Shown: in pieces, positions 1 to 64,000 of the stretch
How positions within the stretch are numbered: position 1 is the stretch's first letter
Layout of the letters: every line of letters begins with the position of its first letter
Assembly (NCBI RefSeq): GCF_000245015.1
Contig: NZ_JH600070.1
Location: 1,633,716-1,697,715 of the forward strand
Direction: 5' to 3'
Origin: Beggiatoa alba B18LD
GTDB lineage: Bacteria; Pseudomonadota; Gammaproteobacteria; Beggiatoales; Beggiatoaceae
DNA length: 64,000 bases
Notes under the pieces: model-generated
Told to the model about the DNA's origin: nothing
The model's input: the letters and a program-made list of their open reading frames with translations, nothing else
Databases searched by the model: none
Program-made: the position numbers and the translations under genes

Positions 1-1
1 T

Positions 2-535
2 TGTATTGGTGGCGCGATTGTTGGCTCGGAAGCCTTGCTCGGTGGTGATGTTTACGGCGTGCTTCGCTCAGGTGGAACTAGCTTAAGTCCTTTTAATGCA
101 TGGGTATTTTTAAAAGGTTTAGAAACACTTAATTTACGGATGAAAGCCCATAGTGCAAATGGGTTGGCACTTGCGCAATGGTTAGAAGCACAACCACAGG
201 TAAAAAAAGTTTATTACCCTGGATTACCGTCCCATCCACAACACGAATTAGCAAAACGTCAACAAAGTGCGTTTGGAGGCTTAGTTTCTTTTGAAGTTCA
301 TGGCGGGCGAGAAGTCGCGTGGAGAGTGATTGATAATACCCGTTTAATTTCTATTACGGCAAATCTTGGCGATACAAAAACCACTATCACACATCCAGCC
401 AGTACAACACATGGACGAATTAGCCCAGAACAACGTGAGGCTGCCAATATTACAGAAGGATTATTGAGAATTTCCGTCGGTTTAGAAGAAGTAACGGATA
501 TACAAGCTGATTTAGCACGCGGACTCTGTCAATAG
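2..535 (+). CDS. metZ: O-succinylhomoserine sulfhydrylase, C-terminal part (5' end outside window)
   Basis: This is the C-terminal 177 residues of a PLP-dependent Cys/Met-metabolism enzyme; the reading frame is open to the left edge, so the gene starts outside the window. MetZ-type enzymes make homocysteine from O-succinylhomoserine and sulfide in the cytoplasm. Visible family features are the GGDVYGVLRSGGTSLSPFNAW stretch that follows the PLP-lysine region and the ITHPASTTHGRISPEQR motif near the C-terminus, where the RISVGLE segment also falls. The catalytic lysine lies outside the window. A cystathionine gamma-synthase or gamma-lyase is possible, but the SLSPFNAWVFLKGLETL wording is typical of MetZ. 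The next gene on this strand starts 80 bp downstream with no obvious terminator between. Confidence 0.85.
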   Translation, partial: CIGGAIVGSEALLGGDVYGVLRSGGTSLSPFNAWVFLKGLETLNLRMKAHSANGLALAQWLEAQPQVKKVYYPGLPSHPQHELAKRQQSAFGGLVSFEVHGGREVAWRVIDNTRLISITANLGDTKTTITHPASTTHGRISPEQREAANITEGLLRISVGLEEVTDIQADLARGLCQ

Positions 536-615
536 CACACGTGATATATAAAAACAGCTTGAAAACATTCAAGTGTTTTATAACCCACAAGCAATTTATA
601 CAGTGAGCAACTTAG

Positions 616-1065
616 ATGAAAAGAACACACTTAGCAATGGCGTTAATGATTGGTTTAGGATATGGCATGAGCGTGCTTGCAGAAGAGACAACAAAACCAG
701 AGGGCGATAAAAAGCCTATGGAAGAAATGCATAAGCATGACGGCGATAAAAAGCCCATGATGCATGATAGTGAAAAGAAGGACATGCATAAACACGACAG
801 CGAGAAGAAAGAAGACAAGCCCAAACATGACGGCGATAAAAAGCCCATGATGCATGATAGTGAAAAGAAGGACATGCATAAACACGACGGCGAGAAGAAA
901 GAAGACAAGCCCAAGCATGACGGCGATAAAAAGCCCATGATACATGATGCTGAAAAGAAAGACGTGCATAAACACGACGGCGAGAAGAAAGAAGACAAGC
1001 CCAAGCATGACGGCGATAAAAAGCCCGTGATACATGAGCACAACGAACAGAAAAAAACTGAATAA
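616..1065 (+). CDS. Secreted His/Lys/Asp-rich repeat protein
   Basis: A 149-residue protein with a clear Sec signal peptide (basic MKRTH, a hydrophobic stretch, likely cleavage after VLA at about residue 22). The mature part is almost entirely three copies of a 30-residue unit rich in HDGDKKP, MMHDSEKK and KHDGEKKEDKPK, plus a partial fourth. It has no cysteine or tryptophan and should be disordered, strongly charged and periplasmic or secreted. Regularly spaced His, Asp and Met residues suggest metal binding (Ni, Cu or Zn), but that is inference; a polyanion-binding role is equally open. No known family was recognised. The open frames on the opposite strand over this repeat are by-products of its codon pattern. 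A type-1 repeat element begins 2 bp after the stop codon. Confidence 0.75.
   Translation: MKRTHLAMALMIGLGYGMSVLAEETTKPEGDKKPMEEMHKHDGDKKPMMHDSEKKDMHKHDSEKKEDKPKHDGDKKPMMHDSEKKDMHKHDGEKKEDKPKHDGDKKPMIHDAEKKDVHKHDGEKKEDKPKHDGDKKPVIHEHNEQKKTE
736..1047 (+). repeat. 90-bp in-frame tandem direct repeat
   Basis: The motif CATGACGGCGATAAA recurs at 736, 826, 916 and 1006, giving an exact 90-bp period (30 codons). There are three full units and a partial fourth, with only a few substitutions between units. The near-identity at DNA level indicates recent expansion by slippage or unequal recombination, so copy number is likely to differ between strains. Confidence 0.9.
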
Positions 1066-1067
1066 GT

Positions 1068-1307
1068 AACCTGAGTTCGGCGAGATTTTTTAAAAAGACC
1101 AGCATTTGTCTGAATCAGGATTTTCAGGATTAACAGGATTTAAAACCCTTAAACCAAGAAATTAATGCGAATCACGCTTTTTAATTCTGCTAATTCTGAA
1201 AATTCTGTGAATTCTGTGAATTCTGATTCAGACAAAAAAAGACCTGCTAGATTTTCAAAACCTAGCAGGTCTCTGTTTTATTTTATAAATCTTGCAAAAC
1301 TCAGGTT
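1068..1307. repeat. Type-1 palindromic intergenic element, copy A
   Basis: It begins with AACCTGAGTTCGGCGAG and ends with its decayed inverse (GCAAAACTCAGGTT). Inside are an iteron tract GGATT(TTCA/AACA) with 9-bp spacing, a spacer containing AAACCCTTAAACCAAG and GCGAATCACGC, an opposed tract of AATTCTGNN units (1174-1226), the junction ATTCAGACA, and a hairpin at 1241-1272. Read on the minus strand, the hairpin is followed by a T-run, so it can terminate the transglycosylase gene that ends at 1422. The element has no coding capacity. Confidence 0.9.
1234..1272 (-). terminator. Hairpin terminator inside type-1 copy A
   Basis: Arms GACCTGCTAG and CCTAGCAGGTC surround a short A/T loop. On the minus strand they are followed by seven T residues (complement of 1234-1240). 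The position, downstream of the minus-strand transglycosylase, fits a Rho-independent terminator. Confidence 0.6.
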
Positions 1308-1356
1308 GTAAATGGATAAAAGGGAGAAAAACAAAACAGGAAAAACAGCAGACGAT

Positions 1357-1401
1357 AAAAAAACACATAACCCTGATATTTCAAGTATTATGCGTTTTTT
1401 T
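1357..1401 (-). terminator. Weak bidirectional stem-loop after the transglycosylase
   Basis: AAAACACATAA pairs with TTATGCGTTTT (one mismatch) around a 17-nt loop, flanked by A/T runs on both sides. It lies 20 bp after the minus-strand stop. The stem is AT-rich and weak. Confidence 0.35.
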
Positions 1402-1421
1402 ATGATGAACAGAGAGAAAAA

Positions 1422-2189
1422 CTACATATTTCGATAAGCGTTATACAACTCTAACACACGCACGACATAGCCTTGTGTCTCTTTATAAGGCGGAATTTGA
1501 TTACCATATTTCATCACCGCGCCCTCTCCTGCATTATAGGCAGCAATGGCTAATCGTTTGTTATACTGAAACATTTCTAACAAATCTTTTAAATACCGCG
1601 CACCGCCTGCCATATTATCAGCAGGGTCAGTACGGTCTGTTACCCCATAACGGGCGGCTGTTGCAGGCATTAACTGCATTAACCCTACAGCTCCTTTTGG
1701 GGAAACTGCCTTCGGGTTATAAGCCGATTCGGCATGAATGACCGCATGTAATAACTCAGGTTCTAACTGTGTTTGTGCTGCGATTTGGTTCACAAGGTCT
1801 TTATAATTCTGATAACGCGCAATAACTGTTTGAGGCGTATAAGAAACTCCTAATTGATTGTAATATAAAGACTGAATATTGTTAGGTCCTTCATAAATCA
1901 GCTCATAATTATCATTTTTAGGCGCGTCGGTTAAATGTACGATTCCTGTAGAATCAACATACTTATAAATACGAAATGATTTACCACTCGCGCTTGTCTT
2001 TGTGGCTTTCATTTTTGCGGTTTGTGACGCATTGCGTTTTGGTGGGACATCGGTGAAATGTACCAACCCTTTTGAATCTGTATAGCGATAAATTTCTTTT
2101 GCTAAACAGCTTGTTGTCAATGATACGCCTAGTAATACCATGACAGAGATTAAACTGGTTGCATATGTTGCATGATGTCGTTTTTTCAT
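1422..2189 (-). CDS. Periplasmic lytic transglycosylase with two DUF4124 repeats
   Basis: This 255-residue exported enzyme should cleave peptidoglycan glycan strands in the periplasm. A signal peptide or lipoprotein-like N-terminus (residues 1-30, ending TTSCLA) precedes two DUF4124-type units with the pattern IYRYTDSKGLVHFTDVPP (about 32-50) and IYKYVDSTGIVHLTDAP (about 74-90). An SLT-type family 1 transglycosylase domain occupies about 130-250. The catalytic glutamate is E154 in HAESAYNPKAVSPKG, followed by GLMQLMPATA and the AAYNAGEGAV motif. It stands alone, with a dyad (2279-2296) upstream and a type-1 element downstream. The paired DUF4124 units are common in gammaproteobacterial SLT proteins; their role is not established. 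Confidence 0.88.
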   Translation of the reverse strand: MKKRHHATYATSLISVMVLLGVSLTTSCLAKEIYRYTDSKGLVHFTDVPPKRNASQTAKMKATKTSASGKSFRIYKYVDSTGIVHLTDAPKNDNYELIYEGPNNIQSLYYNQLGVSYTPQTVIARYQNYKDLVNQIAAQTQLEPELLHAVIHAESAYNPKAVSPKGAVGLMQLMPATAARYGVTDRTDPADNMAGGARYLKDLLEMFQYNKRLAIAAYNAGEGAVMKYGNQIPPYKETQGYVVRVLELYNAYRNM

Positions 2190-2278
2190 AGCACAGCACC
2201 TAATTTTCTATCTTTTATTTTCTTTACAAAAAAGATTAGATAACAATAATAAACTTTTGTAAAGCATAGCTTTCATAT

Positions 2279-2296
2279 ATGACAATTAACTGTCAT
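2279..2296. promoter_or_regulatory. Dyad ATGACA-N6-TGTCAT upstream of the transglycosylase
   Basis: A perfect 6+6 inverted repeat, ATGACAATTAACTGTCAT, lies 90 bp upstream of the transglycosylase start, in the gap between two minus-strand genes. It could be an operator for a dimeric regulator. It has no T-run, so it is not a terminator. No regulator is assigned. Confidence 0.3.
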
Positions 2297-2377
2297 ACAT
2301 GGCTAAAAAACGACAAAATCGGTCAACTTTTGCGTATTTTTGCCAATTTCACGATAACCCGCAAAGATTATACCTAA

Positions 2378-3334
2378 TTACGGCTTAAGAATAATTTTTC
2401 CGCGTGTATGCAATAATTCAGAGATTTCATGCGCTTTTGCAACATCTGCAAAGGGATAAACCGCATCGATATGTATTTGCAATATCCCATTTTCAAATAA
2501 TTGGCAAATATGGTCTAGTTGTAACACATTTGGTTCAACAAAGACATAATGAAAACTAAACGGATAATCTTGTTCTTCCGCCAGTTGTTCTACAATAGAA
2601 ATCAATTTTCCACCTGCTTTAACGCAAGCCTGCCCTTTATATAAGGCATCTTTACCAACGCAATCAAAGACAACATCCGCGCCATGTGGGGCTAATTTTC
2701 GTAATTCAGCTTGAAAATCAGGTGTTTCTGTATAATCAATGACCTGTTCAATACCTAACTGCTTTAAATAAGCACGATGTCTGCCACTGGCAACACCAAT
2801 CACTTGCGCCCCTGCTAATTTGCCATATTGCACTGCAAAAGAGCCCACGCCACCAGAAGCCCCCAGCACTAATAATATTTGTCCTGCCTGTAAATGGGCA
2901 GTACTATAAATTGCTTGATAAGCGGTTAACGCCGCTAATGGCACGCCCGCAGACTCTTCAAAACTCAGGCACTGAGGACGATAACTTAAATAACTTTCAG
3001 GCAAGCTGACATATTCTGCATAAGTCCCACGATAAACAACAGGACGGCGACAATACGCATACACTTCATCACCCACTTGAAACCGTCGCGCACTATAACC
3101 TTGTTCCACCACTACGCCTGCCATTTCCCAGCCTAAAATCAGTGGAAAGTGATGCGGAATAAACTCCTTTAACCAACCTTCCCGAATTTTCCAATCAACA
3201 GGATTCACACCGGCAGCTTTTACTTGAATTAAAACCTCGCCATCACCTGCTTCAGGCTTTGGTAAATCAATGAGTTTTAACTGTTCTCGTCCACCAAAAT
3301 TATCAATCGTAATAGCACGCATTTTATGATTCAT
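2378..3334 (-). CDS. Zinc-independent quinone oxidoreductase-like MDR enzyme
   Basis: A 318-residue medium-chain reductase with a GroES-like N-domain (HFPLILGWEMAGVV, about 62-75) and a Rossmann NAD(P)H domain with the dinucleotide motif VLGASGGVGSFAVQYGKLAGA (about 155-175). The Cys/His zinc ligands of alcohol dehydrogenases are missing, which places it with quinone oxidoreductase/zeta-crystallin-like proteins that reduce alpha,beta-unsaturated carbonyls or quinones. The exact substrate cannot be told. The first ATG has AAGGAG 8 nt upstream and is preferred to the internal MRAITI start. It follows the DsbD-like gene by 12 bp, so the two are probably co-transcribed. Confidence 0.85.
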   Translation of the reverse strand: MNHKMRAITIDNFGGREQLKLIDLPKPEAGDGEVLIQVKAAGVNPVDWKIREGWLKEFIPHHFPLILGWEMAGVVVEQGYSARRFQVGDEVYAYCRRPVVYRGTYAEYVSLPESYLSYRPQCLSFEESAGVPLAALTAYQAIYSTAHLQAGQILLVLGASGGVGSFAVQYGKLAGAQVIGVASGRHRAYLKQLGIEQVIDYTETPDFQAELRKLAPHGADVVFDCVGKDALYKGQACVKAGGKLISIVEQLAEEQDYPFSFHYVFVEPNVLQLDHICQLFENGILQIHIDAVYPFADVAKAHEISELLHTRGKIILKP

Positions 3335-3346
3335 AAAATCAGCTCC

Positions 3347-5491
3347 TTAGGGCGTATTAAGCACATCTAAAATCAGGGTTGGTGTTAATAACTGAGGTAA
3401 TACAACAGGCTCTGAGGCATTAACTGCATAATATAAGTATAACGGGACACCGCTACGCTTAAATTGGGTGAGCAACGCAGTAATTTCAGGATTTACATTT
3501 GTCCAATCACCTTTTAAATAATGAATTTTTTTATCAATAAAGGCTTGTTGTACAACAGGTGTTTCTAAAGCAACCTGTTCATTCACCAAACAAGTGATAC
3601 ACCAATCTGCGGTTAAATTCACAAAAACAGCTTTGCCTTCTGTGCGTAATTGCGCCAACTTTTCCGCACTATATGCTGATATTAAACGTTGCTCCGCACT
3701 ATCTACGCGGATAGCCGTTGCTGTCGTCATCGGTGTTAATAACGAACTATTTAATAAAGCAATTGCCAACCCCATTGCACACAGGCTTAAACTGCGATGC
3801 AACCACTGCCAATAAGGGCGAACATGTGGATTATGTCCCCAAACCCATAAGGCAAATGCCAACAAAACCAGCCCGATTAATACAATTGCCATGCCGTTTA
3901 CATTGGTTTGTCGTCCTAAAATCCACAACAACCAAACAACCGTTAAATACAAGGGAAACGCCATAAACTGCTTAAACGTATTCATCCACGCGCCCGCACG
4001 GGGTAAAAAACGCGCCCATTGTGGAAATAGCGTTAAGAGTAAAAAAGGCAGTGCCATTCCCATGCCTAATGCCAAAAAGACCAACAAAGCTATCCCTGTC
4101 GGTTGCAACAAGGCAAACCCAATCGCAGTTCCCATAAACGGTGCAGAACAAGGACTTGCAACAATAACGGCTAACATTCCCGTAAAGAATGACCCACGAT
4201 ATCCTTGCTGTGTTGCGAGAGAGTCACCAATCCCCATCAAGCGCGTGCCAAAGCTAACCACGCCCGACAAACTCAATGCCATTGCAAAAAAAAGATAAGT
4301 CAATATCGCCACAAATAACGGCGACTGCAATTGAAATCCCCAGCCGATACTTGCCCCCCCCATGCGTAAGCCTAATAACAAGCCCGCAATCAGTAAAAAA
4401 CTACAGCCCACCCCAACCGTATAAATCACCCCATGCCAGCGTTGTCGCTCAACAGATAAGCCCTGTGATTCTGCAAGACTGACCGCTTTTAAAGCCAAAA
4501 TAGGGAAAACGCAAGGCATTAAATTCAAAATAATACCGCCTAATATGGCAAACCCTAACATTAATAACAGATTGAAAAAAGAAGTAACTTCTGTTGTTAC
4601 GTTTATTGTCGCGGAATTATCGGCAACTTGTCCAATACGCTGCGCTTGTAAAAATGTTGCGGGTAATAATACTGAATCAGGTTTTGCAGTTATTTCGTAA
4701 CTATCTGTTTTTCCAGCTCGCGTAATAACTAACACCCCTGTTAAAACGGCAGGAGCTGTTTTAAAAAAAGCATGTTGTGGAATTCGTAAAAATAAAATAT
4801 TCGCCTCCTGCACAAAAGCTTGCGGGGCGGCATTATGGATTAAATCTTTTTCAATGGGAAAAAAAGCCAATGATTGGATAGTAGGATTTAAACTATCATT
4901 TTGAATTTTTAAGACTAAATGATTATCGACAAACTGAAATTGTGCTTGCCAATCAACCACTATGGGCAATTGCGCCCGTGTTTTTGCAAATGCAGACTGC
5001 CATTTTTTATCAATCACAGCGGGTTCATGCGTGACGGGTAACGTTAAATTTAAGACCGCCTCACCAGGAATGCACACCTTTTCACACACTAACCAACGCG
5101 CATTCGCTTGTAAATGCAATTCAGACAAAGCGTAATCTGCGGGCGTAGTCACCTGCGCTAATAAAAAACTCTCCCCGCTATACCCAAAATTCATCAAATG
5201 CGCAAAAGGCACACGCTCAGGATATGCCCATTGAAACTCCCCTATTTTCACACCCTCTGGCGTTTGCCATTGGACACGGGGCGGCATCCCTGAATCGCCA
5301 GCATTACGCCAATAGGTATGCCAATGAGTCTCAGGCTGTAAACGCAATGCAACGGTAAACGGCTCGCCCGCTTTAACAGTCGTTACTTCTGAGATTAACG
5401 CCACTTCAATATGCGCACCCTGCACAGGATTAGCGAAACCCACAGGCGTAAAAAAAAGAAGTAAAAACAACCCAAAAACCCCAATTTTCAT
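3347..5491 (-). CDS. DsbD/ScsB-type thiol:disulfide interchange protein
   Basis: A membrane reductase that should carry electrons from cytoplasmic thioredoxin to periplasmic thiols. The start is placed at the Met beginning MKIGVFGLF, which gives a clean signal peptide ending PVGFA; an upstream in-frame ATG would add 15 unlikely residues. Numbered from that upstream ATG, the order is: a periplasmic N-domain with C151/C155 (VCEKVCIPG), a membrane core from about 320 with the redox cysteines C342 (LMPCVFP) and C463 (ASPCSAPF), and a C-terminal thioredoxin-like domain with C646/C649 (DWCITC). All three expected cysteine pairs are present. The large N-domain with a CEKVC motif looks more like ScsB than classical DsbD. 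It lies directly upstream of the MDR gene; type-2 and type-1 repeats occupy its upstream region. Confidence 0.85.
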   Translation of the reverse strand: MKIGVFGLFLLLFFTPVGFANPVQGAHIEVALISEVTTVKAGEPFTVALRLQPETHWHTYWRNAGDSGMPPRVQWQTPEGVKIGEFQWAYPERVPFAHLMNFGYSGESFLLAQVTTPADYALSELHLQANARWLVCEKVCIPGEAVLNLTLPVTHEPAVIDKKWQSAFAKTRAQLPIVVDWQAQFQFVDNHLVLKIQNDSLNPTIQSLAFFPIEKDLIHNAAPQAFVQEANILFLRIPQHAFFKTAPAVLTGVLVITRAGKTDSYEITAKPDSVLLPATFLQAQRIGQVADNSATINVTTEVTSFFNLLLMLGFAILGGIILNLMPCVFPILALKAVSLAESQGLSVERQRWHGVIYTVGVGCSFLLIAGLLLGLRMGGASIGWGFQLQSPLFVAILTYLFFAMALSLSGVVSFGTRLMGIGDSLATQQGYRGSFFTGMLAVIVASPCSAPFMGTAIGFALLQPTGIALLVFLALGMGMALPFLLLTLFPQWARFLPRAGAWMNTFKQFMAFPLYLTVVWLLWILGRQTNVNGMAIVLIGLVLLAFALWVWGHNPHVRPYWQWLHRSLSLCAMGLAIALLNSSLLTPMTTATAIRVDSAEQRLISAYSAEKLAQLRTEGKAVFVNLTADWCITCLVNEQVALETPVVQQAFIDKKIHYLKGDWTNVNPEITALLTQFKRSGVPLYLYYAVNASEPVVLPQLLTPTLILDVLNTP

Positions 5492-5539
5492 ACCCAAAAT
5501 ACCCCTACAAAATAAAAACAAATCGCATTTTGCCATAGA

Positions 5540-5891
5540 TATAGTAAACGCACTATAAAACGGTACGAAGGACTGGCAGTCCTAAATTTAAATTAACTTG
5601 AGTTCGGCGATATTTATAAAATAAAACAGAGACCTGCTAGGTTTTGAAAATCTCGCAGGTCTTTTTTTGTCTGAATCAGAATTTTCAGAATTAGCAGAAT
5701 TAAAAACAATTAAAAACATAATTTTTTATTCTTTTAATTTTCTTGTCTTTTTAATTCTGTTAATTCTGAAAATTCTGATTCAGACAATCTTTTAATCCTG
5801 AAAATCCTGATTCAGACAAACTGTTGTCTTTTTAAAAGAAACTCGCCGAACTCAGGTTAAATTTAAATTACTTTATGATACGTTTACTATA
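5540..5891. repeat. Type-2 palindromic element split by a type-1 insertion
   Basis: The outer halves (5540-5594 and 5859-5891) match, in reverse orientation, the uninterrupted type-2 element at 32189-32283. Shared parts are TATAGTAAACG, ACTATAAAACG, GACTGGCAGTCCTAAATTTAA and ACTTTATGATACGTTTACTATA. A type-1 element sits between them, with AAATTTAAATT on both sides (5584-5594 and 5859-5869). Relative to the 32-kb copy this one lacks 18 internal bp (one of two GGACTNNCAGTCCT units). Confidence 0.88.
5595..5858. repeat. Type-1 element, copy B (nested in type 2)
   Basis: Ends are AACTTGAGTTCGGCGA and TCGCCGAACTCAGGTT, inverted repeats with one mismatch. Inside are a hairpin (5631-5661, T-run on the plus strand), a plus-strand iteron tract starting GTCTGAATCAGAATTTTCAG, a spacer with AAAACAATTAAAAACATAATTTTTTATTC, and opposed AATTCTG and AATCCTG units up to GATTCAGACA. 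It is flanked by an 11-bp direct repeat, so its boundaries are the best defined of all copies. Confidence 0.9.
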
Positions 5892-5916
5892 CGTCTCAAA
5901 CAAACACACCAAACAT

Positions 5917-5956
5917 AAAGGGCTAGTAGCTATCTACAGCTTACTAACCCTTTTTT
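5917..5956. terminator. Stem-loop downstream of the hybrid histidine kinase
   Basis: AAAGGGCTAGTAGC pairs with GCTTACTAACCCTTT (one mismatch, one bulge) and is followed by a T-run on the plus strand. On the minus strand, the direction of the kinase that ends at 5983, the tail is only moderately T-rich. It is likely the kinase terminator, possibly bidirectional. Confidence 0.5.
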
Positions 5957-5982
5957 ATTGTTTTTTGATGCCATTCAAACAA

Positions 5983-8900
5983 TTAACGATACAACCAAAC
6001 TCGCATTAAAGACAACAACTTATCTGTATCAACAGGCTTGGTTAAATAATCATTCGCCCCTGCTTCGATACACTTGGCTTTATCGCCCTTCATGGCTTTT
6101 GCGGTTAACGCAATAATCGGTAATTTACGGAAACGCAATTGTGAACGAATGGCACGCATCGCTTCATAACCATCCATTTCAGGCATCATGACATCCATTA
6201 AAATCATAGAAATATCAGGATTTTCATTCAATAAATTCAATGCCTCCTTACCGTTTTCACTGACTAACACCTGCATATTTTTGTTTTCTAACACAGTTGT
6301 CAACGCAAAGGTATTGCGCACATCATCATCAACAATCAGCACTTTTTTGTTGGCTAAAATAGCCTCTTTATCATGAACTAATCGCAACATTTTCCGCTTT
6401 TCATCAGGCAATTTCGCCTCGATTTGATGCAAGAATAAGGTGGTTTCGTCTAATAACCGTTCAGGAGAACTGACGGTTTTCACCGTTAAATTATCCTCAT
6501 AACGACGCAATGCGACTTCTTCATTAGCAGTCAATTCACGAGTGGTGTACAAAATCACGGGAATTTGTGAAAGTCGTTCAGTATTATGCAAAAACTCCAA
6601 TAATTGCATACCTTGCCCACGTTCAACATCAATATCTAAAATCAAACAATCAAAACGACTGTTTAATAAAGTTTCTTGTGCATCAGATAAGCCACTGATA
6701 AACAAAGATTGTACGTCGCTACCGCTAACCAATTGCTGAATTTCATGTTGACGATTTTGACTATCGACCACAACAAGCAGATTCTTTAAGGTTTTATCAA
6801 TAAACCGTTCGATTTTCTTAAAAGCTTCGCCTAATTCGCTCAAGCTGATGGGTTTTAATAAATACCCAATTGCGCCCATTTTCTTGGCTTCGCGTTCTTG
6901 GTCTGCACCTGACATGAAATGCACAGGAATATGACGAGTATCAGGATTTTCTTTCAAGCGTTCCATCACTGTCCAGCCATCCACTTTCGGTAAACCCACA
7001 TCCAAAATAATTGCATTGGGCTTGTAAGTTTGTGCCAGTTCTAAACCATCTTTCCCATCTTCTGCAATCAAACATTTAAAATCTTTCTCGCGGGCTAAGT
7101 CCATGAGAATTTTTAAGAATTTTTGGTCATCTTCAATGATAAGAATAAATTTATCATTGGGTTTTAAATCGTTACGGTCATCAACCAACACATTACTATC
7201 TAATTTTGGCGATAGTTTGGACGATTCACTTGTATCTGTTGATTTCGTTGAAGATAATAACTTATCCATACTATGAATGCCTGAGCCATTATCGCCTGAT
7301 AAATTACCTGTTTTACTATGCGCTAAGGTCAATACTGGCGGAGACGAAAGCATTGCAGTTGTCGAAGAAGTGGGTGAATTATTAGATTTAATGTCTAAAC
7401 GTTCGGGCAAATACAGCATAAAGCAACTGCCTTTCCCTTCTTCACTGCGTAGGCTGATTTCTCCCCCTAATAAACGAGATAATTGCCGAGAAATGGAAAG
7501 CCCTAATCCTGTTCCGCCAAAACGACGGCTTGTTGTTCCATCTGCTTGTTGAAAGGCTTCAAAGACAATTGCTTGTTTATCTTTAGGAATACCGATACCT
7601 GTATCGGTCACGCTGATGGCAATGGCTTTACTCGCCGTTAGATTTAAGCGTTCTAAAATTTCTGAAGCGGCTGGACGACTCACAGATAAGGTGACACCGC
7701 CTTCTAAGGTAAATTTAAAAGCATTTGCCAGTAAGTTATTGATAATCTGTTTTAAACGGTGAGTATCTGTAACGATTGTATCGGGTAAAGGTTCAATCAA
7801 ATCAATATTGAATACTAAGCCTTTTTGTTCAGCAATATGCTGGAATTTCAAGCGATTTGATTCTATCAACTCACGCAATGCGATTTCTTCAGGATGGGCT
7901 TCAATCTTGCCCGCTTCCACTTTGGATAAGTCCAAAATTTCATTGATTAAATTCAACAAATCAGCCCCTGCACTATTGATGGTCTTCGCATAATCAACTT
8001 GTTGCTGGGTTAAATTGCCTTGTGGATTTTCAATGAGTAGATTAGAAAGAATCAGCAAGCTATTTAATGGGGTACGTAATTCATGCGACATATTCGCTAG
8101 GAATTCAGACTTGTATTTACTAGCCAGTTCTAACTCTTGTGCTTTCGCTTCAATCGCGGCTTGGGCTTTCTCCATTGCAAGATTTTTCTTACGAATTTCT
8201 TCTTTTTGAACTTCTAATTCACGTGCTCGAATTTCCAGCTCTTCATTGGTTTGACGCAATTCTTCCTGTTGCGTTTGCAACTCTTCTGATTGGCTTTGTA
8301 ATTCTTCATTTTGGGTCTTTAACTGTTCCTCTTGTGTACGACTTTGCAATAGCAATTGTTGCATCTTTGTCCGTGATTCTGCTGTTGTGGTTGCAACGGC
8401 AATATTTGGCATAATTTGATTAATAAATTCAATATGCAACGGTGTAAATTCACCAAAAGAAGCCAATTCAATTACACCTAACAATTCTGTTTCGTAGATG
8501 AAAGGACACACTAATAAATGTTGTGGTATTCCCCCCCCTAAACCGCTTTGTATCACAACGTAATCATTCGGCGCGTTAGTAATAACGAAGGATTTCCGCT
8601 CAAGGGCAGCTTGTCCAACAATTCCCTCGCCCAATTTAAAGACGTTATCCGCGTTTTTACGCCAAACGAAGGCATGACTTGCTAATAATTTCAGTGTTTG
8701 TGTACTCTCTTCATAAATGTAAATCGCGCCAACTTGTGCATTAACATAAGGCGTTAGGAAATTAATAATATTTTCAGAGAGTTTTAAAATATCCTGTTCG
8801 CCACTGACCGCTTGGCTTAAAGACATTTGCCCAGATTTCAGCCAGTTTTGCGCCTCGTCTTGTTGCTTCGCGCTACGTAAATACGTCGTCATTTCTCTTA

Positions 8901-10146
8901 AAGCACTTCCTAATTGGTCTTGCTCAGATAACAACTCAATTTCTACGGAATAATCCCCGCTGGCAATAGCTTTTGTGCGAGTAATCACCGTTTTAATACT
9001 GTTTTTCAACTGTTGTGCAGATTCTACTAACTCGCCTAATTCATCAGCTGATTGATAGTCGATATTTTTGGTGGGAATTTGTCCTATCGCCAATAATTTC
9101 ATCTGTTGATTAACTTGTAGCAAGGCATTGAGCGGGCGACGGGTGACAAAATTCGCAATGATAATAACAATGATTAAAATCAGAGTTGCCGCACCAAATA
9201 CTAATTTTTTAAAGGTGGTCAGGTCTTCTAAAACCATGCCTTTATCCATTTTTTTCACTAAAAACCAATAATCATCACGCTGATCAGGCAAGGGGGCGAC
9301 ATTGGTAAAACTACTGATGAATAGGTCATCAACTAATTTTCCTTCGTTTTTTTCCAACATTTGTTGAAACAATTGGGGATAGTCTTTTGCAAAGATTTGA
9401 TAATTATCAATGACATTATCACCAGAGTGATACAGATAATTTCCGCGTTTATTCAGCAGGATATAATCATACTCAGGATTGTTTTCTTGTAAGACATTGG
9501 CTAGAAATTGCATTTTTAATTGCAACACGACAACCCCGTGTAAGATGCCATTATTATCTATCACAGGGGTAGCATAGCTAAGTGATTCATCTTTTTTATC
9601 ATAATCATCTATTGATAATTTATTCAGGTAAATTTCTTTTGCTTTTAATTTAATCGCACGTTGAAAGTAGGGTTCTGCGTTGTGACTTTTTAACTCATTA
9701 TTAACCGCTAAACGAGTTTCTCCCGTTTCTTGATTTTTTTCGACACTAATCAATTCAAAACCAGTTGCATCTAGCAGTTGTACATGAGTGTAATACGATG
9801 AACTCTCTAAAAAAGAATATAACAAGTGACGGATATTTTTTTCCCATTCGGCTTGTTTGTAAGGCTCATTGATACTACGCCATTGAAAATAACGATCTAG
9901 CGCGTAAGAATTTGATAAAAAACGAATATCATTAGGAATGTTATTTAAATAATTCACTAGACTGACGCTTGTGTTTTTCACATCTTGTTCACTGGCTGCG
10001 ACGATTTTATCAGTAATCGCATTAGCAGAAACGATATATCCATATGAACCAATAAGTAAAAATGGCAGTATGGTAATAACCAGTAGTAACGCGCCGAGTT
10101 TGCGATCTATGCTCAATCGCGTGAGATAACGAATATATTTCATCAT
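5983..10146 (-). CDS. Hybrid sensor histidine kinase with Cache-like sensor, GAF and three receiver domains
   Basis: This 1387-residue inner-membrane kinase has TM1 at about 18-40, a periplasmic sensor (45-310) resembling a double Cache domain, TM2 at 315-335, a HAMP region to about 430, a GAF domain at 445-590, and a long Glu/Gln-rich coiled coil at 595-675. HisKA follows with phospho-acceptor H688 (NMSHELRTPLN), then an HATPase with DTGIGIP and GGTGLGLSI motifs. Three receiver domains have acceptor aspartates near D1049, D1171 and D1318. The middle receiver lacks the usual acidic pair (VVVDSQ) and is probably degenerate. No Hpt domain is seen, so phosphotransfer must go through a separate protein. 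Upstream by 43 bp is a periplasmic helical-repeat protein, which suggests a sensor pair. AAAGGAC lies upstream of the first ATG. Confidence 0.9.
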   Translation of the reverse strand: MMKYIRYLTRLSIDRKLGALLLVITILPFLLIGSYGYIVSANAITDKIVAASEQDVKNTSVSLVNYLNNIPNDIRFLSNSYALDRYFQWRSINEPYKQAEWEKNIRHLLYSFLESSSYYTHVQLLDATGFELISVEKNQETGETRLAVNNELKSHNAEPYFQRAIKLKAKEIYLNKLSIDDYDKKDESLSYATPVIDNNGILHGVVVLQLKMQFLANVLQENNPEYDYILLNKRGNYLYHSGDNVIDNYQIFAKDYPQLFQQMLEKNEGKLVDDLFISSFTNVAPLPDQRDDYWFLVKKMDKGMVLEDLTTFKKLVFGAATLILIIVIIIANFVTRRPLNALLQVNQQMKLLAIGQIPTKNIDYQSADELGELVESAQQLKNSIKTVITRTKAIASGDYSVEIELLSEQDQLGSALREMTTYLRSAKQQDEAQNWLKSGQMSLSQAVSGEQDILKLSENIINFLTPYVNAQVGAIYIYEESTQTLKLLASHAFVWRKNADNVFKLGEGIVGQAALERKSFVITNAPNDYVVIQSGLGGGIPQHLLVCPFIYETELLGVIELASFGEFTPLHIEFINQIMPNIAVATTTAESRTKMQQLLLQSRTQEEQLKTQNEELQSQSEELQTQQEELRQTNEELEIRARELEVQKEEIRKKNLAMEKAQAAIEAKAQELELASKYKSEFLANMSHELRTPLNSLLILSNLLIENPQGNLTQQQVDYAKTINSAGADLLNLINEILDLSKVEAGKIEAHPEEIALRELIESNRLKFQHIAEQKGLVFNIDLIEPLPDTIVTDTHRLKQIINNLLANAFKFTLEGGVTLSVSRPAASEILERLNLTASKAIAISVTDTGIGIPKDKQAIVFEAFQQADGTTSRRFGGTGLGLSISRQLSRLLGGEISLRSEEGKGSCFMLYLPERLDIKSNNSPTSSTTAMLSSPPVLTLAHSKTGNLSGDNGSGIHSMDKLLSSTKSTDTSESSKLSPKLDSNVLVDDRNDLKPNDKFILIIEDDQKFLKILMDLAREKDFKCLIAEDGKDGLELAQTYKPNAIILDVGLPKVDGWTVMERLKENPDTRHIPVHFMSGADQEREAKKMGAIGYLLKPISLSELGEAFKKIERFIDKTLKNLLVVVDSQNRQHEIQQLVSGSDVQSLFISGLSDAQETLLNSRFDCLILDIDVERGQGMQLLEFLHNTERLSQIPVILYTTRELTANEEVALRRYEDNLTVKTVSSPERLLDETTLFLHQIEAKLPDEKRKMLRLVHDKEAILANKKVLIVDDDVRNTFALTTVLENKNMQVLVSENGKEALNLLNENPDISMILMDVMMPEMDGYEAMRAIRSQLRFRKLPIIALTAKAMKGDKAKCIEAGANDYLTKPVDTDKLLSLMRVWLYR

Positions 10147-10189
10147 CTTTAATGTCCTTTGATGTGGGTTAAGTCTATTTTTAGAGTTG

Positions 10190-11092
10190 TTAAAACGCGA
10201 CAGATTTCAAGCGATTAATATTCCATTGTACAATTTTTAAAATATCGGCGGTATTTTTATCTTTATAACGTTTTGCCACTGGTGTCACTAAGTGGGTGAG
10301 TCCTAAACGGGCTTTGATTGGTTGTAGTTCTGCCAAAATAATCCCTAGACTACCAAAAAGCTCAGTCTCTGTAATGTGACTAGCTGATTTTGCATCATAA
10401 ATATAATCACTATTTTGTATTTTATCTAAGCCTAAACGGGTTTGTATGCGTTGTATTTCTTTTAGTAGCGTTTGTATAGCGCGAAAGGTTTGCAGGATAC
10501 TGGCATCACTGTTTAAGAGTGGTGGCATGGTTTTATCTTGTAATTCAAATTTTTCGAGAATAAAACTAATATCGTCATGAATACGCATCGCTTCAGCAAA
10601 GACTTGTTGTGTATTAAAAGATGTTCCCGTGATTAAATCCATTTCATAAGATAATTGGTTTAAAAACTTATAATTATCCGTTGTTGTTTTGTTCGCAAAT
10701 GAAGGGGGCAAGGGGGAAACACCTTTAACACCAAAATAGCGTTTTAATAAGTCAATTTCTGTTGCAAGGCGTTTAGTTTGTGCATAAACCACCAGCGGGG
10801 AAGTGTTTTCTTCGGGTTCTCGTGACGCGACATTTAGCGGTGGCAAGCCATTAATTTCTCTCAAGGTATCAATTTTAACCATGATTTGGTAAGTCTTTTG
10901 CCAAACATGACGTGGAGATAAGCTGACTTGCACATCAGGCATTTTGGTTGTTTGCGTGATGTTAAAATGTGATTTTAGCAATTGAATATCTTGTGAAATT
11001 TTATAAATTTCACCATAGACATCATTTGAGGTAATTTCTACAGCACTGACAGGTAAAGTCAGTAAAAGTAAACATAAATATAAAAAACGCAT
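10190..11092 (-). CDS. Periplasmic helical-repeat protein encoded with the hybrid kinase
   Basis: A 300-residue protein with a signal peptide (MRFLYLCLLLLTLPVSA). The rest consists of about eight divergent helical units of 30-40 residues with a common pattern of a helix, an ILxxxxDIxLLK core and a GLPPL or GVSPLP-like turn (for example DIQLLKSHFNI, EIDLLKRYFGV, DISFILEKFEL, EIQRIQTRLGL, ELQPIKARLGL). No family was recognised with confidence. It precedes the kinase at 5983-10146 by 43 bp on the same strand. A ligand-presenting or sensor-domain partner role is therefore plausible, but only inferred from location and export. A terminator at 11195-11243 separates it from the gene upstream. Confidence 0.7.
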   Translation of the reverse strand: MRFLYLCLLLLTLPVSAVEITSNDVYGEIYKISQDIQLLKSHFNITQTTKMPDVQVSLSPRHVWQKTYQIMVKIDTLREINGLPPLNVASREPEENTSPLVVYAQTKRLATEIDLLKRYFGVKGVSPLPPSFANKTTTDNYKFLNQLSYEMDLITGTSFNTQQVFAEAMRIHDDISFILEKFELQDKTMPPLLNSDASILQTFRAIQTLLKEIQRIQTRLGLDKIQNSDYIYDAKSASHITETELFGSLGIILAELQPIKARLGLTHLVTPVAKRYKDKNTADILKIVQWNINRLKSVAF

Positions 11093-11160
11093 TTAAAATT
11101 CCTCCTTGTTTTTCATCAGTGGTACTAATTTCATCTTATAATGTTATTTTTGCCTTATTC

Positions 11161-11188
11161 CATTTAAGTGGATTAACCCCCTTAAATG
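11161..11188. other. Short stem-loop CATTTAAG/CTTAAATG
   Basis: A perfect 8-bp inverted repeat with a 12-nt loop, 70 bp upstream of the helical-repeat gene and just beyond the terminator of the preceding gene. It could be an operator or part of the 5' leader; no regulator is implied. Confidence 0.3.
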
Positions 11189-11194
11189 TAAGAT

Positions 11195-11243
11195 AAAAAC
11201 TCATAGCCTGTGCGCAATGGCATAAAAAAGGCTATGAGTTTTA
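11195..11243. terminator. Bidirectional Rho-independent terminator
   Basis: AAAACTCATAGCC pairs with GGCTATGAGTTTT (13 bp) around a loop, with a T-run on the minus strand (TTTTTATC). It lies 26 bp after the stop of the secreted protein gene at 11269 and before the next minus-strand gene. Confidence 0.8.
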
Positions 11244-11268
11244 AAAGAATCACAAATAGGATAAAACG

Positions 11269-13380
11269 TTAATTCAGCGGTATGACGGTATCATCCTCAA
11301 AACCATCAGCTTCTTCATCCAATTGCAAGGTAATATTCCCACTGTCGCCTGTCCAATCTTCAAAACGAATACGAGCGACAGCATTAGCAGACACGGCAAC
11401 ATCTTCTTTCTTAAACGTCTGTTTGCCATTATTATCAATACGAGTAATATCAATATCGTAAGCATCGGTATTGCCATCATCATCACGGACTAATAACGCG
11501 CCATTGTCTAAGGTAAATGTCACTGTCTTTCCTGCATCCAAACTAATACCGCCTACATCAAACATATAACCCGCATTCGCTGTGTTTTCAGGGTCAAATG
11601 ACATGAACATATCAGGCGTTTCACCGTCTGCACTGGCAAGGAAACTTAATTCTTTGCCATCAGGGCGCAAACTAATCATCAAGACCTCATCAGGGTCTAA
11701 GTAAATACCTTCAAACCCAACAACAAAGCTCGGCGCAGTCACAACAACATCAGTTAAAGATTCTTCTTGCGCTTCTTTGCCCGTGATAAAGATAAGAATA
11801 GGTTGATTATCTGTCGGATATGGGATAGAAATCCGTGGTGGAATATTTTCGCCTAATCCCCCTTTTATATTCACTTTTTGTGCCTGTTCAATTTCATTCA
11901 CAAACTGTCCTGACAAAGGGTCATAACCCACGCGACGATTATCCGCTAACTGCACCATCAACGAACCTGCCCCAGTCATTGCGACTTCTAACATTTTCGG
12001 GTCAGTGGCAGCGCGTACATTGCTATCGGCACTGTCTGCGCAAAACGGGCATTTAAACATGCCTTCACGCGCCGATTGTGGTGTCAGCTCTAGCGTTAAC
12101 GTTGTGGCATTACCCCGATATTCAGAAACAGGCTCACCGGGAATTGTTGCCCCGCCTTCATACACCCATGTATCCGCTACCTTATCAACTTTAATCACCC
12201 GATTATTATCATTCGGATAATTATTGTCATAGACATAAATCCAAAACTCACTATCACTCTTTTGTTGAACTGCGTAAGGCGTTACCGCATGACCTGCTTT
12301 ATACTCAGGTTGATAAAAACCAACGCTATACAACATGTTATTTCTCATGCCATCAATTAAGGTATCTAAAACCACAGACGGCTTATTGCGAATAGTTGCG
12401 GCGGTCACTTCAGAAAAATATTGAGTTACAAAATAGTAAGCAATGTAATTACGAACACTCTCTTTATTTAACTCATACGTCGCATTTGCACCCGCTTGAA
12501 AATCAGTCGGTAATTTTTTACCTTTGAAATCTAATCCTTGCAATATTCTTAAACTGGTAACAGCCATCCCTTCACAATGACCACCATCCATGCCCTTAAT
12601 TTGCTTCTCCACCCATTCCTGTGCAGTCGCATTCAGAACGCAATCGCCTGTTGTAGCACGACAAACTTTATCGCGCCCAAATAATGCAATCATATCCTCA
12701 GCAGTTAAATCCATGGCGGATTTATCATCATTCCCATAATTTTCAAATCCATACCCATTGGGATTTGGACGAAAATTATAACTGGCTAAAAAATCCCCAC
12801 TGGGACTTGGTGGTGCTTCATTTGCGTTAATCCGTATTGCAATCGGCTCTGGATTAGTGACTAATGTCTTACTCCCATCCTCTGCGGTCGTTAAATAACC
12901 GAAATAAACATCTAACAACCCTGTTGCAACAAAATTACCTTTATATAAAGAAACGGTCTGCGTTTCGCCTAATGTCACCGTATCAAATGCGGCAAGACTC
13001 TCTACCTTATGATTCCATAAGGGAATATCAAAACCACCTTCGGGTAATTTGCGTAACATGAAATAATACGCATCACCCGTTGGCTCTAATTTAAACTTGG
13101 CATAAACGATAATATCTACTGTCTTTCCCACATCCGCAGGGTCAACCATGATATTACCTTGAATATCAACAGGGTCAGCTAGTTTTTGCGTGATAGACTG
13201 CGATGGTATTCCCCCATTAACGGCAATACCTCCCATAAAAACACTATTCACCGCACTATGTACACCACTTTGATGAGTGGCTTTACCCTGCCCTAACGCG
13301 GGTAAATCATTGGCATATCCCCACGCAGAAGCCACTAACAAACAAATTGACAAACTTAAGGGTAAAAGCTTACGTTTCAT
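11269..13380 (-). CDS. Large secreted protein with a putative Cys-His-Asp protease-like core
   Basis: About 703 residues from the chosen Met (MKRKLLPLSLSICL), which starts a signal peptide ending in WGYA; an in-frame ATG six codons upstream is less likely. The middle region has GGHCEGMA (C275 counted from the upstream ATG), AGHAVTPYAV (H370) and VYDNNYP (D391/N392), in the order and setting of a papain-like or C39-like catalytic triad. An N-terminal beta-rich domain precedes it, a CPFC pair lies at 450-453, and the C-terminal 150 residues are acidic (DDDGNTDAYDI, EEADGFEDD), suggesting calcium binding. The activity is inferred from motif order only. No adhesin, dockerin or sortase motif was identified. 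The gene appears monocistronic, with a terminator downstream. Confidence 0.7.
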   Translation of the reverse strand: MKRKLLPLSLSICLLVASAWGYANDLPALGQGKATHQSGVHSAVNSVFMGGIAVNGGIPSQSITQKLADPVDIQGNIMVDPADVGKTVDIIVYAKFKLEPTGDAYYFMLRKLPEGGFDIPLWNHKVESLAAFDTVTLGETQTVSLYKGNFVATGLLDVYFGYLTTAEDGSKTLVTNPEPIAIRINANEAPPSPSGDFLASYNFRPNPNGYGFENYGNDDKSAMDLTAEDMIALFGRDKVCRATTGDCVLNATAQEWVEKQIKGMDGGHCEGMAVTSLRILQGLDFKGKKLPTDFQAGANATYELNKESVRNYIAYYFVTQYFSEVTAATIRNKPSVVLDTLIDGMRNNMLYSVGFYQPEYKAGHAVTPYAVQQKSDSEFWIYVYDNNYPNDNNRVIKVDKVADTWVYEGGATIPGEPVSEYRGNATTLTLELTPQSAREGMFKCPFCADSADSNVRAATDPKMLEVAMTGAGSLMVQLADNRRVGYDPLSGQFVNEIEQAQKVNIKGGLGENIPPRISIPYPTDNQPILIFITGKEAQEESLTDVVVTAPSFVVGFEGIYLDPDEVLMISLRPDGKELSFLASADGETPDMFMSFDPENTANAGYMFDVGGISLDAGKTVTFTLDNGALLVRDDDGNTDAYDIDITRIDNNGKQTFKKEDVAVSANAVARIRFEDWTGDSGNITLQLDEEADGFEDDTVIPLN

Positions 13381-13681
13381 AAATCTGTCCCTAATCATGA
13401 AAAAATGTTGTTTTACACTGCTAACACCAAGTTAATTATTTATAATTTACTGATACATGGCTTAACAGAACGTTTAAAAAACCAAAAATAATAACGCTAT
13501 TTCTCCTGAAATGGCTCACAAAACTTGCAATAACTCTGCCTTAATTTCACGAGAGCTTTTATTCTGGCAAAATAAACAATTTTTATAAATCCGCAACATT
13601 ACTCATTGCTTTTAGAACAGCATGTTTAAACGCATTAACTAATTTATTCACCTCGATTATTTTTGACGCAAAGATAAAAAT
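13381..13681. other. Divergent intergenic region
   Basis: About 300 bp between the secreted-protein gene (leftward) and mazG (rightward). It is AT-rich and must contain both promoters. No repeat, RNA gene or convincing operator was seen. Confidence 0.5.
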
Positions 13682-14533
13682 ATGAATGTAAACCCAAACG
13701 ACCCCAAACACAGCGAATCTCTACAACGTTTATTAAAAATAATGAACGAATTACGCGCCAAATGCCCATGGGATAAAGAACAAACCCTCAGCTCTTTACG
13801 CTATCTCACGATAGAAGAAACCTATGAATTATCAGATGCAATCTTAGAAAATGACTTAAATGCCATAAAAAAAGAACTGGGCGACCTACTACTACATATT
13901 ATCTTTTATACCAAAATTACCGCCGAACAAAATGCCTTTGATATCAGAGATGTTATCGACAGCCTCTGCGACAAACTCATTCGCCGTCATCCCCACGTTT
14001 ATGGCACTGCTCACGCTGATGATGCAACAGCCGTTAAACAAAATTGGGAGCAATTGAAATTAAAAGAAAAAGGCAACCACAGCGCGTTATCAGGCGTACC
14101 ATCAAGCCTGCCTGCACTGCTCAAAGCAATTCGTATTCAAGAAAAAGCACGTGGTGTCGGCTTTGATTGGCGACCTGACGACCTCGCCAGCGTTTGGCAC
14201 AAAGTCAACGAAGAACTGCAAGAATTTGTCGAACACATCGACCCCATCACCCAAAAACCCCACAACCAAACTGAAGCAGAAAACGAATTCGGCGACATCC
14301 TTTTTTCCCTCGTCAACTACGCCCGATTCGTCGGCATCAACCCTGAAGACGCGCTAGAAAAAACCAATAAAAAATTTACCCGTCGCTTTCTATGGATGGA
14401 AAACACCCTCCGCCAAACAGGACAAGCCATGCACACCTTAACACTGGAAGAACTAGAAAATTATTGGCAACAAGCCAAAAAAGCCGTAGATACCCCAACA
14501 GACACCACAGCAACGCAACAAACACCACGCTAA
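13682..14533 (+). CDS. mazG: Nucleoside triphosphate pyrophosphohydrolase MazG
   Basis: A 283-residue cytoplasmic house-cleaning NTPase that converts (d)NTPs to monophosphates. It shows the typical duplicated all-alpha MazG layout. The first half has CPWDKEQTLSSLRYLTIEETYELSDAI with the metal-binding EETYE and ELGDLLLHI motifs. The second half has GFDWRPDDLASVWHKVNEELQE and ENEFGDILFSLVN. Length matches E. coli MazG (about 263) plus a short C-terminal tail. The start is the ATG at 13682, with only a weak ribosome site. It reads towards the DUF7931-like gene 90 bp downstream, possibly in one transcript. Confidence 0.95.
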   Translation: MNVNPNDPKHSESLQRLLKIMNELRAKCPWDKEQTLSSLRYLTIEETYELSDAILENDLNAIKKELGDLLLHIIFYTKITAEQNAFDIRDVIDSLCDKLIRRHPHVYGTAHADDATAVKQNWEQLKLKEKGNHSALSGVPSSLPALLKAIRIQEKARGVGFDWRPDDLASVWHKVNEELQEFVEHIDPITQKPHNQTEAENEFGDILFSLVNYARFVGINPEDALEKTNKKFTRRFLWMENTLRQTGQAMHTLTLEELENYWQQAKKAVDTPTDTTATQQTPR

Positions 14534-14623
14534 AAACCCACTCTCGATATACACTGTGTTTGTAAACAGAGAAAAATAACCGAATTCAACTGAGTAACAC
14601 CTCAGCAAACTGAGCGAAAAATC

Positions 14624-15154
14624 ATGACAAATACAGATACCACCCTCCAACTGGCTCAAAGTATCTTAGGTAAAACCACAGGGACTTTTATCTGCAACAC
14701 CGAAGAAGAAACTGCACAAGCCACCGTCACGATGATTAACCAAACAGACAGACAACTCGATATACTCACCCGCTATTTTGACCCAGCGATTTATGACACA
14801 GATGCCTGCGTTGAAGCCTTTGAAAGACTTGCCTTGAATAGTCGCCACTCACGCATCCGCATTCTGATTCAAGACACCAGCAAAATCTTGTACAAAGAAC
14901 ATCGAGTATTAAATCTAGGAAAACAACTAGCCAGCTATATAGAATTTCGTAGCCCAACGGGAAAATACCGCACGTGGTCAGAAAACTTCCTAATCGCCGA
15001 TAAAATAGGCGTTATCCATCGCCCACATGCCGACAGCCACAAAACCCTTATCAGTTTCAACGATGTCAGCATTGTTCAACAACTTGCCCCCCTCTTTGAT
15101 ACCATCTGGGCAGAAGCAACCCTAGACCCCAATATGCGCAATTTTGTGATATGA
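14624..15154 (+). CDS. DUF7931-like cytoplasmic protein
   Basis: A 176-residue protein with no signal peptide or membrane segment. It contains ILTRYFDPAIYDTDACVEAF and SRHSRIRILIQDTSKILYKEHRVLNLGKQL, the general layout of small PLD-fold proteins that have lost the HKD catalytic motif (annotated as DUF7931 in my recollection). It is often found near acetyltransferase or RNA-processing genes in other gammaproteobacteria. No function is assigned. It sits between mazG and a Nudix gene on the same strand. Confidence 0.55.
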   Translation: MTNTDTTLQLAQSILGKTTGTFICNTEEETAQATVTMINQTDRQLDILTRYFDPAIYDTDACVEAFERLALNSRHSRIRILIQDTSKILYKEHRVLNLGKQLASYIEFRSPTGKYRTWSENFLIADKIGVIHRPHADSHKTLISFNDVSIVQQLAPLFDTIWAEATLDPNMRNFVI

Positions 15155-15300
15155 ACAACTATCGAAACATCACGAATAAAAGCCATCTAATATTCAATCA
15201 AAACGATTACTCACAACACACAAACAACCGTTTATTGTAAAATGAACCAGATAAAGAACACATTGGCAGTTTAGCAGCATTAAATAAAGCAGGTGAACGC

Positions 15301-15840
15301 ATGAAATATTGTAGCGAGTGTGGCGCGTCGGTTGAGCTAAAAATCCCAGAAGGCGATAATTTCCCCCGTTTTGTCTGTGACACATGTCACACCATTCATT
15401 ACCAAAACCCCAAAATTGTCACAGGGTGTTTAGTAGAACATGACCATAAAATTCTACTCTGTAAACGTGCGATAGAACCACGATACGGATTATGGACAAT
15501 TCCAGCAGGATTTATGGAAAATAAAGAAGCCGTTCCACAAGCGGCTATCCGCGAAACGTGGGAAGAAGCACACGCAAAAGTAACAGAACCAGAACTTTAC
15601 GCCGTTTTTAGCCTATCGCACATCAGCCAAGTGTATATTATGTTTCGTGCTCACCTTGCTGAACCTACATTTTCAGCAGGAGCAGAAAGTTTAGAAGTCC
15701 GTTTATTTGATGAAAGCGAAATCCCATGGGACAACCTTGCTTTTCCAATCGTACACCAAACGCTCACCCGCTATTTTCAAGAACGTAAAACAGGCAAATT
15801 TGCTGTACACGTCGCCAATATTGCGCCACTGCCTAAATAA
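15301..15840 (+). CDS. Nudix hydrolase with N-terminal zinc ribbon
   Basis: A 179-residue cytoplasmic hydrolase of nucleoside diphosphate-linked substrates. A zinc ribbon is formed by CSEC (residues 4-7) and CDTC (about 26-29), as in NudC-like NADH pyrophosphatases. The Nudix box is GFMENKEAVPQAAIRETWEE, with the metal-binding RETWEEA core intact; the last consensus glycine is alanine. The protein is shorter than NudC (about 257) because it lacks the NudC N-terminal domain. Substrate unknown. Start: ATG at 15301 with AGGTG 5 nt upstream. A type-1 element hairpin follows the stop and probably terminates it. Confidence 0.85.
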   Translation: MKYCSECGASVELKIPEGDNFPRFVCDTCHTIHYQNPKIVTGCLVEHDHKILLCKRAIEPRYGLWTIPAGFMENKEAVPQAAIRETWEEAHAKVTEPELYAVFSLSHISQVYIMFRAHLAEPTFSAGAESLEVRLFDESEIPWDNLAFPIVHQTLTRYFQERKTGKFAVHVANIAPLPK

Positions 15841-16013
15841 TCCAAAATCGAGAGATTCTGAAAATAAAACAGAGACCTGCTAGGCTTTAAAAGCCTAACA
15901 GGTTTTTTTGTCTGAATCAGAATTCACAGAATTTCCAGAATTAGCAGAATTAAAAAGCGTGATTCACCTTAACCTGAGTTCGGCGAGTTTCTTTTAAAAA
16001 GACAAGGGCTTGT
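15841..16013. repeat. Type-1 element, copy C (rearranged or truncated)
   Basis: Order on the plus strand: degenerate left end, hairpin with T-run (15874-15909), GTCTGAATCAGAATT iterons, AAAAAGCGTGATTCACCTT spacer piece, then an internal end motif AACCTGAGTTCGGCGAG (15971-15987) followed by TTTCTTTTAAAAAGACAAG and TTGTCTGG. This looks like the remnant of two abutting elements rather than one intact copy. Confidence 0.8.
15874..15909 (+). terminator. Hairpin terminator inside type-1 copy C
   Basis: ACCTGCTAGGC pairs with GCCTAACAGGT (one mismatch), followed by seven T residues. It lies 34 bp after the Nudix stop codon and is correctly oriented for it. Confidence 0.7.
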
Positions 16014-16052
16014 CTGGTGAATCCTAATAAAAAACAAGTTAGATAAAGTCGC

Positions 16053-16081
16053 TTTACTGTAATTTTATACAGTAGTATAAT
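16053..16081 (+). promoter_or_regulatory. Sigma-70 promoter overlapped by a LexA (SOS) box
   Basis: -35 TTTACT (16053-16058), 17-bp spacer and a perfect -10 TATAAT (16076-16081), 35 bp before the helicase start codon. TACTGTAATTTTATACAGTA (16055-16074) lies between and over the -35; it has the CTGT-N8-ACAG core and matches the E. coli SOS consensus at all flanking positions. Repressor bound there would block the promoter. Confidence 0.8.
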
Positions 16082-16116
16082 ATCCCTCTCTCCAGTTTTT
16101 CAAACGAGCGACATCA

Positions 16117-19059
16117 ATGTTTTTTCGTAAACCTAAAAAGAAAATACCACCGACACAATTTAAATGGGTTTTAGATAATGCAGAAATCTGCTTGCAACTG
16201 TTGCAAGGCGAAACCCTGCTCCCGTTAGATTCATGGATGCAAAAGACAGGACAACAGAGTTTTGCAGGGGTTTCTTTTCTCTTAGGTGAATTGGAAATTC
16301 AAGCCGATTGGGATGAAGCACAACGGACATTATTTGTTTTAGATAACAATACCTTAAAAACTAAAGCCGATTGGGTTGCGCGGTTAGCCCCTTATCAGGC
16401 AATTTGGTTAAATTTGCCCGCACCTGTGCCATTTATCCTCGATATTGACCACGAGGGCACATTAGACCAAGAAAAATTTCGTTTTCAATATCAGTGGTTA
16501 CGTGAAAATGGTCAACCACTGGTTATGCCAAAACAAGTGGGCGCGTTATTACAAGTTGGCTCACAAGTTTATCGACTCGCAGAACCGCATTTTTCTTTAA
16601 TTCAAGGCATGGAAGTCTTTAACGCAACACCCCCGCAAGCCATGGATGACCGCTTTTTAGCATGGGGTAAACTCAGTGAGTTTTTACCAGAAGATAGTGT
16701 GCAAGCCATTCAAACACATGGTTATTTACAAAAAACTAAAATTGCACATGCCTGTAGTTTTACCCTAGATATTCAAGAGGAAAATGGCGAATTTGTTTTC
16801 GACCCCGTTTTCATTAAAACCAAACCCAACCACGACCCGAACACTGCCGACTTTAGCATTGAGCCTGAAGCTTTATTAACTGATATATATAAAGAAACCT
16901 TTAAACAACGCTTTAAAGAATCACAACAAGCTCGCTCGCGTTATGTGTTGCAAGAAGGGTGGTATGTGGTTGTTGATGAACCTTTGCGCCAAGCTTTAGA
17001 AGTCGTGCATCGGTTTCAGAAAACTGACCACGCTACCCGCCGAGAATTTGCTAAAAATCCGCGTGCTTATCTGCGTGGCGTGTTGGGTGATAATTTAAAC
17101 GAGGAAGTGCTAGAAAGTTTATTCGTGGAAACCCGTGAATATTCGCAACGGGTGACAGAAATCGGGTTATGGGAGGCAAAAGTATTACCGTTGGCTCAAT
17201 TAGCCTCTGAAACATGGTTGCCCCCACAAGCAAACCCCGCCCGCCGTGCGCGTCCTAAAGAAGAGGATACGGAAGAGTTAACCCTCACCACCTCTGAAGA
17301 GGAAGAGGATAAGAATCGCCGTATTACTCTGAAAATCGACGATAATTTACACGCTTTAAATTATGTCAAACAAGATTGGCAACCCCGCGAACCCGCGCTA
17401 CCGTTACAAGCTCCTAGTGCATTAAAGTCGACGTTAAAACCGCATCAGGAATCAGGCTTACAATGGATGCAACAGCATTGGAATAGTGGCAGTTCAGGGT
17501 GTTTACTCGCGGATGATATGGGCTTAGGGAAAACCTTGCAGTCTTTAACGTTTATGGTTTGGCTCAAGGAGTCCATGCGGGCGGGCTTGGCGGAAAATTT
17601 GCCGATTCTCATCGTCGCGCCCACAGGGTTATTAAAAAATTGGGAACAAGAACACCAGATTCATTTTAATATGCCTGCTTTAGGGCAGTTATTGCGGGCT
17701 TATGGGCAGGATTTGCGCGATTTACGCACGACACAAGGCAGTGAATTATCGAAAGGCTTGCCATTATTAGATAAAGAACGCTTGCAACAAGCGGATTGGT
17801 TATTAACGACTTATGAGACCTTGCGCGATTATCAACACAGTTTTGCGGGTTTACATTTCAGCGCGATTATTTTCGACGAAGTGCAAAAGATTAAAACACC
17901 CGGTACGTTGATGACGGAAGCGGCTAAAGCGATGCACACGGAGTTTATTTTAGCGATGACAGGCACACCGATTGAAAATCGCTTATCGGATTTGTGGTGC
18001 ATTATCGACACGGTTTGCCCTGGTTATCTTGGCGATTTAAAACAATTCAGCGCGTATTATGAGAAAGACCGCGATAATATGTATGAATTAAAAGCTTATT
18101 TAACGCAAACGCCAAACGAACACACCCCGCCCATTATGTTGCGACGGATGAAAGAAGACCATTTAACAGGCTTCCCAGAGTTAGCCGTACATTTATTGCC
18201 AGAAAATCAGCAAACAGGCAGTATGCCCCCGTTACAAGCGGAGAGTTACGCGGGCATTATTCGCCAGCAGGTAGAGGGCGAGGCAAAAGCGGGCGCGGTG
18301 CTGGAAGCCTTGCAACAGTTGCGAAGTATTTCCTTACATCCGTATTCGCCGATAGAGTGGGAAAGTTTGTTAGAAGCGGAAAAAGCCGAAGCCCCGCCCG
18401 TTATCGAAACGCCCCCAGAAACAACGGTTGCAGACAGTCCCGACGCTTTATTGCAACAAGATACGGCTTATATTCAACAATCAGCCCGTTTATCGACGAC
18501 ATTTGCCTTATTAGATGAGATTCAAGCGAAACAAGAGAAAGTCTTAATTTTCTTAGAATCACAATATATGCAACGTTATTTAATGGGCTTGATTTATCGC
18601 CGTTATGGCATTAATCCGATGTTAATCAATGGCTCAGTCAATGGGCAAAAGCGTCAAGAACGGGTGAATCAATTTCAAAAGGCGGAAGGCTTTGACGTTT
18701 TTATTATTTCCCCGTTAGCGGGGGGCGTGGGTTTAACGTTGACTGCTGCAAATCATGTGATTCATTTAACCCGCTGGTGGAATCCTGCTGTTGAAGACCA
18801 ATGCACTTGTCGCGCGTATCGGATTGGTCAAACTAAAACCGTGCATGTTTATTACCCGCTCGCCATTCATCCTGAATTTAAAGAACATAGTTTCGACTGG
18901 CGATTACATAATTTGCTGGATAATAAACGCGCCTTAAGCCGTGATATGTTGCTTCCACCAATTGCACAAGAACAGGATATTCAGCAGTTGTATGAGGATA
19001 TTGTGCATGTGTCGGAGCAGGAGGAGCGTGAATTGATGGAAAGACCGCAGGCTGTTTAA
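16117..19059 (+). CDS. SNF2-family DEAD/DEAH-box ATPase
   Basis: A 980-residue Swi2/Snf2-type ATPase that should translocate on double-stranded DNA or remodel protein-DNA complexes. The N-terminal about 430 residues are family-specific. The motor follows: motif I DDMGLGKT (about 466-473), motif II DEVQ (587-590, where many members have DEAH or DEGH), motif III MTGTPIENR, and a C-terminal helicase lobe with LSTTFALLDEI, GGVGLTLTAANHVIHLTRWWNP and the arginine-finger motif CRAYRIGQ. An acidic linker (EEEEDKNRR) separates the halves. It is not RapA by N-terminal sequence. It is monocistronic and preceded by an overlapping LexA box, so a DNA-damage role is likely. Confidence 0.88.
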   Translation: MFFRKPKKKIPPTQFKWVLDNAEICLQLLQGETLLPLDSWMQKTGQQSFAGVSFLLGELEIQADWDEAQRTLFVLDNNTLKTKADWVARLAPYQAIWLNLPAPVPFILDIDHEGTLDQEKFRFQYQWLRENGQPLVMPKQVGALLQVGSQVYRLAEPHFSLIQGMEVFNATPPQAMDDRFLAWGKLSEFLPEDSVQAIQTHGYLQKTKIAHACSFTLDIQEENGEFVFDPVFIKTKPNHDPNTADFSIEPEALLTDIYKETFKQRFKESQQARSRYVLQEGWYVVVDEPLRQALEVVHRFQKTDHATRREFAKNPRAYLRGVLGDNLNEEVLESLFVETREYSQRVTEIGLWEAKVLPLAQLASETWLPPQANPARRARPKEEDTEELTLTTSEEEEDKNRRITLKIDDNLHALNYVKQDWQPREPALPLQAPSALKSTLKPHQESGLQWMQQHWNSGSSGCLLADDMGLGKTLQSLTFMVWLKESMRAGLAENLPILIVAPTGLLKNWEQEHQIHFNMPALGQLLRAYGQDLRDLRTTQGSELSKGLPLLDKERLQQADWLLTTYETLRDYQHSFAGLHFSAIIFDEVQKIKTPGTLMTEAAKAMHTEFILAMTGTPIENRLSDLWCIIDTVCPGYLGDLKQFSAYYEKDRDNMYELKAYLTQTPNEHTPPIMLRRMKEDHLTGFPELAVHLLPENQQTGSMPPLQAESYAGIIRQQVEGEAKAGAVLEALQQLRSISLHPYSPIEWESLLEAEKAEAPPVIETPPETTVADSPDALLQQDTAYIQQSARLSTTFALLDEIQAKQEKVLIFLESQYMQRYLMGLIYRRYGINPMLINGSVNGQKRQERVNQFQKAEGFDVFIISPLAGGVGLTLTAANHVIHLTRWWNPAVEDQCTCRAYRIGQTKTVHVYYPLAIHPEFKEHSFDWRLHNLLDNKRALSRDMLLPPIAQEQDIQQLYEDIVHVSEQEERELMERPQAV

Positions 19060-19079
19060 ATCCTGATTGTATTGGCTTT

Positions 19080-19116
19080 AGGACTGTTAATCATCTCAGG
19101 ATTGGCAGTCCTTTTT
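19080..19116 (+). terminator. Terminator of the SNF2 gene
   Basis: AGGACTG-TT-AATC pairs with GATT-GG-CAGTCCT across a 7-nt loop, then TTTTT. It lies 21 bp after the helicase stop and before the convergent MFS gene. Confidence 0.75.
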
Positions 19117-19139
19117 ATCTGCTTTGAAAAACGGGTTCA

Positions 19140-20327
19140 TCACAGTTTTTCAGTAAATCGACGATATTCTAAGACGGCAACAATCAGTAACCCTGTTGTG
19201 CAAATCCAAAACAGGCTGGGAAAAATAGCTAATCCTTGTTTAACGCTTGCCGTCTCTTGCCACCCTGATAGTAATAAACCAATTCGTAAAAATGCCGCAC
19301 AGGCAAAAATGGATGACCATAAGCCCACGACTAATCCTTCTTTCCCTGTTTTTCCTAAGTTTAATGAAGCGGTTAAGCTGGCTGTAAAAATACTCCCCCA
19401 ACAACCACCAAGTAAAAATTGGGCAATTAATAGTTGTGGCAATGAGTCAGCAAAAGTCGTTATTGTCGCAATCACTGCGGCTAATGCACTACTGAGGATA
19501 AGTACAGGAAACGCGCCTTTACGTTCAATCAGTAAATTCATGGGGAACATGATTAGATTAAAACCTATCCAAAAAATCGGGATGAGGTAAGGCAAATCAC
19601 TTTTTTCTGCAAATTTTAAAAGTTGTGGAATGCTGTGAAAGCTGGAATAGGCTTGGAAGGCAATACCCGCGCAAAAGCACGCAAGGATAAAGAGGATTGT
19701 TGGTGATAGTTCGATGTTGGCGGGGGGGTCGGGTTGAGGGCTGTTGTCCTGTAATTGTTTTTCTACATAAATTAAGCCTGCAACCGTTATGAGTAAGGTG
19801 ATGCTACTGATAAAAAAAGGAATTTCTGGAGCAACATTGCTTAAGGTTGTGCCTAAATAGGGCGCGATAGAACTGGCAAGGGCAAGCCCAACCGTTTGTA
19901 AAGCAACCGCTAAAGGGAGTTGCGGTTTAGCTGTGTGCTTGCCCAATAGGACAAGAGGCGGTACACGCAATGCGGAAGAGGTCACTACCCAAAGGAATAT
20001 CAAGATCAGTAAAAAACTGGGTTGCTGATAACTGGCGATAAAGGGTAATGCGAGAAAACTTAAACAGGTCAGTACACTAACGCCCAAAATCATGCCACCC
20101 AGTTTACCTAATGCACGCTGTACTTTATCCGTTGCAAATCCTAGGCTTATATCCATTAAAATAAAAACGAGTTGGTCAGCAAGCAGTATCCAACGTAACC
20201 ATTGTATGTCTATCCCTGCTTTTACTAGGAGTTGGGGCAGGTAAATGACATAAATTGTCCACATGCTGGCAAAACAGAATTGTACGATAGCAAGGTAAAC
20301 AGCAGCGAGATGGGGAACTGTTGGCAT
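19140..20327 (-). CDS. MFS transporter
   Basis: A 395-residue inner-membrane protein with about 12 hydrophobic segments in two halves and a central loop near 215-225 (QLQDNSPQPDPPANI). The cytoplasmic loop between TM2 and TM3 has DISLGFATDKVQRALGK, a version of the MFS A-motif. The substrate cannot be told from sequence. It starts 26 bp after the DUF971 gene, probably in the same transcript, and is convergent with the SNF2 gene. Confidence 0.8.
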   Translation of the reverse strand: MPTVPHLAAVYLAIVQFCFASMWTIYVIYLPQLLVKAGIDIQWLRWILLADQLVFILMDISLGFATDKVQRALGKLGGMILGVSVLTCLSFLALPFIASYQQPSFLLILIFLWVVTSSALRVPPLVLLGKHTAKPQLPLAVALQTVGLALASSIAPYLGTTLSNVAPEIPFFISSITLLITVAGLIYVEKQLQDNSPQPDPPANIELSPTILFILACFCAGIAFQAYSSFHSIPQLLKFAEKSDLPYLIPIFWIGFNLIMFPMNLLIERKGAFPVLILSSALAAVIATITTFADSLPQLLIAQFLLGGCWGSIFTASLTASLNLGKTGKEGLVVGLWSSIFACAAFLRIGLLLSGWQETASVKQGLAIFPSLFWICTTGLLIVAVLEYRRFTEKL

Positions 20328-20353
20328 GATGAGGCTCAGAAGTTTAGTGTAAG

Positions 20354-20728
20354 CTACTTACTTGTTATAAAACGATTTTTCCCCGCTTTTTCTAGGGCGT
20401 TTAAATAATCCGTCCAAAGTTGGTCTTGATTTTTTCCTAAATGATAAAACCAGTCCCATGAGTAAATGCCTGTATTGTGTCCATCGTCAAAATAGAGGAT
20501 AACGGCATAAGTGCCAACTGGTTCAATTTTTTCAATATTTACTGCCGCTTTACCTTCTTGTAGAACGGCTTGCGCTTCTGTGTGTCCACGCACTTCAGCC
20601 GACGGCGAGAAAACCCTTAAAAATTCACAGGTAAAATCAAAGTGTTCACCTGATTCAAAGGTGATTTCCAAGTATTTCGATTGTTGATGTAACTTAATTT
20701 CTGTGGGAATTGGAACGTTTTTACTCAT
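20354..20728 (-). CDS. DUF971 (GBBH-like N-terminal domain) protein
   Basis: A 124-residue protein starting at MSKNVPIPTEIKLHQ; AAGGAG lies 8 nt before this ATG, whereas a longer in-frame start has none. It contains the hallmark YLEITFESGEHFDFTCEFLRVFSPSAEVRGH and the zinc/iron-site-like DDGHNTGIYSWDWFYHLG region of the gamma-butyrobetaine hydroxylase N-terminal domain as a stand-alone unit. Such proteins are common in proteobacteria and have been linked to Fe-S or ubiquinone-related processes without a settled function. First gene of a likely pair with the MFS transporter. Confidence 0.85.
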   Translation of the reverse strand: MSKNVPIPTEIKLHQQSKYLEITFESGEHFDFTCEFLRVFSPSAEVRGHTEAQAVLQEGKAAVNIEKIEPVGTYAVILYFDDGHNTGIYSWDWFYHLGKNQDQLWTDYLNALEKAGKNRFITSK

Positions 20729-21042
20729 AATTTCATCTCCTTGTTTTAAATTCTGTTCATCCAGCATGATGTGGTTTTAGGGCTTATCCTAGCTTAGGTG
20801 ATGTGAGGCTGTAAAATCATTATTTATTTAATAAATTGATTTTTATTAAAAAATAATCATAACGCTCAGTTTTTTACCTATTTCTGCCTATGCTATATAA
20901 GACAATTCTAGTTAACTGTCAGCCAGTACACATTAATTGAATTTAATGGGTTAATTTTTTAACTATTTTCATGTTAATTAAACATAAAAGAGTTATAAAT
21001 ACAGTGTTTCATTATTGTATTGAATTAAATAGAGAATTAAAG
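20729..21042. other. Divergent intergenic region with a candidate promoter
   Basis: About 310 bp, AT-rich. A candidate promoter for the TonB receptor is TTTACC (20873-20878), 17 bp, TATAAG (20896-20901). No Fur box or riboswitch was recognised, so the receptor's ligand is not hinted at here. Confidence 0.35.
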
Positions 21043-23187
21043 ATGGGTTCACTAATTAAGCGGATTTATCTACTGTTGTTGATAGGGGTTATTACGTCCT
21101 CCTTGTTGGGTGTTCAAGCTGTGCACGCGACCGAAGAGGATGCAACAGCAGTTAAATATATGTCTTTAGAAGAGCTGATGGATGTGGAAATTGTCAGCAT
21201 TGCAACAGGCACATCTCAAGCGCAGACAAAAGCCCCCGCAACAACAACCGTTATTACATCAGATGAGATTAAAGCCCTCGGTGCGCAGAGTTTAGATGAG
21301 GTATTAGCAACTGTGCCTGGTGTGCAGGTTTCACGGAATTATTTTGCTTATTTTTCTAATTATTCAGTCCGTGGTGTGCGTAGTTCGCCTTATAACCCCC
21401 ATGTTTTAGTGTTACGAAATGGTATGCCCGTTTCTTCTTTATACAGTGGTGGGCGTTTGTTATTGGAGGGGACGACATCATTACGGGATATTGAGCGGAT
21501 TGAAATTATTCGCGGGCCGGGGTCTGCGGTATATGGCGCGGATGCTTTTTCAGCAGTGATTAATTTAATCACGAAAACGGCAAAAGATATTGATGGTACA
21601 GAGGTCGGGGTTAGAATCGGCAGTTTTGATACACAAGAGACGTGGTTATTGCAGGGAAGTGATTGGAATGGCATTGATACGATGGTTTCTTTGCAATACC
21701 AGACTACAGACGGCGATAAAAGTTTAATTAGTGAAGATTTATATACCACTATCGACAGGATGTATGGGACTCAAACGTCTTTAGCCCCTAATAGTGTGAG
21801 CCGTAGCGAGCGGGGTTTAGATATGTCTCTGGGTTTATCAACGACTCAGTGGCAGTGGCACGCAGGGGCGAAAATTCGACGTAATTTAGGAAATGGGGTG
21901 GGCTTGTTGCAAAGTGTTGACCCTGAAGGACGTTATCAAAGTGACCAAGTTTATACCGATTTTATTTATCATTTGCCTATCGACGCGCAAGATTGGGCGG
22001 TGAATGTGCAAGGTAGTTACCATATGCAACGTTGGAACTTAGAAAAAATGTTGCTGGTTGCGCCTGTTGGTGCATTTGGTGAGTATTATGAGGGAACACA
22101 TGCCAATATTGGCACGAGTGAGATGCAAAGCCGTTTGAATGTAGAGGCTTTTTATAAAGGTTGGGAAAAGCATTTATTGCGGTTTGGATTTGGTTATCTA
22201 TACGGTAATTTGTATGACATTACTGATATACGTACAGAATACCCATTACCGCCTGCACAAGCTTATTTATTAGATCGTTCTGACAGTGAAGACGGTTTTT
22301 TAGAAACAGGTTATCGGCAAAACTGGCACGCATTTTTGCAAGATGTCTATAACTTTGCGCCTGATTGGGAGCTAACAACGGGTTTACGGTATGATTATTA
22401 TTCAGATTTTGGCTCAACCATTAATCCGCGTATTGCCCTTGTTTGGCAAACTCATCCTGTTTTAACCAGTAAATTGCTTTATGGTCGTGCGTTTCGCGCT
22501 CCTTCTTTTTTTGAATTATATGGGCGAAATAATCCTGTTTCGTTTGGCAATCGTAAGTTAAAAGCAGAAACAATTCAGTCGTGGGAGTTAGGGTTTAATT
22601 ATCATCCTCTAACGACGTTCCAAACTGACCTTAATTTTTTCTACTATCAATTTGAAGATGGTGTCGGTTACGTTCCTGTTATTCCGCCACCTGAAAATTA
22701 TCCGCAGGCTTTTGCCGCGATTAATGCAACCACACAAACAGGGCACGGGGTTGAGTGGCAAGTTAAATGGCAGGCATTGAATAATTTGCTGTTAAGTGGT
22801 TATTACGCTTATCAAGACAGTCAACAGTCTGATGCAACCTCTGATGAGGGGAATGTCCCACATCCTAACCATGCTATTTATGCCCGTGCAACATGGCTAT
22901 TCGCGCCACGTTGGCAACTCACTACACAAGTGCAATGGGTTGGCGCACGCCAACGGGTAAAAGCAGATACTCGTTCAGCCTTAGATGATTATGTCCTCAC
23001 GCATTTAACCTTAAACTATCAGCCTAGCAATGCAGCATGGGGATTAACCGCAGGTATTCATAATGTTTTCGATGAATATGCGACTGAACCGAGTTTAGGG
23101 GTCAATGCAGATGGAATTTTGCCACTTTATAATGATTTACCTTTAGAAGGGCGCAATTATTTTTTAGAAGTGCGTTACAAATTTTAG
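21043..23187 (+). CDS. TonB-dependent outer-membrane receptor
   Basis: About 714 residues from MGSLIKRIYLLLL, which begins a normal signal peptide ending in VHA; an upstream in-frame ATG would add 24 residues before it. The mature protein starts with a SLEELMDVEIVS segment (a TonB-box-like region), followed by a plug domain (TTVITSDEIKALGAQSLDEVLATVPGVQVSR, GPGSAVYGADAFSAVINLITK) and a beta-barrel with GRAFRAPSFFELYGRNNP and the C-terminal NYFLEVRYKF ending in phenylalanine. The plug wording resembles the CirA/FepA-like and vitamin B12-type receptors. No substrate genes are adjacent, so the ligand is unknown. Confidence 0.9.
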   Translation: MGSLIKRIYLLLLIGVITSSLLGVQAVHATEEDATAVKYMSLEELMDVEIVSIATGTSQAQTKAPATTTVITSDEIKALGAQSLDEVLATVPGVQVSRNYFAYFSNYSVRGVRSSPYNPHVLVLRNGMPVSSLYSGGRLLLEGTTSLRDIERIEIIRGPGSAVYGADAFSAVINLITKTAKDIDGTEVGVRIGSFDTQETWLLQGSDWNGIDTMVSLQYQTTDGDKSLISEDLYTTIDRMYGTQTSLAPNSVSRSERGLDMSLGLSTTQWQWHAGAKIRRNLGNGVGLLQSVDPEGRYQSDQVYTDFIYHLPIDAQDWAVNVQGSYHMQRWNLEKMLLVAPVGAFGEYYEGTHANIGTSEMQSRLNVEAFYKGWEKHLLRFGFGYLYGNLYDITDIRTEYPLPPAQAYLLDRSDSEDGFLETGYRQNWHAFLQDVYNFAPDWELTTGLRYDYYSDFGSTINPRIALVWQTHPVLTSKLLYGRAFRAPSFFELYGRNNPVSFGNRKLKAETIQSWELGFNYHPLTTFQTDLNFFYYQFEDGVGYVPVIPPPENYPQAFAAINATTQTGHGVEWQVKWQALNNLLLSGYYAYQDSQQSDATSDEGNVPHPNHAIYARATWLFAPRWQLTTQVQWVGARQRVKADTRSALDDYVLTHLTLNYQPSNAAWGLTAGIHNVFDEYATEPSLGVNADGILPLYNDLPLEGRNYFLEVRYKF

Positions 23188-23445
23188 TCGTGTTTATGTG
23201 GTCTTATCCATTGCGATTTTTTCTTTAACCAACGCACTTTTTTTGCATAAAAAATCCTTATAATAAGGCATTTGTGTTTAATCCCTCTGCCCCCATTAAA
23301 CATAGAAATGGACTTGCCTTTTATTCTCCCTATTTTCTTCGACATCCATCATGCGCGCAAAGGTTGCCCACACTGTCTGTTATTTTCCTATATCCCATTT
23401 AATTATCACTGAACACGCCTTCTCTCATTGGTTGGAGAATGTTTC

Positions 23446-24588
23446 ATGTCATTAAGTCACGCTAACTACCGTATTCATTTATTGTTTTTATGGTGTTTGT
23501 TAATCATAACAACCAATGTTCATGCGTATCCTACCCTAGATAAAAATATTACCCGTCAATTACAACAAATTGTAAAAGAAGAAATTAAACAGCAAAACAT
23601 TCCAGGGGCTGTTGTCGCCATCTCTACCCCAAAAGGTGACTGGATAGAAGCAGTCGGTTTTGCAGATAAAGAACGTCGTCTTGCAATGCAAGCAACTGAC
23701 CATTTCCGTGTTGCCAGTGTGACAAAAACCTTTGTTGCGGTTGTTGTTTTAAAGTTTGTAGAACAAGGACTTTTACAGCTCGATGAGCCTATTCAACGTT
23801 GGCTACCGCCACGAGTAAGTCGACGTTTATTGCATAGTGAAGAAATAACGCTCCGCCAATTGTTAAACCATACAAGTGGTATTCCTGACTATTTAGAAAG
23901 TGAAAAACTCGTCGGCATTATGCAAGACGACCCCTATCGGCAGTGGAGTATCGAGGAAATCTTAGAATATGTTTATCAGCTCCCACCTTATACCGATAGA
24001 ATTGGTGTTGTTTCATATTATTCAAATACTAACTATTTATTAATAGAGCTGATTTTAAAGCAAATTACTGATGAATCCTTAGCCAGCCTGATTCGTCGTT
24101 TTATCTCCACCCCGCTAAATTTACAAAATACTTTTTTTGAAGGGCAGGAAGCCGTTGAATTTGTACAAGGTTATGAAGATTGGGATGGAGATGGACATCT
24201 GGATAATGTGACAACACCGCCTGTCGATGGTGGCTATGGATTTGCTGACGGTGGACTTGTGTCTTCAGCAGAAGACCTTACAACGTTTATTCAGGCTTTA
24301 TTAGCAAAGAAAAGGTTATTATCGGTTGATATGCTTCGTGAAATGACCAGTTTGGTTGAAGACAGCGAAGTCGATGAAGAATATGGTTTAGGACTAGAAT
24401 CCTTCTTTGTTGATGGCTATCACGTCTTAGGACATAGCGGACGTAACACCGGTTTTTTAACAGAAATGCGCTACATTCCTGAAGCTGATATTACGATTGT
24501 TGTCTTAATCAATGCAGGCGGTGAAGCAGACCCCTATCAAATTTTCGAGCGTTTATTCTCGACATTAGTCAAAGCAAAGATTGGATAA
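23446..24588 (+). CDS. Secreted serine hydrolase of the class C beta-lactamase/DD-peptidase family
   Basis: 380 residues from MSLSHANYR (GGAG lies 8 nt upstream; an ATG six codons earlier is less favoured), with a signal peptide ending about VHA. The penicillin-recognition motifs are all present: nucleophile S91 in SVTK (91-94), YSN at 192-194, and HSG in the LGHSGRNTG region. A loop with DWDGDGHLDN (DxDxDG pattern) just before the active-site region near residue 240 looks like a calcium-binding insertion. It could be an esterase, DD-carboxypeptidase or beta-lactamase-like hydrolase; the motifs do not distinguish these. A terminator follows. Confidence 0.85.
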   Translation: MSLSHANYRIHLLFLWCLLIITTNVHAYPTLDKNITRQLQQIVKEEIKQQNIPGAVVAISTPKGDWIEAVGFADKERRLAMQATDHFRVASVTKTFVAVVVLKFVEQGLLQLDEPIQRWLPPRVSRRLLHSEEITLRQLLNHTSGIPDYLESEKLVGIMQDDPYRQWSIEEILEYVYQLPPYTDRIGVVSYYSNTNYLLIELILKQITDESLASLIRRFISTPLNLQNTFFEGQEAVEFVQGYEDWDGDGHLDNVTTPPVDGGYGFADGGLVSSAEDLTTFIQALLAKKRLLSVDMLREMTSLVEDSEVDEEYGLGLESFFVDGYHVLGHSGRNTGFLTEMRYIPEADITIVVLINAGGEADPYQIFERLFSTLVKAKIG

Positions 24589-24595
24589 TCTTAAA

Positions 24596-24632
24596 AGACC
24601 CGCTAACGGTTGAGAAAAACGAGCGGGTTTCT
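24596..24632 (+). terminator. Terminator after the serine hydrolase
   Basis: GACCCGCT pairs with AGCGGGTT around a 17-nt loop. The tail TTTCTCT is only moderately T-rich. It lies 8 bp after the stop codon. Confidence 0.65.
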
Positions 24633-24767
24633 CTGAATACCATCAATACTTTCAAGACAATTTCATCTCTTCAATAAAAGCGCGACATGTCAAGATAGCT
24701 TTCTGTCAAATCATAGGAATTGCTTTATAATTTGGCAAAATTTCATTATTTGCAGAGCTATCTCATC

Positions 24768-25850
24768 ATGTCAGCAACTTCTCAATCTGCGTTTATCAAA
24801 CGTCGTCATTTTCTCAAGCAAACCCTCGCGGTTAGTCTTAGCAGTGCGGTAAATTTTCCAATACGCGCATATGCCCGCGCTCCGCTCACTGTGGGCGTTT
24901 ATGAAGGTGCATTTCGGCAAGTTTTTGAAAAAGCAATTTATCCCGAATTCACCCAAGCAACTGGTATTGTTATTAACTCCATTGGAATACCTAGTAGCGA
25001 TGCATGGATTGGACAATTAGAAGTTGCCTTGCGCAATCGTTTTATTCCTGCGGATGTTTCCTTAGTGTCTCAATTGGGCATGACAAGTGGCGAAATGTTA
25101 AAGGTTTGGGCAACGCTGGATGTCAATAAACTGAGCAATATTACTCATATCGCGCCTTACCTCTATCAAAATTTGAATGCAAAACAAGTGTATGGTATTG
25201 GTGCAATGTCGCGGGCTTTAGCCTTAGTCAGCGATGCAACACTGTACCCTACAGCACCCAACCGTTGGGCAAACTTATGGGCAAAAGATAAAAATAATAA
25301 ATTAGGCTTAATGTCTTTAGTCAACAACGGATTTTTATTAGAAATTACAGCGTTAACCTTCTTTAATGGGCTGGATATTTTAAATACAGATGAAGGCGTG
25401 CAAAAGGTATTTAATCAACTCCGTGAATTAAAAGAACAAGTTACATTATGGTATCGAGATGCGATTCAATTTCCAGTGGCTTTAAAAGAAAAAGAAATTA
25501 CGTTAGGACAGTGCTATCAAGATACTGCATTACTGGCAAAAGAGGCAGGGATTAAACTTAACAGCGAATTTCCACAAGAAGGCACAATTGTTGATACAGA
25601 ATACTGGGCAATTACCGCAGGCTCTCCCCAACAAACAGAAGCAGAAATATTTATCGATTATCTCTGTCAACCTGCCATACAAGCCAAATTAACCCAACAT
25701 TTACACATCATTCCCCTTGTGGAACAACGCTTGTTAGGAATACCTGTGGACTCATCAGTGATACCGCCCCGTTTTGGAATGCCAAACTACAAACTACAAA
25801 CAGAAAAACGTGATTGGCTGGCACAACAATGGAGTGAATTAATCAGTTAA
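24768..25850 (+). CDS. Tat-exported periplasmic solute-binding protein (PotD-like)
   Basis: 360 residues from MSATSQSAF; this start places KRRHFLKQ, a near-consensus twin-arginine motif, in the signal peptide with a cleavage region near AYARA. The body matches extracellular solute-binding proteins of the spermidine/putrescine and iron group: GVYEGAFRQVFEKAIYPEF, DVSLVSQLGM, VYGIGAMSRALALVSDA and DTEYWAITAGSP. No permease or ATPase gene is nearby. Instead a small membrane protein and a chemoreceptor follow at 24 and 17 bp, so it may feed a chemotaxis receptor rather than a transporter. The ligand is unknown. Confidence 0.82.
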   Translation: MSATSQSAFIKRRHFLKQTLAVSLSSAVNFPIRAYARAPLTVGVYEGAFRQVFEKAIYPEFTQATGIVINSIGIPSSDAWIGQLEVALRNRFIPADVSLVSQLGMTSGEMLKVWATLDVNKLSNITHIAPYLYQNLNAKQVYGIGAMSRALALVSDATLYPTAPNRWANLWAKDKNNKLGLMSLVNNGFLLEITALTFFNGLDILNTDEGVQKVFNQLRELKEQVTLWYRDAIQFPVALKEKEITLGQCYQDTALLAKEAGIKLNSEFPQEGTIVDTEYWAITAGSPQQTEAEIFIDYLCQPAIQAKLTQHLHIIPLVEQRLLGIPVDSSVIPPRFGMPNYKLQTEKRDWLAQQWSELIS

Positions 25851-25874
25851 TCACTCAAAGGATGGACACATCAC

Positions 25875-26153
25875 ATGCTACAACTCATTATTATTCTAAA
25901 AGCAATCGTAGAAATTGCACTCTTTGCCCTCATTGGACAAGGCATTCTCTATGTTTTGGCAGGTCAAGCCCGTCAACACAATCCCTTTTATGTGTTGTTA
26001 CAAATCATCACCTCACCCGCAACGAAACTAATACGCTTACTCATGCCCCGCGTTATCATTGACCGTCATATCAGTGTATTAACGTTTTTTCTACTGTTGT
26101 GGGTCGAAATACTGTTGATTTATTTGAAAGTTCAAATCGTGAGAGATTTATAA
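25875..26153 (+). CDS. Small two-helix membrane protein
   Basis: 92 residues with two strongly hydrophobic segments (LIIILKAIVEIALFALIGQG at about 3-28 and VLTFFLLLWVEILLIYL at about 67-85) separated by a basic loop with PFYVLLQIITSPATKLIRLL. The spacing and the loop wording resemble the YggT family only loosely. It is placed 24 bp after the solute-binding protein and 17 bp before the chemoreceptor, so it is probably translated from the same message. Function not assigned. Confidence 0.65.
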   Translation: MLQLIIILKAIVEIALFALIGQGILYVLAGQARQHNPFYVLLQIITSPATKLIRLLMPRVIIDRHISVLTFFLLLWVEILLIYLKVQIVRDL

Positions 26154-26170
26154 ATAATGAAGGTCACTTT

Positions 26171-28585
26171 ATGAAACACCTGAGCATAGGCAAAAAATTC
26201 CTGATTCTCGCCATTTTCTCCATTGCCACAATCATCGGCGTTGGACTCTACAGCTTATACAACACCGCTACAACCTTTGCATGGGTAGACGACGTTTATA
26301 ACACCGCACAAGATGTACAAGATATTGCCCTAGATATTGGTGAACCCTTGAATAAAGTTCATCAACTCTCACTTCTTATCGTCACAATTCCCCAACAAAA
26401 AGAGCAGTTTAACTTAAATATTGAACAACAAGCGATTATAAAAAATCTTGATGAGATAATTGCTAAATGGCAAGCCCGCGATGATATTGTGAAATATCAA
26501 ACCAGTTTTAACCAATTCCAACAAGCATGGACACAATACAAAACCCTGTCATCCTACACCATTCAAACCCTACTTGAAGGCTATCGTGAAGCTGCATTTA
26601 TCAACGCAAGCGGTGCAGAACAACAACAATTTGATGTCCTACTTTTCGCCTTTCATCAATGGATGACGGAACACATCAAAAATGCAAAACAAATCCAAGT
26701 AGATGCAACAAAGACTTATCAATTAACACTCATTGTTATAATCATCAGCTTTAGTCTTTTTATCCTGCTTGTATCCTTCTTCAACTTCTACACAGCACAA
26801 CTCATTGTTAAACCCATTAACAAAGCCGTTGCCATTGCAAACGCCATTGCCAACGGCAATTTGCAAAACCAGATAACGGATATAACACGCGATGAAAGCG
26901 GGCAACTACTCCAATCTTTAGCACAAATGCAAAACCAACTGAGGGAACAAATTGCCGAAGAAAAACGCATTGCAGACGAAGCCATGCGCATCAACCAAGC
27001 CCTAGACAGTGTTACAACACAAGTACTCATCACCGATAATAACTACAAAATTATCTACATGAATAAGGCGTTAAAAAACTTCTTCCAACAAGAAGCAGAC
27101 AATTTCCGCCGAGAACTTCCCCAATTTGACCCAGCCCAACTGCTCAACAACTCCATTGATGTCCTTCACAAAGATGCAAGTGCACATCGAGAACTCCTCG
27201 CACGCCTACAAACAACAGAAAAATCTAAGCTAGACCTCGAAGGACTCACCATTGAATACATGCTAACCCCCGTGATTAACGAACAAGGTGAACGCATAGG
27301 CTTTGTAAAAGAATTCAACAACCGCACCCAAGAAGTTGCGACAGAACAAGAAATTAAACAAGTCATCCATGCCGCTTCTCAAGGCGATTTTAAACAACGC
27401 ATACAACTCACACAAAAAGTCGGATTCTTTAAAGCAGTTAGTGAAAATATAAACCATATCATGGATTTAAATCAGCAAGTGCTACAAGACACCATGCGTA
27501 TGTTTGCGGCACTGGCAAAAGGAGATTTAACCCAAGCCATTACACATAATTACATTGGAGATTTCGCACAACTAAAAACTGATGCAAATACAACGGTGAT
27601 GAAACTCACCAGTGTCATGGAACTTATCCAAGCCTCTGCACAAACCATTGATGAAACAGCCGAAACCCTGCTACAAAACAATTTAAGCCTCAACCAACGC
27701 ACCGAATCACAAGCCGCCGCGCTAGAAGAAACAGCCGCGAGCATTGAAGAAATGACTAGTACCATTCAACAAAATGCGAATAATGCAAAACAAGCGAATG
27801 ACTTAGCTATCAATGCCCGTAAAGATGCCCAAGCAGGTGGAGAAATAGTCGCGGCAACCATTCAAGCGATGACTAACATTAACCAAAGTAGCAAGCGCGT
27901 TGCCGATATTATTGGTGTTATCAACGATATTGCTTTTCAAACCAACTTATTAGCCCTGAATGCTGCGGTAGAAGCTGCACGAGCAGGAGAACAAGGACGC
28001 GGTTTTGCGGTTGTTGCAGGAGAAGTGCGTAATTTAGCCCAACGTAGCGCGGAAGCAGCAAAAGAAATTCGCCTATTAATTCAAGATAGTGTCAATAAAA
28101 TTAACGAAGGTTCTATCCTTGTCAACCAATCAGGCGAAGCATTACAACGAATTTTCACTGCCGTTAAAAAAGTCAGCGATATTATTGCCGATATCACCGA
28201 CGCAAGTCAGGAACAAACACTAGGTATTCATCAAGTTAATAAAGCAATTAGCCAAATGGATGAGATGACCCAACAAAATAACACGATGGTAACTCAAGCG
28301 ATGGAAGCCAACGAAACCATGCGCGAACAAGCCAGTCAACTCACTCAACAAGTTGCTTTTTTTCAATTGAAGAACACTACAAAAGTTGTTCCCAACCTAA
28401 CCAGTAATACACAAAAAACGGTTAAACAGTTGCCACAATCTCCTTCAAAAGTAACCTTGCCTGTGTTTAAGCATGAAAACTATAAACATTTAGAAAAAAT
28501 GCAAGAACGGCAAAAATCAAAGACAACACAACGACAGACACAAGTCACGTTAAAAACCCATGATGATGATTGGGAAGATTTTTAG
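26171..28585 (+). CDS. Methyl-accepting chemotaxis protein with PAS and two HAMP-like regions
   Basis: About 804 residues from MKHLSIGKKFL (AAGGTCACTTT precedes this ATG; an upstream GTG start would overlap the membrane protein gene). Order: TM1 (about 10-35), periplasmic helical sensor (40-180), TM2 (about 186-208), HAMP, a PAS-like domain (TQVLITDNNYKIIYMNKA, about 305-400), a second HAMP-like stretch (DFKQRIQLTQKVGFF and LAKGDLTQAI), and the conserved signalling hairpin with DIAFQTNLLALNAAVEAARAGE. The C-terminus ends in DDWEDF, which fits the xWxxF pattern of CheR-tethering pentapeptides. Third gene of the solute-binding operon. Confidence 0.93.
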   Translation: MKHLSIGKKFLILAIFSIATIIGVGLYSLYNTATTFAWVDDVYNTAQDVQDIALDIGEPLNKVHQLSLLIVTIPQQKEQFNLNIEQQAIIKNLDEIIAKWQARDDIVKYQTSFNQFQQAWTQYKTLSSYTIQTLLEGYREAAFINASGAEQQQFDVLLFAFHQWMTEHIKNAKQIQVDATKTYQLTLIVIIISFSLFILLVSFFNFYTAQLIVKPINKAVAIANAIANGNLQNQITDITRDESGQLLQSLAQMQNQLREQIAEEKRIADEAMRINQALDSVTTQVLITDNNYKIIYMNKALKNFFQQEADNFRRELPQFDPAQLLNNSIDVLHKDASAHRELLARLQTTEKSKLDLEGLTIEYMLTPVINEQGERIGFVKEFNNRTQEVATEQEIKQVIHAASQGDFKQRIQLTQKVGFFKAVSENINHIMDLNQQVLQDTMRMFAALAKGDLTQAITHNYIGDFAQLKTDANTTVMKLTSVMELIQASAQTIDETAETLLQNNLSLNQRTESQAAALEETAASIEEMTSTIQQNANNAKQANDLAINARKDAQAGGEIVAATIQAMTNINQSSKRVADIIGVINDIAFQTNLLALNAAVEAARAGEQGRGFAVVAGEVRNLAQRSAEAAKEIRLLIQDSVNKINEGSILVNQSGEALQRIFTAVKKVSDIIADITDASQEQTLGIHQVNKAISQMDEMTQQNNTMVTQAMEANETMREQASQLTQQVAFFQLKNTTKVVPNLTSNTQKTVKQLPQSPSKVTLPVFKHENYKHLEKMQERQKSKTTQRQTQVTLKTHDDDWEDF

Positions 28586-28609
28586 ATGGAGATTGGATAG
28601 CCTAAGCCT

Positions 28610-28877
28610 AACCTGAGTTCTGCAAGTTTCTTTAAAAAGACAAGTATTTGTCTGAATCAGAATTTTCAGAATTAACAGAATTTTCAGAATTAAAAAGACA
28701 AGAAAATTAAAAGAATAAAAATTATGTTTTTAATTGTTTTTAATTGTTTTTAATTGTTTTTAATTCTGCTAATTCTGAAAATTCTGTGAATTCTGATTCA
28801 GACAAAAAAAGACCTGCTAAGTTTTCAAAACCTAGCAGGTCTCTGTTTTGTTTTATAAAACTTGCCGAAATCAGATT
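28610..28877. repeat. Type-1 element, copy D
   Basis: Ends are AACCTGAGTTCTGCAAG and CTTGCCGAAATCAGATT (decayed inverses). It contains iterons after TTGTCTGAATCAGAATT, a spacer GACAAGAAAATTAAAAGAATAAAAA, a local 10-bp tandem GTTTTTAATT (28725-28770, about four units), opposed AATTCTGNN units (28769-28799) and a hairpin at 28811-28842 whose T-run is on the minus strand. It sits between the convergent chemoreceptor and rnfC genes. Confidence 0.9.
28804..28842 (-). terminator. Hairpin terminator inside type-1 copy D
   Basis: GACCTGCTAA and CCTAGCAGGTC arms with a short loop. Seven T residues follow on the minus strand. It lies about 45 bp beyond the rnfC stop codon and faces the right way for it. 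Confidence 0.65.
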
Positions 28878-28888
28878 AAATAAGTCAA

Positions 28889-30358
28889 CTAAGCGTCTTC
28901 TTCAACGGTTTGTTGCTTTTTCTTTGCAGATTCTGCTTTGCGTTTAGCGGCTGCGGCAGCTTTGGCGGCGACCTCTCTGTCTATCCGATCTTTACGTAAA
29001 TCAATCAGACGACGATGTTCTTGAGCTTTGTGTTTTTGTTGTTGACGCGCTAATAGTTCGCCTTTCGCATAGTTGAAGTAATGCACAAGGGGGATGTGTG
29101 AGGGGCAAACATAAGAGCAACTACCACAAGTTATGCAGTCGACTAATCCTAATTCTTCTACTTTGTCAAAATTACCCACTTTGGCAAATGCTGCCATTTG
29201 TAACGGCAACAGTCCACATGGACAAGCAGTGACGCAACTGCCACAGCGGATGCAAGGCATACTTTGCTCTTGTGGGATTTCAGCCTCTGTCAGGGCAACA
29301 ATACCATTTGTGCCTTTAACAATCGGGGTTAAGGTCGTGGGCAGAATTTGTCCCATCATTGGCCCTCCCACTAATAAGCGGGCAGGGGTTCGTTTGAGTC
29401 CACCGCAGAAGGCAAGGACATCGGAGACAAGTGCGCCGATGGGAACTTCTATATTCGTAGGAGCTTCAATTGCGCCCCCACCGACGGTAATCACTCGAGA
29501 AATGAGTGGCTCTCCAAACCTTAACGCACGGTGAACCGCGTAAACTGTGCCTACGTTGTGAACCAATAAGCCTATGTCTGAGCTACGACCATCTGCGGGG
29601 ACTTCTAAGCCTGTGACCGTTTTAATCAGGTGTTGCGCTGAACCCATGGGATAGAGGGAAGGAACGGCAACAACTTTTACATTAGCAATGTGTTTACATG
29701 CGGTTCTAAGGGCTTCAATAGCGGTGGGTTTATTGTCTTCCACAGCGATATAGGCGTGTTCAATTTGGGCCGCATGTAGCACGATGCGCGTGCCGTCGAC
29801 GATTTGTTCGGCACGTTCTTGCATTAAGCGGTCATCACAAGTGAGATAAGGTTCACATTCACTGCCATTGACGATAAAAGTATGAACTTTGCTTTTTAGG
29901 CTTTGTTTGAGTTTAACGGCTGATGGAAATGTCGCCCCGCCCATGCCAACGATACCCGCAGAGCCAACACGAGCGGCAACTTCATCAGGTGGCATTCTTA
30001 AAGGGTCTTGGCTCGGGTGTATATCGCTTAACCATTCTTCTTGCCCGTCGGATTCAATGATGATGGTGCGAACGGGTAATCCTGATGGATGAGGGGCAGT
30101 AAAATCGGTAATGTCTTTGATAAAGCCTGAAGTTGGAGCGTGTACGGGCGCAGAAATCATGCCTTGACTGTTTGCCAGTAGTTGCCCTTTTAAGACACGT
30201 TCACCAATAGCAACTTTAGGTTCTGCGGGTGCACCAACATGTTGTTGTAGCGGAACATACAGGTATTGTGGCATGGGCATTTTTAAAATGGGCTTGTTGG
30301 TCGTTGTGTGTTTGTGCCCTTCGGGATGGATTCCCCCACTAAAACGAAATAACTTCAT
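28889..30358 (-). CDS. rnfC: Electron transport complex subunit RnfC/RsxC
   Basis: About 489 residues from MKLFRFSGGIHPEGHK; AGGGG precedes this ATG, while a longer in-frame start adds 27 residues. RnfC is the NADH/ferredoxin-side peripheral subunit of the Na+/H+-linked Rnf complex. The sequence shows the RnfC N-terminal domain, a flavin/NADH-binding region (VNGSECEPYLTCDDRLM, GMGGATFPSAVKLKQSL), an SLBB region, and two 4Fe-4S motifs (CIRCGSCVTACPCG and CITCGSCSYVCPSH). A short Lys/Ala-rich tail (AAAKRKAESAKKKQQ) replaces the long repeat tail of E. coli RsxC. No rnfA, B, D, G or E is adjacent, so the gene stands apart from the rest of the complex. Confidence 0.93.
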   Translation of the reverse strand: MKLFRFSGGIHPEGHKHTTTNKPILKMPMPQYLYVPLQQHVGAPAEPKVAIGERVLKGQLLANSQGMISAPVHAPTSGFIKDITDFTAPHPSGLPVRTIIIESDGQEEWLSDIHPSQDPLRMPPDEVAARVGSAGIVGMGGATFPSAVKLKQSLKSKVHTFIVNGSECEPYLTCDDRLMQERAEQIVDGTRIVLHAAQIEHAYIAVEDNKPTAIEALRTACKHIANVKVVAVPSLYPMGSAQHLIKTVTGLEVPADGRSSDIGLLVHNVGTVYAVHRALRFGEPLISRVITVGGGAIEAPTNIEVPIGALVSDVLAFCGGLKRTPARLLVGGPMMGQILPTTLTPIVKGTNGIVALTEAEIPQEQSMPCIRCGSCVTACPCGLLPLQMAAFAKVGNFDKVEELGLVDCITCGSCSYVCPSHIPLVHYFNYAKGELLARQQQKHKAQEHRRLIDLRKDRIDREVAAKAAAAAKRKAESAKKKQQTVEEDA

Positions 30359-30630
30359 GTTATAACCCCTGTATGTATGACAAAAATTGGTGTTCGCTAG
30401 TGTGGTGGTTGGTAATTCCACACGATAGCACCATGACAAGACCTATTAGATATCTTTAATGCAGTGCATCAATAGTACCAATAGGACAGAAACAGGGGTT
30501 TGTGAGAGGAATCAAATTGCTAATTTTTGCGTGCTTGGTGTGAATACAAACAATTTGTATGAAACAATACTTTTTTGTTGAGAATGCAACAGATTTTTAT
30601 AAATTAAATTATTAACTTAGGTTAAATTCT

Positions 30631-32135
<1,505 letters not shown>

Positions 32136-32188
32136 AATATGAAACTCGCTTGTTATGAAAGTGATAAAACGGCTTAATCTTTTTAAGA

Positions 32189-32283
32189 TATAGTAAACGT
32201 ATCATAAAGTGACTTAAATTTAGGACTGGTAGTCCTGTGAGGACTGCCAGTCATCGGCATCGTTTTATAGTACGTTTACTATA
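32189..32283. repeat. Intact type-2 palindromic element
   Basis: 95 bp with terminal inverted repeats TATAGTAAACGTA and TACGTTTACTATA. Inside are TCATAAAGTGAC, TTAAATTTAGGACTGGTAGTCCT and GGACTGCCAGTC, which gives a double GGACT/AGTCC hairpin core. The right end supplies the TAG stop of the gene at 32279. Reverse-complemented, it aligns over its length with the split element at 5540-5891 and provides the unoccupied form of that site. Confidence 0.85.
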
Positions 32284-33331
32284 GGTCTAAGCGTGAAACG
32301 GGTAATTGCGCAAAATGACTTTTTGCATAAGTTTGCCAAGGTTTACGCCATCGCCACCACTGCCGTGCTTGACGTTGCGTAATGGAAAACACGCGCCCAT
32401 CACAGGGATAAAGATAAATTTGTTGTAATTGTCCTGTTTTTAAGGCTTTATATAATGGTTCAAACCATATTGTATCGAGTTGATGTAACCATGTTTCCCA
32501 TGCTGTCCCTTGTGTGGGGCTGACTGTCAGTAGATATTCCCCAGCTTGTGATAACTGTTGCAACCAAGTTTGTGCATTGTTTGGCATCGCTTGATGGGGC
32601 ACATTGCTTAATTGTGCTAACCCACGCGCGAGCGGGTCATCGCTCCAAACCTGTTGCCAGCGGACGGTTGGCGGTGTTGGTAAATGACCTAACCCCCAAA
32701 ACCAAAGGCTATTTAAAGGGGGCAATCGTTGTTCACTGCGACGTTGATTGCTCGGATGTGCATGTAACAACATTTGAATTTCATTCATTAATGCACACCA
32801 GCGACGTTTATCCGCGCCACGCGGCATAAAGGCTTGAATATCTCGTCCGATAACGTCTAATAACGGCGTGGTTTCTAAGTCTGGCAAATCAGGCAAACGT
32901 AAATACCAACGTTCAGGTGTTGCAGCGCAAAAATGTAAGCCATCTGCTTGATAAAATGCGTTTAAACTCTGCAAAATAGCGTCAACATCTGCCCTATCAG
33001 GGGGATGCTGTTGGAACACATCGAATAAAATTAATTTATCTCTATCTGCTTGTAAATAAACAGGGTCTATACGCAAATAGCTTTGATTTCCCTCAATCGC
33101 TCCAAAATCATGCAAGTAGGTAATGGGCGCAATAGGTAACTGCGTTTGTAACGGTAAATCAAAGAGTCGCCAAAGAGTTGGCGTGCTACCCGTACTATAA
33201 TCTAATAATTGTATGTGGGATTTTGGCAACCATGTTGCTAGGGTATGTAAAGGCAATGGCGTGCTACTGCGTACTGCATACGCAAATAAATCAGCGATAA
33301 CGAGATGTAGTGTCGTCGTGTCAGAAGACAT
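32279..33331 (-). CDS. RpfE-like protein of the PGM-related COG4255 group
   Basis: About 350 residues from the ATG beginning MSSDTTTLHLVI; an in-frame TTG seven codons upstream is an alternative and neither has a strong ribosome site. The protein is cytoplasmic, Trp/Leu/Gln-rich, with YLHDFGAIEGNQSYLRIDPVYL and NSLWFWGLGHLP segments that I associate with the RpfE-like proteins related to cofactor-independent phosphoglycerate mutases. It is not a full PGM, so enzyme activity is uncertain. The last codons are LDL followed by TAG that lies in the type-2 terminal repeat. Confidence 0.55.
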   Translation of the reverse strand: MSSDTTTLHLVIADLFAYAVRSSTPLPLHTLATWLPKSHIQLLDYSTGSTPTLWRLFDLPLQTQLPIAPITYLHDFGAIEGNQSYLRIDPVYLQADRDKLILFDVFQQHPPDRADVDAILQSLNAFYQADGLHFCAATPERWYLRLPDLPDLETTPLLDVIGRDIQAFMPRGADKRRWCALMNEIQMLLHAHPSNQRRSEQRLPPLNSLWFWGLGHLPTPPTVRWQQVWSDDPLARGLAQLSNVPHQAMPNNAQTWLQQLSQAGEYLLTVSPTQGTAWETWLHQLDTIWFEPLYKALKTGQLQQIYLYPCDGRVFSITQRQARQWWRWRKPWQTYAKSHFAQLPVSRLDL

Positions 33332-33720
33332 AAGCGTGTTGCACTCTGTCAAAAGTAGGTGAGAATGATGGGTTATAAACAGCTAAAAATGATTTTTTAT
33401 CCTATTTAACTGACAGGTTGTTACTTTTCTAACACAATATTTTTTGTTGACATAGTTCAGCTTATTCAGATGTATTTAGTTAAGACATCAACCGTAAACA
33501 ACGCGCAATACCATTAGCGCAAAGTGCTCCGTCACTCACGCCTAATTTATTTGTGTTCCGCGAAAGTCGTTACAAACGACTGTCAACTGACTAATTGTCG
33601 CCTTATCAACAGTTAGTATTTATCTATATAAAATAATAATTTTGTATCATATAGATACAAGTATAAGCATAATAAAAACACCACCAACAAGACAAACTAT
33701 TCACCCACGAGGATGACAGT
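33332..33720. other. Long divergent upstream region of the multi-PAS kinase
   Basis: About 390 bp without a gene. It holds GCGC-N10-GCGC (33503-33520), a compact hairpin AGTCGTT-ACA-AACGACT (33565-33581), and the dyad TTGTATC-N5-GATACAA (33642-33660) about 60 bp before the kinase start. The mix of hairpins suggests a structured leader or operators. It matches no riboswitch I recognise. Confidence 0.4.
33642..33660. promoter_or_regulatory. 19-bp dyad TTGTATC-N5-GATACAA
   Basis: A perfect 7+7 inverted repeat with a 5-bp centre, upstream of the large kinase gene. It is a candidate operator for a dimeric regulator; no T-run follows it. Confidence 0.35.
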
Positions 33721-36700
33721 ATGGGTGCAATTTCTTTTTATGCAACTATGAATATACACGCACAATTATCGCATTTATCTTGGGGGTTTTTATGTTTTGT
33801 TGACTTTAATGGTCATTTAAAACAAGTATCTCCCTGCTGTACCCAACAATTGCGGCAATTTGTGCCATTGCAACACAAAAAATCATTACTCAATGTTTCT
33901 TGTTGGACATTTATTCACAAAGCAGATCAAGCCAATGTCCGCCTAGCCTTACAACAACTAAAAAACAATCAAGCAGTCAATTTTGAAACACGCTGTTTAG
34001 ATATAACGGGACATTGGCGGTGGTTATTATGGCAAGCACAGCCAAATCTTAAAGAGCTTGGTTTTTTTGCACAACTAACTGATATTACAGAATATAAAAA
34101 CAAGATTGTTCAACAATCTATAACGGTATTGACTGATTCACCTCGACAACTTCACTTAGATAATGCGGATATTCCGCCTGATTTTCCCAATATTGCCAGT
34201 ATTTTCGACAGTGTTTCCACCATTATCTGTTACAAAGATGTTAATAATAAAATTATCTGTACTAACAATGCACTGGCTAATTTACTGCAATTGCCTCTCC
34301 ATGCGATACAAGGGCGTTATTATGACAGCCTTGTACCAGAGCAGGAGGCAAAGCGAGCATATGCCGATGATTTAGAAGTTATTAGGACACAACGAGCAAA
34401 ATTAGGGGTCATTGAATCCTTTACCATCAAAGGGCAACTATGCTGGTTACATACCGATAAAATTCCTTATTTTGACCAACACCATCAAGTCATTGGTATT
34501 TTAATTGTTGCGACGGATATTACAGAATATCAACAAATTAACCTCGCCATTTTAAGCGCGAGTGAGAAAAAATATCGTATTTTATTTGAACAATCGTTAT
34601 TTGGTATTTTTCACAGCACACCCGATGGAAAATTGCTGGATGCAAATCCCGCGCTTGCGCAAATTTTCGGCTATGACTCCACGCATAGCATGAAAGCCAA
34701 TATCCATCATATTGGTAAACAACTGGCAATTTATCCTGCACAACAACAACAGATTACTGATTTTTTAGAAGAAGCCTCTAGTAATACCGCACAACGTTTG
34801 CATTGCTTAGAAATTCATTTATTGCGCCGTGACCGTACCGAATTAACCGTTAATTTATATTTAGGTGTCGTGCGTGACCAGCACGGAACAGCGCGTTATT
34901 TAGAAGGCTTTATTGAAGATATTTCTAAGCGAAAACAAGTTGCTATCCAATTAGCAGACAGTGAAAACCGCTACCAATTATTAGCGGAACATGCAACGGA
35001 TTTAATCTCTAAGCATTCTCCTGCTGGCGTATTTTTATATGTTTCCCCCGCGTGCGTTCCACTTTTAGGCTATAGCGAAACAGAACTATTGGGACAGAAT
35101 GCGTATGACTACATCCATCCCGATGATAAAAAACAAGTTCAGCAAAGCCACGCCCGTTTATTTCGTCGCGCTAATCAATCCCTAGAAAATAATCAACAAA
35201 CCGTTACTTTTCGTGTTCGGCAAAAATCGGGGGCGTATATTTGGTTTGAAAGTAATAACCGCTTACTCCGTTTTCCAACAGGATTAGTCAAGGAAGTCGT
35301 TTCTGTTTCACGAGATATTACGGCGCGTAAATTGGCAGAACAAGAAGCATTACGTTCTTATCACATGCTTTTGCAAGTATTAAATGGATTGATGGCATTA
35401 GTGTATGTTGCTGATTTAGAAAATTACAAAATTCTATATATTAATCAATTTGGTCAAGAAGTTTTTGGCGATGTTGCAGGCAAAATTTGCTGGCAAGTGC
35501 TTTGCCAACAACGCCCAGAAAAAGCCCCTTGTTATCTTTGTCGTCAATCTATACGCCATAATGACCCTATTATGGAAGATATGTATTTTTGGGAACATTA
35601 CGACACAACCCATAAACAATGGTATTCCGTGAATAATCGCAGTATCGAATGGGTCGACGGTCGTACCGTTCGCCTCGTTATCGCCTATAACATTACTGCA
35701 CAAAAACAAACAGAAACTGCTTTGCGTATCAGTCAAGAACGCTATAGCCTTGCTGTTAATGCGGGAAAAACAGGGGTTTGGGATTGGAATATTGATAATA
35801 ACAACTTGTATTTGGACGATAATCTAAAAGCCTTGTTAGGTTTTGCCCCTGAAGAATTACCTAGCCGTATCGATACGTGGACAGCCTTAGACCATCCCGA
35901 CGATGTGCAAGGCGTGATTAATATTTCTAAGGAATATTTGCAAGGCTTACGCGAACATTACGAATTTGAACATCGAATGCGCCATAAAAATGGAACATAT
36001 CGCTGGATGTTGACACGGGGAACAATCGTCGAACAAGGTCAACATAAGCGCATGATAGGCACAAGTACGGATATTACTGAGCGCAAGCTAGCGGAAGAAA
36101 GGGCGCAAGAACAAACACGCTTATTAAATGGGTTGGCGATGGTCAGCCATTTTTTATTAACGATTCCTGATTTTTATGAAGGGGTTAAAACCGCATTAGA
36201 TATTTTAGGGCAGGTCATGAATGTTGACCGTGCTTATGTCTTTGAAAACTTTACCAATGAAGATGCTAGCGAAATTTTAACCCGTCAACGTTTTGTTTGG
36301 TTACATGATGATTTCAAAAGAGCTTGTTATGTACCGCAACGGCGTTGCTTTTCTTATACACAAGATTTAATGGGGTGGTATGAACTGCTGTTAAAAAGTC
36401 AGCCGATTAAAAGTAGCGTGCGTGCTTTATCTCCTTTTTTACAAACACTTTTTAATGTCAGTCAGATTCAAACCATATTTATTGTGCCTTTACATTTTGA
36501 AGGGCGTTTATGGGGATTTATTGGCGTTGACAGTCGAGAGCCACATCGTGAATGGTCTGATTATGAAAACTTTTTCTTACAAGCAGTCGGAAATAGCATT
36601 CGCAGCACGATTGCCCGTTATCAAATTAAACAATCGTTACAAATCAGCGAGAAAAAATTCCGTTCTTTATTTGAATATAATCAAGATTCAATTTTTATCA

Positions 36701-39336
36701 TTGATAAACAAGGGTTAACCCATTTTGTCAATCCCGCCGCAGAACGTTTATATAAAGTTCCTGAAGGGCACTTATTAGGCAAACAATTAGGACTCCCGAC
36801 TGCCCCCGATTTAAGTCTGGATTTGGTTTTGCTCGATTATGAAGAGAATTATCATATTGTTGAGTTAATTAGCGTTTCAATTGAGTGGGAAGGTGAGCAA
36901 GGCGTGATGTTGACCTTGCGCGATTTGACAGAGCGCAAACTGGCAGAACGTCGAATTTTAGAAGGAGAAACCAGACTAACTACCGTTATTAATCATTTAC
37001 CCGTTATTTTGTTCGCAACGGATATGCATGGACGCTATACCCTTCTACGCGGGAAAGGCTTAAAAACCTTAGGGTTAAAAGATGATGCATTACTGGGTGT
37101 TTCTTGTTTTGATAACCTCAAACATTTACCGAATCTTATTCAAGACGTGCGTCAAGCCTTAAGCGGTCATGAAGTGTGTGGCGAAATTCAATTGCGCGGG
37201 CGCGTTTTTGAAGTCCGTTACAGTCCACAATTTGATAGTGTTGGCAGACAACAAGGTATTTTAGGCGTTGCAACCGATATTACTAGCTTGAAACAAGTTG
37301 AAAAAGCGTTACGAGAAGCGAAAGAAAATGCTGAATCAGCAAATCGGTCAAAAAGTGATTTTCTCGCAACCATGAGTCATGAAATTCGTACCCCCATGAA
37401 TGGGGTTATCGGTATGACGCAATTATTATTAAATACGAAACTGACTTCACAACAACGTCATTATATTGAAATTATTAGGAGTTCTGGAGATAGTTTACTG
37501 ACCGTTATTAACGATATTTTAGATTTTTCTAAAATTGAAGCGGGTAAACTGGTATTAGATGTGATTGATGGGGATATTCGGCAACTGGTCGATGACATGA
37601 TGAAGTTATTTGCTGCCCCTGCACAACATAAAGGAATAGAACTACTCTATGAATTACCTGCTGAATTTCCTAATTATCTTCGCTGTGACCCGCTACGCTT
37701 GCGTCAAATTCTTAATAATCTGGTTGGTAATGCCATTAAATTTACAGAAGAAGGCTATGTCCTGCTGAAAATTCAATGTGATGAATTAACGTGTGAACAA
37801 GTTCAATTACAAGTTGATGTTATCGATACAGGGATTGGTATCAGTCCATTAGTGCGCGATAACTTGTTTAAGCCCTTTACACAAGCAGACTCGTCAACCA
37901 GTCGCCGTTATGGCGGAACGGGTTTAGGTTTAGTCATTACTCGTCGTTTAGTAGAAATGATGCAGGGGATGATGGGGATTTGTGATACACAAACCACTCG
38001 CGGCAGTCATTTTTGGGTCAACCTGCCTTTAGAAAAAGCAGAGACAGTGCCCCCCGTTTTATTTGAAAACATGGCGGTTTTAAACGGCTTACGAGTGTTG
38101 ATTGTAGAGGATAATCTTGTTCATCAACAAATATTACAAACAGAATTAAATCATTGGCAAGTACAATCTTATTGTGTCGAAAACGCGGTGCTTGCATTAG
38201 AATCTTTAATTCAATACAACGAGTTGCATAAGCCATATCATCTGATTTTATTGGATGAAACCTTAATGCAAAGCGGGGAAAGTTTGACGTTTATCAAATC
38301 TGTAAAAAATGATTACCGTTTCAAACAAATCCCGATTATTTTAATGACCACCGTACAATATGAGCTACAATCCAGCCTCCCTGAACATCTTGCAACACCA
38401 CTGACAAAGCCAATTCGTCAACAAGATTTATTAAATGCGTTACTCAGTATTGCCACGCCTCACTACTCCCCCATTCACACGTTATCCCCGTTACAAACAC
38501 AACCCTTGCCACAACATACTTGTCGTTTATTATTGGCAGAAGATAATATTATTAATCAAGAAGTAGCTAAAGATATGCTACAACAATTAGGCTGTTATGT
38601 AACGATTGCACACAATGGACGTGAAGCCCTACAACGTTTAGAACAAGAAAGTTTCGACCTGATTCTGATGGATTGCTATATGCCCTATATGGATGGTTTT
38701 GAAGCCAGTTTACGCATTCGTGAACGTGAACGTTGTTTGAGCCTGCCACCTGTTCCCATCATTGCGTTAACGGCAAATGCCATGCAAGGCGACCGTGAAC
38801 GTTGTCTCAGTGCGGGTATGAATGATTATCTGAGTAAGCCCGTCATTTTTGAACAATTACAAGACATGCTTAAAGTATGGTTAAAAACCCATACAACCAT
38901 GGAGAGTATGTCGCTCCCTCCTTTCATCGAGAAAATACCGATAATGTCTCCACATGCTCATCTTCAACAACAGACAAAGTCAGAAACACACCTCCAACCC
39001 ATCGATAATACTTTAATTAGCTACATGCGTGAGCATTCACAACGGAATATCAACTGGTTATTAGATTTATTTATGAATGAACTACCGCGATATCTCAACG
39101 AGTTAGAACAAGCAGTTATCATTGGCGATTGCGACAATATTTTTTTAATTGCGCACAAACTCAAAGGGGCGAGTGCCAATATGGGCGCGTATCCCTTAGT
39201 CAATTTATGCAAACTGATGGAAGGCTATGGAAAAAGTCGCAATCCTGAACGAGCAGGGGAATGTTTACAAGCCATGCATTATGAAAGTCAGCGCGTCATT
39301 CAAGCATTAGAGCAAGAAAAATCACAATATATCTAG
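33721..39336 (+). CDS. Multi-PAS/GAF hybrid histidine kinase with two receivers and Hpt
   Basis: An 1871-residue cytoplasmic phosphorelay kinase. No convincing membrane segment was seen. About eight PAS-like domains are recognisable by their DITE(Y/R)K-type ends (near residues 125, 265, 400, 535, 660, 790, 1075, 1195), with a GAF domain at about 805-970. PAS5 has ICWQVL and APCYLC, a Cys-containing variant. HisKA H1220 (MSHEIRTPMNG), an HATPase (DTGIGIS, GGTGLGL), receiver 1 (E1463/D1464, acceptor D1512), receiver 2 (D1608, acceptor D1651) and a C-terminal Hpt (H1812 in AHKLKGASAN) complete a BarA-like relay. GAGGATGACAGT precedes the ATG. No dedicated response regulator is adjacent. Confidence 0.92.
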   Translation: MGAISFYATMNIHAQLSHLSWGFLCFVDFNGHLKQVSPCCTQQLRQFVPLQHKKSLLNVSCWTFIHKADQANVRLALQQLKNNQAVNFETRCLDITGHWRWLLWQAQPNLKELGFFAQLTDITEYKNKIVQQSITVLTDSPRQLHLDNADIPPDFPNIASIFDSVSTIICYKDVNNKIICTNNALANLLQLPLHAIQGRYYDSLVPEQEAKRAYADDLEVIRTQRAKLGVIESFTIKGQLCWLHTDKIPYFDQHHQVIGILIVATDITEYQQINLAILSASEKKYRILFEQSLFGIFHSTPDGKLLDANPALAQIFGYDSTHSMKANIHHIGKQLAIYPAQQQQITDFLEEASSNTAQRLHCLEIHLLRRDRTELTVNLYLGVVRDQHGTARYLEGFIEDISKRKQVAIQLADSENRYQLLAEHATDLISKHSPAGVFLYVSPACVPLLGYSETELLGQNAYDYIHPDDKKQVQQSHARLFRRANQSLENNQQTVTFRVRQKSGAYIWFESNNRLLRFPTGLVKEVVSVSRDITARKLAEQEALRSYHMLLQVLNGLMALVYVADLENYKILYINQFGQEVFGDVAGKICWQVLCQQRPEKAPCYLCRQSIRHNDPIMEDMYFWEHYDTTHKQWYSVNNRSIEWVDGRTVRLVIAYNITAQKQTETALRISQERYSLAVNAGKTGVWDWNIDNNNLYLDDNLKALLGFAPEELPSRIDTWTALDHPDDVQGVINISKEYLQGLREHYEFEHRMRHKNGTYRWMLTRGTIVEQGQHKRMIGTSTDITERKLAEERAQEQTRLLNGLAMVSHFLLTIPDFYEGVKTALDILGQVMNVDRAYVFENFTNEDASEILTRQRFVWLHDDFKRACYVPQRRCFSYTQDLMGWYELLLKSQPIKSSVRALSPFLQTLFNVSQIQTIFIVPLHFEGRLWGFIGVDSREPHREWSDYENFFLQAVGNSIRSTIARYQIKQSLQISEKKFRSLFEYNQDSIFIIDKQGLTHFVNPAAERLYKVPEGHLLGKQLGLPTAPDLSLDLVLLDYEENYHIVELISVSIEWEGEQGVMLTLRDLTERKLAERRILEGETRLTTVINHLPVILFATDMHGRYTLLRGKGLKTLGLKDDALLGVSCFDNLKHLPNLIQDVRQALSGHEVCGEIQLRGRVFEVRYSPQFDSVGRQQGILGVATDITSLKQVEKALREAKENAESANRSKSDFLATMSHEIRTPMNGVIGMTQLLLNTKLTSQQRHYIEIIRSSGDSLLTVINDILDFSKIEAGKLVLDVIDGDIRQLVDDMMKLFAAPAQHKGIELLYELPAEFPNYLRCDPLRLRQILNNLVGNAIKFTEEGYVLLKIQCDELTCEQVQLQVDVIDTGIGISPLVRDNLFKPFTQADSSTSRRYGGTGLGLVITRRLVEMMQGMMGICDTQTTRGSHFWVNLPLEKAETVPPVLFENMAVLNGLRVLIVEDNLVHQQILQTELNHWQVQSYCVENAVLALESLIQYNELHKPYHLILLDETLMQSGESLTFIKSVKNDYRFKQIPIILMTTVQYELQSSLPEHLATPLTKPIRQQDLLNALLSIATPHYSPIHTLSPLQTQPLPQHTCRLLLAEDNIINQEVAKDMLQQLGCYVTIAHNGREALQRLEQESFDLILMDCYMPYMDGFEASLRIRERERCLSLPPVPIIALTANAMQGDRERCLSAGMNDYLSKPVIFEQLQDMLKVWLKTHTTMESMSLPPFIEKIPIMSPHAHLQQQTKSETHLQPIDNTLISYMREHSQRNINWLLDLFMNELPRYLNELEQAVIIGDCDNIFLIAHKLKGASANMGAYPLVNLCKLMEGYGKSRNPERAGECLQAMHYESQRVIQALEQEKSQYI

Positions 39337-39516
39337 TGTAAAGATAGGATAAAGCGAATGAATCAGTAAATTTATAAATCCTTTCGCTGGTTTATCAACA
39401 AGACCATTGATAAATACGTAAACGGTGCAATTTATGAGCGTAAGTACACTGATTCTTGACCAGTCTATAGTGACAATCCTTTGAAGATAATAGCCTTTAA
39501 TCATGCGAGTGAAATA

Positions 39517-40539
39517 ATGATGTTAAAAAAGCAAATTGTCTTATTATCTGCTTTCTGTTTAACGGGTTTTTTAGCGGTCAATACCTATGCCATAGATGAC
39601 CAAACACGCCAAACGATTACCCAAAATCTGTTAATTCAAAATCCCAGCCCTTTACTACAAAATCCCACGATTCACGCCTTAGCATTCAATGCGATTGCAC
39701 AAGCCATTGAAGAATTAAGCAACTTACCATTTCCTGATGAAAATCAACGTTTACAAGCGATTAATCAGTTGCAACAAGGTGATAGTAGTGCCGCAATTGC
39801 CATTTATCAGCGGTTATTTGACCAACGTCAGACTGAAGGGGGGAAAAGCCAAGATGAAGCGGCGATGATGGCGAAGCATTTGGCAAGTTTTCAATTACTT
39901 ACTGACCTTAATCAAGGCTTGGCAACGTATGAACAAGCGGCAAAATTAAGCAATAATGCCCGTTGGTGGAATGAGTTAGGCAGTTTATACATGGCAAATG
40001 CACAGCTAGATAAAGCAGAACAAGCATTTAATCAAGTGTTAGCCCTACCTAATGGTAGCGTGGACAACAATGCTTTAGCGGTCGCAACTGGCAGTTTAGG
40101 ACATTTATATTGGCAACAAGGGGATTTTAAACGCGCTGAACCCCAGTTTTTACGCAGTTTAGAAATCAATGAAACCCTTAATCGTCAAGCGGGTATTTTG
40201 TTGCAATATAAAAATCTCAGCACCTTGTATGCAAAAACCAAAGAATGGCGCAAAGCAATTCCCTTGTATGAAAAATTAATTGAACATTACAGAAGCACTG
40301 ACGCACAGCGCGAATTAGCGGAACAATACAGCGATTTAGCCATGGCTTACCTCCATTTAGAGGATTTTTTCACCGCAGAATCACAGTTTTTGAAAAGTAT
40401 AGAGATTTATCAAACTTTAGCAGACAAAGCCCATACAGCCGCCCAATATCGCCGTATCAGTGGACTCTATGAAATGCAGGGTAAAAAAGCAGAAGCGGAC
40501 GAAGCCCGTCGTAAAAGCCTCGCCTTAGAAAATCCCTAA
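39517..40539 (+). CDS. Exported TPR protein
   Basis: About 340 residues from MMLKKQIVLLSAFC, which begins a signal peptide ending near TYA; an ATG 12 codons upstream would bury it. Five to six TPR-like helix pairs follow, for example NARWWNELGSLYMANAQLDKAEQAF, GHLYWQQGDFKRAEPQFLRSLEI, LSTLYAKTKEWRKAIPLYEKL and DLAMAYLHLEDFFTAESQFLKSI. It is a periplasmic protein-interaction module. It precedes the DUF58 gene by about 28 bp, so it may belong to the same operon as the DUF58/TgpA pair, where periplasmic TPR proteins are often found. Confidence 0.8.
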   Translation: MMLKKQIVLLSAFCLTGFLAVNTYAIDDQTRQTITQNLLIQNPSPLLQNPTIHALAFNAIAQAIEELSNLPFPDENQRLQAINQLQQGDSSAAIAIYQRLFDQRQTEGGKSQDEAAMMAKHLASFQLLTDLNQGLATYEQAAKLSNNARWWNELGSLYMANAQLDKAEQAFNQVLALPNGSVDNNALAVATGSLGHLYWQQGDFKRAEPQFLRSLEINETLNRQAGILLQYKNLSTLYAKTKEWRKAIPLYEKLIEHYRSTDAQRELAEQYSDLAMAYLHLEDFFTAESQFLKSIEIYQTLADKAHTAAQYRRISGLYEMQGKKAEADEARRKSLALENP

Positions 40540-40567
40540 TTCTACTAAAAAATGATGATAAAGCCCT

Positions 40568-41545
40568 ATGTCAATAATAACTGATTGGTTCAGAGGTTTC
40601 GCGCCCGCACGTTTTCAAACCTCACCTGTTATTTTTCGCAGACATCGCATTTACATTGTGCCTAATCATTCAGGACTGATGTTTGCCCTCGTTTTATTGA
40701 TTATGCTCATTGGCTCAATCAACTACAGTAACAGCATGGGATATTTACTGACCTTTCTCTTGTTCAGTATGGCTTTAATCTCCACCTTTTATACCGTACA
40801 TAACCTGCTAAAACTCAGTATAGAAGCGGGAAAAGTAGAACCTGTTTTTGTCGGAGAAACAGTACAATTTCATCTCTGGATTGATAATCGTCAAGGAATT
40901 GAACGTTATGCCCTTTTCTGGCAACGTACACCGTTACAAGCAGGAGAAAGTGCAGGAGAGCCGATACTGATAGATATTCCTGCGAACCAACGTCAATCTT
41001 TAACAATACCCGTCGTAGCACAACGGCGTGGACGTTTATTTTTAGACCGCGTTACCGTCTCAACAACCTTTCCACTGGGTTTATTTCGAGCATGGTCCTA
41101 TGTTTATTTAGACGTATCTACCCTTGTCTATCCTTTACCCTCAGGGCAACGCCTGCTTCCATTAGGCGGCGCGACTAACCAAAAAGGCGAGGCGGGGCTT
41201 GTGGTCGGACATGGTGAAGACTTTATTGGCTACCGCGACTATCGAATTGGTGATTCTCCACGTCATATTGACTGGAAAGCCGTAGCGCGAGAAAAAGGTT
41301 GGTTTATCAAGCAATATGGTGGCACAGGATACACCCATCACTGGCTACGCTGGAGCGATGTTGCACAATTAAATAATTTAGAAGCAAAACTATCACAGCT
41401 CTGTCTCTGGGTGCTGATTGCAGACAATGAAGGCGCGAATTATGGGCTAGACATGCCAAACATACAAATTCAACCGAATCATGGCGAACAACACCGCGAG
41501 CACTGTTTACAAGTATTAGCCTTGTTTGGACTTCCCGAATCATGA
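40568..41545 (+). CDS. DUF58 membrane protein
   Basis: 325 residues with two adjacent membrane segments (about 35-75) and a soluble C-terminal part containing the DUF58 signature GEDFIGYRDYRIGDSPRHIDW and KAVAREKGWFIKQY. DUF58 proteins usually accompany a MoxR AAA+ ATPase and a transglutaminase-like protein in chaperone-type or surface-maintenance clusters. Here the transglutaminase follows with a 4-bp ATGA overlap, but no moxR is adjacent. Function is inferred from context. Confidence 0.85.
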   Translation: MSIITDWFRGFAPARFQTSPVIFRRHRIYIVPNHSGLMFALVLLIMLIGSINYSNSMGYLLTFLLFSMALISTFYTVHNLLKLSIEAGKVEPVFVGETVQFHLWIDNRQGIERYALFWQRTPLQAGESAGEPILIDIPANQRQSLTIPVVAQRRGRLFLDRVTVSTTFPLGLFRAWSYVYLDVSTLVYPLPSGQRLLPLGGATNQKGEAGLVVGHGEDFIGYRDYRIGDSPRHIDWKAVAREKGWFIKQYGGTGYTHHWLRWSDVAQLNNLEAKLSQLCLWVLIADNEGANYGLDMPNIQIQPNHGEQHREHCLQVLALFGLPES

Positions 41546-43524
41546 CGCGCTTTTTATCCCCAACCCCCGTATTTCCTAGCCCCCAAAGTTTAAATTGGTT
41601 ACTGCTTTCTCTTGTCATGGTCACGCTACCACACATAGAACGCCTACCCCTTTGGACAATGGCATTTTTTGCCGTTTTTCTCGGCTGGCGTTTTTTAGGC
41701 ACAGCCAAACAATTCCGCCTGCCTAGCCACTGGCTAAAAATCACCTTCGCGCTGTTAGTCATGGTCGGTATTGTTCTCAGCTACCGCACCCTATTCGGAC
41801 GTGATGCAGGTGTCGCGCTACTGGTTGCACTCTGTAGTTTAAAAATTATTGAAATGCACAATCAGCGCGATGCCTTACTGATTTGCTTTTTAGGCTACTT
41901 TCTCATTATTACCAATTTTCTCTACTCGCAAACCATTCCAACCGCGATATACATGTTTATCGTCGTCTTAATCATGACAGCCACCTTAATCGGCTTAAAT
42001 GACTATCAGGGCGGTTTAAGCCGTTGGAAACGCTTACGACTAGGCGGATTACTACTGTTACAAGCCATCCCCTTAATGCTAGTCCTCTTCATCTTTTTTC
42101 CCCGCATGGCGGGCCCTTTATGGGGAATGCCTAAAGATGCCTTTAGTGGTGTAACAGGGCTAACCAACAACATGATACTGGGCAATATCAGTGAGTTAAC
42201 CGTCTCTGATGAAATTGCATTTCGAGTAAAATTTGAAAATAACAAAATTCCCGAACGCCAAAACCTTTATTGGCGAGGGCCAGTCTTTTCCTATACCGAC
42301 GGTAAAGAATGGAAAAGTAACGCAGAACGCAACATTATCCCCCGCAATCGGCAAGTCGCACTTATCGACAACCCCTATAAATACAGCGTCACCTTAGAAC
42401 CCCACAATCAACGCTGGGTTTTCGCCCTAGATATGCCTGCGGATGTGCCAGATAACACCATGATTAACCAAAAGTATGAGTTGCTCACGCCCTATCCAAT
42501 TCGACAACGAATGCGTTACGATGTCACCTCCTATACCCACTATCGCGCAGAATTTGCCGATAAAGAAATGTTACAACTCAACCTTAATTTGCCTGAGAAC
42601 ATGCACCCACGTACTCGAGCATTAGCCAAACAATGGCAACAAGAAAATTCAGACCCATTAGCCATCGTACAACGTGCACTTCGCTATTTTAATCAAGAAC
42701 CTTTCTACTACACCTTAACCCCATTAACCGTAGAACAAGACCCCATTGATGAATTTCTCTTTGATACACGAGAAGGCTTTTGTGAACACTATGCCGCATC
42801 TTTTACCGTACTCATGCGTGCGGCGGGCATTCCTGCGCGTATCGTCACAGGTTATCAAGGCGGAGAATTTAATACTGTGGGTAATTACGTCGTTATACGC
42901 CAACGTGATGCCCATGCATGGAGTGAAGTCTGGATTGAAGGCGCGGGTTGGGTACGGGTAGAACCCACAGGCGCGGTCGCCCCTGAGCGCATAGAACGCG
43001 GCGCAACCGCCAGTTTTGCCAGCAATTTCGACACTTTTGCAGGATTTGAACTGAACCAAGAATCAGGCTTAGGCGCACTCTGGCAACAGATAAAAGATAA
43101 TTGGGATGCACTGAATAATGAATGGAACCAATGGGTTTTAGGCTACGACAACACCCAACAAAAAAGTTTTTTTGAAAACTTTGGTATTAAAGACATGTCA
43201 TGGCAAAACATGATTATTGCACTGGTTATCTTAGCGACATTAATACTTTTAGGTGTTGCATTATGGCTCTTTAAACGAGCAAAACGTTATCAAGACCCTG
43301 TTCAACAACTTTACCAACGTTTTTGTCATAAACTCAAACAAGTTGGCGTTATTCAAGAACAGAATGAACCCCCGTTAAAGTTTGCACAACGAGCGATGCA
43401 ACTACGCCCTGATTTAGCCCCTACAATAGAGAAAATTACAAGTATTTATATTGCCATACGCTATCGTAGCCAAGCCCATCATTTACTAGACCTACGAAAA
43501 GCAGTGCAATATTTCCGTCCTTAA
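41542..43524 (+). CDS. TgpA-like membrane transglutaminase
   Basis: 660 residues: several N-terminal membrane segments (to about 195), a periplasmic domain with a transglutaminase-like core, then a C-terminal TM (about 555-575) and a small DUF4129-like tail. The catalytic cysteine C414 (REGFCEHYAAS) and histidine H458 (RDAHAWSEVW) are present. The third position, RVEPTGAV, has glutamate E474 where the P. aeruginosa TgpA triad has aspartate (spacing C+44 and +16 is kept). TgpA is essential in Pseudomonas; its cell substrate is not defined. It overlaps the DUF58 gene by 4 bp. Confidence 0.88.
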   Translation: MTRFLSPTPVFPSPQSLNWLLLSLVMVTLPHIERLPLWTMAFFAVFLGWRFLGTAKQFRLPSHWLKITFALLVMVGIVLSYRTLFGRDAGVALLVALCSLKIIEMHNQRDALLICFLGYFLIITNFLYSQTIPTAIYMFIVVLIMTATLIGLNDYQGGLSRWKRLRLGGLLLLQAIPLMLVLFIFFPRMAGPLWGMPKDAFSGVTGLTNNMILGNISELTVSDEIAFRVKFENNKIPERQNLYWRGPVFSYTDGKEWKSNAERNIIPRNRQVALIDNPYKYSVTLEPHNQRWVFALDMPADVPDNTMINQKYELLTPYPIRQRMRYDVTSYTHYRAEFADKEMLQLNLNLPENMHPRTRALAKQWQQENSDPLAIVQRALRYFNQEPFYYTLTPLTVEQDPIDEFLFDTREGFCEHYAASFTVLMRAAGIPARIVTGYQGGEFNTVGNYVVIRQRDAHAWSEVWIEGAGWVRVEPTGAVAPERIERGATASFASNFDTFAGFELNQESGLGALWQQIKDNWDALNNEWNQWVLGYDNTQQKSFFENFGIKDMSWQNMIIALVILATLILLGVALWLFKRAKRYQDPVQQLYQRFCHKLKQVGVIQEQNEPPLKFAQRAMQLRPDLAPTIEKITSIYIAIRYRSQAHHLLDLRKAVQYFRP

Positions 43525-43561
43525 AGCTTGTTTTTACCAATAAACTATAGTTGAGTAAAAA

Positions 43562-43597
43562 AGGGTGCGTTAGCGAAGCCTAACGCACCCTTTTTTA
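43562..43597 (+). terminator. Strong terminator after tgpA
   Basis: GGGTGCGTTAG pairs with CTAACGCACCC around a short GCGAAGC loop, followed by TTTTTT. It lies about 40 bp after the TgpA stop. The same hairpin sequence is common as a repeat in related genomes, by recollection. Confidence 0.9.
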
Positions 43598-43726
43598 TTA
43601 GGTTTGCCCATTGAGGGACATGCCCATTACCCTTTATAAACTTTTGATATTGATATTATTTAAACATTTGTACCAAATTCACGTTATGATAGACTTGAAT
43701 CATCCAATCAATATGAGAAATTAAGT

Positions 43727-43925
43727 ATGACTGGCAAAAATCAAAGCGTAATAGTTTAAAGGTACTGAAATACATATCATAACTCACAATGATGAGGATT
43801 ATATAAGTTTAACTGATATGGTAAGTAGTTTTGAAGGTGGTTCAGCACTTATTGAGGCATGGCTTCGTAACAAGGACACCGTTGAGTTTTTAGGTGTTTG
43901 GGAAAAGCTAAACAATCCTGATTTT
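43727..43925 (+). pseudogene. KilA-N domain gene, frameshifted and truncated
   Basis: Reading from ATG 43727 gives MTGKNQSVIV and then a stop. Removing one T from GTTTAAA at 43755-43760 restores VKGTEIHIITHNDED and continues with YISLTDMVSSFEGG, ALIEAWLRNKDTVEFLGVWE and KLNNPDFN. This is the N-terminal part of a KilA-N domain, a DNA-binding module of phages and mobile elements. The frame then runs into the end of a type-1 element at 43926 and stops. It is therefore a broken remnant, with both a frameshift and a 3' truncation. Confidence 0.8.
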
Positions 43926-44388
43926 AACCTAAGTTCGGCGAGTTTCTTTTAAAAAGACAACAGCTTGTCTGAATCAGGATTTTCAGGATTAAAAGATTGT
44001 CTGAATCAGAATTTTCAGAATTAAAAAGACAAGAAAATTAAAAGAATAAAAAATTATGTTTTTAATTCTGCTAATTCTGAAAATTCTGTGAATTCTGATT
44101 CAGACAAAAAAAGACCTGTTAGGTTTTCAAAACTTAACAGGTCTGTTGGAACACGCGAAAAGGTTTGAAGGACTGGTAGAGATTACTCTCTTGTTTTTCA
44201 TCAAGATTCATCAGATAGGATTAAAACCTTGTCTGAATCAGGATTTTCAGGATTAACAGGATTTAAAACCCTTAAACCAAAAAATTAAGGCGAATCACGC
44301 TTTTTAATTCTGCTAATTCTGAAAATTCTGTGAATTTTGATTCAGACAAACGCTTGTCTTTTAAAAAGAAATTTCTCTAACTCAGGTT
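43926..44388. repeat. Type-1 element, composite copy E (two units)
   Basis: Left end AACCTAAGTTCGGCGAG, right end reading CTCTAACTCAGGTT. The first unit has iterons, a GACAAGAAAATTAAAAG spacer, opposed AATTCTGNN units and a hairpin (44113-44143, T-run on the minus strand). About 75 bp of other sequence follow (with GAAGGACTGGTAG), then a second iteron set with the AAACCCTTAAACCAAA and GCGAATCACGC spacer. The left end cuts the KilA-N remnant and the right end provides the last codon and stop of dsrM. Confidence 0.85.
44106..44143 (-). terminator. Hairpin terminator inside type-1 copy E
   Basis: GACCTGTTAGG pairs with its inverse CTTAACAGGTC (one mismatch), with a T-run on the minus strand. 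It lies downstream of dsrM, in the direction of the dsr transcript. Confidence 0.6.
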
Positions 44389-45074
44389 CGACTATTATCC
44401 ACTTGATAACGGCTAGGACTGAAGAAAACCCCTGTTGCATGAAGAAGTTTACTAAATGGAAAAAGTAAGAGCAGTAATAAAGCACTGCCAAGATGTAGGA
44501 GTAATACAGGGTCGGTGGGGATAGCTTGCCACTGAAAAGAGAATAAGCTACGCATAAATATTTTAAATTGCACAATATCTGTATGCAGTATAAAGCGCAT
44601 TAATAATCCTGAACCCGCAATTAAAAGCAGTAAAAGCAACATTAAGTAATCAGAAGGGCTACTAATATAACGTATGCGTTCAAGGCATAAACGTCGTAGC
44701 AGTAAGCCAATCAACCCAAAAATAAAAATAAACCCTGCATAAATACCCAGCGGTTGAATAGTAAAAATAAATGGGGGAATGGGGTCTAAAATATAGCGTA
44801 AATGACGTAAAAATATAAAAATCAAAGCAATGTGAAACGACCAGCTAAATAACCAAATCCACGAATTAGCATAGAATAAACTGCGAAAAAAAAGGATTTC
44901 TTTTAATTGTCGCCAAATGACACCGATTAGCGTTAAAGGCGCGGGCGTTAGCGGGATTTTTAGCGGGGCGGGCGTGGTGGCGTATTGGTAAATTTTAACC
45001 GCTGTACCAATGAAAAAAACGCTTGTCGCAAGGTAAAAGCTGAGTGCATAAAATGCAGTGAGTAGTTCAGTCAT
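44382..45074 (-). CDS. dsrM: DsrM-like cytochrome b subunit (NarI family), probably 3'-truncated
   Basis: 230 residues with about six hydrophobic segments and NarI-type paired histidines (for example WSFHIALIFIFLRHLRYI and LLHLGSALLLLLLFPFSKLLHATG). DsrM is the haem b-containing membrane subunit of the DsrMKJOP complex that links DsrC persulfide/trisulfide chemistry to the quinone pool. It follows dsrC by 84 bp. The C-terminus reads SPSRYQVDNSR, then Thr and TGA, where ACC-TGA belongs to the terminal repeat of a type-1 element. From memory, DsrM proteins continue for about ten more residues, so the end appears replaced. The expected downstream dsrK is absent. Confidence 0.8.
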   Translation of the reverse strand: MTELLTAFYALSFYLATSVFFIGTAVKIYQYATTPAPLKIPLTPAPLTLIGVIWRQLKEILFFRSLFYANSWIWLFSWSFHIALIFIFLRHLRYILDPIPPFIFTIQPLGIYAGFIFIFGLIGLLLRRLCLERIRYISSPSDYLMLLLLLLIAGSGLLMRFILHTDIVQFKIFMRSLFSFQWQAIPTDPVLLLHLGSALLLLLLFPFSKLLHATGVFFSPSRYQVDNSRT

Positions 45075-45158
45075 GCGGGGGTCGCCTGATTATCGTGTTG
45101 ATAATGAAACCCCTGCATGATAACGCGCTTACTTTAAAATTGGGATGATTTTATCACC

Positions 45159-45491
45159 CTATACGCATCCTGTCGGTTTTGGCAATCCTGCGTAACGACA
45201 TGCTTGTTTTGCGGGACCCAAGGGGAAAAGGTCATATAGGTATTTGCTGTTACCTTTTTCTGCGCCGAGTTTTTTGCCGATGGCTTTGGTTAAAACGCGC
45301 ACAGCAGGGGCAATTTGATATTCACTGTAATATTCTTTTAAGAAATTAACGACTTCCCAATGGTTGTCGGTCAGTGTTATCCCATCTTGTTTTGCCATTT
45401 CGGTCGCAACATCGGTCGACCAGTCGGATAAATTGGTTAAGTAGCCGTCTTCGTCAGTTTCTAATAGTTTGCCGTTGACTTCAATTGTCAT
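45159..45491 (-). CDS. dsrC: Sulfur carrier protein DsrC
   Basis: 110 residues, the size of true DsrC. The flexible C-terminal arm carries both conserved cysteines, C98 and C109 (QACRYAGLPKPTGCV), with ten residues between, as needed for the trisulfide/persulfide cycle; TusE lacks the upstream one. Core motifs GYLTNLSDWSTDVATEMAK and VRVLTKAIGKKLG, and the insert with KYLYDLFPLGPAKQAC, fit DsrC. It lies between dsrH and dsrM. Function in sulfur oxidation is inferred from family and gene order. Confidence 0.95.
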   Translation of the reverse strand: MTIEVNGKLLETDEDGYLTNLSDWSTDVATEMAKQDGITLTDNHWEVVNFLKEYYSEYQIAPAVRVLTKAIGKKLGAEKGNSKYLYDLFPLGPAKQACRYAGLPKPTGCV

Positions 45492-45520
45492 AATGTCATC
45501 CTCTTGTTATGTGAAAAGTT

Positions 45521-45826
45521 TTATACCCACGCTTGCACGGCGTGATGTGCCACGACTAAATCAACAAATCCGACATAATCAACTGCCTGTATGCCTGTAA
45601 TCAGGGGTTTATCGTTCAGTCCGCGTGCATGTAAATCTGGTGTTAATACGTAAATCGGATGGGTTTTTAAGGCTTGGGTTATCAGTGATTCGCATTGTGT
45701 GCCTTGCAGTGCTGCGTACACGGCATCTTCATAGAGTAAAATACTGCTGTCAGTTTGGGCAAAGCGTAGGCAACTTTCTAAGCTGGTTTTTTCAAATGGG
45801 GATTTGTTGACGGTGTGTAATAACAT
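45521..45826 (-). CDS. dsrH: Sulfurtransferase subunit DsrH (TusB-like)
   Basis: 101 residues, the DsrH part of the cytoplasmic DsrE2F2H2 hexamer. It has the conserved cysteine near position 19 (SLESCLRFAQTDSS) and the LLYEDAVYAAL and LTPDLHARGL motifs. It ends 29 bp before dsrC and starts 12 bp after dsrF stops, so these genes are tightly linked. Confidence 0.92.
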   Translation of the reverse strand: MLLHTVNKSPFEKTSLESCLRFAQTDSSILLYEDAVYAALQGTQCESLITQALKTHPIYVLTPDLHARGLNDKPLITGIQAVDYVGFVDLVVAHHAVQAWV

Positions 45827-45838
45827 GGCGTTAATTCC

Positions 45839-46225
45839 TTAGAAGCTGAAAATGACATCGTGTGCATCCATTAAAGCGGCTATTTCTGCCGTTTCTAGGA
45901 TGGTGACGGGTACGATTAAATCATCTTCGCTTAAGCCGCGAGCAAGTAGAGAGGCTTTGTCAACATAGAGTTTATTGACATCGTAGTCGTCTAGGGCGCG
46001 ATAGGCGGGGGAGAAGTTTTTAACGCCGATTTCTTGCGTATTTTGGTTTTTTTTCAGTTGATAAACGCCGTCATCTATAAAGGCAAGGCTCACATCTTGT
46101 TCAAAAGCTGCGCCGATTAAAACAACTTCTAAAGATTCTAGGGCGTAGATTGTGCCGTAAGGTGCGCGACGGTTGATGTATAAGAATTTCTTAATCATGC
46201 CTGCGTCTTCTGTGTCGGTTGTCAT
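45839..46225 (-). CDS. dsrF: Sulfurtransferase subunit DsrF (TusC-like)
   Basis: About 128 residues from MTTDTEDAGM, where GGAG lies upstream; an earlier ATG 11 codons before overlaps dsrE. It shows KFLYINRRAPYGTIYALESLEVVL, AFIDDGVYQL and SLLARGLSEDDL motifs of DsrF/TusC. It contains no catalytic cysteine, as expected for the structural subunit. Second gene of the locus. Confidence 0.92.
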   Translation of the reverse strand: MTTDTEDAGMIKKFLYINRRAPYGTIYALESLEVVLIGAAFEQDVSLAFIDDGVYQLKKNQNTQEIGVKNFSPAYRALDDYDVNKLYVDKASLLARGLSEDDLIVPVTILETAEIAALMDAHDVIFSF

Positions 46226-46241
46226 GGTTTTTATTCTCCGC

Positions 46242-46634
46242 TTAGTCGCCAAATACAATAAATCTGTCAGCTTGAATACTGGCTTCTATCAGTTGCCCAA
46301 GTCCTGAAATGCGGAAGCCTTCGGCGATGTTGTTGGCATCTTTGCCATTGCGTTTGGCTTCGGATTCGTCAAGAATGCCACGCCGTTGTGCGGCAGCAAC
46401 GCAGACGACTAGGTCTATTTGGTGTTGTTTGGCGAGAGCTGACCAGCGGTTGACAATGTGGCGGTCATCTTGGGGGGGGACAGTGAGACGGGTAGCGTTG
46501 TTTACGCCGTCGTGGTAGAAAAAGATGCGGAAAATACTGTGTCCTTTGGCAAGCACTGCTTGTGCAAATTGGTAGGCGGAATCAGAGGCTTGATGTTGAT
46601 AGGGTGATTCATTGACCATGATGGCAAATTTCAT
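46242..46634 (-). CDS. dsrE: Sulfurtransferase subunit DsrE (TusD-like)
   Basis: 130 residues. The active-site cysteine is C78 (DLVVCVAAAQRRG), the same position as in Allochromatium DsrE, which passes sulfane sulfur to DsrC. Other motifs are FAIMVNESPY, IFRIFFYHDGV and EGFRISGLGQL. It is the first gene of the leftward dsrEFHCM set. dsrAB, which precede dsrE in Allochromatium, are absent; a terminator and the FimX-like gene lie upstream instead. Confidence 0.95.
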   Translation of the reverse strand: MKFAIMVNESPYQHQASDSAYQFAQAVLAKGHSIFRIFFYHDGVNNATRLTVPPQDDRHIVNRWSALAKQHQIDLVVCVAAAQRRGILDESEAKRNGKDANNIAEGFRISGLGQLIEASIQADRFIVFGD

Positions 46635-46773
46635 GCGTTCTCCTCACATTTTTAAGCGTTGTGATTTAGTGGTGTTATTATCATTATTGAGTGGGATGAT
46701 AAAACGCTACTATTAAAATATTATTATTTACTAATTTATTGAAAACAAGTTTTGCGGTAAAACTTCCTCAAGA

Positions 46774-46826
46774 GAAAGGCGTATAACACTTAAAAATTTG
46801 GGATTAATGTGTTATACGCCTTTGTT
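46774..46826. terminator. Terminator between fimX and dsrE
   Basis: AAAGGCGTATAACAC pairs with GTGTTATACGCCTTT around a loop, giving a 14-15-bp stem with T-rich tails (GTTTTTT on plus, TTTCTCTT on minus). It separates fimX from the dsr genes, so dsrE must have its own promoter in 46640-46773. Confidence 0.75.
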
Positions 46827-46862
46827 TTTTAATTTATTTTTTGGTTTTTTTAGTTGTTGTGC

Positions 46863-48941
46863 TTATGATTCCTCTTCGGTGAATTCGTAGGACATTTCGT
46901 CGCTGGGTTCTTGGATGTAGTGTCCTTGGGCGAAATCTACTTCGCATTGCCATAAAACTGTGAGGCTGTTGGCATCTTCTACGGCTTCGGCAATGGTAAT
47001 TTTGTCTTGTTCGTGGGCAAGTTTGACAATGTCTTGTACCGCTTTTTGATTGTCGGTATTGGTGGATAAACCCTTAGCATAGGAGTAGTGGATTTTGACG
47101 TAGTCCACAGGGATATGTTTTAAGGTCGTCGCAGAGTTTAAGCCTGTGCCAAAGTGTTCTAATGCAGTGCGACAGCCCATTTTATTGAGGGTGCTAATAA
47201 AGGCTTTGGCTAGATTGACTTGAGTAATTGCAATGGTTTCGTTAATTTCGAAAATCAGGCGTTCTCCTGGTAAGGAGGTTGTTTTAAGCAATTTGCGAAT
47301 GAATAGGGGGATATTTTCATCTTTAATTGCTTGGTCAGATAGTTTGATAAATAAGTAGGTTTGATGCCCTGATTTTTCTTGCTTCATCAAGACTTTGAAT
47401 GCTTCTTGTAGCACCCATTTGTCTAGTTTTATGCTTAAATTGGCTTGTTCTGCGGCACTGAATAAACTGCCTGAGGGAATGGGTTTACCTTCGGAATCAA
47501 CCATGCGGAGGAAAATTTCATAAATTTCTTGTGATTCGCCGTGCAGGCTGACGATGGGTTGATAGCGGAGGGAGAGGCGAGATTCTTCAATTGCCGTTTC
47601 TATCATTTTGGCAATATCGCTGATTTTTAAGCCACCTTGTTCTGTTGCTTTTAGGACGGCTTTGTAAATGTCAAAGGTGTTACCACCACGTTTACTGGCT
47701 TCTAAGCAGGCTGTATGCGCGTCGCTCAGGACGTTTTGTGGGGTTGCCGCAGAGGCAAGAACGAGGGCAATCCCGATACTGCAAGTGGTGATAATGGATT
47801 CACCCGTGCCTAAGTCGGTGACAGTTGCTTCAACGGCTTTGCAGATTTTGGTGGCTAATTCACTGGCAAAAGTGACATCTTTATCAAGCATGAGGATGGT
47901 AAAGACGTTGTCGCCGAAGCGGGCTAATACGCCTGTTTCCGTAAGGTCGTTAATGACTTTCCCAATGTTTTTAATAACGGAGTCGATGCTACCAACGCTT
48001 ACGTTGTCTAGGGCAATGTATAGGACGACGCTACGCACGCCGTTTTCCATCGCTTTGGCAAGGGCTTTTTCAAGTAACGCAATAAAGTGAGTCCGATTGT
48101 ATAAGCCTGTGACGTGGTCACGGATATTTGCTTCTTTTAATTGACGTTGTAGTTTTTCTTTTTCTTCATCTTGGGATTGGTCGCGGACGATGATTTGAAT
48201 ACAGCGTTCGCTGGCATAAATCGCCTGACTGACTTCCATGGCTAATTTAAAGGCTCTTTTATCAGCACGAATGCCTCGCAATTCGATATTTCTATCGCCT
48301 TCGGCTTCATGGGTCATAAAATCGCGCATAAAGTCTTTAAATTTTGATTGGTCTTCGAGGCTGACTAAATCCATGACGGGAAGACCTTCTAAAACTTCCA
48401 TGCTTTTATAGCCAAACATGTCTAAATAGCTGGGATTTGCATGGACGTGCATTCCATCGTGCACGTAAGCAATGGCATCGCGTGAGGTTTCAAGCAGTAT
48501 TTTATTTTGTCGCTGACTTTCTCGATACAGTTGGTCTAAATGTTTATGTTGACGACGGCTTGCAAGTTCTTGTAGTTCGCGTCCGACAATAATTTGTAAG
48601 CAGTTTTCATTATCTCGGGGAATGACGTGGCGTGCACCTGCGCTAAGGAGCGCGCCCATTAATTGTCCTTCTAGTTTTTCCATGAGGACAATCACGGGAA
48701 TGTCTTGGCGCGACGAGTTGACCATTTCGCATACTTGGGCAACAGTAAACTCTCCGACTTGTGGAACGGAGATTAGTAAATCCCATTCTTGTTCGGCGAG
48801 GGCATTTTGTAAGTCTTCATCATCTTCTACATGACGCGGACGAATTGGAAAACGGGCTTTACGTAAACTATTTAAAATCATTTCAGCGTCGTTGGCTGAT
48901 TCTTCTACAACAATTAACCGGATAATATCAATCGGTATCAC
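46863..48941 (-). CDS. fimX: FimX-like degenerate REC-PAS-GGDEF-EAL protein
   Basis: About 692 residues. A GTG start at MIPIDIIRLIVV is preferred because GGGAG lies 9 nt upstream; a GTG 20 codons earlier lacks one. Domain order: receiver-like (5-115), PAS (about 140-260), GGDEF (about 275-430) with the active-site loop changed to RFGDNVF, and EAL (about 440-690) with the EAL motif changed to EIF. Both catalytic motifs are degenerate, as in P. aeruginosa FimX, a c-di-GMP receptor needed for type IV pilus twitching. The QGHYIQEPSDEMSYEF end resembles FimX. Likely a c-di-GMP effector for gliding/twitching; pilus genes are not in this window. Confidence 0.8.
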   Translation of the reverse strand: MIPIDIIRLIVVEESANDAEMILNSLRKARFPIRPRHVEDDEDLQNALAEQEWDLLISVPQVGEFTVAQVCEMVNSSRQDIPVIVLMEKLEGQLMGALLSAGARHVIPRDNENCLQIIVGRELQELASRRQHKHLDQLYRESQRQNKILLETSRDAIAYVHDGMHVHANPSYLDMFGYKSMEVLEGLPVMDLVSLEDQSKFKDFMRDFMTHEAEGDRNIELRGIRADKRAFKLAMEVSQAIYASERCIQIIVRDQSQDEEKEKLQRQLKEANIRDHVTGLYNRTHFIALLEKALAKAMENGVRSVVLYIALDNVSVGSIDSVIKNIGKVINDLTETGVLARFGDNVFTILMLDKDVTFASELATKICKAVEATVTDLGTGESIITTCSIGIALVLASAATPQNVLSDAHTACLEASKRGGNTFDIYKAVLKATEQGGLKISDIAKMIETAIEESRLSLRYQPIVSLHGESQEIYEIFLRMVDSEGKPIPSGSLFSAAEQANLSIKLDKWVLQEAFKVLMKQEKSGHQTYLFIKLSDQAIKDENIPLFIRKLLKTTSLPGERLIFEINETIAITQVNLAKAFISTLNKMGCRTALEHFGTGLNSATTLKHIPVDYVKIHYSYAKGLSTNTDNQKAVQDIVKLAHEQDKITIAEAVEDANSLTVLWQCEVDFAQGHYIQEPSDEMSYEFTEEES

Positions 48942-49168
48942 TGTTCGTATCTCCCTTATATACTTCCTGTTTATTTTACCTGAGATAAACAGCGTTCTCA
49001 CGTGACTTGCACGAAAAGTTTTCTGTGAGTGATTATAGCGTTTAATAATTCTTTACAATATATTACTTTAATATAACAATGTTTTTGATGATGTTCTAAA
49101 AGTAACTCTGTTAATATCTTCATAAAACATTTGTTTAAACGGTGTTTGCATATTTTAGACCACAGATA

Positions 49169-49621
49169 ATGTCCACTTTAACCGATTTACAATATCACTT
49201 GCACCGTGCAATTCCCATTACACAAACAATGGGGATTCAAGTCAGTCGTTTAGATGAGTCAGGTTTAGAGCTGTTTGCGCCACTTGCGTTGCATTTGAAT
49301 GATAAGCAGACCGCTTTTGGGGGAAGTTTAGCGTCGATTATGACGGTAACAGGTTGGGCATTAACACATGCGTTACTTCAACGGGTTAGCGCGTCAGCGA
49401 ATATTTTAGTATATAAGACGGAAATCGCTTATTTACAGCCTGTTACGACGGACATTAGGGCATGGTGTCAATTACCTGACAAAGCAGTAGTTGAGCCATT
49501 TTTAGCCCAATTTTTTCAACGTGGAAAAGCGCGTTGGACATTACAAGTTCAAGTTTTTAATGGTGAGCAGGTGGCGGTAGAGTTAGTAGGCAATTATCTT
49601 GCACTAAAAACGGGCGTATAG
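49169..49621 (+). CDS. YiiD-type thioesterase domain protein
   Basis: About 150 residues from MSTLTDLQYHL; an upstream GTG would add nine residues. It matches the C-terminal thioesterase domain of YiiD-like proteins: PLALHLNDKQTAFGGSLASIMTVTGWALT and YKTEIAYLQPV, with a hot-dog fold length. It should hydrolyse an acyl-thioester; the substrate is unknown. A terminator follows. Confidence 0.75.
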   Translation: MSTLTDLQYHLHRAIPITQTMGIQVSRLDESGLELFAPLALHLNDKQTAFGGSLASIMTVTGWALTHALLQRVSASANILVYKTEIAYLQPVTTDIRAWCQLPDKAVVEPFLAQFFQRGKARWTLQVQVFNGEQVAVELVGNYLALKTGV

Positions 49622-49693
49622 ATTGGTGTGTTAAATAGGCGGATGCAATTTGTTGCCAGTATTAATCCGTGGTCATTATAAGATGATGTTATT

Positions 49694-49728
49694 AAACAGG
49701 GAAAATGTTTAGTTTTCTCTGTTTTTTT
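49694..49728 (+). terminator. Terminator before queD
   Basis: AACAGGGAAAA pairs with TTTTCTCTGTT around TGTTTAG, then a run of seven T residues. It ends the thioesterase gene. Confidence 0.75.
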
Positions 49729-49745
49729 ATTGAGATAGCTTGGGT

Positions 49746-50102
49746 ATGGAAATTTATAAAAGATTTAGTATAGAAGCTGCACATCGTTTACCGCATGTGC
49801 CAGAAGGGCATAAATGTGCACGTTTGCATGGGCATTCGTTTCAAGTCTCTCTGTATGTGAGTGGGGCTGTTGATGTGCACACAGGGTGGATTATGGATTT
49901 TGGTGATATTAAAAGCGCGTTTCAGCCTTTGTATGCGCAGTTAGATCATCATTATTTGAATGAGATAGCAGGGTTAGAGAATCCTACCAGTGAAAACCTT
50001 GCTCGCTGGATTTGGCAGCGTTTAAAACCTGTTTTACCCGCATTATCTAAAATTGTGATTGAAGAAACTTGTACAAGTGGTTGTGTTTATACAGGGGAGT
50101 AA
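49746..50102 (+). CDS. queD: 6-carboxytetrahydropterin synthase
   Basis: 118 residues from [13 protein letters not shown] (an in-frame TTG two codons upstream is less likely). QueD converts dihydroneopterin triphosphate to carboxytetrahydropterin in queuosine synthesis. Zinc ligands are H13, H28 and H30, with the active-site C24 in CARLHGHSF. Further motifs are [15 protein letters not shown] and EETCTSGC, all as in the family. No other que genes are near. Confidence 0.93.
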
Positions 50103-50242
50103 ATCTCACGCATTTTTAGATAAGCCTTATATATTGTCAGTGCGAAAAAGATAAAAAGTAAATAGAATGGCATGATAATAAGCACTGTTTAACAGTCGTT
50201 AGGCGAATAAAAATCGTTATTATTGAAGGTAGGAATCCCATT

Positions 50243-50917
50243 ATGAGCATTAAAGATTGGGACGAGGAGAATCGCCCACGGGAAAAACTCTTGCAACGTG
50301 GTGCGCAAGCACTCACCGATGCAGAGTTATTAGCAATTTTTCTTCGTACAGGGGTAAAAGGTAAAAGTGCTTTAGATTTAGCACATGATTTATTGAAAGA
50401 ATTTGGAGATTTACGCAGTTTATTAGGGGCAGAAATTGGGCGTTTTTGCCAAGCAAATGGTTTAGGGACTGTAAAATATATACAGTTGCAGGCTTGCTTA
50501 GAGTTGAGTAAACGTTATCTCAGCCAATGCTTACAGCGGGGTGATGTGATGTCTAGTCCTGATGTCACCCGTAATTATTTATTAACCGCATTGGGTGGAA
50601 AGCCTTATGAAGTATTTGCTTGTTTATTTCTGGACAATAAAAACCGCGTGATTAAGTTTGAAGAGTTATTTTTTGGAACAGTGGATGGTGCTAGCGTTTA
50701 TCCGCGCGAAGTCATGAGGAAGGTGTTAGATCATAATGCAGCAGCTGTTATCTTTGCGCATAATCACCCCTCTGGGGTTGCAGACCCTAGCCACGCGGAT
50801 ATTACAATCACGCAAGTCTTAAAAGACATTTTGGATAAGATTAAAGTGAGGGTACTCGATCACATTATTGTTGGTGATGGTTATAGTATCTCTCTCGCAG
50901 AACGAGGATTAATGTAA
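50243..50917 (+). CDS. radC: RadC/JAMM-domain protein
   Basis: 224 residues: an N-terminal helix-hairpin-helix-like part (LRTGVKGKSALDLAHDLLKEFG) and a C-terminal MPN/JAMM metallo-fold with the zinc site HNHPSGVADPSHAD (FAHNHPSG). Despite its name, RadC is not clearly a repair enzyme; its biochemical activity is unsettled. A short palindrome (50184-50196) lies upstream. Its stop overlaps the start of the next gene by one base, so they are translationally linked. Confidence 0.93.
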   Translation: MSIKDWDEENRPREKLLQRGAQALTDAELLAIFLRTGVKGKSALDLAHDLLKEFGDLRSLLGAEIGRFCQANGLGTVKYIQLQACLELSKRYLSQCLQRGDVMSSPDVTRNYLLTALGGKPYEVFACLFLDNKNRVIKFEELFFGTVDGASVYPREVMRKVLDHNAAAVIFAHNHPSGVADPSHADITITQVLKDILDKIKVRVLDHIIVGDGYSISLAERGLM

Positions 50918-51345
50918 TGTCTGGATTCAGTGTCGTGTATGTACGCTTGAATAATGGAGAGCAGGATTTAGTATGGTTACAAAAAGAATTTGGGGGGGAA
51001 ATCCCAACAGATACCGATTATAAATATGCGCGGGTTGCAAAGGGCAAAGAAGCACACGTTATTCCAACGAATTTAAAAAGATTGTCAACTGAATTAAAAA
51101 CCGACGCGCTTTATTTTGGCTTAGAACCAGACAAAGAACAGTTATTCTATGAGCATTGGAAAGATGGGCATGTTGTCCGCGTTTTAACATACAATGTCTC
51201 TGTTGGCTGGGAGAAAGTCGAAGGTACGCCAGAAACGTGGGAAGCGGATTTCTTTTCTGAACCTTTGAAAAAAGGCAGTCAACCACCTGATTTTTCAGCA
51301 GAAGACTTTTTTTATCAGTTAAAAGTGTATTTTAGTTTTCCGTAA
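50917..51345 (+). CDS. Unknown 142-residue protein linked to radC
   Basis: Starts on the last base of the radC stop (TAATG). It is soluble, with no signal peptide, acidic and aromatic-rich, and contains HVIPTNLKRLSTELKTDALYFGLEPDKEQLFYEHWKDGH and SVGWEKVEGTPETWEADFF-like segments. I do not recognise a family. The 1-bp overlap suggests translational coupling to RadC, so it may act with it, but no function is implied by sequence. Confidence 0.7.
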   Translation: MSGFSVVYVRLNNGEQDLVWLQKEFGGEIPTDTDYKYARVAKGKEAHVIPTNLKRLSTELKTDALYFGLEPDKEQLFYEHWKDGHVVRVLTYNVSVGWEKVEGTPETWEADFFSEPLKKGSQPPDFSAEDFFYQLKVYFSFP

Positions 51346-51432
51346 GCTGTACAGAGGATAACAGGCTGGTCTTGTATCCTCTTTCATTCTCATGCCCCAT
51401 CTGTTTGTCTCCTGCCTACACGCGACATTTTC

Positions 51433-52461
51433 ATGAAACGTCCTCATTCTGCAACTCGTACAAATCGCCAGCCCCCCGCGAATACAACAACGGCACAACG
51501 TCCTAAAAAAGCCAGCCCCACAGAACCCGAATTTCATAATGCATGGTTAGCCCATCATTTGTATGTCTTATTCTCGAGTTTAGGACAACTCGCCCGCTCA
51601 CCGTTTGCGAGCCTGATGACGGCTGCCGTTTTAGGCATCGCGTTAGCATTACCAACGGGTTTATATTTACTCTTAGAGAATGCGCGTCATATCAGCCAAG
51701 CATGGGGAGGGACGGCACAAATTTCTTTATTTTTAAAATCTGATGTGGATGACACACGGGCGCAAACCTTAGCCGAAGAAATTTATCAAAAAGAAGGCGT
51801 ACAGAATTTACGTTTTATCAGTCGTGTAGAAGCGTTAAACGAATATAAGGAGTTATCAGGCTTTGCCGATGCGATTAATGCATTAGACTCAAATCCATTA
51901 CCTGCCGTTATCGTTATTCAAACCACGTCGCAAGCTGTCAATAAAGCGGGTTTACCAACAGGGGATGAAACCTTATTGAATGAATTACGCGCTCTGCCAG
52001 AAGTTGAATTAGCGCAATATGATATGCAATGGTTAAACCGTCTGTTTGCGATGATGGCAGTGGTACAACGAGGCGTGTGGATTCTTGGCGGATTATTAGC
52101 CCTGACCGTATTATTGGTAATTGGTAATACGATTCGCTTATCTATCGATAATCGTCGAGACGAAATTGAGATTAATAAACTATTCGGTGCAACAGATGCT
52201 TTTATCCGTCGTCCGTTTCTTTATGGCGGTTTTTGGTATGGTCTAGCGGGTGGAATCATTGCGTGGTTACTGGTGACAGTCGCGTTTGTTTTTTTACAAT
52301 CCCCTGTAAATTCACTTATCGCGCTCTATCACAGCGAATTTCAACTGATTACGTTAGATATACTAACCACGCTTAAATTACTCTTGATTAGTATCTTATT
52401 GGGTCTGATGGGCGCGTGGTTAGCCGTTGGGCGACATTTGCGTGATATACAACCCCATTAA
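51433..52461 (+). CDS. ftsX: Cell-division permease FtsX
   Basis: 342 residues with a Pro/Thr-rich N-terminal tail, TM1 (about 58-80), a periplasmic domain (about 90-200) with GGTAQISLFLKSDVDD and NPLPAVIVIQT, and three C-terminal membrane segments including GGLLALTVLLVIGNTIRLSID and INKLFGATDAFIRRPFLYGG. FtsX with the ATPase FtsE activates septal peptidoglycan hydrolases. ftsE is normally immediately upstream; here an unrelated gene precedes it, so ftsX is detached from ftsE. Confidence 0.93.
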   Translation: MKRPHSATRTNRQPPANTTTAQRPKKASPTEPEFHNAWLAHHLYVLFSSLGQLARSPFASLMTAAVLGIALALPTGLYLLLENARHISQAWGGTAQISLFLKSDVDDTRAQTLAEEIYQKEGVQNLRFISRVEALNEYKELSGFADAINALDSNPLPAVIVIQTTSQAVNKAGLPTGDETLLNELRALPEVELAQYDMQWLNRLFAMMAVVQRGVWILGGLLALTVLLVIGNTIRLSIDNRRDEIEINKLFGATDAFIRRPFLYGGFWYGLAGGIIAWLLVTVAFVFLQSPVNSLIALYHSEFQLITLDILTTLKLLLISILLGLMGAWLAVGRHLRDIQPH

Positions 52462-52492
52462 ATCGCTGATTGGATACAAATGGGGTGAACAG

Positions 52493-53155
52493 TTAATGAA
52501 ATAAATCCTCATTGAGAAGATTATCTAAGATAACCCGTATCATTTTCGCGCTAGCATTTTCTATCTGCGAGGCATTTTCATAAATTTCTGACGGCGTAAT
52601 AACATGATTATGCCCCGTTAAATATTTAGCTGTATCACTTACTTGCTGTAAGTATGGAAATAACTCATTTGCGGCTGTATTGCGAAACAAATGTAATAAC
52701 TGATTACGTTGATTTAACTGCTTATTCTTCTCAACTAACTGCTTTTGTAGCCGACTGATACGTAAATGCGTATTCACCCGTGCAAGCACTTCATCACGCT
52801 GAATCGGTTTACAAACATAATCAACTGCGCCTACAGCAAAACTATTCACCTTACTTTCTGTATCCGTCAACGCAGTGATAAAAATAATCGGAATATCCGC
52901 AGTATCAGGATGCGCTTTTAACTGACGACAAGTTTCAAACCCATCCATATGAGGCATCATCACATCCAACATAATAATGTCTGGCTTACTCATATAACGC
53001 ACTAACTCTAACGCCTCCTCCCCTGTCAGTGCTGCCATGATTTCCATTCCAGCACCTTCGAAACACTCTGACAATAATGCTAAATTCTCAGCAATATCAT
53101 CAACCAGTAAAATAGTTGTTTGTTCTTTACTTTCAGTCTGTTTCGTGCCGATCAT
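52493..53155 (-). CDS. Response regulator with receiver and coiled-coil tail
   Basis: 220 residues. The receiver domain (about 14-130) has LLVDDIAENLALLSE, the acceptor aspartate in IIMLDVMMPHMDGFETC, the T in FITALTDTESK and the K in DYVCKPIQRDE. A helical coiled-coil tail (LQKQLVEKNKQLNQRNQLL) replaces an output DNA-binding domain and is followed by an unrecognised helical part of about 80 residues. It could be a receiver partner for one of the hybrid kinases nearby. Confidence 0.85.
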   Translation of the reverse strand: MIGTKQTESKEQTTILLVDDIAENLALLSECFEGAGMEIMAALTGEEALELVRYMSKPDIIMLDVMMPHMDGFETCRQLKAHPDTADIPIIFITALTDTESKVNSFAVGAVDYVCKPIQRDEVLARVNTHLRISRLQKQLVEKNKQLNQRNQLLHLFRNTAANELFPYLQQVSDTAKYLTGHNHVITPSEIYENASQIENASAKMIRVILDNLLNEDLFH

Positions 53156-53365
53156 GCTGTGTGATACCTATTAAATACTCGTGAGCTTATTAATTATGAG
53201 CAATTATAGTTTGATAGCATACTTTTTGTGAAAAAACTGCTAATAAAACCTGCTTACATTATATAACGCACTAATCAATGCTAAAATCTACCCATTAGCA
53301 CTCTCTCACTAAATAACCTTTATTTCATATTCCTTTTAAAAATCCTGTAATTTGCGCCAAAACAC

Positions 53366-54220
53366 ATGACTGCAAAAATTCTTGATGGTAAAGCCGTAGC
53401 TACTGAGTTACGCCAACAGATGGCTAAACGTGTTCAACAACGTTTAGCACAAGGACGACGTGCCCCTGGTTTAGCGGTAATACTTGTCGGTGAAAACCCC
53501 GCCTCCCTCGTTTATGTCCGCAACAAACGCAAAGCCTGTGAAGAACTTGGCTTTATCGCTAAAGATTACGACTTACCCGCAACAACAACGCAAGCAGAAC
53601 TGCTTGCCATTTTAGACCAATTAAATACAGACCCCAGCGTCGACGGCATCTTAGTACAGCTCCCACTCCCAGCCCATATAGACCCCAATACCGTGATTGA
53701 GCGGATTGTACCGCATAAAGATGTAGATGGTTTTCACCCCTATAACATTGGTCGACTCGCGCTCAAAATGCCACTACTACGCCCTTGCACCCCTAAAGGC
53801 GTGATGACGCTGTTAGCCAAAACAGGCATAGACCTCGTTGGTCAAAATGCCGTTGTGATTGGACAATCGAATATTGTTGGTCGACCGATGGCATTAGAAC
53901 TACTCGCCGCACGCTGCACCGTCACAATTTGCCACAGCCGTACCCGTGATTTAATTGCACAAACCCGTCAAGCAGACATCCTTGTTGTAGCTGTTGGACA
54001 AGCGGAATTAGTAAAAGGCGATTGGATAAAATCAAATGCAATCGTGATTGATGTCGGCATGAACCGATTAAGTACAGGTAAATTAGTGGGTGATGTTGAA
54101 TTTACAAGCTGTCAAGCGCGTGCAAGCTGGATAACCCCCGTACCGGGTGGGGTAGGACCGATGACAATTGCAAGTTTATTAGAAAATACGTTAGAAGTCG
54201 CTGAAACAAGCGGGACTTAA
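53366..54220 (+). CDS. folD: Methylenetetrahydrofolate dehydrogenase/cyclohydrolase FolD
   Basis: 284 residues, standard length. It interconverts 5,10-methylene-, methenyl- and 10-formyl-tetrahydrofolate. Family motifs: catalytic lysine region [56 protein letters not shown] and [17 protein letters not shown] type-1 element with a terminator hairpin begins 2 bp after its stop. Confidence 0.97.
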
Positions 54221-54222
54221 TC

Positions 54223-54452
54223 AACCCGAGTTTGGCGAGATTTATAAAATAAACCAGAGACCTGCTAGGTTTTAAAAACCTAGCAGGTCTTTTTTTGTCT
54301 GAATCAGAATTCACAGAATTAGCAGAATAAAAAAGCATGATTCACCTTAATTTTTTGGTTTAAGGGTTTTAAATTCTGTTAATTCTGAAAATTCTGTGAA
54401 TTCTGATTCAGACAAGCTGTTATCTTTTTAAAAACCTCGCCGAACTCAGGTT
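54223..54452. repeat. Type-1 element, copy F
   Basis: Ends AACCCGAGTTTGGCGAG and CTCGCCGAACTCAGGTT. It holds a hairpin (54259-54289) with a plus-strand T-run, iterons after GTCTGAATCAGAATT, a GCATGATTCACCTTAA and GGTTTAAGGGTTTT spacer, and opposed AATTCTGNN units to GATTCAGACA. The four bases AATC flank it on both sides, which may be a decayed or short target duplication or coincidence. Confidence 0.9.
54259..54297 (+). terminator. Hairpin terminator inside type-1 copy F
   Basis: GACCTGCTAGGTTTT arm with CCTAGCAGGTC, then TTTTTTT. It lies 38 bp after the folD stop in the right orientation. Confidence 0.7.
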
Positions 54453-54510
54453 AATCAGATAAATCATGCCCCCTTGAGAAAAAGGGGGAATGATGAGCAA
54501 ATATGACAAA

Positions 54511-55095
54511 TTAACTAAACGCTTTATACAACGCAAAAACCGCAACGAGAAGGAAAAAGACCCCACTGATACGATGCAATAACACCAGCGGAATACGCTG
54601 TAATAATGTTTGTCCTGCCCATACGCCCAAAGCAGAGGTTAAAAATAACGCGATAGTCGCCCCTACCCACACCGCAACAGGTGCTACCGTTGTACTAATC
54701 CCCGTTACCGCAAGCTGTGTTTTATCGCCCAATTCAGCCACAAAAATTAGTAAAAAAGCCGTCACAAAAACAGTATGTTGTCCCTTTTCTTCTAATGCTT
54801 CACCCTCTTCATCCTCTTCTTTTGCTAACAAAGACTTTACCCCAAAGAAGATAAACAAAATGGCAACAATCAACGCAACAACTTGTTCAGGCAACCATTT
54901 TGTAACAATAGAACCAAACAAAACAGCTAACAAATTTAACACCATAAAAGCAGCCGTTGCCCCAAATAAAACGGGTAACGGTTTATGCTTTGCTGCCAAC
55001 AACATACACATAATTTGTGTTTTATCACCAATTTCAGCTAACCCAACCACTAAAAGGGTTGCCCCAACCATCGATAACCAATTTAAAATATCCAT
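54511..55095 (-). CDS. GDT1/TMEM165-family cation transporter
   Basis: About 194 residues from MDILNWLSMVGATLL. It shows two copies of the family signature, EIGDKTQIMCML (TM1 region) and ELGDKTQLAVTGI, with six or seven membrane segments and an acidic central loop (EEDEEGEALEEKG). Bacterial members export Mn2+ or exchange Ca2+/H+. No manganese riboswitch was recognised upstream. It is divergent from the CDF transporter gene, whose product handles divalent metals too. Confidence 0.88.
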   Translation of the reverse strand: MDILNWLSMVGATLLVVGLAEIGDKTQIMCMLLAAKHKPLPVLFGATAAFMVLNLLAVLFGSIVTKWLPEQVVALIVAILFIFFGVKSLLAKEEDEEGEALEEKGQHTVFVTAFLLIFVAELGDKTQLAVTGISTTVAPVAVWVGATIALFLTSALGVWAGQTLLQRIPLVLLHRISGVFFLLVAVFALYKAFS

Positions 55096-55253
55096 GTTTC
55101 TATAACATCTCAAACGAAGAAAGGGGGAGGCATTTTAACGCAGGGTTTTACACATGGAAATATAAGATTAAACGATGATATATATCTTTTAATCATTCAT
55201 CATGCCTTAAGATTAAACAGCTATGCTACTGTCCCCGATTATTAACTGTTTCA

Positions 55254-56204
55254 ATGGCTTTTACCCTACTTAACCGTTTACACATGACAACCAATCAAAC
55301 ACCTAACACCCTTTCGCCTTCTTCCGTAGCTCTCCTGAGCTTAATTATCGGTTGCCTTGTTTTAGGGTTTAAATGGCTGGCTTACTGGCTGACAGGGTCA
55401 GTTGCGCTTTACTCCGATGCCTTAGAATCCTTTGTCAATATTGCAGCAGCACTGGTTGCCCTACTGGCATTAAGGGTTGCCTATAATCCACCCGATAAAA
55501 ATCACCCTTATGGACACACAAAAGCCGAATATTTTTCAGCCATCGTCGAAGGCGTTTTGATTTTAATTGCTGCTGTTCTAATCATCATGGAAGCATGGGA
55601 GCGTCTCTTCTCGCCAGTAGCGTTAACCGAAGTAGGCATTGGGGCAAGTGTTTCTTTAATCGCCTCTGTTATTAACGGCTTATTAGCCACTTATCTGATT
55701 TGGCAAAGTCGCCAACACTATTCTCCAGCATTACGGGCGGATGGCTTACATATTTTAAGTGATGTGATTACCTCTGTTGGGGTACTGTTGGGAATTGGTT
55801 TAGCATGGCTGACGGGCTGGTGGTGGTTAGACCCACTATTAGCTATTTTAGTTGCCTTAAATATCATCTGGATGGGTAGCCATTTATTACAGCATTCTGT
55901 TGGTGGGTTAATGGATGAAAGCATGTCAGACAATGAGTTACAACCTGTTTATGACATTATCCGAACTGAAATGCGGGGCGCGATACAAGCGCATCAAATC
56001 CGCACACGACGGGCGGGGCGTTTATCTTTCGTAGAATTTCATTTAGTCGTTGCTGCCAATATGCCGGTACAAGAAGCCCATTCTATCTGTGAACGGATTG
56101 AGCAAGCATTAAAACAAGCCTTGCACCACGCGATTATCACCATTCATGTAGAACCTGAATCCGAATTAGAAAAAACAGGGTTTATTGTAAATCCAAAAAT
56201 ATAA
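55254..56204 (+). CDS. Cation diffusion facilitator (CDF) transporter
   Basis: 316 residues with six membrane segments and a C-terminal cytoplasmic domain. Metal-site regions are ALYSDALESFVN (TM2) and LRADGLHILSDVITSVG (TM5), and HPYGHTKAEYF follows the second loop. Substrate (Zn, Fe, Mn or Cd) cannot be set from these. The start may instead be ten codons downstream (MTTNQT); neither has a strong ribosome site. It is divergent from the GDT1 gene. Confidence 0.88.
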   Translation: MAFTLLNRLHMTTNQTPNTLSPSSVALLSLIIGCLVLGFKWLAYWLTGSVALYSDALESFVNIAAALVALLALRVAYNPPDKNHPYGHTKAEYFSAIVEGVLILIAAVLIIMEAWERLFSPVALTEVGIGASVSLIASVINGLLATYLIWQSRQHYSPALRADGLHILSDVITSVGVLLGIGLAWLTGWWWLDPLLAILVALNIIWMGSHLLQHSVGGLMDESMSDNELQPVYDIIRTEMRGAIQAHQIRTRRAGRLSFVEFHLVVAANMPVQEAHSICERIEQALKQALHHAIITIHVEPESELEKTGFIVNPKI

Positions 56205-56234
56205 TAAATTCTGTATTAAAATATTGTCTGAATT

Positions 56235-56429
56235 AACCTGAGTTCGGCGAGTTTCTTTTAAAAAGACAACAGCTTGTCTGAATCAGAATTTTCAGAATTA
56301 ACAGAATTTTCAGAATTAAAAAGACAAGAAAATTAAAAGAATAAAAAATTATGTTTTTAATTGTTTTTAATCCTGCTAATTCTGAAAATTCTGTGAATCC
56401 TGATTCAGACAAGCTGTTGTCTTTTTTTA
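56235..56429. repeat. Type-1 element, copy G (right end missing)
   Basis: Left end AACCTGAGTTCGGCGAG, then TTTCTTTTAAAAAGACAACAG, iterons, a GACAAGAAAATTAAAAG and TTATGTTTTTAATTG spacer, opposed units and GATTCAGACAAGCTGTTGTC. The hairpin and the right terminal repeat are absent; the sequence runs into the 3' side of nasA, which stops at 56435. Confidence 0.85.
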
Positions 56430-56434
56430 TAAGT

Positions 56435-59116
56435 TTAAGCCACCTGTTTAATCACGTGTTGCGCTACTAACTGTTTTAACTCAGGAATACAAGACCCGCA
56501 ATTAGTCCCCGCTTTTAAAATCTCGCTTAATTGTGTAACGCTATTAACACCCTGTTCTTGAATGGTTTTAATAATCGTAGCACGCCCAACGCCAAAGCAA
56601 GCGCAAACCGTATCGCGTTCACCTGTACTTTTCCCGACTTGTCCTGTTAGTAGTCCAAGCCGTTCTTGTAACGTTAAAGGACGGTTAAATAAATCGCTTA
56701 AGCCTGTGCGGCTGGGGAGTTGTCCATCACGGCTGATAAATAGGCAGGTGTCGAGTAGGTCTTGTTGTACTTGTGCACAACGATAGCGACCATGTGCAAT
56801 GTCGGTAAATTCTAGCCAAGTTGCATCCACATGAAAGTGGGTACTTGCCCATGTTGCCCAATTTAATGGCAGTTCATCGCCTGCAAATTCGTATTGCCAA
56901 AAACCTTGTTGCGGGATTTTTGCCCAGTAGCCTATCCCTGCATTTTTAGGCAGTTCTAGGGAATTTTTTGAGAGTAGAAAACCGTGCCATGTTGCCGAGT
57001 ATGGATAAAGCGCAACAGGGGTATGTTTAAATTCAGGTTGTCCTGAATACGGGTCAGTATGGGGCGCAATCAGTGTGCCGACGCGGGCTTGTGCGCTAAA
57101 TTGTTCATTCCAGTGCATCGGCGCGAACAGATAACCGCGTTTTTGTCCTTCACTGAATTTAGCGCGGACAATGATTTGTTGTTGTAAGCCACTATCAAGA
57201 CAGACTAATTCATTCTCTTTAATATTAAATGCTTGTGCATCATCGGGATGAATTTCAACAAAGGGTTCGCTTAAATGAGAAAGTAGGCGCGGGGTTTTGC
57301 CTGTGCGCGTCATGGTGTGCCATTGGTCACGAATTCGTCCTGTATTGAGGATAAAAGGATAGCTTGTGCTGGTATCGCTTTTGGGGGCAATGGGACGAAC
57401 AGGGATAAAGTTGGCTTTGCCTGAAGGGGTGTAAAAGCGTCCTTCAGCAAAAAAACGCGGGCGATGATGGGTATCGCTCGCTAATTGCAGGGTTGAACGC
57501 GGTGCCCATTGGTAGGGGGTAAAAGTTTGATAGGTTTCATCTGTCAATTGACTAAAAATGCTGATATCAAAGTCTCGACGACCATTGTTTTCTACGCCTG
57601 AGAGTCCTGCGTATTCGCGGAAAATATCGGCAGGCGATTGATAGTTAAAGCCGTGGCGGTAGCCCATGCGTTGGGCAATTTGGCTGATTATCCACCAGTC
57701 AGGTTTTGCTTCAACAGGTGCGGTTAAAAAGGCGCGTTGGCGTGAAATCCGTCTTTCTGAATTGGTGACAGTGCCGTCTTTTTCGCCCCATGTTTGCGCG
57801 GGTAAGAGAATATGGGCGTAGGGAACGGTGTCGTTATTACGCACACAGTCGGAAACGATGACTAACTCGCAGTTTGCAAGAGCCGTTTTTATTTTGTTGG
57901 CATCGGGTAAGCTAACAATGGGATTCGTTGCCATAATCCAAATGGCTTTAATGTCGCCTTGTTGAATTGCCTCAAACATATCAACGGCTTTTAAGCCTGC
58001 TTGTGGGGCAATGGTAGGCGATTGCCAATAATTTTGGACGATGGCTTGATATTCGGGTTCAAATTCTAAATGTGCCGCGAGCTGATTCGCTAACGCGCCG
58101 ACTTCACGCCCGCCCATGGCGTTGGGTTGTCCTGTGATGGAAAAAGGGCCCATCCCAACCCGTCCGATGCGTCCCGTTGCGAGATGACAGTTGATAATGC
58201 TGTTGACTTTGTCCGTGCCACTACTGGATTGATTAACCCCTTGAGAATAAAGGGTAACAACTTTTTCTGTACGGGCAAACAGGCGATAAAATTCGATAAG
58301 GTCATTTTCAGGAATATCGCAGGCTTGGGCAATAGTTGGAATAGACCCTGCGGTTTCTTTCGCGATTTGTAAGGCACTGGCAAACCCTTGGGTTGATTGT
58401 TCAATAAAGCGGTAGTCTAAATGGTCATGGGCGCGTAAATGGTGCAGTAATCCATTGAATAAAATGACATCTGACCCTGTTTTAATTGGTAAATGTAAAT
58501 CGGCAATATCGCAAGTGGCAGTACGACGCGGGTCGATAACGACGATTTTTAATTTGTCATTGTGTTGTTGACGGGCAGCACTGAGGCGTTGGAATAAAAC
58601 GGGATGACACCAAGCCATATTAGAACCCACGATAACCACGAGGTCGGCTTGTTCTAGGTCGCTGTAATCAACGGGAACAGTATCACTACCAAAAGCGCGT
58701 TTATGTCCTGCCACGCTAGAAGCCATACATAAGCGGGAATTGCTGTCGATATTCGCTGTTCCGATGTAGCCCTTCATGAGCTTATTGGCAACATAATAAT
58801 CTTCGGTCAGTAATTGACCTGAAACATAGAAGCCAATGGCAGAACGCCCATATTTTTCAATGATGTCGTTTAACGCGCTGGCGGTAGTATTAAGGGCAGT
58901 TTCCCAATCGGTCTGTTGTCCGCGAATTTCGGGCTGTAATAAACGACCGTCTAGGCTTAAGGTTTCTGCCAGTGCCGCACCTTTGGAGCATAAACGTCCG
59001 TAATTGGATGGATGGGTTTTATCACCGCTGACGGTGATTTTATCCCCTTCACGGGTTGCCACGACACCACAGCCAACCCCGCAATAGGGGCAAGTCGTTT
59101 GTGTTGTATGTGTCAT
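56435..59116 (-). CDS. nasA: Assimilatory nitrate reductase catalytic subunit with C-terminal BFD-like domain
   Basis: 893 residues. It reduces nitrate to nitrite in the cytoplasm. An N-terminal 4Fe-4S cluster is bound by C9, C12, C16 and C43 (CPYCGVGC, RLCSKG). Mo-bisMGD domains follow (SNSRLCMASSVAGHKRAFGS, NPIVSLPDANK, LNTGRIRDQWHTMTRTG). The last about 60 residues are a BFD-like [2Fe-2S] domain (VCACFGVGRATI, TNCGSCIPELKQL), typical of NasA enzymes that take electrons through a NasB or ferredoxin partner. It is last in the nitrate operon, 32 bp after nirD. GAGG precedes the ATG. Confidence 0.93.
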   Translation of the reverse strand: MTHTTQTTCPYCGVGCGVVATREGDKITVSGDKTHPSNYGRLCSKGAALAETLSLDGRLLQPEIRGQQTDWETALNTTASALNDIIEKYGRSAIGFYVSGQLLTEDYYVANKLMKGYIGTANIDSNSRLCMASSVAGHKRAFGSDTVPVDYSDLEQADLVVIVGSNMAWCHPVLFQRLSAARQQHNDKLKIVVIDPRRTATCDIADLHLPIKTGSDVILFNGLLHHLRAHDHLDYRFIEQSTQGFASALQIAKETAGSIPTIAQACDIPENDLIEFYRLFARTEKVVTLYSQGVNQSSSGTDKVNSIINCHLATGRIGRVGMGPFSITGQPNAMGGREVGALANQLAAHLEFEPEYQAIVQNYWQSPTIAPQAGLKAVDMFEAIQQGDIKAIWIMATNPIVSLPDANKIKTALANCELVIVSDCVRNNDTVPYAHILLPAQTWGEKDGTVTNSERRISRQRAFLTAPVEAKPDWWIISQIAQRMGYRHGFNYQSPADIFREYAGLSGVENNGRRDFDISIFSQLTDETYQTFTPYQWAPRSTLQLASDTHHRPRFFAEGRFYTPSGKANFIPVRPIAPKSDTSTSYPFILNTGRIRDQWHTMTRTGKTPRLLSHLSEPFVEIHPDDAQAFNIKENELVCLDSGLQQQIIVRAKFSEGQKRGYLFAPMHWNEQFSAQARVGTLIAPHTDPYSGQPEFKHTPVALYPYSATWHGFLLSKNSLELPKNAGIGYWAKIPQQGFWQYEFAGDELPLNWATWASTHFHVDATWLEFTDIAHGRYRCAQVQQDLLDTCLFISRDGQLPSRTGLSDLFNRPLTLQERLGLLTGQVGKSTGERDTVCACFGVGRATIIKTIQEQGVNSVTQLSEILKAGTNCGSCIPELKQLVAQHVIKQVA

Positions 59117-59148
59117 CTATAAAACCTCAGTCGTGCGGTTATCTGTCG

Positions 59149-59478
59149 TTAAGCGGGGGTCGTTTCTGGGGTTAAGGAGATAAATAGCTGTCCATTTTCC
59201 ACTTTAATCGGAAATTTCCGCACACAACCCTTATTCGGCTCAGTCGCGCAACCGCTTTCAAGTTGAATATTCCAACCATGTAGCGGACAGGTCACACTAT
59301 GCCCTGTCACGATGCCTTGCGAGAGTACCCCACCTTTATGCGGACAACGGTCATTCACGGCAAAAATGGCATCGTCACTGGTGCGAAAAATCGCAATTTT
59401 TTGTTTGCCCAGTTCTACAATACGCGCCCCTAAGCGGGGAACATCGTCTAAGTGTCCTATGTCTATCCAATGGGTCAT
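59149..59478 (-). CDS. nirD: Nitrite reductase small subunit (Rieske)
   Basis: 109 residues from MTHWIDIGHLDD (AGGA lies 7 nt upstream; an earlier in-frame ATG adds 11 residues). It has a Rieske-type fold with CPHKGG and CPLHGW, supplying the 2Fe-2S ligands, as in many NirD proteins. It acts with NirB in NADH-dependent reduction of nitrite to ammonia. Position between nirB and nasA supports the role. Confidence 0.93.
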   Translation of the reverse strand: MTHWIDIGHLDDVPRLGARIVELGKQKIAIFRTSDDAIFAVNDRCPHKGGVLSQGIVTGHSVTCPLHGWNIQLESGCATEPNKGCVRKFPIKVENGQLFISLTPETTPA

Positions 59479-59583
59479 GATGTTTTCCTGTAAAAATATA
59501 TGCTGTTTCAAGATTTTCAGGACATAACTGTATCAAAATTGCTGGGTTACGCCTGAAAATCGGCTAAATCTTGACACAGACAC

Positions 59584-62070
59584 TTAAGCGACTTTAGAAG
59601 AAATATCTGCTAACTTAACAATATCAATGTGTTTCAACGATTTAAATTCGTGTGCATGAACACCTTCTTGCGCACGTTCTGCCCATGGGTCTTTTTGGGC
59701 GGGCACTTGAGATTGTAAAAAGCGTTCGTAGTAACGTTTACGATTTTCTACATTTTCAACAATTTGTTGTTTAACGTATTCCACGCCAACCCGTTCAATC
59801 CAATGGGCTGTCCGTTCTAAATAACGCGCTTCTTCGCGGTAAATCTGCATAAACGCCCCGCAGTATTCCATTACTTCTTCCTCTGTATTGACTTTGCAGA
59901 GTAAATCGGTTGCGCGGATTTTAATCCCGCCATTGCCCCCAACATGCAACTCCCAGCCTGAATCGACTGAAATCACTCCAAAATCTTTAATCGTTGCCTC
60001 AGCGCAGTTACGCGGACAGCCTGAAACCGCTAGTTTGACTTTATGCGGAGTCCATGACCCCCATGTCATTTTTTCCAGTTTAATGCCCATGCCCATCGCG
60101 TCCTGTGTGCCGAAACGACACCATGTTGAACCGACGCAAGTTTTTACGGTGCGTAAAGATTTGCCATAGGCATAACCAGAAACCATGCCCGCCGCGTTGA
60201 GGTCTGCCCACATCGCGGGCAAGTCTTCTTTTTTCACGCCTAAGAGGTCGATGCGTTGTCCGCCTGTAATTTTTACCGTTGGCACTTGGTATTTATCGGC
60301 AACATCGGCAATAGCGCGTAATTCATCCGCAGTGGTTAATCCGCCCCAAATTCGGGGGACAACGGAATAAGTGCCATCTTTTTGAATATTGGCGTGGGCG
60401 CGTTCATTGATAAAGCGCGATTGGTAATCGTCTTGGGCTTTATCGGGATGAGTGGAGAGTAAATAGTAATTCACGGCAGGACGGCAGGTAGTGCAACCGT
60501 CGGGGGTTTTCCAATTTAAGGATTTCATCACCTCAGCAACGGTATAAACTTCGCCGTGTCTGATGGCTTCGCGGACTTCGTCATGGCTTAAGTCGGTACA
60601 TCCACACAAGGTTTTTTTCGCAGGTTTCGCGGCGTTTTCCCCATTGACATGGACTAAGAGTTGTTCGACTAAATTGGAACATCCACCGCAAGAAGCAGAC
60701 GCGCCCGTTTGTTTTCTGACTTGTTCAATCGTGGTTAAGCCTTGTTCTTGAATCGCTTTTACAATCGTCCCTTTGCAAACCCCATTGCAACCGCAAATTT
60801 GCGCATCATCCGCCATACTAGCGATAAGGCTCGCGCCACCGCCTGCATCCCCTGTATTTAAAGCGAAGGCTTGCCCAAAGAGAATGCGTTCCCGCATCGT
60901 GCTGATGTCTTCGTTATCGCGTAATAATTGGAAATACCAAGCCCCGTCTGTGGTATCGCCGACCATGACCGCGCCTTTTACTTTGTTGTCTTCCAAGACT
61001 AATTTTTTATAGATACCCATGCTTAAGTCTTGAAAAACAATGCTTTCTGTTTTTTCGTTCCCGAGAAAATCCCCTGCTGAGAAGACATCAACCCCCGTCA
61101 CTTTTAACTTTGTCGAGGTGACTGACCCCGCATAGTGTTTACCGCCGATATCGGCTAAGTGATGAGCGCAGACTTTGGCTTGTTCATATAAGGGCGCGAC
61201 TAAGCCATAAACTTGTTGACGATGTTCGACGCATTCACCAACGGCAAAAACGTCGCTGTCGCTGGTTTGTAAATGGTCATTGACGAGTAAACCGCGCCCA
61301 CATTCTAAACCCGCACTTTTAGCAAGGTTGACATTAGGACGAATCCCGACTGCCATCACGATTAAATCAGCAGGTAATTCACGCCCATCTTTAAAGCGAA
61401 TCGCTTGCACGTGGTTTTCCCCTAAAAAACAATCCGTTTGCGCTTCTAGGAGGAAATTTAAGCCTTGTTTTTCTAAATGGGTTTTTAATAAATCAGCGGC
61501 AGGCTTATCGAGTTGCCGTTCCATCAAGGTGTCGAGTAAATGCACGACAGTGACATTCATGCCTTGTTTTTGTAAACCATAGGCAGCTTCTAAGCCTAAT
61601 AAACCGCCACCGATAACAATGGCATGTTTGCCCGTGCCTGAACGTGCAACAGTGAGCATAGCTTCTACGTCGCGGATGTCACGATAGGCGACGATACCCG
61701 CTAATTGACTACCTGCGACAGGGAGCATGAAGGGATTTGAACCCGTTGCAATCAATAACTTGTCATAATCTAGGGTGATACCGTTATCACTGGTCACGGT
61801 TTTTTGTTGGCGGTCAATCTGGGTAATCGTGTGCCCTTTGTGTAGAGTAATCCCACGGCTCGCATACCATTCATCATTATGTATCATAATGTCTTCAAAG
61901 GCTTTTTCGCCAGACAATACGGGGGACAATAAAATGCGGTTGTAATTGCCGTATTGCTCTGTACCAAAGACGGTGATTTCATATAAATCAGGATTTAAGG
62001 CAAGCAGTTCTTCAACGGTACGCATTCCCGCCATGCCATTACCAACACAAATCAATTTACGTTTTTTCAT
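59584..62070 (-). CDS. nirB: NADH-dependent nitrite reductase large subunit
   Basis: About 828 residues from MKKRKLICVGNG (GAGG upstream; a longer start adds 12 residues). Order: FAD/NAD(P) reductase part with GGGLLGLEAAYGL and VFAVGECVEH, two BFD-like [2Fe-2S] segments (ICGCNGVCKGTI with CGGC; LCGCTDLSHDEV with GCTTCRP), then the sirohaem and 4Fe-4S reductase domain with TCVGSTWCRFG and SGCPRNC ligands. It reduces nitrite to ammonium with NADH. In the nrt-nir-nas operon. Confidence 0.96.
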   Translation of the reverse strand: MKKRKLICVGNGMAGMRTVEELLALNPDLYEITVFGTEQYGNYNRILLSPVLSGEKAFEDIMIHNDEWYASRGITLHKGHTITQIDRQQKTVTSDNGITLDYDKLLIATGSNPFMLPVAGSQLAGIVAYRDIRDVEAMLTVARSGTGKHAIVIGGGLLGLEAAYGLQKQGMNVTVVHLLDTLMERQLDKPAADLLKTHLEKQGLNFLLEAQTDCFLGENHVQAIRFKDGRELPADLIVMAVGIRPNVNLAKSAGLECGRGLLVNDHLQTSDSDVFAVGECVEHRQQVYGLVAPLYEQAKVCAHHLADIGGKHYAGSVTSTKLKVTGVDVFSAGDFLGNEKTESIVFQDLSMGIYKKLVLEDNKVKGAVMVGDTTDGAWYFQLLRDNEDISTMRERILFGQAFALNTGDAGGGASLIASMADDAQICGCNGVCKGTIVKAIQEQGLTTIEQVRKQTGASASCGGCSNLVEQLLVHVNGENAAKPAKKTLCGCTDLSHDEVREAIRHGEVYTVAEVMKSLNWKTPDGCTTCRPAVNYYLLSTHPDKAQDDYQSRFINERAHANIQKDGTYSVVPRIWGGLTTADELRAIADVADKYQVPTVKITGGQRIDLLGVKKEDLPAMWADLNAAGMVSGYAYGKSLRTVKTCVGSTWCRFGTQDAMGMGIKLEKMTWGSWTPHKVKLAVSGCPRNCAEATIKDFGVISVDSGWELHVGGNGGIKIRATDLLCKVNTEEEVMEYCGAFMQIYREEARYLERTAHWIERVGVEYVKQQIVENVENRKRYYERFLQSQVPAQKDPWAERAQEGVHAHEFKSLKHIDIVKLADISSKVA

Positions 62071-62129
62071 GGGAAAGACCTCAAACACAACAATCAAGAA
62101 CGACAAAATAGGCGACGGTTTTTTTTATC

Positions 62130-62157
62130 ACAGTCCCCGCTCTCATTCAGGGACTGT
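62130..62157. other. Stem-loop between nrtC and nirB
   Basis: ACAGTCCC pairs with GGGACTGT around a 12-nt loop. A TTTTTTTT run lies on the plus-strand 5' side, so on the operon's minus strand it is followed by A residues and is not a standard terminator. It could be an mRNA processing or stability element. Confidence 0.35.
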
Positions 62158-62176
62158 CATCACGTTTATGTATTCA

Positions 62177-62968
62177 TTAAGCCACTGCTTTATGTTTTTG
62201 TCTTTCGTATAAAAAGCGTAAAACTTCAGCACGATAATGGTTATATTCAGGGTTATCCGCTAAGGCTAAACGGTTACGCGGGCGCGGTAATTTGACCTTG
62301 AGAATTTCCCCAACGGTGGCGGCGGGACCATTGGTCATCATGACAATTTTGTCGGAGAGTAGAACGGCTTCATCGACATCGTGGGTAATCATGATGACGG
62401 TGTTGCCTAAATTCGCGTGAATCTCCATCACGGAATCTTGTAAATGTGCACGGGTTAAGGCATCCAACGCGCCAAAAGGTTCATCCATTAATAACACTTT
62501 GGGTTGCATCGCAAGGGCGCGGGCAATACCAACCCGTTGTTTCATCCCGCCAGAAATTTCATTCGGGCGTTTTTCTAAGGCATGGGACATATTGACCAGT
62601 TCTAATTGGTGCAATGTCCAGTCGTGGCGTTCGGCTTTGGTTTTTTTATTGGCAAAAACTTTGTCGACCGCTAAGCGAACATTGTCGTAAACCGTAAGCC
62701 AAGGCAGTAAAGAATGATTTTGAAACACAACTGCACGTTCTGGTGCTGGGGAATCGACTTCTTTGTTTTCTAGCAACACACCGCCAGCAGTGACTTTTAA
62801 CAAGCCTGCGACGATATTTAAAACCGTAGATTTACCACAGCCAGAGTGTCCGATAAGGCTGACAAACTCGCCTTTTTCTACCCGTAAAGAGACATCATGT
62901 AAGGCATGAAATACGCCCGCTTTGGTGTTAAAGACCATTTCTATCTGTTCTAAACTTAAGTAACTCAT
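62177..62968 (-). CDS. nrtC: Nitrate ABC transporter ATP-binding protein
   Basis: 263 residues with Walker A GHSGCGKST, Q-loop FQNHSLLPWLTV, ABC signature ISGGMKQRVGIARALA, Walker B LLMDEPFGALD and the switch H in ITHDVDEA. The C-terminal LPRPRNRLALADNPEYNHYRAEVLRFLYE tail is typical of NrtC/NrtD/TauB-like nitrate importers. It lacks the NrtC regulatory extension, so NrtD is an equally fair name. It follows nrtB by 11 bp. Confidence 0.88.
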   Translation of the reverse strand: MSYLSLEQIEMVFNTKAGVFHALHDVSLRVEKGEFVSLIGHSGCGKSTVLNIVAGLLKVTAGGVLLENKEVDSPAPERAVVFQNHSLLPWLTVYDNVRLAVDKVFANKKTKAERHDWTLHQLELVNMSHALEKRPNEISGGMKQRVGIARALAMQPKVLLMDEPFGALDALTRAHLQDSVMEIHANLGNTVIMITHDVDEAVLLSDKIVMMTNGPAATVGEILKVKLPRPRNRLALADNPEYNHYRAEVLRFLYERQKHKAVA

Positions 62969-62979
62969 GATATTTATCC

Positions 62980-63918
62980 TTAACGGGCATTGTAGTCAAA
63001 ACGGGATTGAATCAAGTTCATGAGCATTTCCAAGACGATACCAACCACGCCTATGAGGAGGATGGCAACGACTATTGAACTGACATTTAAGTTATTCCAT
63101 TCGTCCCAGACGTAGAAACCAATCCCAATGCCACCCGTGAGCATCTCGGCAGCAACAATCACCATCCACGCAATATTCAGTGATAAGCGCATCCCTGTCA
63201 GAATATGCGGTAAGGTCGCGGGTAAAAGAATTTTTCGTGTAATTTCAAAGGTATTTAATTGCAAGACAGCAGCGACATTCATGTAATCTTTAGGAATTGC
63301 CCGCACGCCTGCGGAAGTATTGATGATGATGGGCCAAATACTGGTAATGAAAATCACGAAAATCGCGGAAGGGTCAACGGCTTTAAACATTAATAACCCA
63401 ATGGGCAACCATGCTAAAGGACTGACAGGACGCAGAATTTGAATTAACGGCGTGCAAGCACGGGAAAAATTCATGCTCATGCCCATGAGAAAACCAAGCG
63501 GAATACCAATGATAACGGCTAAGGAAAAGCCCGCCATGACTCGTCCTAAGGAATACATGACTTGCCAACCAATGCCTTTATCATTCGGTCCATTGTCATA
63601 AAAAGGACTGGCAAAAACCTCTGTCGCTCGTTGCCATACATCGCTAGGCGTAGGTAAATCCGTTGCAAAATGTTTTTGTACAATTAGCCATAAACCGATG
63701 ACAATGGCGAATGTCACCAAGGGTAAGAGGGTTGCAGCGGTATAAGTCTGCCAATTATTTGCCAACCAACTGGCTTGTTTTGGCAATTCAGGTGTTTTTG
63801 CGGATTCGCTAACAGTTTCAGCAGTCATCGTGACAGGTAAAGCAATGGGTTTAACAGAATCGGTCGTTTTTTCCGCATTGTTCAGCGGTAACGGAATAAC
63901 AACGGCATGATTAGACAT
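62980..63918 (-). CDS. nrtB: Nitrate ABC transporter permease
   Basis: 312 residues, with a cytoplasmic N-terminus and six or seven membrane segments. The permease motif EAA-like loop is in the region ITRKILLPATLPHILTGMRLSLNIAWMVIVAAEML, and the C-terminus has GIVLEMLMNLIQSRFDYN. It matches NrtB/TauC-type nitrate and sulfonate permeases; the operon context with nirBD and nasA supports nitrate. GGAG precedes the ATG, which overlaps the nrtA stop region. Confidence 0.9.
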   Translation of the reverse strand: MSNHAVVIPLPLNNAEKTTDSVKPIALPVTMTAETVSESAKTPELPKQASWLANNWQTYTAATLLPLVTFAIVIGLWLIVQKHFATDLPTPSDVWQRATEVFASPFYDNGPNDKGIGWQVMYSLGRVMAGFSLAVIIGIPLGFLMGMSMNFSRACTPLIQILRPVSPLAWLPIGLLMFKAVDPSAIFVIFITSIWPIIINTSAGVRAIPKDYMNVAAVLQLNTFEITRKILLPATLPHILTGMRLSLNIAWMVIVAAEMLTGGIGIGFYVWDEWNNLNVSSIVVAILLIGVVGIVLEMLMNLIQSRFDYNAR

Positions 63919-64000
63919 TTGCTTTCTCCAAATCCGCTAATTGCATGGCAAGGCTGTGAACTTCAAAACTGCTGATATATTCCACAATCTTGGCGGGGTC
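63911..64000 (-). CDS. nrtA: Nitrate transporter substrate-binding protein, C-terminal fragment (runs off the window)
   Basis: The last 29 codons of a gene that continues past the right edge (DPAKIVEYISSFEVHS and so on, ending in NV). Its stop TAA is inside the first codons of nrtB: ATGTCTAA, an 8-bp overlap that suggests translational coupling. The identity as NrtA rests mainly on position before nrtB and on the DPAK start of the tail. Confidence 0.6.
   Translation of the reverse strand, partial: DPAKIVEYISSFEVHSLAMQLADLEKANV

What the first reader, a model, noticed from the sequence alone, without database searches (positions are those of the whole stretch)
16053..16081. SNF2 ATPase under a near-perfect LexA box
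TACTGTAATTTTATACAGTA matches the E. coli SOS box (TACTGT-N8-ACAGTA) and overlaps the -35 of a textbook promoter (17-bp spacing, TATAAT). The downstream gene is a 980-residue SNF2 ATPase, which suggests a DNA-damage-inducible remodelling or translocation enzyme. I know of no SNF2 protein established as a core member of a bacterial SOS regulon.
Basis: partly seen in the sequence, partly recalled or inferred. Interest (0 to 1): 0.65.

Follow-up and report, generated by a model that had tools for sequence, protein, structure and literature searches.

The report
SOS-controlled Zorya-type defence helicase gene
In this sulfur bacterium a gene for a DNA-motor protein related to the effector of the Zorya anti-phage defence system has left the usual Zorya gene cluster and carries a conserved switch for the DNA-damage (SOS) repressor LexA, which suggests that DNA damage turns this defence protein on.

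Summary
TACTGTAATTTTATACAGTA lies at 16055-16074, between a -35 (16053-16058) and a -10 (16076-16081), 42 bp before a 980-aa SNF2 ATPase gene. It is very probably a working LexA box. The genome has one LexA with an E. coli-like recognition helix. Related boxes precede lexA, recA, ssb and uvrA. A matrix trained without this site ranks it first in half the genome (23.1 bits; ssb 21.0, recA 19.0). In the same-genus genome the 31-bp box-plus-promoter is 30/31 identical, although the sequence further upstream is unalignable and dS is about 1.2. The 'remodelling enzyme' reading needs changing. The protein belongs to the ZorD clade: its nearest outside relatives with known context sit in zorABCD operons of Azospirillum and Zymomonas. 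Here the genes are scattered: zorC-like at 2.25 Mb, zorB-like at 3.45 Mb; zorA was not found in the 50% of the genome I could read. Best explanation: a dispersed Zorya-like system, or a domesticated ZorD, whose effector is LexA-repressed. I found no report of a LexA-controlled SNF2 or Zorya gene in the library searched.

The parts
16053..16058 (+). -35 hexamer TTTACT (4/6)
   Evidence: sequence
16055..16074 (.). LexA (SOS) box TACTGTAATTTTATACAGTA, covering the end of the -35 and almost all of the -35/-10 spacer
   Evidence: matrix score 23.1 bits from a model trained without it; identical in the same-genus genome
16076..16081 (+). -10 hexamer TATAAT, 17-nt spacer
   Evidence: conserved in G001
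16117..19059 (+). ZorD-like SNF2 ATPase, 980 aa; ATPase motifs intact (Walker A DDMGLGKT at residues 466-473, FDEVQ at 586-590, motif VI RAYRIGQTK at 899-907)
   Evidence: dN/dS about 0.06 against G001
15876..15909 (+). Terminator-like hairpin plus T run after the upstream Nudix gene, suggesting that the SNF2 gene is its own transcription unit
   Evidence: sequence

Best explanation
The 20-mer is a LexA operator. In undamaged cells a LexA dimer sits over the -35/-10 spacer and keeps the gene low. When RecA filaments form on single-stranded DNA (from damage, or possibly from phage replication or phage nucleases), LexA cleaves itself and the gene is derepressed together with lexA, recA, ssb and uvrA. 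The product is a ZorD-family SNF2 translocase, the effector of Zorya type I systems, here encoded apart from its partners (zorC-like at C2:2.252 Mb, zorB-like at C2:3.445 Mb). The partners have no LexA box near them, so SOS would set the dose of the DNA-acting effector alone. Shown: box, promoter geometry, conservation, LexA regulon, ZorD kinship, scattered zorB and zorC. Inferred: LexA binding, induction, that the dispersed Zor proteins work together, and the anti-phage role.
For: One lexA whose product aligns end to end with E. coli LexA, including the recognition helix SPNSAEQHL against SPNAAEEHL. Related boxes at lexA, recA, ssb in both species, uvrA and uvrB in G001. In the regulon-specific pattern search of this genome every intergenic hit was lexA, recA, ssb or this gene. 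In family genomes with full lexA, recA carries a box (G000, G001, G007, G014, G015, G016, G019); in G005 and G006, where no lexA was found, recA has none. The site scores highest of all in the 2.11 Mb held. Box plus -10 is 30/31 identical in G001 while nothing further upstream aligns, and neighbour genes differ. None of the other SNF2 genes examined has a box within 350 bp upstream. ZorD kinship: PADLOC ZorD 1000 bits; closest PDB sequence 8qy7, 'DEAD/DEAH box helicase', which I recognise from memory as E. coli ZorD; 43% identity to the fourth gene of an Azospirillum zorA-zorB-zorC-zorD cluster; tree groups it with the Azospirillum and Zymomonas operonic ZorDs at 100/99. zorC-like gene in all four genomes that carry this SNF2 orthologue and in 0 of 14 control genomes; zorB-like gene in this genome and in G015.
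Against: No binding or expression data. The box is limited to one genus: the 66%-identical orthologue in G015, which has LexA, shows none in the 405 bp available, and the G006 orthologue has none. zorA was not found in the 49.6% of the genome that could be read. The NCBIfam ZorD equivalog cut-off is missed (382 of 1500 bits), though operonic Azospirillum and Zymomonas ZorDs miss it too (328 and 317). No nuclease domain was recognised by Pfam. A Zorya-like system that is not in one operon may no longer act as Zorya.
Confidence: 0.62

Rival explanations
1. LexA-controlled DNA-repair enzyme: the ZorD-like protein has been domesticated as an SOS repair or fork-remodelling translocase and no longer works with ZorA/B/C.
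For: It shares a regulator with recA, ssb, uvrA and lexA; the gene stands alone beside housekeeping-type genes (MazG, DUF7931, Nudix, MFS); purifying selection dN/dS about 0.06; no zorA found so far; a SNF2-family helicase gene (cg1316) rose with lexA and recA under ciprofloxacin in Corynebacterium glutamicum (PMC5055667), with no LexA control shown.
Against: zorC-like and zorB-like genes are kept; zorC is also under purifying selection and found in all four genomes with this orthologue, which fits a retained Zor set better than a lone repair enzyme.
Confidence: 0.28
2. The palindrome is a chance match or merely part of a strong promoter, without LexA control.
For: The E. coli pattern is not enriched genome-wide over its reversed control; about 0.4 exact matches per genome are expected by base composition alone (own estimate).
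Against: Matrix score above nearly all known SOS sites of the family; 30/31 identity in a second species with unalignable upstream flank, including the spacer bases; position over the promoter.
Confidence: 0.05
3. The box is read by another repressor with a CTGT-N8-ACAG site (for example a phage-type or other S24/HTH repressor).
For: Palindromes of this type are not unique to LexA (general knowledge).
Against: Only one protein in the genome matches the LexA family model at E<=0.001 and the same box type sits at its own promoter, recA and ssb.
Confidence: 0.05

Closest known systems
Zorya type I effector ZorD (E. coli, Klebsiella; Azospirillum/Zymomonas-type operons)
   Same: SNF2 helicase with matching domain order and size; full-length similarity (residues 87-964) to Azospirillum and Zymomonas ZorD; ATPase motifs intact; zorB-like and zorC-like genes in the same genome.
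   Different: Not in a zorABCD operon; partners at 2.25 and 3.45 Mb; zorA not found so far; carries a LexA box; scores below the narrow NCBIfam equivalog cut-off; no recognised nuclease domain.
E. coli-type LexA/SOS regulon (recA promoter architecture)
   Same: CTGT-N8-ACAG box over the -35/-10 spacer, as at E. coli recA (from memory); shared with lexA, recA, ssb, uvrA here.
   Different: The target is a ZorD-family SNF2 gene; the library searched holds no LexA-controlled SNF2 gene. No Y-family polymerase was detected in either genome.
RapA/HepA and other housekeeping bacterial SNF2 ATPases
   Same: SNF2 ATPase core.
   Different: RapA model only 31 bits of a 576 cut-off; the tree puts the protein with ZorDs, apart from the genome's second SNF2, which matches DpdE-type models best.

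Membership tests
LexA/SOS regulon | Operator matching the species' own LexA box inside the promoter | tested here: met
LexA/SOS regulon | Genome has lexA and boxes at lexA and recA | tested here: met
   ssb and uvrA as well
LexA/SOS regulon | Box conserved at the orthologous gene in relatives | tested here: met
   Met in the same genus; absent in two orthologues outside the genus, so lineage-specific
LexA/SOS regulon | LexA binding and damage induction | not testable with these tools
   needs EMSA/footprint and mitomycin C or UV expression test
Zorya type I (ZorD) | ZorD-family SNF2 helicase | tested here: met
   PADLOC ZorD 1000 bits; clade with operonic ZorDs at 100/99. The NCBIfam equivalog cut-off is not met, nor by operonic Azospirillum/Zymomonas ZorDs
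Zorya type I (ZorD) | zorA, zorB, zorC adjacent in an operon | tested here: not met
   neighbours are mazG, DUF7931, Nudix, MFS; zorC-like at 2.252 Mb, zorB-like at 3.445 Mb
Zorya type I (ZorD) | zorA present in the genome | tested here: inconclusive
   no convincing hit in 49.6% of the genome; the rest could not be read
Zorya type I (ZorD) | Anti-phage activity | not testable with these tools
   needs expression in a laboratory strain with phage challenge
RapA/HepA | Match to the RapA family model above cut-off | tested here: not met
   31 bits of 576

The most novel reading that the evidence does not exclude
A Zorya system broken out of its operon, in which sensor-type parts (ZorB, ZorC, presumably ZorA) are expressed independently while the DNA-acting effector ZorD has been wired into the SOS response by a LexA operator, so that immune firing power is set by DNA damage, including damage caused by phage.
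Probability: 0.45. Interest if true: 0.8.

Novelty: new variant of a known kind. Interest (0 to 1): 0.66.

Why it matters
Zorya genes are described as one operon with ZorAB sensing and recruiting effectors. A lineage in which the genes are scattered and the effector is under LexA would be a natural experiment on how effector dose is controlled, and would link anti-phage defence directly to the DNA-damage response. It would also add an SNF2 ATPase to a bacterial SOS regulon. All of it is testable with one EMSA, one qPCR and one phage assay.

Tried and rejected
Counting the E. coli palindrome genome-wide: no enrichment over the reversed control, so it was not used as evidence; a matrix from the family's own SOS sites was used instead. 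Note that the matrix sites were picked because they resemble CTGT-N8-ACAG, so the matrix is not fully independent of the consensus; the SNF2 site itself was left out. Structure prediction of the SNF2 protein with a two-row alignment failed (pLDDT 31) and was discarded. I first took the NCBIfam ZorD cut-off and the lack of linked zorABC as grounds to reject ZorD; the operonic Azospirillum/Zymomonas homologues, which also miss the cut-off, overturned that. Y-family polymerases as SOS markers: none found. The broad search of genome contigs gave only two relatives. A DNA-file copy of the genome was not available. I recall ZorAB-ZorCD recruitment being published; what I read is its citation in PMC11890865.

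Full report
Observation. The box TACTGTAATTTTATACAGTA is at 16055-16074; a -35 TTTACT (16053-16058, 4/6) and a perfect -10 TATAAT (16076-16081) flank it with a 17-nt spacer, and the 980-codon ORF starts at 16117. A terminator-like hairpin ends the upstream Nudix gene near 15909, so the gene looks like its own transcription unit. The protein has SNF2 and Helicase_C domains with intact ATPase motifs.

Is the box more than chance? By itself the E. coli palindrome is not over-represented in this genome. The evidence comes from elsewhere. The window lies in a 4.27-Mb genome, Beggiatoa-like by its nearest named relative. It has one lexA whose product aligns along its length with E. coli LexA, with a near-identical recognition helix. 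Its promoter carries ACATGTATATAATGACAGTA; recA carries TACTGTAAAAATAAACATAT; ssb carries TAATGTATGAATAAACAGTA, kept in the same-genus genome G001; uvrA carries TGCTGTTTATATTCACATTG; uvrB carries one in G001. A pattern drawn from these (TACTGT-N6-A-N-ACAK) hits 9 places in this genome against 2 for its reversed control; the pattern was fitted to known sites including this one, so the count is only descriptive, but every intergenic hit is lexA, recA, ssb or this gene. Across the family, genomes with a full lexA have a recA box, whereas recA of G005 and G006, in which no lexA was found, has none.

A matrix from 15 SOS sites, leaving this gene out, scores the box 23.1 bits, above 14 of the 15 training sites; the next site in the window scores 13.2 and five simulated genomes give nothing at 23.1. 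Over the 2.11 Mb of this genome that I could read it is the best site. In G001, 31 bases from just before the box through the -10 are 30/31 identical, while nothing else in the 276 upstream bases aligns, neighbouring genes differ, and synonymous divergence is about 1.2. This is a clear footprint. Elsewhere in the family the box is missing: G015 has LexA and a 66%-identical orthologue without a box in 405 bp; G006 has a 59%-identical orthologue, no box, no lexA found. None of the other SNF2 genes examined has one. So LexA control of this gene is a feature of one genus, in two species.

What is the protein? PADLOC gives ZorD at 1000 bits; the closest PDB chain by sequence is 8qy7 'DEAD/DEAH box helicase', which I know as E. 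coli ZorD. NCBIfam's ZorD equivalog gives 382 bits of a 1500 cut-off. The best relatives outside the family covering residues 87-964 are an Azospirillum oryzae plasmid protein (43%) and Zymomonas plasmid proteins (32%). Both stand fourth in a MotA-like / OmpA-like / EH_signature / helicase cluster, that is zorABCD, and both also miss the NCBIfam cut-off (328, 317). A tree of 26 SNF2 proteins puts this protein with those two (100/99) inside the set that holds Klebsiella and Polymorphobacter operonic ZorDs (100/100), apart from the genome's second SNF2; Zymomonas is a long branch, so its exact place is less sure.

Where are the partners? Not nearby: the neighbours are mazG, DUF7931, Nudix, MFS and GBBH-like genes. 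EH_signature (ZorC) occurs once in each of the four genomes with this orthologue and in none of 14 controls; how often it occurs in family genomes without the orthologue was not tested. In this genome it lies at C2:2.252 Mb and scores 328 bits as ZorC. A ZorB-like gene lies at C2:3.445 Mb between ribD-like and fabI-like genes, 287 bits as ZorB; in G015 zorB and zorC are about 1 kb apart. zorA gave no convincing hit in the 49.6% of the genome read. zorD and zorC are both under purifying selection against G001.

Mechanism. Most likely LexA sits on the promoter and represses; damage or phage-made single-stranded DNA activates RecA, LexA cleaves itself, and ZorD rises with the other SOS proteins. 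In known Zorya, ZorAB recruits the DNA-acting partners (PMC11890865). Limiting the effector alone by LexA would reduce self-harm and raise dose when DNA is under attack. A preprint on Zorya II in E. [quoted passage not shown] that is a different Zorya type and concerns SOS in general, not control of the zor genes. The steps after the operator are inference. The main rival is a domesticated repair enzyme.

Verdict. LexA control of this gene: about 0.9. A ZorD-family protein: about 0.9. That it still works in a Zorya-type defence: about 0.6 to 0.65. Searches of the open library found no LexA-controlled SNF2 or Zorya gene; subscription papers were not covered.

Noticed in passing
own genome C2:2542791-2544278 (L195:791-2278) and downstream of lexA (L005:1022-1393): A 602-bp, 99% identical duplicate: a 123-aa ORF with a winged-helix-like end lies after lexA, and a second copy elsewhere sits behind its own tandem LexA-type boxes (17.0 and 15.7 bits), followed by a 329-aa membrane-type ORF. 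Possibly an undescribed SOS unit.
   Followed up: partly
own genome and G001, whole: No Y-family DNA polymerase (PF00817) found in either genome, although lexA and recA with boxes are present: an SOS response apparently without translesion polymerases.
   Followed up: partly
family genomes G002-G022: Full-length lexA was found in only a few genomes of the family; in two without it (G005, G006) the recA box is gone as well.
   Followed up: partly
G003:C1:1675509-1677128, G008:C68:23848-25800, G011:C67:79909-81399: recA matches come as two halves inside one long open frame (536-682 aa), as an intein would give.
   Followed up: no
window 14552-14571: Weaker LexA-like site CACTGTGTTTGTAAACAGAG (13.2 bits, near chance) 52 bp before a DUF7931 gene (14624-15154); in G006 a DUF7931 gene abuts zorC (L160:9686-10189).
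   Followed up: partly
G001:C1:2978072-2978089 (L145): uvrB-like gene with a LexA-type box 36 bp before its start.
   Followed up: partly
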